Source: an uncultured Saprospiraceae bacterium (GTDB lineage: Bacteria > Bacteroidota > Bacteroidia > Chitinophagales > Saprospiraceae). Taken from it: a DNA stretch of 38,351 nucleotides. The stretch covers positions 1 to 38,351 of the forward strand of contig CALGJW010000265.1 in assembly GCA_937930025.1 (NCBI GenBank), read 5' to 3'. The position numbers were made by a program, and so were the translations under genes. Shown piece after piece: positions 1 through 38,351 of the stretch. The notes beneath the pieces were generated by a model. It made no database searches. It saw only the letters and a program-made list of their open reading frames with translations, and was not told the DNA's origin. The stretch's first letter is position 1; every line of letters starts with the position of its first letter.

Positions 1-1201
1 TCTCACCAACAGAAAGTGCTGGGAAATTATAATGCAAGATGAAGTCATCAAATCCTTGATAAAGAGCTGTATCGACCATTTGGTTATCTTTCTTAGAACC
101 AAGAGTTAACGAAGCCAAAGCTTGAGTTTCTCCTCTAGTAAAGATAGCAGAACCGTGAGCTGCTGGAAGGTAATCGACTTCTGTCCAGATCGGTCTTACC
201 GTATTTAGCGCACGACCATCTAATCTTATTTCTTCCCCCATTACCATTTCACGGATAACGGTCTTTTTGTGCTTTTCAAAGTATTTGCTGATGAATGATG
301 CATGCTCTTCTTGCCACTCCTCATCCTTTGTTTCTTCAACATGTGCCTTCAATTCCTCCTTAATGGCTTTGAATTGAGATTTTCTAGTAAACTTATCAAG
401 TTGTCCTTTGGCTACTTTATAAATCTTGTCAGTAGTAAAAGCTTTTACCAATTCATATGCTTCCTCACTTGTAGGAAGTTCCGGAATAACTCTTTTGATT
501 AAGCACTTATCGCCTACTTTCTGAGCCAATTCAATTTGAGCAGCACACATAACTTTAATAGCTTCATGTCCTACTTTGATGGCTTCTACAAGATCAGCTT
601 CAGAACATTCTTTAGCTTCCCCTTCTACCATTGCTACATCCTTATCGGTAGCCCCAACGATAATCTCCATATCAGCTTCCGCAAGATCTGAGCGAGATGG
701 ATTGACAACGAATTGTCCATTAACTCTTGCTACTCTCACTTCTGAAAGTGGTCCAGCAAAAGGAATATCAGAAACCATTAATGCAGATGAAGCAGCAAGT
801 GCAGCATAGGCATCGGGTAAAGTTTCTTTATCTCCACTGATCAGGTTAATGATGATTTGAGTTTCATACATATATCCTTCAGGGAAAAGAGGTCTTACTA
901 CTCTATCTACTAGTCTTGAAGTTAAGATTTCGTAGTCATTTAGTCTAGTCTCTCTTCGGAAGAAGTTACCAGGAATTCTACCAGCAGCGGCGAATTTTTC
1001 TTGATAGTCAACAGAAAGTGGAAAGAAAGATTGTCCTTCTCTGAGTTCTTTAGAAGAAACTACAGAACAAAACAACATCGTATCTCCAATACGAACGACG
1101 ACAGATCCGTCGGCTTGAGCGGCTAATTTGCCGGTTTCGATAACAACTTCAGTTCCATCTGGTAGATTGAATGAAGCAGTTGTAGGAATTTTTACTCCCA
1201 T
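1..1201 (-). CDS. pnp: Polyribonucleotide nucleotidyltransferase (PNPase), N-terminal part; gene runs off left edge
   Basis: Reverse complement from ATG at 1201 reads MGVKIPTTASFNLPDGTEVVIETGKLAAQADGSVVVRIGDTMLFCSVVSSKELREGQSFFPLSVDYQEKFAAAGRIPGNFFRRE, typical PNPase RNase PH domain 1. Absent from the ORF track because it has no stop in the window. Adjacent to rpsO, as is common. Confidence 0.95.
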   Translation of the reverse strand, partial: MGVKIPTTASFNLPDGTEVVIETGKLAAQADGSVVVRIGDTMLFCSVVSSKELREGQSFFPLSVDYQEKFAAAGRIPGNFFRRETRLNDYEILTSRLVDRVVRPLFPEGYMYETQIIINLISGDKETLPDAYAALAASSALMVSDIPFAGPLSEVRVARVNGQFVVNPSRSDLAEADMEIIVGATDKDVAMVEGEAKECSEADLVEAIKVGHEAIKVMCAAQIELAQKVGDKCLIKRVIPELPTSEEAYELVKAFTTDKIYKVAKGQLDKFTRKSQFKAIKEELKAHVEETKDEEWQEEHASFISKYFEKHKKTVIREMVMGEEIRLDGRALNTVRPIWTEVDYLPAAHGSAIFTRGETQALASLTLGSKKDNQMVDTALYQGFDDFILHYNFPALSVGE

Positions 1202-1431
1202 ATTAATTTTTTTGAACGGTTAACAAAGTTTTAGGACAGGCATTTAACCTCTCCATGTGCCCCAAAATTGGGCTCACGCATTGAGAGAAAAAGGTGAGTA
1301 AAGAAAAACTTTGAAATAGGACCGCCCAAATGTGTTTTCCGAGGCGATTCAGGTTGTGTGTCTTGTACAAATTATCTTTTATCTCTTTGGTCGCTTTTAT
1401 AAATATCGCTGAATTCAATAGCGCAAAAATG

Positions 1432-1462
1432 AAAAAAGTGTTTCACATAATTGTAAAACACT
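1432..1462 (-). terminator. Rho-independent terminator downstream of rpsO
   Basis: Minus strand AGTGTTTTACA-ATTA-TGTGAAACACT (11-bp stem with one G-T) followed by TTTTTT. Confidence 0.8.
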
Positions 1463-1480
1463 CTCTTCTTTTTTCTATTT

Positions 1481-1756
1481 CTATTTTCTAAGTCCGAGTT
1501 TTTCTATCAGTGCTCGATACTTATTGATGTCTTTTCTGGAAAGATATTCAAGTAATCTTCTTCGTTTACCTACTAAAGTAAGCAATCTTCTTCTACAGGA
1601 ATGATCCTTCTTATTGTTTTGAAGATGGTTGCTTAATTCGGTGATTCTAAAAGTGAACAAAGCGATTTGGCCTTCGGTGGACCCTGTGTTTGCGGCTTTT
1701 CCGCCAAATTCCTGGAATATTTCCTGGACTTTTTCATTTGTCTTGTAAGTAGGCAT
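1481..1756 (-). CDS. rpsO: 30S ribosomal protein S15
   Basis: 91 aa, contains [53 protein letters not shown], the S15 signature. Confidence 0.97.
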
Positions 1757-1868
1757 AGTTAAATTTTTACCAATAGTGATTACTAAAATCAGTTATAGCG
1801 GCCGCAAAGGTATGACTAATTACGGGTTAATACAAGCTAAAAGTAGGTAAAATGAAGGATTGGGAAGA

Positions 1869-3191
1869 TTAAGATTCTTCTGATCGGGCCATTACTTGCT
1901 TATTGGTTGGCATAAAATCTTGCTCTAAAACCGGCAAGTTTACCCTAAAAGTGGTTCCTCGACCTGGGACAGAGATAAATGTAATGGTTCCGCCAAGTAT
2001 TTCAACGTTTTTCTTGGTGGTGGCCAAGCCAATCCCGGAGCCAGAAAACTCAGATTGGTTATGAAGCCGTTTAAACATTTCAAAGATCTTACCGGCGTGT
2101 TTGGCATCAATTCCAATCCCATTATCGATAAACTCAAAATGATGCTGCTTATTTCTCATATGATATCTGATATCCATCTTAGGATTCTTCGACCGATTAT
2201 ATTTTAATCCGTTTTCTATTAGATTTTGAAAAACCTGATGGATTCTTGTTTTATCGGTGTTTATTTCTGGCATTTTATCAACGTTGATAACTGCGTCCGG
2301 AAAGATATTGGCATTGACAATTTGAGATCGGATCTGAGAGACTGCCCTATTTAAATCTACATTTTCTTTGTTCACTTCGGAGCCGTTGGTTCGAGAGTAT
2401 TCCAAAATATCCTCAATAAGCCGAGTCATGGACTTGGCATTTGAATCAATAATCTCTATAAACTCTTTGGACTTTTCATCAAATTGAGATTCATTCCTTT
2501 TAAGCAAGGTTAAAAATCCAGTAATATTTCGAAGCGGACTTTTCAAATCATGAGAAGCGACAGAAGCAAATTTTTCCAGTTCCGAATTAGAATATTCCAA
2601 GCGTTTATTAACCGCGGCTAATTTTGCCGTGATTTTTTTATTGGCTGTTTTAAAACCATTAACTGTAAACATAAAGGCAATACATACTCCAAAAATATTA
2701 ATGAAATTGATCCAAGTTACATTTGTAGAACTCAACTGGTTCAAAGGTAAATAGCCCGTTGCTTCCATTATAGGCATAGATAAAACTGCTGCGAGCGTTA
2801 AAAAAGACCAAAACATTCCTTCATATTTTTTCAAATAAAACATCCCTATTGGCGCAATAGTGATTAACCAAAATGCAAACGATGAACTTAGCCCACCGCT
2901 ATAAACAGATAGCGTGAAAAATGCTACAATAGTTGAAAAACAAAAGAAATAAACAGGTAGCGTAATTGAATCACAGGCATACATGAGTGCTGCATGGATC
3001 ATAGTTCCTATGAGGGTGAAATAACAGACATACATCCCAGCCTCAAAACCAAGGCTACGAAAGCCGAAAATCATAATCATTGATACTACAAAGACGGTAG
3101 CATCTATTTGAAGAATCATTTTGGCCGATACTAATGCTCGACGATTACGTTCTTGTCCCTTGGGAACAAAATCACTCAATTTCATAAACAT
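1869..3191 (-). CDS. Membrane sensor histidine kinase (about 6 TM N-terminus, HisKA, HATPase_c)
   Basis: H-box FASVASHDLKSPLRNITGFL, N-box FQNLIENGLKYNRS, G boxes DNGIGID and GSGIGLATTKK; hydrophobic N-terminal half. Confidence 0.92.
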   Translation of the reverse strand: MFMKLSDFVPKGQERNRRALVSAKMILQIDATVFVVSMIMIFGFRSLGFEAGMYVCYFTLIGTMIHAALMYACDSITLPVYFFCFSTIVAFFTLSVYSGGLSSSFAFWLITIAPIGMFYLKKYEGMFWSFLTLAAVLSMPIMEATGYLPLNQLSSTNVTWINFINIFGVCIAFMFTVNGFKTANKKITAKLAAVNKRLEYSNSELEKFASVASHDLKSPLRNITGFLTLLKRNESQFDEKSKEFIEIIDSNAKSMTRLIEDILEYSRTNGSEVNKENVDLNRAVSQIRSQIVNANIFPDAVINVDKMPEINTDKTRIHQVFQNLIENGLKYNRSKNPKMDIRYHMRNKQHHFEFIDNGIGIDAKHAGKIFEMFKRLHNQSEFSGSGIGLATTKKNVEILGGTITFISVPGRGTTFRVNLPVLEQDFMPTNKQVMARSEES

Positions 3192-3405
3192 AAGTGGGTT
3201 ATAAGGTTATAGACTAAGAGCCAATAATTGTTCCAACAAACCCAAATTTTAAAGGATGTAAATATATTGTATGAATTCTTTTTTCAAGGAGATTAACCAT
3301 TCCCTTGAGTATGGGATTGAAAATCTTTGCGATAAGAACAGAATATTGAGTAAAAAGGGGATGATTCAGCCAAAATGATATCTATTCTACTTATTCAGGG
3401 TGCTT

Positions 3406-4191
3406 TTACCCTTCTTTTGACAACTTAACTTTCGCTTGATCCCAAAGTACATCCATTTCCTCCAAGGTCATTTCCTCTAGCGACTTTGTGGCGTTTTCTT
3501 CGATATATTCAAAGCGTTTTTTGAATTTTATGTTCACCTTTTCCAAGGCTGTTTCTGGGTCGATTCCAGTAAATCTGGCATAATTGATCAATGAGAATAA
3601 TATGTCACCAAATTCATCTTCGCGTTCTGCTTGATCCATCGTTGATTCAGCCACTTTGAATTCTTTTATTTCTTCTTCTACCTTTTCCCATACCTGATGT
3701 TGGTTTTCCCATTCAAATCCAACCTGCTTGGTTTTTTCTTGCATACGATAGGCTTTGACCATGGCAGGAAGGGAAGTTGGAACCCCTCCTAAAACCGATT
3801 TCTTTCCTTCCTTGAGCTTTAGTTGTTCCCAATTTTTCTTCACTTCTTCTTCATCTGCAACTTCGAGGTCTCCGTAGATATGTGGATGTCTGGCAATCAG
3901 CTTTTCACAAACTGCATTCAAAGCATCGCCAATATCCCAGGCATCTTGTTCCTCGGCGATCTTCGCATAGAATATCATGTGCAATAGGATATCTCCTGTC
4001 TCTTCCTTAATTTCAGAAATGTCCTCTTTTATTATGGCATCTGCCAATTCATAGGTCTCTTCGATGGTCAGGTTTCTCAGCGATTGAAAAGTCTGCTTTT
4101 TGTCCCATGGGCAACCAGCCCGAAGCTCATCCATTATTTGCAATAGCCTGCTGAAAGCGGCCAATTTTGCCTGTTCGTTTGTCGTTGCCAT
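3406..4191 (-). CDS. mazG: Nucleoside triphosphate pyrophosphohydrolase MazG
   Basis: 261 aa with duplicated MazG domains: LRAGCPWDKKQTFQSLRNLTIEETYELADAI and EEIKEFKVAE...EFGDILFSLINYAR. Confidence 0.95.
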   Translation of the reverse strand: MATTNEQAKLAAFSRLLQIMDELRAGCPWDKKQTFQSLRNLTIEETYELADAIIKEDISEIKEETGDILLHMIFYAKIAEEQDAWDIGDALNAVCEKLIARHPHIYGDLEVADEEEVKKNWEQLKLKEGKKSVLGGVPTSLPAMVKAYRMQEKTKQVGFEWENQHQVWEKVEEEIKEFKVAESTMDQAEREDEFGDILFSLINYARFTGIDPETALEKVNIKFKKRFEYIEENATKSLEEMTLEEMDVLWDQAKVKLSKEG

Positions 4192-4313
4192 TAGTCTAGA
4201 GTTAGTCCTTCAAAGGTAATTAATGTTATTCCATAACAACTACTAAAATTTCTGCTAGTCACAACTATCATTAAGCTAAAACTGTTTGTATCTTTACATC
4301 ATAATTAGTATTT

Positions 4314-4529
4314 ATGGAATTCATAGCTATTTTCGGAATTATCTTTTTTGTTTTTGGACTATCCTTTATTATGATCAATCTACGTCAAGTGGTTACGGGT
4401 CAGGAATTTAGAGGAACCTGCGCTTCTAATAATCCTATGTTGAAGGACAATTTTGGAGATTGTTCTGTTTGTGGAAAGACACCAGAAGAAGATTGTAAAA
4501 TGCCTGAGATCGGAGAGGCTAAAGCTTAG
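4314..4529 (+). CDS. NqrM-like (DUF539) small membrane protein with four-Cys C-terminus
   Basis: 71 aa: one N-terminal TM helix then FRGTCASNN...DCSVCGKTPEEDC, resembling the Na+-NQR maturation factor NqrM (TM + GSCGG...CPxCGG...C). Confidence 0.65.
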   Translation: MEFIAIFGIIFFVFGLSFIMINLRQVVTGQEFRGTCASNNPMLKDNFGDCSVCGKTPEEDCKMPEIGEAKA

Positions 4530-5124
4530 AATCTCTTGGGAACATATGTCCCATTACCTCTTTCTTGGTTTTATAATAGTTTAGGTTTTCCTTTTTAGGT
4601 TTTATAACCAACGGGACTCTTTCCGTCAATACAATATCACTTTTTTCAATAGCTGAAATCTTCTCCGGGTTATTCGTCAAGAGACGAATCGATTTTATTT
4701 CCAAGGCTTTTAAGATCTCGATCGCTACTTCATACTCTCTTTCATCTATCTCCAATCCTAGATGCACATTGGCATCAGCAGTATTCATCCCTTCATCCTG
4801 CAGTTGATAAGCCTTAAGCTTATTGATCAGCCCAATGCCTCTACCCTCTTGCCTTAGATAAATCACTATTCCCTGATTCTGAGCGATTAAATCCAATGAA
4901 CGTTCTAACTGTTCGCCACAATCACATCGCTTTGACCCAAATAAATCTCCAGTCAAACATTCGGAATGAATACGCACTAGTACTGGATCTGTACTTGGAT
5001 TTAAGTCTTTAGAAATAATAGCCAAATGAGGCATGCTCTGATCTTGTTCTTCAGCATAAGCCTGTAAAAGAAATTCCCCCCATGGAGTCGGAATAGTTGC
5101 CTCACTCTGTTTTTTCATACTCAT
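4519..5124 (-). CDS. ribA: GTP cyclohydrolase II
   Basis: VRIHSECLTGDLFGSKRCDCGEQL zinc site, YLRQEGRGIGLINKLKAYQLQDEGMNT, and LLTNNPEKI. Confidence 0.95.
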   Translation of the reverse strand: MSMKKQSEATIPTPWGEFLLQAYAEEQDQSMPHLAIISKDLNPSTDPVLVRIHSECLTGDLFGSKRCDCGEQLERSLDLIAQNQGIVIYLRQEGRGIGLINKLKAYQLQDEGMNTADANVHLGLEIDEREYEVAIEILKALEIKSIRLLTNNPEKISAIEKSDIVLTERVPLVIKPKKENLNYYKTKKEVMGHMFPRDSKL

Positions 5125-5257
5125 AAACTGTTCTTAAAGACAAAGTTCGTTAAAAGAACAACGAATGGAAGTAAAAGTTTCTACTTTTTTAACCCAATGA
5201 TGGGATCCACTAAGAAATAATCGTTGGAAGTAGAATGAATTAAAAAGAGATCGAGGG

Positions 5258-6601
5258 TTACTTTGGATTAGAATTCATACCCAATTTTTCCAATCCCACC
5301 TGTACTTCAGGAGCAGACATAAATAAATCCCAAATAAATTGAGAACGATAATTCTCGATCATAACTGGAATGGGAAGTTGATCAATCGCCAGATATCTGG
5401 GCAATGTCCAATCGGCTTCAAAACTAAAGGCATCATAGGGGCCATATTCACCAATGTACTCTGGATGCTTTTCGTACAGGAATCTTAGAAATTTAGAACT
5501 GGCCGCTGGGGTATATGGAAAAGAAGATAACGCAGCTGTAGGTGAAATGACACCAAGATCTTCTTCTGGATTATGTCCAGCATAGCCTTTGATAGAATAA
5601 CTGGAAGTGAGTCCCCAACATTCTTCCGAATATCCTTTAAATTGATTTGGGTTTTTGATGGCATGTTGATGGTGAATTTTTGCATGGTTCTCGCAAAGTT
5701 TCCAATAGTCCGCATATTTATCTTTTAAACCATTGGGGTTTAATCCTAGAAAAGAATAATGCGACCAAAACAGTGGGCCAACGGCCATGTTGTTCGTATC
5801 GTAATGATCTAAGATGGTTGGGATGTCATACATTTTTCGATCAGTGACAATTTCCCCATTTTTCATAAAGCCTTCATGAAAAACTTTAGCATCAATAGGA
5901 TACGAGGGAGAAGCGGCCGCAAGGAAATACATAATCAAACATTCATTGTATCCTCGAACAGCGAAGTTCATTTTCCATTCATGAACCGGAGACCAGTGCC
6001 AGTACAAAACACTCTCTCCTTTGGTATACCAATTCCAATCAATCCCTTTCCAAAGAAGGTCCATCTTTTGGGCTAATAATTTTTCCTCGGCATTACCTTT
6101 TTGAAAAAATTGGCGAGCGGCAATTAACCCTTGCGCTAAAAAGGCGGTTTCCACTAGATCACCACCGTCGTCATATTTACTAAATGGTTTTGTGCTACCA
6201 TCGGGCGTCATCCAATGTGGCCAAGCGCCATGATGACGATCTGCTTTTTCCAACCAAAGAACGAGTTTATTGAGTCGTTGATAAGCTGCTTCTCGGGTAA
6301 TAAATTTTCTGTTCACTGCAGCCAAGGTTGCCATGATTCCAAATCCGGTTCCTCCGCTGGTGACTATGTCCTTAGCATGGTGTGGATAGATGTCATCTAA
6401 ATGAAATCGCTCTCGGGCTGCACCTGAAATTGGTTCTCCTCCTTTCCAAAAATAATTGAAGGTTTGCTCTTGAAGCGTGTCCAATAAAACACTTTCAGGA
6501 TATTTAAGTACTACAGACTGTGCTTGGAATTTATCTGCTTGATTATTTGTAGAACAGGATAAAAAAATAACAGAAGAGAAAATCAATATTATTTTTACCA
6601 T
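5258..6601 (-). CDS. Glucoamylase-family (Pfam Glycoamylase, GH144-like) lipoprotein; putative endo-beta-1,2-glucanase
   Basis: Lipobox LSCS; conserved TSGGTGFGIMATLAAV, DGGDLVETAFLAQGL, LYWHWSP, VRGYNECLIMYFLAAASP, SYSIKGYAGHNPEEDLGVISPTAALSS. Confidence 0.82.
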   Translation of the reverse strand: MVKIILIFSSVIFLSCSTNNQADKFQAQSVVLKYPESVLLDTLQEQTFNYFWKGGEPISGAARERFHLDDIYPHHAKDIVTSGGTGFGIMATLAAVNRKFITREAAYQRLNKLVLWLEKADRHHGAWPHWMTPDGSTKPFSKYDDGGDLVETAFLAQGLIAARQFFQKGNAEEKLLAQKMDLLWKGIDWNWYTKGESVLYWHWSPVHEWKMNFAVRGYNECLIMYFLAAASPSYPIDAKVFHEGFMKNGEIVTDRKMYDIPTILDHYDTNNMAVGPLFWSHYSFLGLNPNGLKDKYADYWKLCENHAKIHHQHAIKNPNQFKGYSEECWGLTSSYSIKGYAGHNPEEDLGVISPTAALSSFPYTPAASSKFLRFLYEKHPEYIGEYGPYDAFSFEADWTLPRYLAIDQLPIPVMIENYRSQFIWDLFMSAPEVQVGLEKLGMNSNPK

Positions 6602-6610
6602 GAAAATAGA

Positions 6611-8593
6611 TTAATAGTTAATTCCTAATTTATCTAAACCGGATTGTACTTCAGGTGCTGACATGTATAAATCCCAAAGTAAGGCTGTTCTATGATTTTC
6701 TATCATAATAATAATGGGACCTTGATCGATCGCAAGAAAACTATTGGCCACCCATCCTTCGGTTGGATTAAAGGCATCATAAAATCCATATTCTCCCCAT
6801 AGACGGTCTCCTAATTGATAATAAAAATGTTTAAGGGCTTCCATTGACAAATCTGGGGTATAAGGCATAGATGAAAGGGCAGCGGTGGGAGTAATCACTC
6901 CAAGGTCGTTTGTTGGGCTATGTGCTGAATAACCATTGTCATTATCACTCGCGGTCAATCCCCAGCATTGTGCTGAATAACCCACATGATTGGAAGGATT
7001 CTCAATGCAATGCGCTTGATTAATTTTGGAGTGATTAATATTCTGCGTCCAGTAATTGGCGTATTGATCTTCGAGATTTCTAGGATCCATTCCTAAGTAA
7101 GAATAATGTGAAAAAAACAAAGGGCCGCCTTTGGAATATCCTACCGGTAAATTTATATCATAGTAGTCATTGCCATTTATGATATCACCAGAACGGGCAT
7201 ATCCTTGTTTATACACTTCAGGACTGATAGAAAAAGTGGGAGAAGCCGCTGCAAGGGTATAGACAATTTGCGTTTCATTATGACCACGAATCGGCAAATT
7301 CATTTCCCAATTAAATTCTGGAGACCAATGCCAATACAATACGTTCTGTCCTCCTCTGGTAAACCAACTCCACTCCACTGCTTCCCAAAGCATATTAATT
7401 TGATCGATCAATTCCTGTTCTTCTGGAATGTTAGCATTTAAATATTGTCGAACTGTCAACATGCCTTGTACTAGAAAAGCGGTTTCCACCAGATCGGCGC
7501 CATTGTCTTTTGCACTAAAAGGAATTACGTCACCGGTATTTCCATTGATCCAATGAGACCAAACTCCATGAAAGCGATCTGCGCCTTCTAAGAAATCAAA
7601 TATTTTCCTCCATCTATCTAATGCATCTTGGCGACTAATAAATCCACGTTCCACTCCTACGATCATAGTCATCAATCCGAACCCAGAACCGCCAGAGGTT
7701 ACCAAATCTTGGCTTGTGTTTCGCTCTCTAGCCATACCACTTGCCGGGTGGGCGAAATCCCAGAAATATTTAAATGTTTGTTCTTGCACTTTAGTCAAGA
7801 GCTCTTCATCGCTAATGAGCGGAAATTTGGGTTCGGTACTCACCTCTGTATACAATACATAAGACAGCGTGGAAAAAGGCCGATTAATTGCTGTACCTAA
7901 ACTGGAAGGAATAAGTAAATTTATTTTAGAAAAATCTTTGAGTGGTATATTAGGTGTTAGCGTGTAGGTGAGGGCGCCAATTTTTTCTATATCAAAATCA
8001 TAACTTACTTCTCCTACTAAAACTAAATTGTCTTTTTGATCTTCAATCGGAACTTCATGAGAATATTCAATGGTAAAAATTGGAGTTAGTGGTATCTCGG
8101 TATTTTTAGCATTGCTGTCTAAGGTGCGTCCTTGTATAGACAGTTGAGTAAGCTGCAGTTCGTCTTGGGTGGTTTGAAAAGGGATAGACAAGCCTGGGAA
8201 AGTAGCTCCATTTGTCGCTATTAATGCTGGATCAATATTTAAAGTATAGGGTTTATTTTCTTCTAAATCGTTGGCTAAATTTAGTAGGACTATCGTTCCA
8301 TTATCCAATAAAGAAACAGAGAAGTCTTCTTTTTGATTATCGGTATTAATTAATTCAAAAAAAGACTCGGCCGGAGTTTGAATAGACTGATTAAACTTTA
8401 GGGTAATTTCATTTTCGATCGGAACGGTTGGGAGGCCTGGGTCATTAGTCAAAAGAGAAGTATTGCCAATCGTGGCAAGGATAAGCTGAATGCGATCTGT
8501 ATTGTCCACTGGAGGTTGTCCATCATCGGGATTACAAGCTAAGGCCGAAATCATGATAATCGAAAAAAGTAAAAACGTGCTTCTAAATGGCAT
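6611..8593 (-). CDS. GH144-like glucoamylase-fold protein with N-terminal Ig-like (Big_5) domains; putative endo-beta-1,2-glucanase lipoprotein
   Basis: C-terminal domain paralogous to 5258-6601 (TSGGSGFGLMTMIVGVERG, NGADLVETAFLVQGM, LYWHWSPEFNWEMNLPIRGHNETQIVY, NDLGVITPTAALSSMPYTP). Signal peptide MPFRSTFLLFSIIMISALAC supports ATG at 8593 rather than 8641. Confidence 0.82.
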   Translation of the reverse strand: MPFRSTFLLFSIIMISALACNPDDGQPPVDNTDRIQLILATIGNTSLLTNDPGLPTVPIENEITLKFNQSIQTPAESFFELINTDNQKEDFSVSLLDNGTIVLLNLANDLEENKPYTLNIDPALIATNGATFPGLSIPFQTTQDELQLTQLSIQGRTLDSNAKNTEIPLTPIFTIEYSHEVPIEDQKDNLVLVGEVSYDFDIEKIGALTYTLTPNIPLKDFSKINLLIPSSLGTAINRPFSTLSYVLYTEVSTEPKFPLISDEELLTKVQEQTFKYFWDFAHPASGMARERNTSQDLVTSGGSGFGLMTMIVGVERGFISRQDALDRWRKIFDFLEGADRFHGVWSHWINGNTGDVIPFSAKDNGADLVETAFLVQGMLTVRQYLNANIPEEQELIDQINMLWEAVEWSWFTRGGQNVLYWHWSPEFNWEMNLPIRGHNETQIVYTLAAASPTFSISPEVYKQGYARSGDIINGNDYYDINLPVGYSKGGPLFFSHYSYLGMDPRNLEDQYANYWTQNINHSKINQAHCIENPSNHVGYSAQCWGLTASDNDNGYSAHSPTNDLGVITPTAALSSMPYTPDLSMEALKHFYYQLGDRLWGEYGFYDAFNPTEGWVANSFLAIDQGPIIIMIENHRTALLWDLYMSAPEVQSGLDKLGINY

Positions 8594-8710
8594 AGTAATA
8601 TTTAAACAAAAAGGGGGCGGCATATTATTGAGTATGAACACGAATGTAGCACTTTCAAATATTGCTAGCCCCCTGGGAAATTATAGCTATTTTTCTATTA
8701 AATTTAATTC

Positions 8711-10018
8711 TTATGGCCTTTCAGAATCGTAAAGCGAAGAGGCGTCCTCGGCAGAAAACGCAGCGCTAAAAATTCTCACATCATCTAAATCTCCTTTAAA
8801 GTGATTAGCGGTCGGTTTGTTATAATCTCCCCAAGGGGTATCCGCCCACATTGGACTATCTATGGATTTAATAAATCCAAAAGCGAGTATTGGCTCCACG
8901 TCCAAAACATCCCCACGATAAGAAACTCCAGTAACAGTTCGCTTTGGAGCTCCATCAGGCCAAAGATCAAAATCCTGGCTCTTCATTAATTGTCCATTGA
9001 TATACATTCTTCCTTGTTTTTCTGCTGCATTATACGTACAGATCACATGGGCCCATTTATCTTTCAGAATAGATTCTACTCCACCCGAACCAGTTAGGTC
9101 TGCCACAAAGTCCCAGCCTTGCCATCCACCATTCATGCCATCTTCTCCACTTCCATTGAACCAAAGGTCTTCACTTTCTTTAGTTCCATCTTCCAAAACA
9201 TAAGAGGATGCTAATTTGCACGAACCGAAATCCGCTGGAATTTCAAACTGAAATCCAAAGAATGCGCCCAAGCCCATCACAAAGTGGTTAGCTGGATTAC
9301 CATCCGCATTTAAATGACCATCGGTATTCGTTTTTATCCAAAACGAAAGCGTGAAATCATCAGAAGCCATCAAGGCATCTGCACCAGCTATTTCAATAAT
9401 ACTTGTGTTGCCATCGAAAGACGCCGTACTGTTTCCTAATGCAAAACGGTCTTCGCCATATGTTATGTCTACAACATTGTCGGCAGTAAAACTTCCAACC
9501 GCATCATTTGCATCTCCATCAAAATTCCAATAGGCAATTTGGCTATCCGCATTTGGAACAACTACTGGAGCCCTTCCTTCCGTAGTAAAAGAGCGTGTGG
9601 TTTCAGCAAGGACTCCACCGTCTGTTGCCTTTACTCCACTTAAGGTAATCGAATGCAGTGTTCCGCGTACCAAATCACTATTTGGATCGATCGTAATGGA
9701 AGATCCGGAAGCATTTACAGCAATACCAACATCATTGGTGCCGTCAGAAAGCTTCACTGTACTTGTAGATACCGTCGATGCATCTACAGCCTTGTTAAAA
9801 TCAATGGTGATTGAAGCATTTAGTGCTACATCAATCGCAGAAGAAGCTCCGTTTAAATCTGAAGTCACATCGGAACCATCTTGAAAACTAGTTCCTTTGG
9901 CCTCTACGGAATTTACTGAAAGTGCATCTCCTGTCATTGGTTCATCATCATTATTACAGGACATAATCCCAAAGGATGAAATAGCAAACAGGTAAAATAG
10001 AAATTTCCAATTTCTCAT
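8711..10018 (-). CDS. Ig-like (Big_5) + LamG/concanavalin-type lipoprotein; putative surface glycan-binding protein
   Basis: Lipobox SSFGIMSC; Big_5-like AIDVALNASITIDFNKAVDASTVS; LamG-like IAYWNFDGDANDAVGSF...FTLSFWIKTN...WAHVICTYNAAEKQGRMYINGQL...GDLDDVRIFSAAFSAEDASSLY. Confidence 0.8.
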   Translation of the reverse strand: MRNWKFLFYLFAISSFGIMSCNNDDEPMTGDALSVNSVEAKGTSFQDGSDVTSDLNGASSAIDVALNASITIDFNKAVDASTVSTSTVKLSDGTNDVGIAVNASGSSITIDPNSDLVRGTLHSITLSGVKATDGGVLAETTRSFTTEGRAPVVVPNADSQIAYWNFDGDANDAVGSFTADNVVDITYGEDRFALGNSTASFDGNTSIIEIAGADALMASDDFTLSFWIKTNTDGHLNADGNPANHFVMGLGAFFGFQFEIPADFGSCKLASSYVLEDGTKESEDLWFNGSGEDGMNGGWQGWDFVADLTGSGGVESILKDKWAHVICTYNAAEKQGRMYINGQLMKSQDFDLWPDGAPKRTVTGVSYRGDVLDVEPILAFGFIKSIDSPMWADTPWGDYNKPTANHFKGDLDDVRIFSAAFSAEDASSLYDSERP

Positions 10019-10060
10019 GATCTAAGTTTTTTTGGTTAGGTAAATAAGTATCGTTTTTTA

Positions 10061-11542
10061 TTAGTAGCCTGGGTTCTGCGTAATGCGTCCCTGAGAGATA
10101 TCAATTTCAGATTGAGGTATAGGGAAAAATTCGTTTTTATTGGCCCTAAAACCTAAAGGCCCTAAAACTTCTTCGGCATTTCCCGTTCGCACCAAATCCC
10201 AAAATCTCAAACCTTCTAAAGCAAATTCAAATTTTCTTTCTAGTAAGATAGCATCCCGTACAACTTCTTGATTAGTACTGGTAATAGCTGGAAGTACATT
10301 TGCATTATTTCCTCTAGCCCTAGCACGGACCTGATTCAAATAGGTAAGTGCCTCTGCAGTTTTTCCATTTTCATTTAATGCTTCGGCATGCATTAATAGT
10401 ACATCCGCATAACGTATGACCCGCTTGTTATGTCCAAAAGAAGTTCTGGAATCTGTTCCAGGATACCATACTTTCTGATTGTAACATTCGATTTCTGCTA
10501 TGCTACCATTATCAAATATGGTATCTGGTGTAGCTCCTTCTCCAGCTATATTGATGCCGTCAATGATTTCATTTAAGAAAAGAACGGATGGTTCCATACG
10601 TGGGTCATCATTGGATAGGTATTCTGCTAAAAGAGGATATGCAGGTCTACAAAATCCCCAGCCTTTGTTCGGAGATCCTCGAACGCCTTGTGTATTTCCG
10701 TATTGATTTCCACCATCCACAAACCAATCTGGTTTAGCAGAAATTTCAAAAATTGATTCAATATTATGTTCTCCGGCAGCAGTAAAAATTTCTTCGAAGT
10801 CATCCACCAGATCATATTCGGAAGATTCAATAATCTCTTTAGTCAAATCTTCTACTCGTTGGAAATCACTAGTAAATAGTTTTATTCTTGAGAGCAAAGC
10901 ACCTGCCGCTCCTTTCGTAACGCGTCCTAATTCATCAGATCCATATTCAGAACGCTCCGGTAAAATAGCTATAGCAGCTTCCAAATCCGGAAAAATTATT
11001 TCATTTAGAATTTCGGAAGCCGGAGCACGATTTAAATCTAAAGGCGGATCAACTTCAATGACTTTAGGAACGTCTCCAAATCCACGAACTAATTGGGAAT
11101 AATAATAAGCACGTAAAAAGCGGCACTCTGCAATCAGTCGTTCTCTCAATAGAATCTCCATATCAATATTTGGAAGTTCGTTGATCACCAAATTGGTTCT
11201 TCGAATCGCTTCATATAAGGTTTTGTACCAGCGCTCCGTAGATCCTTCGGTCGGAGTGTGTTCAAATTTATCATAGACTGCAATTGCGGTTCCATCTCCA
11301 GGGTTCGATCCTTTGATGGCATCATCCGCCATCATATCCAATAGTGGGAACCCCCCAGTATTAATTTGCCAAGCTCGTAAACTGTTGTAGGCGGCATTGG
11401 TAGCAAAAACAGCATCTTCTGGGGTGGCAGGAAAAGACCCTTGAGTCAATGCTGCCCTTGGAGCTTGATTTAAAAAATCAGCTCCGCAAGACATTAAAAA
11501 TGCCAGACTAAAAAACAATATTAACTTATTAATAGAATGCAT
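10061..11542 (-). CDS. RagB/SusD family outer-membrane glycan-binding lipoprotein
   Basis: LMSCGADFLNQAPRAALT start, AECRFLRAYYYSQLVRGFGDVPKV, KRVIRYADVLLMHAEALNENGK, FEFALEGLRFWDLVRTG, FFPIPQSEIDISQGRITQNPGY. Confidence 0.95.
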   Translation of the reverse strand: MHSINKLILFFSLAFLMSCGADFLNQAPRAALTQGSFPATPEDAVFATNAAYNSLRAWQINTGGFPLLDMMADDAIKGSNPGDGTAIAVYDKFEHTPTEGSTERWYKTLYEAIRRTNLVINELPNIDMEILLRERLIAECRFLRAYYYSQLVRGFGDVPKVIEVDPPLDLNRAPASEILNEIIFPDLEAAIAILPERSEYGSDELGRVTKGAAGALLSRIKLFTSDFQRVEDLTKEIIESSEYDLVDDFEEIFTAAGEHNIESIFEISAKPDWFVDGGNQYGNTQGVRGSPNKGWGFCRPAYPLLAEYLSNDDPRMEPSVLFLNEIIDGINIAGEGATPDTIFDNGSIAEIECYNQKVWYPGTDSRTSFGHNKRVIRYADVLLMHAEALNENGKTAEALTYLNQVRARARGNNANVLPAITSTNQEVVRDAILLERKFEFALEGLRFWDLVRTGNAEEVLGPLGFRANKNEFFPIPQSEIDISQGRITQNPGY

Positions 11543-11551
11543 AATTGTTTT

Positions 11552-14533
11552 TTAAAAGTTAACATTAAACCCTGCGCTGAAGGCTTTTGTAATTGGATAA
11601 ACTCCTCTATCGATTGCCCCATTAGTGGCATTTCCAATTCCTATTTCAGGAGAATACCCAGTAAATTTTGTTGCAGTAAATAAATTTGTGGCGCGCAAAT
11701 AGATGTTTGTGCTAGCTAATTTCAAGCGTTTCAATAATCTATTGTCCAGACTATAATTCAAAGTCAAGGTTCTTAATCTTAGGAAAGATCCATCTTCGAT
11801 ATAGTAGGAGGAGGGTAAAAAATTATTCCCCCCTAAGGAAGGTCTGGGATCATCGTTGGTGCTGCCATCACCAGACCAAAAATCATTAAACTTATCTTCA
11901 TAATTCAACGTGGTAAAACGGATGACTTGCTTTCCATTGTAAATATCATTTCCAAGCTGTCCTTGAAAATCTGCAGAAATAGAAAAATTTTGGTAGCCGA
12001 TATTTAGATTAAAACCAAAAATTAAATCTGGAATAGATTTTCCGATGATAGTTCTATCCAAGGCATTAATTACTCCGTCATTATTGACATCTCGATATTT
12101 CAAGTCCCCTGGATTTTGACCAAATAGTGTAGGACTGGATTCTATGTCCGCTTGGTTTTGAAGCACACCAATAACTTCATAGCCGTAGAAAAAACCTATG
12201 GGAGATCCCACAGCGGTTCTAGCCACTTGTTGACCATTCCCCAAATCTCCACCAACTATTAATGAATCAGCGCCCAAGCCTTGCCCAATATTCGTAACTT
12301 CATTTTTAATCGTAGTTCCTAATACCCCAACGCCATAAGTAAATTGACCAATTTTATCGCGGTAATTTACATTCCATTCGAAACCGCTGTTGGTCACATT
12401 GGCAGCATTGAAAACGATGGTTTGAAAAGAACCAATGCCAGTGTAACCAATGGGTTCTAGACTCACTAAAATATCATTGGTGTTTTTAATATAGTAGTCC
12501 AACTCCGCAGTTAACTTATCGTCCCAAACACCTAAATCAATACCGAAATTAGTTTGTACCGTTTCCTCCCATTTTATATTTGGGTTTCCCCCACCTTGAA
12601 AAGTAACTCCTGGATTGATTGCTTCATTTTCACCGAAAACCGCATTCACACCAGGAACGATTAAAGCAAATTGTCCATTACCTATTTTTTCATTGCCCAC
12701 AATTCCCCAACTACCTCGTAATTTTAATCGATTGATTTTCTCATTAGAGAAGAAAGATTCGTTGCTAACATTCCATCCAACTGCGAAGCTTGGGAAATTT
12801 CCGTATCGATTATTTTCTCCAAATCTTGAGGAACCATCTCGTCTAAAAGAAGTGGTAAAAAGATAGCGACTATCATAACTATAATTCACTCTTCCTAGAT
12901 AGGAAATCAAAGTATTTCTACCTCCACTATTTGAGACATTAGCGAAATCTGCTTGACCTGCATTAATGTACCAGAATAGTTCATCTTCTCTTAAAAGTCC
13001 TTCTGTTGAACCGCTTAAAAATTCGTTGCGCGTATCCTGCGTACTATATCCCACTATTGCATTGAAGCCATGTTTTCCAAATTCATTATTGAACGCCACT
13101 GTATTTTCAAAAATTACGGTATTGTTGTTTGAAGTTGAATAACTCAGGTCACTCAGATCGTTAGCTTGTAGTGGTCCGACAAAGTATTGGGGTGAAAAGC
13201 TTTTGGATTTACTTTCAATCATGTCAAGTTGTACACTAGACTTAAAAGTGAAGTAATTTAAAAAATCAATGCTAGCATAAAGATTTCCAATTCCACCAAA
13301 GGCTCGAGTATTACTATTTGTAAAATCAATTGCGGCCAGGGGATTCCCGCCATTCACTTCAGCATAAGTTTCGCCATCCTCTTGATAAGGTACATCAATA
13401 GGCCAGGCGCGCAGCGCAGTATTGATCACACCTGGAGCGTTGTCTTTATCAGTCAAAAATAGTGATAGGTCAATTCCTATTTTAATATTATCTGTTAGAT
13501 TATAACCAGAATTTATTTTTGCGGAGTATCTTTCGAGTCCAGATTTAGGAAGTATCCCTACCTGATTAAAGTAGCCCAATCCGAAATAATAATCCGAGGT
13601 TTCAGATCCACCGCTAACGGAAAAATTAGCGTTAGTGATGGGTTGGTTTTTCTCAAAAATTAAATCCTGCCAATCTGTATCCGACAAGAGATCTAAGTTA
13701 TTGTAAGTACCAGGTGTCACTCCATTGATGTAAGTTGCAAATTCTCGACCGTCCATGACATCAATTTTGCCATTAGCAGATTCCACTGCGGTTTCTACTG
13801 ATACTTGCACCTGTGGTTTTCCTTTGGTTCCTTTTTTAGTGGTGACAATGATTACTCCACCAGCTCCTCTTGATCCATAAATTGCGATAGCAGAGGCATC
13901 TTTTAAAACTTCCATAGAAGCGATATCGTTTGGATTAAGTCGAGCAACCGCGCCAATATCACTAATCACTCCATCGATTACGGCGATGGGGTTATTATTA
14001 TTCAGTGTGGTTATTCCTCTCAATCGAACGACTGGAGCAGCACCTGGATCTCCTGAAGTACTTAAAATTTGTAATCCGGAAACTTTCCCTTGTAGTGCTT
14101 GCATAGCATTAGAAGCTGGAACCTTTAGAATATCTTCTGACTTGACCGAGGCAACTGCCCCGGTTAAATCGCTTTTCTTAATCGTACCATACCCTACCAC
14201 TACTACTTCTTCTAATAAAGAAGCATCTGTGGTTAAGAAAATGTCATTGATTACTGAAGCGCTAAGTACTAATTCAATAGTTTGATAGCCGATATAAGAA
14301 AAAGAAAGGGTGTCTCCTTGATTTGCATTGATTTGGTAAGTTCCATCTACCGCAGAAATTGAGCCTTGTGTGGAATTTTTAACAAGGATATTAACCCCTA
14401 TCAGCGTTTCATTCGTTTCTGTATCAAGCACTTTTCCACTATAAACATTTTGGCCTGAAATCACAATCGAAGCAAAAAGAAGTAGTATCAGTAAAATTGG
14501 TTTTAGACAGTTCGTCATAAGAGGATTGAGTTT
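11552..14533 (-). CDS. SusC/RagA family TonB-linked outer membrane protein
   Basis: CarboxypepD_reg-like SGKVLDTETNETLIGVNILVKNSTQGSISAVDGTYQI; plug VVVGYGTIKKSDLTGAVASV...IYGSRGAGGVIIVTTKKG; C-term AFSAGFNVNF. Likely start is MKLNPLMTN at 14533. Confidence 0.95.
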   Translation of the reverse strand, partial: KLNPLMTNCLKPILLILLLFASIVISGQNVYSGKVLDTETNETLIGVNILVKNSTQGSISAVDGTYQINANQGDTLSFSYIGYQTIELVLSASVINDIFLTTDASLLEEVVVVGYGTIKKSDLTGAVASVKSEDILKVPASNAMQALQGKVSGLQILSTSGDPGAAPVVRLRGITTLNNNNPIAVIDGVISDIGAVARLNPNDIASMEVLKDASAIAIYGSRGAGGVIIVTTKKGTKGKPQVQVSVETAVESANGKIDVMDGREFATYINGVTPGTYNNLDLLSDTDWQDLIFEKNQPITNANFSVSGGSETSDYYFGLGYFNQVGILPKSGLERYSAKINSGYNLTDNIKIGIDLSLFLTDKDNAPGVINTALRAWPIDVPYQEDGETYAEVNGGNPLAAIDFTNSNTRAFGGIGNLYASIDFLNYFTFKSSVQLDMIESKSKSFSPQYFVGPLQANDLSDLSYSTSNNNTVIFENTVAFNNEFGKHGFNAIVGYSTQDTRNEFLSGSTEGLLREDELFWYINAGQADFANVSNSGGRNTLISYLGRVNYSYDSRYLFTTSFRRDGSSRFGENNRYGNFPSFAVGWNVSNESFFSNEKINRLKLRGSWGIVGNEKIGNGQFALIVPGVNAVFGENEAINPGVTFQGGGNPNIKWEETVQTNFGIDLGVWDDKLTAELDYYIKNTNDILVSLEPIGYTGIGSFQTIVFNAANVTNSGFEWNVNYRDKIGQFTYGVGVLGTTIKNEVTNIGQGLGADSLIVGGDLGNGQQVARTAVGSPIGFFYGYEVIGVLQNQADIESSPTLFGQNPGDLKYRDVNNDGVINALDRTIIGKSIPDLIFGFNLNIGYQNFSISADFQGQLGNDIYNGKQVIRFTTLNYEDKFNDFWSGDGSTNDDPRPSLGGNNFLPSSYYIEDGSFLRLRTLTLNYSLDNRLLKRLKLASTNIYLRATNLFTATKFTGYSPEIGIGNATNGAIDRGVYPITKAFSAGFNVNF

Positions 14534-14692
14534 CATATCGCGCAGATAAGCAATCTTACTTTCGCTTACTGACAAATATACTCATCCAATTCCGAGAGAC
14601 TATCTTTTTAGCAGAAAAACTACCTCACAATTAACTCATCATATTAAACAAAAATACATATTACGAGTGGTCCAAAGATTTATACACATATC

Positions 14693-14704
14693 TCAATTAA
14701 TTGA
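14693..14704. promoter_or_regulatory. Perfect 12-bp palindrome TCAATTAATTGA upstream of susC; candidate operator
   Basis: Self-complementary TCAATTAATTGA in the regulator-susC gap, just upstream of an imperfect Bacteroidota -7-like AATCTTTG (minus strand, about 14672-14679). Confidence 0.3.
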
Positions 14705-14757
14705 TAATCTGAGTTTTATGTATTCTGCATCAAGTAAGGGCATAAAAGCATTTAAGA

Positions 14758-17430
14758 TTACAACCTCAACAAGTGGTCAGAGAGGTTAGTTTCTGGGGCT
14801 AGTCCCATTTTCTTTCTTAGCCTATACCTTTTGTTCTCTACAGAGCGGTAAGAAATGTACAGAAGAGGAGCAATTTCTTTTGAAGACAGGTTCATTCGGA
14901 TGTAAGCCGCTAACCTCAGCTCCCCGGCAGTGATATTCGGGTAATTAAGTTTTAATTTTTCCAAAAAATCATGATGTACTGCGGCAAAATTTTGCTCAAA
15001 TATTTCCCAATCTTCGTCACTATTAACATTCCGATTGATGAGATGAAGGATTCGTTGTTTATACTGTTTTTCAGAAAGCAATGAAAAGTCGTCTTTAACA
15101 ATTACTTTTTTCAGTTCATCGAGCATTTTATTTTTTTGCAAAATGGCCAAGGTGCTATTCGCAAGCATTTTGCTTTTGAAGCGTATTTCATGCTTTAGTT
15201 TTTCATTGGTACTTTTCATTCGTTCTGTTTCCAATTCTTTTATCTTTTCAGATTGCAACCGTTCTTCTTGGAATAGCAGCTTTTTTTTATTTCGTTTATT
15301 GAGAAGAAAAATTAGGAATATCCCCAAAGCGCAGTATAACAATGCACCAGGCCATGTCTCGTACCAATGGGGTTTTATTTCCAAAGTCAGATAAGTACGA
15401 ATGGGTTGATACGAGGTCTTAAGTTGTAATTCATAGTTTCCATCGTTGATATTGATGAAATTCAACACCCCGCTATCCGGCAATCGTCGCCAAGCTTCGT
15501 CCCAATTTTTTAATCTATAAAAAATATCCTTTTTGCGATCCCCAAATTGGAAATCAGCAAAGGCAATGGTTATGTTGTTTTCTCTCGGGCCTAAAACAAT
15601 ATCCTTCTGAATACGGTGATCTTTTCCATTAACAATTAGATAGTCCAGCTCGATCGCTGAAGAGATCCTTTCTTTCATTCCATAATCTACGGGGATTAGC
15701 ATATAACCCTCATCAATACCAACTAAGAAAGATCCATCCTCATTTCTAGTTTCAACATGTTGATAATTGTTTAATTGTTCGGTTTTTCTGACCGATTCTA
15801 CTGCGCGATAAAAATTATGTTTCCGATTAAAGGTTGAATCCTTTTGAATCAATTCTTCGTCGATATATTTAAATTCATTTTCCTTCCAAATAAAAAAACT
15901 ATCGCGAAAGGAAAAAAATAAACCCTGCTGATTAGAATAAATATTCTGAGGCTCGTGAGGATTGCTAGGGAATTGTACCACGCCAATATTTTCAATGACT
16001 TCGTTATAATCACTACTCAATTTGAGTAAACTTAAGCCTTCATTTTTATGAAAACCCAATATATTTTGTTCCTGAATTTCAAAATAGGCCAGTGATGATC
16101 CTCCGTTTTTAATTCTTTTATCCAGAGACCATTTCCCATTTTTTTTATTCAAAATGACTAGGCCTGTATAAGTAGATTGTAATACTTTATTTGCTCCAAT
16201 TTTTCGCATACACCAACCACCAGTGATATCTGATATGCGTTCAAATTTATCCTCAGTGATTAAAAAAGTACCACTATTATGGCCACAAAGAAGATCTCCA
16301 TCGATTTTAAGAAAGGACCAAATCTGACCTTGAGAATTTTCCACCAAATTGTAATTACCAAGATTGTCACTTTTGAACACCCCTTGATTAGTACCCAAAT
16401 ACAGGTGATCTTGATAATTGATTGCAGTATAAATACTTCCTAGTTTACCCTGTCTATCATAAAAAAAAGCAATTGGTTCCTGAATTTTCAGATAGTTTAG
16501 TCCATAGTCTGTTCCAATCCAAAGGCCATTTAAATTATCACTAAACAAAGACAGAATGGTGTTATTTGTAAGTCCGTTAGATTTACTGATGTGGTATTTA
16601 ATGTTGATAAAATCAGTTGTAACGTAAATACCATTTAGGATTGTTCCAACCACATAATCACCGTTTTTTAATTGAAGAATCTTATTGATCTGCTCCTTTT
16701 TTAAAGTCTCATTTAAAGCGGATTTAATGGCTAGTAAATTATTTTTAACCATAACAAAGATACCTTGATATTGGGTACCGAGGACGATTCCACTTTTATA
16801 GGCAGCGAGGCCCGCTATCTTGCTTCCCTTGGGAAGTTGGTCAACTGCAGCTATTGTTTCAATCTTATTGTTCCGGAGTTGATATAACCCCTGTTGTATT
16901 TTGGGTAGATAAAAATCTTCGCCAATATTAGTGCCCAGCATGATATTAGAAGGGACAGAAATGCTTGAAACCTGACCATTTTGATAGTTATAAATATTGG
17001 AAAAGGATTGAAAAATAATTTGATCCTTGTTGCCAAATATATTCCATATTTCCTGACTTTGATCCTCCAATAATTTTTCAACGATCGGAATATATTTTGG
17101 ATGATTGGCTTCACTGCGGTCTATATAGCCGAAGGTTTCATATGCACCAACATAGATATTACAATCCTCCCCTTTATAAATAGATCTGGGTTTTTGATTT
17201 CGCGGTAAAATTACTTTCTGCCATTTGAAACCATTATAGATGAGTATTCCTTCCGTATTCGCAATGTAAATCATGCTGTCACAACCCTGGGTGATCATCC
17301 AATTTTGTTGCATTGCATTATAATCAACGGGAAGGTGCTGAATGACCTTAGGGATTTCTTGGGCATGACTGACCGTTAAGCCAAAAAAGCAAAGCGTCAA
17401 AAAAAATATTTTTCTTCTAATGCCTTTCAA
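14758..17430 (-). CDS. Reg_prop/Y_Y_Y sensor with one TM, coiled coil and C-terminal LuxR-type HTH; PUL regulator
   Basis: Beta-propeller repeats (LSLFSDNLNGLWIGTDYGLNYL), Y_Y_Y-like DIFYRLKNWDEAWRRLPDSGVLNFININDGNYELQLK, TM ALLYCALGIFLIFLL, LuxR-like HTH AGELRLAAYIRMNLSSKEIAPLLYISYRSVENKRYRLRKKMGL. In-frame stop directly upstream leaves TTG as the predicted start. Confidence 0.85.
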   Translation of the reverse strand: MKGIRRKIFFLTLCFFGLTVSHAQEIPKVIQHLPVDYNAMQQNWMITQGCDSMIYIANTEGILIYNGFKWQKVILPRNQKPRSIYKGEDCNIYVGAYETFGYIDRSEANHPKYIPIVEKLLEDQSQEIWNIFGNKDQIIFQSFSNIYNYQNGQVSSISVPSNIMLGTNIGEDFYLPKIQQGLYQLRNNKIETIAAVDQLPKGSKIAGLAAYKSGIVLGTQYQGIFVMVKNNLLAIKSALNETLKKEQINKILQLKNGDYVVGTILNGIYVTTDFINIKYHISKSNGLTNNTILSLFSDNLNGLWIGTDYGLNYLKIQEPIAFFYDRQGKLGSIYTAINYQDHLYLGTNQGVFKSDNLGNYNLVENSQGQIWSFLKIDGDLLCGHNSGTFLITEDKFERISDITGGWCMRKIGANKVLQSTYTGLVILNKKNGKWSLDKRIKNGGSSLAYFEIQEQNILGFHKNEGLSLLKLSSDYNEVIENIGVVQFPSNPHEPQNIYSNQQGLFFSFRDSFFIWKENEFKYIDEELIQKDSTFNRKHNFYRAVESVRKTEQLNNYQHVETRNEDGSFLVGIDEGYMLIPVDYGMKERISSAIELDYLIVNGKDHRIQKDIVLGPRENNITIAFADFQFGDRKKDIFYRLKNWDEAWRRLPDSGVLNFININDGNYELQLKTSYQPIRTYLTLEIKPHWYETWPGALLYCALGIFLIFLLNKRNKKKLLFQEERLQSEKIKELETERMKSTNEKLKHEIRFKSKMLANSTLAILQKNKMLDELKKVIVKDDFSLLSEKQYKQRILHLINRNVNSDEDWEIFEQNFAAVHHDFLEKLKLNYPNITAGELRLAAYIRMNLSSKEIAPLLYISYRSVENKRYRLRKKMGLAPETNLSDHLLRL

Positions 17431-17836
17431 TTAGTTATGATTTGTTTGTTGCTAAACAAAATCTGATGTTTAAAATTTTGTGATCCAAGGGAATATTAAA
17501 TTTGGAATTGAACTTGCGAATGCAGCCAAAAATAAATGAAGCAACAGCACAAATTGTCTTAAACATTCAATCATGTAGGTGCATTTTTCGCTTAGCAATC
17601 TTTACTAAAATACGGATACCCACAGCCAATATAAGCATATCCTTCAAGGCACTAGCATTATAAAGAAAACGAATGTCATGAACACCTTATCATATTCAAT
17701 TTAATTACATATAAATAATGATTCGGTGCTTCTACTTGGAGGAAACCTAAATGATTTACAAATACAAATCAGATTTCGTAATTTACCCACCTGTAACCTC
17801 AATAGCTAATTTTTTAAAATAAGTTGTTTATCTACT

Positions 17837-18664
17837 ATGAGTTATTCTCGAAGAAATCCTTATGGAATGGGCCGCAGAAGCGGAATCAATAGAGGTACGA
17901 TCATAATTGCCTTAATTTTTGCTGGAGTTGCAGTTTTCAAATATTTTGCAGCTAGTGAATTCAATGAGATCACAGGAGAGACACAAAGAATTTCCTTGAC
18001 TGTGGATCAAGAAATCATGTTGGGACTTCAATCTGCCCCTCAGATGATTAATCAACATGGAGGACTTCATCCAGATCAAGCTGGTCAGGATTTAGTAGAT
18101 CGGGTAGGTCAAAAGTTAATTGAAAATTCAGTTGCTGCTCAAACGATGTACAAATGGGATTTCCATTTATTGGCGGATGATAAAACCGTAAACGCTTTTG
18201 CCCTGCCTGGAGGACAATGCTTTATTACTGCAGCGCTATTAAATCGCCTAGAAAATGAAGATCAGCTGGCTGGAGTAATGGGACATGAAATTGGCCATGT
18301 GGTCGCTAGACATGGTGCACAACGAATGGCGAAACAACAATTAACTCAAGGGCTAACTGGAGCCGCTGTTATTGCTGCTGGAGATTATGGTTCTCAGCAA
18401 GCAGCCCAAATGATTGCGAACATGATCAATATGAAATATGGTAGAGATCAAGAATTACAAAGTGATGATTTGGGAATTCGATTTATGTTGGATGCTGATT
18501 ACAATCCAGAAGAGATGAAAGGGGTGATGCGAATTCTGAAAGAAGCCAGTGGTGGTGGATCTGGAAAATCTGAGTTTTTTAGTACGCACCCCGATCCCGA
18601 AAATAGAATGGAAAAAATTGATGAAGCCATAGTCAAGTATCGCAATCTTGCAATTGGCCAATAG
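17837..18664 (+). CDS. M48 family metalloprotease, membrane anchored
   Basis: HExxH motif in GVMGHEIGHVVARHGAQRMAKQQ, N-terminal TM, C-terminal FSTHPDPENRMEKI. Confidence 0.93.
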   Translation: MSYSRRNPYGMGRRSGINRGTIIIALIFAGVAVFKYFAASEFNEITGETQRISLTVDQEIMLGLQSAPQMINQHGGLHPDQAGQDLVDRVGQKLIENSVAAQTMYKWDFHLLADDKTVNAFALPGGQCFITAALLNRLENEDQLAGVMGHEIGHVVARHGAQRMAKQQLTQGLTGAAVIAAGDYGSQQAAQMIANMINMKYGRDQELQSDDLGIRFMLDADYNPEEMKGVMRILKEASGGGSGKSEFFSTHPDPENRMEKIDEAIVKYRNLAIGQ

Positions 18665-18680
18665 ATTCTAAAAAATAATT

Positions 18681-19265
18681 ATGAGCAAGAAAAAAAAGAA
18701 AAAAGGACAAGGTCCAAAAAGAAATCTCATGGTTGGATTTCTAATCCTTGCCATGATTGCATTTATCGCAAGTCAAATACCTTGGAATAAAATGTCTTCC
18801 TCCAAAAATTCGAATAATAACGCTAGCAGATCTACTAGCAGTCAAAACATCAATTCCAACTCTAACAATTTAGATAAACCATTCAATGCAGAATCTACGG
18901 TTATCATCCAAAAGCAGGACGGAAGCGAGCCAATTAAAGTGGATGTCGAATTAGCCTTGGACAAAGAAAAGCAGCGAATGGGATTGATGTATCGAAAAAG
19001 CCTTCCCGATCACGGAGGAATGCTTTTCGTGATGGAGAAAAATGAAATCCAATCTTTCTGGATGAAAAACACCTACGTCCCATTAGACATCATCTATGTA
19101 GACTTAGACAAAAAAATAGTTTCTATAGCGAAGAATACTGTTCCGTTAAATGAAACTTCCTTGCCATCCGAGGGAATAGCTAAATATGTGCTTGAGGTCA
19201 ATGCGGGTTTTTCAGATGCTTATAATTTACAAAAAGGAGATCAGCTCAATTTCACTATCAATTAA
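18681..19265 (+). CDS. DUF192 family protein
   Basis: VELALDKEKQRMGLMYRKSLPDHGGMLFVMEKNEIQSFWMKNTYVPLDIIYVD is the DUF192 core; N-terminal TM. Confidence 0.93.
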   Translation: MSKKKKKKGQGPKRNLMVGFLILAMIAFIASQIPWNKMSSSKNSNNNASRSTSSQNINSNSNNLDKPFNAESTVIIQKQDGSEPIKVDVELALDKEKQRMGLMYRKSLPDHGGMLFVMEKNEIQSFWMKNTYVPLDIIYVDLDKKIVSIAKNTVPLNETSLPSEGIAKYVLEVNAGFSDAYNLQKGDQLNFTIN

Positions 19266-19279
19266 AATAGATAAAAAGT

Positions 19280-20503
19280 GTGTTTGTAAATTTTTTCTAT
19301 GCGCTTAGAGGTGAAGGCATTAAAGTTAGCCTTCATGAATACCTAACCCTGCTTGAGGCTTTGAAAATAAGTCCCACTGGTTATAGCATGGAATCATTTT
19401 ATGCCTTATCGAAATGTATTTTGATTAAATCAGAACACGAGATTTATCGATTTAATCAAGTATTTGAAAAATTCTTTCAACCGCTTTCCGAGGTTAATAT
19501 TTCTGATTTATTTAGCGCCATTCCAGATGACTGGCTCAAGGAAGTATATAAACGTGAATTATCAGCCGAAGAGAAGGACCAATTGGAAAAGCTTGGGGGA
19601 CTTGATGCTCTGCTTGAGCGGCTCAGGGAATTATTGGAAGAACAAAACGAAGAACATCACGGAGGAAATAAATGGATTGGCACTGGAGGAACTAGCCCTT
19701 TTGGCCATAGTGGATTCCATCCCGAAGGCATGCGACTTGGAAATCCAAGTAAAAATAGTAGATCGGGAATAGGAGGTGGTGGAATAAAAAAATATAAAGA
19801 CCTGGATGGCGACTCAGAAATTAATACCAGAAATATAAAAGTGGCTTTAAAGTCCTTACGTCAATTTATTCGACAAGGCCCGGAAGAAGAATTAGACCTA
19901 AGCGGTACTATAGCTAAAACTTCCAAGAATGCCGGTATGCTAAATATAAAAATGCAGGCCAGCAAAAAAAACAGAATTAAAGTACTGATGCTGATGGATA
20001 TTGGAGGATCTATGGATGAGCATATTCACACTTGTGAGAAATTATTCTCTGCAGCAAAGAACGAGTTTAAGCAGTTAGAATTTTTTTACTTCCATAATTG
20101 TCCATACGACAGATTGTGGAAATCAAATCAAAGAAGATTTACCGAAATATTTCAGACACAGGAGTTAATAAGAAAATACAATCGTGGATATAAATTGATC
20201 TTTGTTGGGGACGCAGCGATGTCTCCCTACGAAATTTATTATCGAGGCGGCAGCATAGAGCACTACAATGAAGAACCAGGCATCTATTGGTTAGAGCTGC
20301 TAAGGCAAAATTACCCAGATCTCATTTGGTTAAATCCAAATGCGGAATACACATGGGAGATGTATGAAAGCACGGAACTCCTTCGAAAATTTACTGGGCA
20401 TAGAATGTTCCCCTTGACATTGAACGGTATCAAGCTCGGCATGCAATGCCTAAAAAATAACAAAAGAGTGTTTCGTGAGAAGTTTTGGAGTGGTGATCAG
20501 TAA
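19280..20503 (+). CDS. VWA domain-containing CoxE-like protein (GTG start)
   Basis: FFYALRGEGIKVSLHEYLTLLEALK N-terminus and VLMLMDIGGSMDEHIHTCEKLFSAAKNEFKQLEFFYFHNCPYDRLW VWA core. Confidence 0.88.
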   Translation: MFVNFFYALRGEGIKVSLHEYLTLLEALKISPTGYSMESFYALSKCILIKSEHEIYRFNQVFEKFFQPLSEVNISDLFSAIPDDWLKEVYKRELSAEEKDQLEKLGGLDALLERLRELLEEQNEEHHGGNKWIGTGGTSPFGHSGFHPEGMRLGNPSKNSRSGIGGGGIKKYKDLDGDSEINTRNIKVALKSLRQFIRQGPEEELDLSGTIAKTSKNAGMLNIKMQASKKNRIKVLMLMDIGGSMDEHIHTCEKLFSAAKNEFKQLEFFYFHNCPYDRLWKSNQRRFTEIFQTQELIRKYNRGYKLIFVGDAAMSPYEIYYRGGSIEHYNEEPGIYWLELLRQNYPDLIWLNPNAEYTWEMYESTELLRKFTGHRMFPLTLNGIKLGMQCLKNNKRVFREKFWSGDQ

Positions 20504-20541
20504 CAATTGGTTTTTGGCGTCAAATGCTTTTTAAAAAAGCG

Positions 20542-20637
20542 TCAGAATAATCTTTTCTTATTCTGCATCAAATACGCTCCTAACATGTAAACTACACCTA
20601 AGGCTAGCGCACCGAATCCTACATAGAGAATTAGCAT
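20542..20637 (-). CDS. Candidate 31-aa single-TM microprotein MLILYVGFGALALGVVYMLGAYLMQNKKRLF
   Basis: ATG (complement of cat 20635-20637) to TGA (20542-20544). One TM helix followed by a basic tail. Below the ORF-track length cutoff. Confidence 0.45.
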   Translation of the reverse strand: MLILYVGFGALALGVVYMLGAYLMQNKKRLF

Positions 20638-20874
20638 TTGCGTTTATTTATTTTGGTGAATAATACCGGTAGAGGGATAAATATATTCTTTTTATCCAGA
20701 TTAGACAAGAAAATGGGGAGAATATTAATAACAGTCTTGTTTAACAGTACCCAAACTTTTTTTTCAATTAAAAGCTCATGACTTAGGCCACATAAATAGG
20801 AATGATTTATCTATTTTGCTTTCCTTATAATTATTTATCTCTCTAACCATTAAGACAATCGGAAATCTTACTCG

Positions 20875-23800
20875 ATGAAAAAAATCATATTATCTTTTCT
20901 TTTCATTTCTATAGCCTTATCAGCTATCCAATTGACTTCTTGTTCTGAAAGTTCTCTTAAGCATAGATCTACCAATAAAATATTGATAGTAGCAGCCGAC
21001 AGTGCTCAACTTGTGCTCAAAGATCTCATCCCAAATAATATTGAATATCATAGTGTCACTGAACTTGAAGAAATAGAAGAAGATAGCCTAGCGCAATATT
21101 CGACTTTGGTTTTCTATAAAACCTCATTGGATAATCTACTCCCCTACTCACAAAGTTTGACAGAACGCTATATTCAAGCAGGCAATGGAGTCCTTTTACT
21201 TGAATGTGAAGGGGTTAGCCATTCATTAACTTGGCCTTGGATGAATAAATTAGAAGCGAAGTTAGATTCCAATCAAGTTGTAGATGGAGAATTTTTAGCT
21301 TATCAAGGAGGAAGAGTACTTCAAAAAAATAAGATCGACACAGCTGAATTAGAAACAGTCATTTCGCAAGGCATAGGCGCAAATGCCTATGATTATTCCA
21401 AGGTCACTTCAAAGTTAGGCCCAATGGAAAGCAGATACAGCATCCGAACTTTGGTGCAAGGAATTCATGAACCAATGGAAATGATGGTGATGCCAAACCT
21501 AGATGTCATTTTTCTGGAACGTCGAGGAAAGATAAAGCGATTTAACTATTTCTCTAAAACGGTTTCTGTAATAAATGAATTTGATGTTTGCACGGAAGGA
21601 AATTACGAAGATGGTTTACATGGTATTGTTCTAGATCCGGGGTTTTCGAAAACGAATAACTGGGTTTATTTATATTATTCTCCACCCTGCGAAAATCCAA
21701 ATCAAACATTATCCCGATTTGAATATAAAGACGGCAAGCTAGATCAGGACTCTGAGATAATATTATTAGAAGTAAAAGTTCAAAGAGAAACTTGTTGCCA
21801 TTCAGGTGGTGCAATTGAATTCGATGAGGCAGGAAATTTATATCTATCTACAGGCGATAATTCTATATCAACTGAATCAGACGGCTTTTCGCCAATAGAT
21901 GAAAGACCTGGTAAATATTATAATGATTCTCAAAAATCTTCTGGAAATACAAATGACTTAAGGGGAAAAATAATTCGGATCACGCCTCAACCGGACGGAA
22001 CCTATACCATCCCTGAAGGAAATCTTTTTCCAACTAAAGAAGGTCTTAAAGGGCGTCCAGAAATCTACGCGATGGGTTGTAGAAATCCATTTAGAATTGG
22101 AGTGGACCCAAAGAAGGGTTATGTGTACTGGGGAGACGTTGGACCCGATGGACGGACCGCTGGACCTGAAGGGCCTCTATCCAATGATGAATTTAACCAA
22201 GCAAAAAAAGCAGGAAACTTTGGATGGCCTCATTTTGTAGGAGACAATAAAGCCTATGCGGACAAAGATTTTTCGACCGGAAAAATTAACGGATACTTTG
22301 ATCCGGCCGCTCCCCTAAATGATTCTCCAAATAATACTGGTTCTCAAATTTTACCTCCTGCCAATCCTGCAATGATTTATTACGACTATGGCGCAAGTGA
22401 AAAATTCCCGATGCTCGGGACTGGGGGAAGATCTGCCATGGGAGGACCAGTTTATTATAGCGATAGAAAATATAACGGAACCAAAGTAGCATTACCAGAT
22501 TACTTTGATGGGAAAATTTTCATTTATGAATGGGTTCGTAATTGGATTAAAGTAATTACGCTAGATGAATCTGACAACATGTATAAGTTAGAGCCGTTTC
22601 TTCCTAGTGAAAAATTCTATGGAATTATTGACATGGAGGTTGGACCAGATGGCGCATTGTATATTATGGAATATGGCAACGGTTATTTTTTAAATAATCC
22701 GGAAGCTAGATTAGTACGATTAGAATACTACAAAGACAATCAAGCTCCAGTTGCGGAAATCTTGGCAGAAAACGCACAAGGAATCGCTCCCTTGAAAGTC
22801 AAATTTTCAGGAAGTAAAACTTACGACCCAGATCGAAACGATTCACTTACTTTCAATTGGTATTTTGACGGTGATAATAATCCAGATGCATTTGGTAAAA
22901 ATGTTGAATGGACCTACTCTAAAAATGGCGTTTTTCAACCTCGCTTAGAAGTGGTTGACGAACATGGAGAACGTTCCAACTCAACAACTAAAGTAATCGT
23001 GGGAAACACTTTGCCTTCGCTGGACTTTAATCTTAACGGAAACCAAACCTTCGCTTTTCCAAATTCCCCGTTGAACTACAAAACATTGATTAGCGATCCT
23101 GAAGATGAGGCTAGTATTGGAATTCAAACAAATCAATCAATGGTAAGTGCAGATTATAATCCCAATGATGAATACGTTTATCAAATATTGAGAGGGGAAA
23201 AAAAGCTGCCGCAAGGTTCATTGATGGGACTGGAAGGAAAAAATCTAATTGAAAATTCGGATTGCAGAACCTGTCATTTGGATAAAATTGATTCTAACGG
23301 CCCAAGCTATTTGTCTATAGCGGCAAGATATGATGATGCTCCAATCACAAAGGAAACGCTGATCACTAAAATCAAATATGGCGGCTCCGGCAATTGGGGA
23401 AGGAAATCAATGGCAGCACATCCTGAACTAAGCGAAGCAGATGCCTCCAAAATGGTGAACTACATTCTTTCCATGGATAAATCCAATGCCATTCCAATAG
23501 AAGGAAAAATAAATTTTGAAAACAAAATAAATGAATCAGGCGGCTATTTTTTAACTGCCTCTTACAAAGACCAAGGCTATAAGCAGATAGAATCTTTACA
23601 GAATAGAGTCGTCAAAGTCTTGAGAAGCCCAAAGGTTCCTGCTGTAATGTATGATGAGATTGAAAATGCCTATGCCAGTACCTATGGAGCCAATCGAGGG
23701 ATTCCAATGCTAAGAGTTCAAGGAGACGCCTTATTGAGATTTAACAATATAGATCTAACTGGAGTCAGATCTATAGATTTTCATCATTCCCCAAATCTCA

Positions 23801-24024
23801 ATGGCGCTTTAGAATGTCGAGTAGGTTCTAAAACGGGAAAACTTATTGGCCAAATGACCTTATCGAATAATACGGATGGAGATAAATGGATAACTAAAAA
23901 TATTCGTCTTACGGAAAATAAAGAGAAAAGCGATCTTTATTTTATATTTAAAAAAGATAAAACTACTAACCAACGCCAAGGAAATCTTTGCAGAGCAGCC
24001 TGGTTCAAATTCAATACTAATTAA
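20875..24024 (+). CDS. Fusion: ThuA-like N-terminus, PQQ-type sugar dehydrogenase (GSDH) beta-propeller, PKD domain, c-type cytochrome, C-terminal carbohydrate-binding-like domain
   Basis: Lipoprotein signal (LTSCSES); GSDH motifs GLHGIVLDPGFSKTNNWVYLYYSP, GGAIEFDEAGNLYLSTGDN, GRPEIYAMGCRNPFRIGVDPKKGYVYWGDVGPDG; PKD PLKVKFSGSKTYDPDRNDSLTFNWYFDGD; heme motif CRTCH (nt 23263-23277). Confidence 0.87.
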   Translation: MKKIILSFLFISIALSAIQLTSCSESSLKHRSTNKILIVAADSAQLVLKDLIPNNIEYHSVTELEEIEEDSLAQYSTLVFYKTSLDNLLPYSQSLTERYIQAGNGVLLLECEGVSHSLTWPWMNKLEAKLDSNQVVDGEFLAYQGGRVLQKNKIDTAELETVISQGIGANAYDYSKVTSKLGPMESRYSIRTLVQGIHEPMEMMVMPNLDVIFLERRGKIKRFNYFSKTVSVINEFDVCTEGNYEDGLHGIVLDPGFSKTNNWVYLYYSPPCENPNQTLSRFEYKDGKLDQDSEIILLEVKVQRETCCHSGGAIEFDEAGNLYLSTGDNSISTESDGFSPIDERPGKYYNDSQKSSGNTNDLRGKIIRITPQPDGTYTIPEGNLFPTKEGLKGRPEIYAMGCRNPFRIGVDPKKGYVYWGDVGPDGRTAGPEGPLSNDEFNQAKKAGNFGWPHFVGDNKAYADKDFSTGKINGYFDPAAPLNDSPNNTGSQILPPANPAMIYYDYGASEKFPMLGTGGRSAMGGPVYYSDRKYNGTKVALPDYFDGKIFIYEWVRNWIKVITLDESDNMYKLEPFLPSEKFYGIIDMEVGPDGALYIMEYGNGYFLNNPEARLVRLEYYKDNQAPVAEILAENAQGIAPLKVKFSGSKTYDPDRNDSLTFNWYFDGDNNPDAFGKNVEWTYSKNGVFQPRLEVVDEHGERSNSTTKVIVGNTLPSLDFNLNGNQTFAFPNSPLNYKTLISDPEDEASIGIQTNQSMVSADYNPNDEYVYQILRGEKKLPQGSLMGLEGKNLIENSDCRTCHLDKIDSNGPSYLSIAARYDDAPITKETLITKIKYGGSGNWGRKSMAAHPELSEADASKMVNYILSMDKSNAIPIEGKINFENKINESGGYFLTASYKDQGYKQIESLQNRVVKVLRSPKVPAVMYDEIENAYASTYGANRGIPMLRVQGDALLRFNNIDLTGVRSIDFHHSPNLNGALECRVGSKTGKLIGQMTLSNNTDGDKWITKNIRLTENKEKSDLYFIFKKDKTTNQRQGNLCRAAWFKFNTN

Positions 24025-24025
24025 G

Positions 24026-25006
24026 ATGAAAAAAATAGAACGAAGAGCATTTATAAAAAACACAGGGCTTGGTCTAGCGGGGATAGGATTGCTGGGCCTT
24101 GGCTGTACTGCCGAAAGCAATGCCCCCGAAACTAACAATGAGATTAATGCTGCAGGGCTACCATTCAAAATAAGTCTGGCACAATGGTCACTCCACAAAA
24201 GTCATTTCGATAAAAAAATGACTGCCTTAGATTTTGCACAATACACTAGAAAAGAATTTGGATTGGATGCTATCGAATATGTCAATCAATTTTTCAAAGA
24301 CAAAGCGGAAGACAAGGATTATATCAATGATTTAAAAACGCGGGCAGATGGAGAAGGTATTCGTTCTTTATTAATCATGATCGATCGAGAAGGAGAACTA
24401 GGTTCTACCGATAAAAAAGAAAGACAGGCCGCAGTCGAAAACCATTACAAATGGGTCTCCGCTGCAAAGACCTTAGGTTGTCATTCCATTCGAGTAAATG
24501 CAGCAGGGAAAGGAACGGCTGAAGAAGTTTCTGATGCTGCGGTGCAAGGATTGGGAGCGCTAGCCACCTACGCCAAGGATTACGATATGAATGTAATTGT
24601 AGAAAATCATGGTAGTTATTCTTCAGATGGAAAATGGTTAAGTACGGTCATGAAAAAAATTAATCTTCCAAACTGTGGCACCCTACCCGACTTTGGAAAT
24701 TTCTGCATAGAATACGATGATCCAACCAATTATAAGTCAAGAAAATGTGTGAATGACTATGATCGATATTTAGGGGTAAAAGAATTAATGCCTTATGCAA
24801 AGTCTGTCAGTGCTAAAGCCTATGACTTTAATGAGAAAGGAGAAGTGATTGAAACAGATTTTTACAAAATGATGGATATCGTTTTAGCTGCTGGCTACAA
24901 TGGTTACTTGGGCATTGAGTACGAAGGCCAAGGCTTACCTGAAAAGATGGGTATTCAAATGACGATTAATCTGCTTCGCAAAATTCAAAAAGCAAAAACA
25001 ATTTAG
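24026..25006 (+). CDS. Sugar phosphate isomerase/epimerase-like TIM-barrel protein, Tat-type lipoprotein signal
   Basis: MKKIERRAFIKNTGLGLAGIGLLGLGC (twin-Arg + lipobox); KISLAQWSLH, VNAAGKGTAEE, VIVENHGSYSSD, LPDFGNFC, YLGIEYEGQG. Confidence 0.88.
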   Translation: MKKIERRAFIKNTGLGLAGIGLLGLGCTAESNAPETNNEINAAGLPFKISLAQWSLHKSHFDKKMTALDFAQYTRKEFGLDAIEYVNQFFKDKAEDKDYINDLKTRADGEGIRSLLIMIDREGELGSTDKKERQAAVENHYKWVSAAKTLGCHSIRVNAAGKGTAEEVSDAAVQGLGALATYAKDYDMNVIVENHGSYSSDGKWLSTVMKKINLPNCGTLPDFGNFCIEYDDPTNYKSRKCVNDYDRYLGVKELMPYAKSVSAKAYDFNEKGEVIETDFYKMMDIVLAAGYNGYLGIEYEGQGLPEKMGIQMTINLLRKIQKAKTI

Positions 25007-25019
25007 ACTTAAGGGCAAC

Positions 25020-25529
25020 TTAAGATTCCAAACGCTTTACCGTCGACAAATTGCCAGCGTTGTGAACATCTTGCAGTCCTTTTTGCTTCAAGACCTTTTG
25101 GGCCTGCCCGCTGCGCATTCCAGACCGGCAATACAACACGTAAGGTCCTTCCATAGCCTTTAGTTTTTCTACTTCCTGTCCGATTTTAGAAAGTGGAAAG
25201 TTTAATGCTTTTGGGTGATGACCAGCATTATACTCGTTAGGTTCTCGAACATCAATGATTTTAACTTTGGGGTTACTCATCGCTGCTTTCATAGCGGCTG
25301 TCTTTTCCTTCTCTTCTTTTGAGAAAAAGAACCGATAACCAAAGTAGACTAACATGACCCATGGCAAACCATGCATGAGAAGATCTAAGTAATCCATGGT
25401 TTGCATACCTTGGCCTCCGCCAAATAACCAGCGTAGCTTTCCAACGATATGCGGTTCAGGCGTAAAAGGGGCCAATCCGATAGAAAGTGCAGCGAAGAGG
25501 GAGAAAATGAGGTAATTTCTGTTGGTCAT
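25020..25529 (-). CDS. Membrane-anchored rhodanese-like domain protein
   Basis: VKIIDVREPNEYNAGHHPKALNFPLSKI and active-site loop YVLYCRSGMRSGQA. Confidence 0.92.
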   Translation of the reverse strand: MTNRNYLIFSLFAALSIGLAPFTPEPHIVGKLRWLFGGGQGMQTMDYLDLLMHGLPWVMLVYFGYRFFFSKEEKEKTAAMKAAMSNPKVKIIDVREPNEYNAGHHPKALNFPLSKIGQEVEKLKAMEGPYVLYCRSGMRSGQAQKVLKQKGLQDVHNAGNLSTVKRLES

Positions 25530-25646
25530 TTGATCTATGGATTCTGTGTTCTGGCAAAAGTACTATTTAGAATCAAAAAAAGCCCTGCAAAAATGCTGAG
25601 CTTAATTTTTTTCTACTATTTCTAAGTGAAATAATAAGATAACTAT

Positions 25647-26432
25647 CTACAACTTTTTAACCTTAATATTCTTAAACCATAAAGGACTGTCGTGATCTTG
25701 TAACCCGATATAACCAGTTTTAAATTTTCCGTAATCGGGAGAACCTTCCCATTTTCCGCTATTCTTTTTAGCATTCCATTCTTCTGACCAAGGAACAAAG
25801 GAAAGTACCTTTTTCCCATTCAACCAGTGCTCCGCTTTTTCCGGAGTGAATAATATTCTGGTCGAATTCCATTCACCAGCAGGATGTAATACTTTTTGCG
25901 CAGGGTCTGCAGGAGTCATCGCATAGTCCGAGGCCGTTTGTTGTAAGGGATGCAAATCTTGAGGATTTTCAAAACCAACACTTTTATTGTAAGCAGTTAG
26001 GTCATGCATTTTTGCATAGTTCTCATCATCAATCAGTTGATATTCAGGAGCCACACTCGGAGGTCCATCATACCCTTCTTTCACATGATAAAATATGCCA
26101 CTGTTGCCACCTTTTGGTATTTTCCATTCTAAATACAATTCAAAATTATCGAATTCTTCGGCAGCGTAAATAATATCTTTGCCCCCTTCATGTTCTGCAT
26201 CTGATTTTTTTTGTTCATCATCAAATGTTAGCATTCCGTCTTTGATCACCCATTGCGGCGGTAATGATTTGCCATTGTAGGCTCTCCAGCCTTTTGTACT
26301 AGTGCCATCAAAAAGGGTAATCCATTCAGACTCCGTTTCCTTATTTGGTTGGGTTTCAGATGTCTTTTGAGGCTCCGTTTGACATGAGCAGAATACCAAT
26401 ACAATTAATGCATTAAGGAGAAAGGTTTTCAT
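25647..26432 (-). CDS. DUF1080 (3-keto-disaccharide hydrolase family) lipoprotein
   Basis: WITLFDGTSTKGWRAYNGKSLPPQWVIKDGMLTF, FELYLEWKIPKGGNSGIFYHV, GYIGLQDHDSPLWFKNIKVKKL. Lipoprotein signal MKTFLLNALIVLVFCSC supports ATG at 26432 rather than the TTG at 26567. Confidence 0.9.
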   Translation of the reverse strand: MKTFLLNALIVLVFCSCQTEPQKTSETQPNKETESEWITLFDGTSTKGWRAYNGKSLPPQWVIKDGMLTFDDEQKKSDAEHEGGKDIIYAAEEFDNFELYLEWKIPKGGNSGIFYHVKEGYDGPPSVAPEYQLIDDENYAKMHDLTAYNKSVGFENPQDLHPLQQTASDYAMTPADPAQKVLHPAGEWNSTRILFTPEKAEHWLNGKKVLSFVPWSEEWNAKKNSGKWEGSPDYGKFKTGYIGLQDHDSPLWFKNIKVKKL

Positions 26433-26572
26433 ATTGTAATTTGAATTTGATGGTTTTTTCATATTGCCTTTTAACGAAAAAGAAATCAATTTAGTAAAAT
26501 ATTTAATCTTCACTAGTAAAAGAAGAGGCTGGCAAGTCTTATAACTCAAAAATATTTGGCGCAACAATATTT

Positions 26573-26621
26573 CTATCCGTGGCTAAATGTAGTATTTTTC
26601 CGTACTTTTAGCCACGGATAG
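26573..26621. repeat. Perfect 15-bp inverted repeat CTATCCGTGGCTAAA / TTTAGCCACGGATAG with inner AGTA/TACT stem
   Basis: Left arm 26573-26587, right arm 26607-26621; inner stem 26591-26594 / 26603-26606. Lies between the divergent DUF1080 and ATPase genes. Confidence 0.85.
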
Positions 26622-26667
26622 CTTTAATTGACATCCCCTTAAGTATTCATAAATTGATAATTTGAGT

Positions 26668-28110
26668 ATGAAATCACCATTATTTATTGGACGAGATGAA
26701 CAAAAAGCAATTTTTACCGATGCTTTAAATTCAGATAGATCGGAATTCATTGTGGTCTATGGAAGAAGGCGAGTAGGTAAGACCTATCTTATAAAAAATG
26801 TTTTAGGAAAACGAATTGATTTTGAAATGACAGGTATTCAGAATGGAGATCTAAGCGATCAACTTGAAAACTTTGCTGAGAAACTACAAGAGTTTTCGGG
26901 TAGCGATAGTTTCGAAAAACCTAAATCTTGGATGAATGCATTCTCACAGTTAAAAAAGTATTTATCTTCAACAAAATCGAATAGAAAAAAAATATTATTC
27001 TTGGACGAATTGCCTTGGATCGATTCTCATAAGTCAAAATTTCTAGGGATGCTTGGACATTTTTGGAATGACTGGGCAATATATAATAACATTGTTTTGG
27101 TTGTTTGTGGTTCTGCAGCTTCATGGATGATCAAAAATGTACTTAATCATAAAGGTGGTTTGCATAATCGTGCAACACAATATATTCCCTTACAACCATT
27201 TACATTATCTGAAACAGAACGCTTTTTAAAAGCAAAAAAAATTAAAGTAAATAGATATCAAGTCGTACAATTATATATGGCTTTAGGAGGCATCCCTTAT
27301 TATCTAGAATTATTAAAACCTAATCAAAGCATTCCACAAAATATTGACCGACTTTGTTTTGATACAAACGGATTCCTAAGAGATGAATTTGATCGATTAT
27401 TCAAATCCCTTTTTGACAAAGCAGAGAACCATATAACAGTTGTAAAAGCCCTTGCCAAAAAATGGAAAGGTTTGACAAGAAATGAAATTTCCGCAGCTAC
27501 AGGACTAAGCAATGGCGGAAGCTTAACCAGAATTCTAGATGAGTTGGAAAAGTCCGCTTTTATCCAAATCCATTACCCGTATGAAAAAAAGAAGAAAGGT
27601 ACTTTGTATAGATTAATAGATAACTATTCTCTTTTCTATTTAAAACTCATTTCTCAACGAAGTTTAAGGAACCAGAAAAATGTGTTTTTAAAAATTTTCT
27701 CAAACCAAAAATTTCAAGTTTGGTCTGGATATGCGTTTGAGAATACTTGTTTCATCCACCATCAACAAATCACCCAAGGTTTAGGCATCGCATCAATATC
27801 TCATGAATTTTCTAGCTTCCAATTTATTGGAAATAATACTTATCCTGGTATTCAAATCGACTTGCTAATCGATAGAGCAGATGGAGTCATTAATCTCTGT
27901 GAGATTAAATTCTCTAACGGCGAATACAGATTAACCCCTAGCTATAAATCTCAACTTAGAGAAAGAGCCATCACATTTTCCGATCTAACTAAAAATCGTA
28001 AATCTATTTTTATTACGCTCATGACTACTTATGGCTTAGTTAAGCAAGAGGAACATCTGGATGTAATACAAAATGTACTCACACTTGACCATCTTTTTAA
28101 ACCACTATAA
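26668..28110 (+). CDS. AAA-family ATPase (archaeal-type ATPase_2 / DUF234-like) with PD-(D/E)XK-like C-terminus
   Basis: Walker A VVYGRRRVGKTYLIKN, Walker B KKILFLDELPWID, HTH-like TRNEISAATGLSNGGSLTRILDELEKSAFI, C-terminal IDLLIDRADGVINLCEIKFS. ATG at 26668 preferred over TTG at 26662. Confidence 0.87.
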   Translation: MKSPLFIGRDEQKAIFTDALNSDRSEFIVVYGRRRVGKTYLIKNVLGKRIDFEMTGIQNGDLSDQLENFAEKLQEFSGSDSFEKPKSWMNAFSQLKKYLSSTKSNRKKILFLDELPWIDSHKSKFLGMLGHFWNDWAIYNNIVLVVCGSAASWMIKNVLNHKGGLHNRATQYIPLQPFTLSETERFLKAKKIKVNRYQVVQLYMALGGIPYYLELLKPNQSIPQNIDRLCFDTNGFLRDEFDRLFKSLFDKAENHITVVKALAKKWKGLTRNEISAATGLSNGGSLTRILDELEKSAFIQIHYPYEKKKKGTLYRLIDNYSLFYLKLISQRSLRNQKNVFLKIFSNQKFQVWSGYAFENTCFIHHQQITQGLGIASISHEFSSFQFIGNNTYPGIQIDLLIDRADGVINLCEIKFSNGEYRLTPSYKSQLRERAITFSDLTKNRKSIFITLMTTYGLVKQEEHLDVIQNVLTLDHLFKPL

Positions 28111-28224
28111 TGCATGAAGTAACAATTCGGAAAACAACGGAATAAACAATTAGAAAGGCAGGAAAAGAAGTGGAAAAAGGAAATATTTTGATGAAAATAA
28201 AGGAATGTTTTACTTATGTTTCAG

Positions 28225-28264
28225 TAAAAAAAGTAAACCCTCATAAATCATTGATTTACAAGGG
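28225..28264 (-). terminator. Rho-independent terminator downstream of tRNA-Lys
   Basis: Minus strand CCCTTGTAAATCA-A-TGATTTATGAGGG (13 bp, two wobbles) followed by TTTACTTTTTTT. Confidence 0.75.
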
Positions 28265-28280
28265 CTTCAAACCTTTTTAG

Positions 28281-28353
28281 TGATCCGGCCGGGGTTCGAA
28301 CCCGGGACCCTTTGATTAAAAGTCAAATGCTCTACCAGCTGAGCTACCGGATC
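28281..28353 (-). tRNA. tRNA-Lys(TTT)
   Basis: Minus strand GATCCGGTAGCTCAGCTGGTAGAGCATTTGACTTTTAATCAAAGGGTCCCGGGTTCGAACCCCGGCCGGATCA: 73 nt, complete cloverleaf, anticodon TTT, CCA not encoded. Confidence 0.97.
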
Positions 28354-28518
28354 AACTGCTTTTGAAAGCGAGTGCAAAGATACAATCCTTTCAAATATAT
28401 TCAAGTAACTTCAAATAATTTTAAATTCTTTTTGGTCACTTATGATAAGTGCAGCAAATTGATTGAAAAACCTAATAATTATTTGGAATTTGACGGTTTT
28501 ATAAACACTAAATCTCGC

Positions 28519-29217
28519 CTATTCTGGGACTTGAACCGCTCTTATTTTCTCAAAAAATTCATTGATATCTGCATAATTAGTAATTACATGGCTCACTCCG
28601 TGTTTGAGTAACTCTTGATGATCCCCTACTCTTTTGATTCCTAATAGTGGAAGTTCCATCTCTCGACAGGTTTTCACGTCCCAAATGGCATCTCCGACAT
28701 AGATAATTTTATTCCAATTGAAATTCCTCTTCTGGCATCGTTGAATAGCCTCGTTGATCAGTTCATTCCTAGAGTATTGATTATCAGCGCCACTTATGAT
28801 AAGATCTGATTGCCATAATCCTACATGCTTAAGTTTTACCCTTGCTGGTGCTTCCCAACCTCCAGTTGCCACAGCGAAAGGAATTTCTTCTTTTCGCAAA
28901 TAAGCAAACAAATCTGAAGCTCCGGGAATTATATTAAAGTCTTTTGGATTCTCTTGCCTGGCCAGGTTTATTTTTTTCACAAACTCCAACTTAAATTCTT
29001 CAATTTCATTTGAGGTAGGATATTCTTTTTTGATTTCAAAATAAGCTTCTCTAAAGATCGTATGGTCTGTAACATGAGAGAAGTAGGTCCAATCGATGGT
29101 TGGAAAAGGTTGGCCATATCGTTCTTTGAAGGTTGCCCCAAAGCATTTGCTATCTATTTTTTCAGAATAGACCAAAGTGTTATCTAAATCAAATAGCAGT
29201 AGTGTATCACTTATCAT
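28519..29217 (-). CDS. HAD family hydrolase (phosphatase)
   Basis: Motif I LLFDLDNTLVYSE, motif II FAVATGG, motif IV IIYVGDAIWDVKTCREM. Confidence 0.92.
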   Translation of the reverse strand: MISDTLLLFDLDNTLVYSEKIDSKCFGATFKERYGQPFPTIDWTYFSHVTDHTIFREAYFEIKKEYPTSNEIEEFKLEFVKKINLARQENPKDFNIIPGASDLFAYLRKEEIPFAVATGGWEAPARVKLKHVGLWQSDLIISGADNQYSRNELINEAIQRCQKRNFNWNKIIYVGDAIWDVKTCREMELPLLGIKRVGDHQELLKHGVSHVITNYADINEFFEKIRAVQVPE

Positions 29218-30286
29218 TAAATTTTAATTTTAATTGTACTGTTTCATTGTTCTGTTCTTTTTCAAGATTGCTTGAGGTTAAGCCAATTAATCGGATACTA
29301 CCAGCCTGCTCTATATTTTCTTCTAAAAGGTTTCTAGCTATTTCCAAAATGGTTGCTCGATCCCGAATTTCTGAAGCAAATGTTTTAGATCGAGTAAGGG
29401 ATTGAAAATCGGATTTTTTCATTTTCAAAGTGATGGTTCGACCAAAATTTTCACTTTTCTCCATATATTCAAAAACGCGATGAGCAATGGGTTCTAGCTT
29501 TAGCCAAATGTCGTCTATATTATTTAGATCATCTGAAAAAGTGGTTTCTGCTCCGATGGATTTTCTAATTCTATTTGGCTCGACTGGTCGGTTATCCTCT
29601 CCTCGAACTATCTTGTAATAATAGCTTCCTGATTTTCCAAACCGCTTGGTCATTTCTATCAGGCTCAATTTTTTCAAATCTGATCCTTTGAAAATGCCCA
29701 TTCGTTTCATTTTCTCTTCTGTGACTTTACCAACCCCAAAGAATTTTTTGACAGGCAGTTCATCAATAAAAGATTGGACTTCTTCTGGAAGAATGACTTT
29801 CATTCCGTTTGGCTTATTAATATCGGAGGCTACTTTGGCTAAAAATTTATTGATAGAAACGCCAGCGGAGGCAGTCAATTGTGTTTTTTCAAATATCTTT
29901 TGACGAATCTCCATGGCAATTTTCATTGCTGAAACAATATTCTTTTTGTTGGATGTTACATCTAAAAAAGCTTCGTCTAAAGAAAGCGGTTCTACAAGGT
30001 CGGTGTACTCCAGGAATATTTCTCGAATTTGAGTGCTGACTTGTTTGTAAACATCGAACCTATGCTTCACGAAAATTAATTCTGGACAAAGTCTCGCAGC
30101 CGTGACAGAGGGCATAGCAGAGCGCACTCCAAAAGTTCTGGCTTCGTAGGAGGCTGCTGCGACTACTCCCCTTTTTGCCCCTCCTCCAACCGCAATAGGC
30201 TTTCCTCTTAGTTCAGGAAAGTCACGCTGCTCTACGGATGCAAAAAACGCATCCATATCTATGTGAATAATTTTGCGAAGGGCCAT
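29207..30286 (-). CDS. dinB: DNA polymerase IV (Y-family)
   Basis: KIIHIDMDAFFASVEQRDFPELRGKPIAVGG, ARTFGVRSAMPSVTA, SLDEAFLDVT, SAGVSINKFLAKVASDINKPNG. Confidence 0.97.
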   Translation of the reverse strand: MALRKIIHIDMDAFFASVEQRDFPELRGKPIAVGGGAKRGVVAAASYEARTFGVRSAMPSVTAARLCPELIFVKHRFDVYKQVSTQIREIFLEYTDLVEPLSLDEAFLDVTSNKKNIVSAMKIAMEIRQKIFEKTQLTASAGVSINKFLAKVASDINKPNGMKVILPEEVQSFIDELPVKKFFGVGKVTEEKMKRMGIFKGSDLKKLSLIEMTKRFGKSGSYYYKIVRGEDNRPVEPNRIRKSIGAETTFSDDLNNIDDIWLKLEPIAHRVFEYMEKSENFGRTITLKMKKSDFQSLTRSKTFASEIRDRATILEIARNLLEENIEQAGSIRLIGLTSSNLEKEQNNETVQLKLKFNDK

Positions 30287-30354
30287 TTTATTCTAAAGGA
30301 TAGTTAAGGGCACCTCTGGATCACGAGACAATTACCGGAGGTCTCCATAAGCAA

Positions 30355-30390
30355 TAAAAAACCAGCGAACGATTTTACCTGTCCGCTGGT
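30355..30390 (-). terminator. Rho-independent terminator of candidate RNA, or attenuator upstream of dinB
   Basis: Minus strand ACCAGCGGAC-AGGTAAAATC-GTTCGCTGGT (10 bp, one G-T) followed by a T tract. Confidence 0.75.
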
Positions 30391-30545
30391 CATACGGTTT
30401 TTGGGATGGAAACTGGAGTTGACAATTATTTCTAGAATAAAAGTCTAACAAGTTACCTGGCCATTTCCATCTCCAATTTCGCCAGGCAGTTTCAGGAGTA
30501 ATATCGTCCAACGGTTTTGGTCATGTACTCCCTTTTCCAAAGAAA
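30355..30545 (-). ncRNA. Candidate structured ncRNA or dinB 5' leader, family unknown; 5' end not determined
   Basis: Minus-strand hairpins at 30531-30495 (GGAGTA/TACTCC plus inner CCAA/TTGG) and 30486-30456 (CCTGGC/GCCAGG). Hairpin-2 loop GATGGAAA is complementary to downstream TTTCCATC (30412-30405). Ends in an intrinsic terminator; no convincing ORF. Confidence 0.5.
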
Positions 30546-30621
30546 CAAACTTTTCGTCGTCTTACCTATGAAAAATTAATATAATATGTCTTCAGTAACA
30601 GTCAAAAGCTGTCTTACATAA

Positions 30622-30659
30622 AAAAAGCGCTGAAATCAATAAAGATTTCAGCGCTTTTT
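30622..30659 (-). terminator. Strong, potentially bidirectional terminator downstream of porP/sprF
   Basis: AAAAAGCGCTGAAATC-aataaa-GATTTCAGCGCTTTTT, 16-bp perfect stem. Confidence 0.9.
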
Positions 30660-30677
30660 CAACTATTTAGCGAAAGA

Positions 30678-31694
30678 TTAGAAATATCTTGGCGTAATAA
30701 CTCTTTTACTGTTATACACAAAATCATATCCTAACATCACCTCATAAGTTCCTTTTGAAAAGTCATTTAACTTGCTCAAAGTATAATCATAACTTAATCC
30801 AACTCTGATTCCATTACTTAAGTTGTAGGAAGCCCAAATATCTGCGGAATCGAAAGAGCTAAGCCCTCCAAACTGAGATGCTGCAAAAGCAGATCTAAAA
30901 GAAGCTCCTATCCAAAACGCTTCATAAAACAAGAAACTTAAATCTATATCAAATTCTGCTGGTGCTCCAACCTTCTGAGGATCTCTAACATTAGATGAAA
31001 AATCTCCGAGTAAGCCGACTGTTTTTACTAAAATACTTGGCTTGAACATTACTTGCTTCCCTTTCAAAGGAATTATTCCACCTGCCGTAAAATAATAGTG
31101 GCGATACGTTCGTGCCCATTCATCCGAGGTAATTGAGGTTTGTTCTCTAAGATCAAAACCAATTAATCTAGGTACAGAAAAACCCAAATAAAATTTAGGA
31201 TTAGAGTAGTAAAGTCCAGCTCCAAAATTTGGTAGCCAAAGGCTGTATCCCATATCAGAAAAAACTTCGTCTTGTGATGGATCATCTCTATAAACCAAAT
31301 CTGAAAAATCTGATCTCCAATTCATCACACCTGCCTGTAATCCTATTGCTAAATTTCCAGATCCAAAAGGAACCTTGTAGGCATAGACCCCATTAACCAT
31401 GGTTGAACCCGTGGAACCAATTTTATCATTTCCAACACTCAAACCCAATCCAACTCTCTTTTTAAAAGGAGTGTGAATAGTCATGGTCTGAGATAGTGGT
31501 CCACCATCAATTCCAATCCACTGCTGACGATGTAGTACTCTGGCAGACATATATTCTAAACTTCCAGCATAACCAGGGTTGGTTACCATACTGTTGAACA
31601 TATACTTGGTATACATGGGTTCTTGCTGAGCGTTTGCCGTAAATGAGCCAACAAATAGCAAAAAGAAAAAGATAATTCGTGTTGTTCTTTTCAT
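30678..31694 (-). CDS. PorP/SprF family type IX secretion system membrane protein
   Basis: QQEPMYTKYMFNSMVTNPGYAGSLEYMSARVLHRQQWIGIDGGPLSQTMTIHTPF is the PorP/SprF N-terminal signature. Confidence 0.95.
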   Translation of the reverse strand: MKRTTRIIFFFLLFVGSFTANAQQEPMYTKYMFNSMVTNPGYAGSLEYMSARVLHRQQWIGIDGGPLSQTMTIHTPFKKRVGLGLSVGNDKIGSTGSTMVNGVYAYKVPFGSGNLAIGLQAGVMNWRSDFSDLVYRDDPSQDEVFSDMGYSLWLPNFGAGLYYSNPKFYLGFSVPRLIGFDLREQTSITSDEWARTYRHYYFTAGGIIPLKGKQVMFKPSILVKTVGLLGDFSSNVRDPQKVGAPAEFDIDLSFLFYEAFWIGASFRSAFAASQFGGLSSFDSADIWASYNLSNGIRVGLSYDYTLSKLNDFSKGTYEVMLGYDFVYNSKRVITPRYF

Positions 31695-31937
31695 CTCTTA
31701 GGTGTTCTATTTTCAAAAACAATGAAAACCAAAGCAGCTTAATTGGCCTAATTCATTGATTTCCTTTGTGTTTTATAGTGGAAAAAAGGATACCAAGGAA
31801 TAGACCAAAAATCATGCCTGCGCACCTATTTACTAAGGAGTATCCGTTAAAATTTAGTTTCTAGGCTCAATTCAAGCAAAATCAGGGTAAAAAAGGAAGA
31901 AATGGCCTAAAATAATACTGAATCCTGAAAATAGAAA

Positions 31938-31997
31938 GGCCCTTTAAGGTAGCAGCTTCATTCATTTTTTGAACAATAACTATTACCGAAAAGGGCC
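31938..31997 (-). terminator. Long-loop inverted repeat downstream of the giant T9SS protein, possible terminator
   Basis: GGCCCTTT (31938-31945) / AAAGGGCC (31990-31997) plus inner GGTA/TACC; minus-strand exit TTTCTATTTTC. Confidence 0.45.
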
Positions 31998-32019
31998 GTT
32001 CTTCAAGCCTTTTTATATG

Positions 32020-35000
32020 TTATCTGTGGAGCTGTAAATATCCACTGTAGGTAGTTCCTTCTCCATCTTCAATTACATAGAAGTAAGTTCCATCAGGTAA
32101 ACGCTTACCATCAAATGTTCCTTCCCAACCTCTATCATTGGTATATCCTTTTTCATTATGTACTTGATTACCCCATCTGTTGAAAACACAAACTTGATTG
32201 TTCGGGAAGTTTTCAATTCCAAGGATGGTAAAGACATCATTCACACCATCAAGGTTTGGTGAAAATCCTGAAAAGATAATTAATTCTTCACATAATACTT
32301 CGATAGTCACAATGGCCATGTCAGTACCAAACTCATTCGAAATGGAATACATAAACTGATCGATTCCACCACAGAAATTATCATTTGGAGTATAAGTTAT
32401 CGTTCCGTCAGGATTGATAATTACTGTTCCATTTGAAGGTTGTCCCGTGATTTCAAATCCTTCTAAATTTCCATTGATCGTATCATTTAGCAATACTTCA
32501 ATTACCACTGCATTACCAATCGTTGTTGTTGTATCATCATCAATTGCGATTGGCAATAGATTATTAAAGACATCAAAGATTACATAAGTAGTGTCGCAAA
32601 CCATCTGTGCATCACATATCACCATACAAGCAGTATCCTGTCCTACAATTGTACCGGTGTAAATAATACAATTGGTGGTAGGATCGATAATGAAATCAAC
32701 ATTCTCTCCAATTGATTGAGGACAAATATTGAAGATAGTCTGTATTGGTCCTGTCAGTTCTGAACCATCTAAACAAAGTGTATCAGTCTCACCTACCAGA
32801 ATTGGAATCTCCAAAGTATCTGGTGTAGGTACAATCACTTGAACAATTAAGATTGTTGTATCACAGAATCCAAGGCTGTCGCAAATTACTAAGCAGGCCG
32901 TATCCTGACCAATTAGATCAGCGTTATAAGCTACGCAGTATGTGTCATTGTTCAATACGAAGTCAACATTCAAGTTGCTCGGATTTTCACAATCGTTGAT
33001 GAATACATCTAAAGCATTCTGGAAAATCGTAGTATCCAAGCAAAGTGAATCTGTAGTTCCAAGATTTATTACTTGAATAATTGTATCCGTAACAGGTACT
33101 ACTTGAATTTCTACATTGAAAGTATCACAAACTCCTGCAGCATCGCAAACCTCGAAACAGTATGCATCGCTTCCCAATAGTATTCCAGTTATGTCGATAC
33201 AATTAGATCCAGCCACTAAGCTAAATGATGTGTTACCATCTGCTTCAGCAGGACATAGATTCTGAATGGTTGCTACATTATTGAAATCAAAACAGTAGGT
33301 ATCTATTTCGCCTTCATTTATTGTCAACAAGGTATCTATCAAGATTGGAGGATCTGTACAAGTAACATCGAAAACAATATTCTGGAAACATCCGTCTACA
33401 ATGTTTTCAATCAATAGATTATGTGGTCCATCACTCAAATAAATCGTAGTCGCGTCAGGAATAATCTGATTCGGAACTTCAAACTGAGGAACCATATTCG
33501 CAGAGATGAATAGTGAACCATAGTTTCCGGTTCCGTTTCCACCAACAATTACAAAACCAAATACTTCCCAGTCTCCAGCAGGATCCCATACATTCATAGA
33601 ATCTGCTAGTTGCTGTGGTGAAGTGAATAATGGTAAAGTAAACGTCTGTCCATTTGCAGTCCACTCATCTAAAGTGTAAGCTCCAGGTGCACCCAATTGG
33701 AATGCGACATATTGATATTGAGTGTCGATGACACAAACATCAAATGCTCCGTCATACTCAACTCCATTATCTGTGATTTCATAATTGAATAAATCTCCAA
33801 TCTCAAAGTCTAGACAAATTGGTGCTCCTTGCGCACAATCGTCGATAACAAATGATGTTGGACCGGTATAGTATGGATCGCAATTTGAACCATTTGTAAT
33901 AGATAATATTACGACAGTAGTATCACAAAGCATTAGATCATTGTTACACAATATCACCGTCACTGTATCCAAGAATGGTCCGGAGACTCCTGGGTTCGGA
34001 ATGTATCGGTAGCAATTATCGTTAGTGATGAAAAAGACTCCATCATCTGCCGTTGCGCTTGTATTTGTTCCGGTAACCACTCCACCTAATTCATCAATAT
34101 TCAAGCAACTATCTAAAGTTACATCTATTGGTGTACTGACATAAATGGTATCAGTTGTAGGAGTAGAAAGTGCTTCAATTGAAATTATGACAACAGTTGT
34201 ATCACAAAGCATTAAATCATTGTTACACAGCACTACAATTGCAGTATCTAAGAATGGTCCGGTCACCCCAGGGTTTGGAATGTATCGGTAGCAATTGTCA
34301 GCAGTAATGAAAAATACTCCGTCATCAATGTTACCTGTTATATTTGTTCCGGTGACTACACCTCCGATTTCATCAATATTCAGACAATCATCCAGTGTTA
34401 CATCAACAAAAGTATTGATATAAACTGTATCAGTAGTTGGTGTAGAAACAGCTCCAATTGAGATTATAACTACAGTTGTATCACAAAGCATTAAATCATT
34501 GTTACAAAGCACTACAATCGCAGTATCTACATTTGAACCTGTCGCTCCTGGATTCGGAATATATCGGTAGCAATTTTCATTGCTTATAAAGAATACTCCA
34601 TCATTAGAACTTGCATTGGTATTTGAGCCAGTTACATTTCCTCCGATTTCATCTATATTCAAACAGCTATCAAGGGTTACCCCTGGAAGTGTGCTCACAT
34701 AGATTGTATCAGTTACTGGCCCTCCAAGTGGCATGCTTATTATTGAGAATGAAATACAAGTTGTATCTGAATTCACCCCATCATTAGCAATAATGCAAAT
34801 CTCATCTACATCGTTTCCTTCCAAATCTTCCGCATTATAAATTAAGCATCCGTTTTGATCTAGTTCCCAGTTTCCGAAAGTTGAAGAACCGACTGTCGTA
34901 CCGTCTGACAATGAATAAGTCACTTGAGTGGGATCGAAACAAGATTCGAGTACGAAACAAATCTGATCAGCACTATTTGTCAATATTGTGATATCTGTTG

Positions 35001-38000
35001 ATTCCGGCGTACCACAATCTACACAAGTATCTTCCACTTCAAGATTTTGAACTGAAACGATACATCCGTTAGCATCAGTTACTTCTAAGCTATATGAACC
35101 TGGAGCTAAGTTATTTCTATTTGAAACATTGTTTACTCCAGCAACATCTGCCCAATCAAACTGGTAACCAGGAACACCACCGGTAGCTTCTACCGTAATT
35201 TTCCCAGGATCTTGACAAGTTGCATCCTGAATAGCAATGTCCAGTTTCAACTCTTGAGGATCGATTACTTCGAATGTTAAGCTATTCGCTAAACATCCGT
35301 TGGAATCAGAAATCAATAGAATATAATTCCCAGCTGTTAAATCACCGTTGTCAATTTCATCTCCGTTAGCATCAAGAATTACTTCTTGGGCTGGTCCTTG
35401 AAAGTCCAAACTTGGATTTAATGAATAGTCTAAATTTCCATCATTAGTTCCAGCACAACTTACTTCAATCGGAAGGATGCTATTAACAATGATTTGAACA
35501 TCACCTTGCACATCAGCAGCTAGACCAAAGTCAAAAGTTGTGGAACATCCTGTAGTTTGATCAGTGATCTCTATAGAGTAATTACCATCTTCCAAATCAT
35601 TTCTTTGCTGTCCTGATTCACCATCACTCCATTCAAAAGTATATGAACCTGAACCACCTAATACTACAATCTCAACAGATCCATCTGCTTGATCGCAATC
35701 AGGTCTATTCAGAATATTTGCAGAAGCCTGCAAGTTATTTTGCTCTCCAATCTCAATGGCAAGGATATTCTCACATCCTGTAGCAGGATCAGAAACCGTT
35801 ACAAAACAAGTTCCTGCTGGAAGATTTGATGGATTAAAATCTGTAGATCCATTACACCAAGTATAATCAAGTGTAAACGGTGTCATTACAGCAGTTCCAT
35901 TATTCATTCCACATTGTGCAGGAGAAGTTTGTGCTAATGTTGCTTGTGGACCATTTGCATTTTGAACAACTACAGTTTGAGTAACTACACAGTCAACACT
36001 ATTTCCATCCTCAACTGTCACTTGATAAACTCCAGCTGGTAAGTCAACAAATACATTTCCGTTTTGAGTTCCAGCATTTGGACTTAGGAAATACTTATAG
36101 TTAGTTACATCATCAAACATTTGAACCGTAATTGAACCTGTACTTTCATTACAATCAGATTCTATTACAACGATGTTTGCAACAACTGGATCAGTACAAT
36201 TTGAAGAACAAGTTTGACTTAATTGGATATCTAAAATTTCCAAACTACAACCTTGAGCATCTTCAATATTTACACTATAATCTCCAGCAACTAAGCCCGT
36301 TCTATCTTTTGAATTATCTGATCCAGAAAGATCAGTCCAATCAAAAGTATATGCAGCAGTACCTCCAGAAATTTCAATTTGTATACTTCCATCGTCTTCA
36401 CAACTTTGGTCAAGAATTCCAACATTCACTCTTAACTCAGTCGCTTCTGCAATGGAAAAGTCTAAGTTTCCAGCAATACATCCATTAGCATCTTCAACTA
36501 ACATGAAGTAATTGCCAGGGGCAAGGTTATTTTCACTCACCTCTGTTCCCGTTCTATCGATAACATTCATAGTAGCAGGAAGTGCTAAACCATTTGAAGC
36601 TATGTAGTCAAAAGAAACGCTTCCGTTTTCTAAACCTACACAAGATTCGTTTGCTAGGCTTAGCAATTGGATATCAGCTCCTGGCACATCGTTATTTAAA
36701 ACAAAAGTATACGTATCGCTACAGCCTGTAGACAAATCAGTAATATCCACTGCATGAACTCCTTTATTTAACCCTGTTCTTGTTCCATCAGATAACTGTG
36801 TTTGATCTTCCCAAAGGAATTCATAGTTACCTGAACCATTTTCAACAATAATCTCAACCTCACCGTCAGCTTCATCGCAAGTTGGTGCTTGAATAGTATT
36901 ATATGAAATAGTTAAAGCACTTTCTTCTGGAACTTCAACCAGTACGACATCAATACAAGGTGGTACATTTCCATCAGATACAATTACTTCATAAGTTCCA
37001 GGAGCTAGATTAGTTCTTGAAGAACCTGTAAAGTTTCCATTTGACCAAATGTAGTTATTAGATGCAGGCAGGAGACTAACTGATCCATCATTTGCACCAC
37101 AAATTGCTGGTGCTACATTTATTGCATCTACAGTTGGTCCTCCAACAGTTCCTACTGTTACATCAACCACTGTTGAGCAATCGTTAACACCGTTTTGAGT
37201 AACAGTTACAGTGTAAAAACCTGGTGCCAAATCCGAGCGCTTGTTTCCAAGTCCGTTTGGCACACCCTGAATAGTAGACCAGCTATATGAGAAGTTTGAA
37301 ACATTTCCTACAGGAATTATTTCAGCAGAAGCATCTATCTCTCCACAATGAGCTTCGAATACAATTATATCATTGATCAATGGTGCCACACAAGTACACT
37401 CACTTCCAATTGTTACTTCTAATTCTACTGAACAACCCAATGGAGAAGTTGCGATCACTTCATAGGTTCCTGCATCTAAGTCATTTCTTTCAGCTCCATT
37501 TCCACCATCACTCCATACAAAATTGTAATTAGTCGGCTCCAATCTTGCAACTCCGTTTGACATTTCACAGTATTCGGCTTTTGTATAAACTAGTTCTGCA
37601 AAGGTGCTAACACCTTCGAAAGATACTCCGTCAACGTCAAGAGATCCGCAGATTGTTCCACTCCCTTGAGTTAATAATCCGAATACATCAAAGCCAGTAG
37701 TTGTTCCAAAATCTATAATTGATATATCCAAAGTAGCAGGATCATATACTAATGTATGTATTGTATAAGTTGATAGGTCAGATACCGTGAAAGTAGGATT
37801 TGCACCTGCTTCAATAATCACTAAGTCAGAACCCTCGGTTAAAACATATATTGTTTCGAAACCAGCAGGAACAACATCATCGCCATTTGGTATAGCTGAT
37901 ATTGTAGCAGTTCCTTGACTAAGACAATAGTTAGATTGATCCTGATCTAATGTTCCTGCAAAAGCATCACATTGACAAGCATCTTCTATCACTAAGTTAT

Positions 38001-38351
38001 TCAATGTTTCAGAACAGCCCTTTTCATCCGTAACAGTCACGTCATATGATCCTGGAACTAGGTCATCTCTAAGGAACGGATTGTCATTACCCGCTAGGTC
38101 AGCCCAATCAGCAGTAACAACTCCTGATCCTCCAACATATCCAACATTGATACTTCCAAATTCACCACAATTAGCTGGGAATATAGTGTAGTCAACAACT
38201 AGTTCAGGTCCAACTACAACTTCCACAGTTTTTATTGCAGAACATGCACCATTTGAAATAGCAACTGTATAAGTTCCTGCATTATCTGTAGAAACATTCG
38301 TAATAACTGGATTCGCTTCTGAAGAAGTAAATCCATTAGGTCCTGTCCATT
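32020..38351 (-). CDS. Giant multidomain T9SS cargo/adhesin: SprB-like/Ig-like repeats, tandem repeats and CHU_C (gliding-motility-associated) C-terminal domain; 5' end beyond right edge
   Basis: C-term IIFSGFSPNLDGVNDVFTILGIENFPNNQVCVFNRWGNQVHNEKGYTNDRGWEGTFDGKRLPDGTYFYVIEDGEGTTYSGYLQLHR. The frame stays open past the listed start at 38226 (WTGPNGFTSSEANPVITNVSTDNAGTYTVAISNGACSAIKTVEVVV), so that GTG is an internal Val. Confidence 0.93.
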   Translation of the reverse strand, partial: WTGPNGFTSSEANPVITNVSTDNAGTYTVAISNGACSAIKTVEVVVGPELVVDYTIFPANCGEFGSINVGYVGGSGVVTADWADLAGNDNPFLRDDLVPGSYDVTVTDEKGCSETLNNLVIEDACQCDAFAGTLDQDQSNYCLSQGTATISAIPNGDDVVPAGFETIYVLTEGSDLVIIEAGANPTFTVSDLSTYTIHTLVYDPATLDISIIDFGTTTGFDVFGLLTQGSGTICGSLDVDGVSFEGVSTFAELVYTKAEYCEMSNGVARLEPTNYNFVWSDGGNGAERNDLDAGTYEVIATSPLGCSVELEVTIGSECTCVAPLINDIIVFEAHCGEIDASAEIIPVGNVSNFSYSWSTIQGVPNGLGNKRSDLAPGFYTVTVTQNGVNDCSTVVDVTVGTVGGPTVDAINVAPAICGANDGSVSLLPASNNYIWSNGNFTGSSRTNLAPGTYEVIVSDGNVPPCIDVVLVEVPEESALTISYNTIQAPTCDEADGEVEIIVENGSGNYEFLWEDQTQLSDGTRTGLNKGVHAVDITDLSTGCSDTYTFVLNNDVPGADIQLLSLANESCVGLENGSVSFDYIASNGLALPATMNVIDRTGTEVSENNLAPGNYFMLVEDANGCIAGNLDFSIAEATELRVNVGILDQSCEDDGSIQIEISGGTAAYTFDWTDLSGSDNSKDRTGLVAGDYSVNIEDAQGCSLEILDIQLSQTCSSNCTDPVVANIVVIESDCNESTGSITVQMFDDVTNYKYFLSPNAGTQNGNVFVDLPAGVYQVTVEDGNSVDCVVTQTVVVQNANGPQATLAQTSPAQCGMNNGTAVMTPFTLDYTWCNGSTDFNPSNLPAGTCFVTVSDPATGCENILAIEIGEQNNLQASANILNRPDCDQADGSVEIVVLGGSGSYTFEWSDGESGQQRNDLEDGNYSIEITDQTTGCSTTFDFGLAADVQGDVQIIVNSILPIEVSCAGTNDGNLDYSLNPSLDFQGPAQEVILDANGDEIDNGDLTAGNYILLISDSNGCLANSLTFEVIDPQELKLDIAIQDATCQDPGKITVEATGGVPGYQFDWADVAGVNNVSNRNNLAPGSYSLEVTDANGCIVSVQNLEVEDTCVDCGTPESTDITILTNSADQICFVLESCFDPTQVTYSLSDGTTVGSSTFGNWELDQNGCLIYNAEDLEGNDVDEICIIANDGVNSDTTCISFSIISMPLGGPVTDTIYVSTLPGVTLDSCLNIDEIGGNVTGSNTNASSNDGVFFISNENCYRYIPNPGATGSNVDTAIVVLCNNDLMLCDTTVVIISIGAVSTPTTDTVYINTFVDVTLDDCLNIDEIGGVVTGTNITGNIDDGVFFITADNCYRYIPNPGVTGPFLDTAIVVLCNNDLMLCDTTVVIISIEALSTPTTDTIYVSTPIDVTLDSCLNIDELGGVVTGTNTSATADDGVFFITNDNCYRYIPNPGVSGPFLDTVTVILCNNDLMLCDTTVVILSITNGSNCDPYYTGPTSFVIDDCAQGAPICLDFEIGDLFNYEITDNGVEYDGAFDVCVIDTQYQYVAFQLGAPGAYTLDEWTANGQTFTLPLFTSPQQLADSMNVWDPAGDWEVFGFVIVGGNGTGNYGSLFISANMVPQFEVPNQIIPDATTIYLSDGPHNLLIENIVDGCFQNIVFDVTCTDPPILIDTLLTINEGEIDTYCFDFNNVATIQNLCPAEADGNTSFSLVAGSNCIDITGILLGSDAYCFEVCDAAGVCDTFNVEIQVVPVTDTIIQVINLGTTDSLCLDTTIFQNALDVFINDCENPSNLNVDFVLNNDTYCVAYNADLIGQDTACLVICDSLGFCDTTILIVQVIVPTPDTLEIPILVGETDTLCLDGSELTGPIQTIFNICPQSIGENVDFIIDPTTNCIIYTGTIVGQDTACMVICDAQMVCDTTYVIFDVFNNLLPIAIDDDTTTTIGNAVVIEVLLNDTINGNLEGFEITGQPSNGTVIINPDGTITYTPNDNFCGGIDQFMYSISNEFGTDMAIVTIEVLCEELIIFSGFSPNLDGVNDVFTILGIENFPNNQVCVFNRWGNQVHNEKGYTNDRGWEGTFDGKRLPDGTYFYVIEDGEGTTYSGYLQLHR
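32568..33350 (-). repeat. Three diverged tandem repeats of about 86 aa
   Basis: Recurring xDTxxxx..LxxxDTxCLDxx...NCxxYxxxLxGQDTACxVICDxxxxCDTTxxIxxV in PILIDTLLT..., VTDTIIQV... and PTPDTLEIP... Confidence 0.75.
33877..34713 (-). repeat. Three tandem 93-aa (279-nt) repeats
   Basis: TDT(I/V)Y(V/I)xT...VTLD(S/D)CLNIDE(I/L)GGxVTG(S/T)N...DGVFFI...NCYRYIPNPG...LCNNDLMLCDTTVVIISI. The shared nucleotide string atcacaaagcatta begins at 33922, 34201 and 34480 (279-nt spacing). Confidence 0.93.
35017..37398 (-). repeat. Two tandem about 395-400 aa super-repeats, each of five SprB/Ig-like modules in the same order
   Basis: Unit A (CTCVAPLINDIIVFEAHCGE..., 36199-37398) and unit B (CTDPVVANIVVIESDCNES..., 35017-36198) align module by module: GPxxxx..PAxCGxNNG; PTCDEADGEVEIIVENGSGNYEFLW / PDCDQADGSVEIVVLGGSGSYTFEW; LRVNVGILDQSCEDDGSI / LKLDIAIQDATCQDPGKI. 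Confidence 0.85.

Follow-up and report, generated by a model that had tools for sequence, protein, structure and literature searches.

Terminator-based attenuator leaders and riboswitches with terminator expression platforms are the described systems closest to the RNA reported here, which is encoded on the minus strand 5' of dinB in the window (the whole stretch of DNA that was analysed, 38,351 nt). They have in common with it a structured 5' leader (putative here), a conserved block whose sequence can base-pair with the loop of a hairpin, and an intrinsic terminator, all directly before one operon; the dinB RNA differs from them in that no conserved antiterminator was found. In riboswitches with an H-type pseudoknot of the preQ1-II/III kind, a hairpin loop pairs with a downstream strand and a further hairpin lies in the spanning loop. 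The dinB RNA could share this topology, the pseudoknot being only putative here, but it has no Rfam match and its neighbouring genes are not related to queuosine. 6S-Flavo RNA (RF01685) is likewise of Bacteroidota and of comparable length, whereas the dinB RNA shows another architecture, gives no match to that model at permissive thresholds and stands before dinB only. The open-licence papers searched describe no leader RNA for dinB, and the motif did not turn up in the catalogue of bacterial structured RNAs that was consulted (PMC2864571). We read the locus, at about even confidence, as a putative genus-restricted, transcription-attenuating 5' leader of the dinB-HAD operon. More tentatively, it could represent a new RNA family, an attenuation switch on a Y-family translesion polymerase that replaces a LexA operator or adds to one.

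Concerning known families, none of the three available copies is matched credibly by any Rfam 15 model at gathering or permissive thresholds. A tRNA is the only match in the whole window at the gathering threshold. The best weak matches (L20 leader at 25.7 bits, several miRNA and snoRNA models) fall on the porP terminator and were rejected. The initial annotation had also raised 6S or 6S-Flavo as a possibility, and this part is not supported. The size is similar, and a genuine 6S is unaccounted for, as RF00013 (6S) and RF01685 find nothing in the three genomes of the genus; probably these models miss it because it has diverged too far in this group. Nevertheless, it is most improbable that the locus is 6S or another housekeeping RNA in diverged form. 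The three copies fold into separate hairpins with no long rod and central bubble, they were found in a single genus whereas 6S is expected family-wide, and no 6S match appears in the window or its homologues at E-values up to 5-10. In a wider scan of 61 genomes (G000, G001, G002 and 58 related ones), 6S-Flavo gave no match above the cut-off.

Anatomy of the RNA and its conservation within the genus

The RNA extends over about 190 nt of the minus strand, from 30545 to 30355. Hairpin 1 (GGAGTA/TACTCC, inner CCAA/TTGG, loop CCAAAACCGTTGG) has its arms at 30531-30526 and 30500-30495. Hairpin 2 (CCTGGC/GCCAGG, arms at 30486-30481 and 30461-30456) bears in its loop GATGGAAA (30464..30471), the exact complement of TTTCCATC downstream (30412-30405); the two are the 5' and 3' strands of a candidate loop-to-downstream pairing, and TTTCCATC lies inside the conserved block CTCCAGTTTCCATCCCAAAAACCG (30395..30418). 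Hairpin 3 (GAC..TTATT/AATAA..GTC, 30421..30445) comes after hairpin 2 and before the TTTCCATC strand. An intrinsic terminator (30356..30390) follows, with a 10-bp stem formed by ACCAGCGGAC and GTTCGCTGGT (30390-30381 and 30370-30361) and then a T tract, and 69 nt separate it from the dinB ATG (30286). All the minus-strand elements that the initial annotation had named, namely hairpins 1 and 2, the exact GATGGAAA/TTTCCATC match, the 10-bp terminator and the 69-nt spacing, lie where it had put them, and hairpin 3 (30445-30421) was absent from its list. The 69-nt spacer of the window (30287-30355) is absent from the congeners; it contains the near-palindrome GGAGACCTCC, of the form GGA-N4-TCC and so one base short of a GGA-N5-TCC operator, as well as an ACCTC/GAGGT inverted repeat.

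A DNA search returned homologues only in G001 and G002, both of the same genus as the window, and our comparison set thus consists of three sequences from sampled genomes of one genus. RNA identity to the window is 76% over 201 nt in G001 and 74% over the core in G002, and DinB identity between the window and each congener is 70-73%. Fourfold-degenerate sites are 25-31% identical across the three species in dinB and 25-41% when dinB, porP and the HAD gene are taken together, that is, at or near saturation. The three species show no difference in the 18-mer TTTCCATCCCAAAAACCG of the conserved block, nor in ACCAG/CTGGT, CCTGG or GATGGAA. Because TTTCCATCCCAAAAACCG is invariant against saturated fourfold sites, the alignment argues that this noncoding stretch is under strong purifying selection. 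A coding explanation was rejected on reading the sequences, as a G001 frame ending in TPVSIPKTV* is interrupted in the window and its stop is lost in G002.

Sequence change has left hairpin 2, hairpin 3 and the terminator able to form. The hairpin 2 stem is kept in all three species, its last pair being C-G, U-A or U-G, while hairpin 3 occupies the same place with a different sequence in each (TTATT/AATAA in the window, AGCATT/AATGCT in G001, GCTTTT/AAAAGC in G002), and in the G002 terminator two pairs are altered on both sides. Hairpin 1 reads GGAGTTA/TAACTCC in G001, with one compensatory change from A-U to U-A relative to the window, and its position in G002 is taken by an unrelated hairpin (AAGGG/CCCTT). 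Three sequences are too few for a statistical covariation test. The earlier proposal of a structured RNA that ends in an intrinsic terminator is supported, with conservation added to it; a lack of conservation in relatives was to count against the proposal, and within the genus conservation is present. A structured RNA restricted to one genus can escape family libraries and yet gain support from saturated synonymous sites.

The same alignment bears on the notion that the conserved element is DNA, a regulatory region of operator or promoter sites in inverted orientation. The strongest conservation is indeed that of sequence, and at the DNA level, too, GATGGAAA/TTTCCATC makes an inverted repeat. 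We consider this improbable, given that hairpin 3 and the apical part of the terminator keep their pairing while their sequence changes, that neither half-site is palindromic in itself and that the known Bacteroidetes LexA operators are absent.

Folding statistics and alternative pairings

Folding energy sets the RNA apart from shuffled sequences to a moderate degree. The z-score is -2.2 for the whole RNA in the window; that of the core is -2.5 in the window and -4.0 and -3.8 in the congeners, falling to about -1.8 to -2.3 in the three species when the terminator is left out. Taken individually, hairpin 2 finds its equal in 0.2-2% of shuffles and the terminator in 0.2%, hairpin 3 stands out in two of the three species, and hairpin 1 is weak (equalled by 4.6-12%). 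When the window sequence is shuffled, the combination of a 6-bp hairpin and an 8-nt loop-to-downstream match arises in 1.8% of cases; G002 also contains it under this strict definition, and G001, with 7 nt matching, does not. Sequence conservation is much stronger evidence for the RNA than folding energy.

The pseudoknot of the initial annotation is affected differently in its two parts: the complementarity is real, and the same pairing can be made by a nested helix. The pseudoknot strands GATGGAA/TTCCATC do not vary among the three species, and with both strands essentially invariant, covariation speaks neither for the pseudoknot nor against it. If hairpin 2 opens, GATGGAA/TTCCATC becomes an ordinary nested helix that encloses hairpin 3 and joins the loop of hairpin 2 to the invariant block; in the consensus this helix also takes up the 5' arm of hairpin 2 (UGGU with ACCG). 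The RNAalifold consensus favours the nested helix, and the minimum-energy folds are nested in the window and G002 and retain hairpin 2 in G001, the two states differing by 0.9 kcal/mol in the window. These preferences come from programs that score nested structures and leave the pseudoknot itself unscored. A loop-to-block pseudoknot is therefore one possible conformation, and a two-state switch between hairpin 2 and the nested helix is an attractive but unproven model.

Neither of the competing folds opens the terminator by itself. An exchange of partners between CCUGG/CCAGG and ACCAG/CUGGU is possible in principle and would supply an antiterminator candidate. The energy penalty for forcing the 5' arm of hairpin 2 onto the terminator is 1.0 kcal/mol in the window, against 12.9 and 5.5 kcal/mol in the congeners; in these models, the main weakness of attenuation is the lack of a conserved antiterminator.

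Gene setting and possible roles of the RNA

The dinB gene (29207..30286, minus strand) encodes a DNA polymerase IV of 359 aa with Pfam IMS/IMS_C domains, which scores 472 bits against NCBIfam NF002677 (cut-off 256) and has its best named matches in Lewinellaceae, Lewinella and Neolewinella. By these matches the genus probably belongs to Saprospiraceae or to a closely related family of Bacteroidota. Its end is overlapped by a HAD-family hydrolase gene (28519..29217, minus strand), and the order is the same in G001 and G002. Upstream of the RNA lies a porP/sprF-type gene (30678..31694, minus strand) followed by its own terminator at about 30622-30653. In G001, a 97-aa ORF separates porP from the RNA, which stays with dinB and not with porP; the ORF (L004, 3884-4177, plus strand) is ankyrin-repeat-like. 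Further upstream of porP, the window encodes a 2068-aa protein (32020-38226, minus strand) with SprB repeats and a CHU_C type IX secretion domain.

The distance from the terminator T tract to the dinB ATG is 8 nt in G001 and 3 nt in G002. Such gaps leave no room for a conventional separate promoter, so that transcription of dinB probably passes through the terminator. This spacing strongly suggests that the RNA lies inside the dinB UTR in the two congeners, and the same is assumed for the window, where the 69 nt between terminator and ATG are room enough for a promoter and count against a leader. A candidate -7 element, TTTCTTTG (30538..30545, minus strand), matches the Bacteroidota consensus TAnnTTTG with one mismatch. 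In the window and G001 it directly precedes hairpin 1 on the 5' side, and TAAAGTTG takes its place in G002. One-mismatch elements of this type occur in 24 of 27 control regions and are thus common, so that their position here no more than suggests a transcript starting where hairpin 1 begins. From there to dinB, neither the window nor G002 contains a TAnnTTTG-like element with at most one mismatch.

A leader is favoured because of the spacing between terminator and dinB, the promoter-like element and the RNA staying with dinB in G001. Under the attenuation model, transcription would start at the base of hairpin 1, the transcript would fold into hairpins 1-3 with the invariant block paired to the hairpin 2 loop, and the terminator would stop most polymerases; some signal that binds the invariant block or pairs with it might then let a fraction of them read through into dinB.

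The main competing explanation is a standalone trans-acting sRNA with its own promoter and terminator, dinB being served by leaky readthrough or by a promoter of its own. We consider it possible and less likely than the leader, and the same caution applies to its corollary, that the invariant block is a seed for target mRNAs or a protein-binding site. An sRNA would agree with the size, the hairpin-rich transcript and the strong terminator, the loop pairing requires less than the full length of the invariant block, and CAAAACCG is repeated in the hairpin 1 loop of the window and G001. Leaky readthrough giving low dinB expression would accommodate most of the facts behind the leader reading, too. 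Against an sRNA, the position before dinB is fixed in all three species, the G002 T tract ends 3 nt from the dinB start, and no second near-exact copy or complement of the block (up to one mismatch in 18) exists elsewhere in the three genomes, a search that short seeds would escape. The initial annotation had raised two roles, that of an sRNA and that of an attenuating dinB leader, and the gene neighbourhood agrees better with the second.

Error-prone polymerases are usually repressed by LexA-type repressors. The canonical LexA DNA-binding domain was not found in the three genomes of the genus. Bacteroidetes lack canonical LexA, and their non-canonical LexA proteins, of the S24 family, bind GGA-N5-TCC or CTAA-N5-TTAG, often before dinB (PMC8565304); the dinB upstream regions of the three species contain neither of these operators. 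With no canonical LexA domain and no published operator, control of dinB by other means is plausible, and a diverged LexA operator may also be present before the gene. In a group without canonical LexA, a leader terminator abutting dinB would make control of mutagenesis at the RNA level directly testable. S24-type repressors do occur in the genus and could be non-canonical LexA. The HTH/S24 repressor-like genes L137, L138 and L139 (G002:C320, G001:C32 and G000:C155) share a similar upstream stretch, TGTTTATTTGT..TCACCTCCA, and two of them have an ABC transporter gene alongside; their products are possible relatives of non-canonical LexA.

Distribution beyond the genus

Wide scans of the family and order were run under strict filters with R1, a covariance model of the RNA core. 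R1 matches all three genus genomes, and the RNA stands directly 5' of dinB in each. Among 298 family genomes it gave three real matches and one spurious one, and among 199 order genomes, a list that does not contain G002, two real matches. Three R1 matches were rejected (G253 at 34.5 bits, G001:C63 at 26.1 bits and G521 at 39.3 bits), as none keeps the invariant block and the score comes largely from a terminator and AT-rich sequence; in G253 and G521 the match moreover runs into the end of an ORF that is unrelated. In a one-mismatch scan of 398 family genomes, the exact 18-mer was confined to the three genus genomes, and one-mismatch matches appeared in 25 others, where none of the nine loci checked scores with R1. 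An 18-mer match among viral contigs was rejected, being located inside a helicase-like coding gene.

Other genera possess dinB without the RNA. The clearest case is G201, of another genus, in which the same porP-dinB junction (L097) has a short spacer after the porP terminator and no RNA, with a DinB 68% identical. Because other genera, notably that of G201, carry dinB without it, the RNA would have been gained in the genus of the window or lost in its neighbours. The G201 junction serves as an empty-site comparison.
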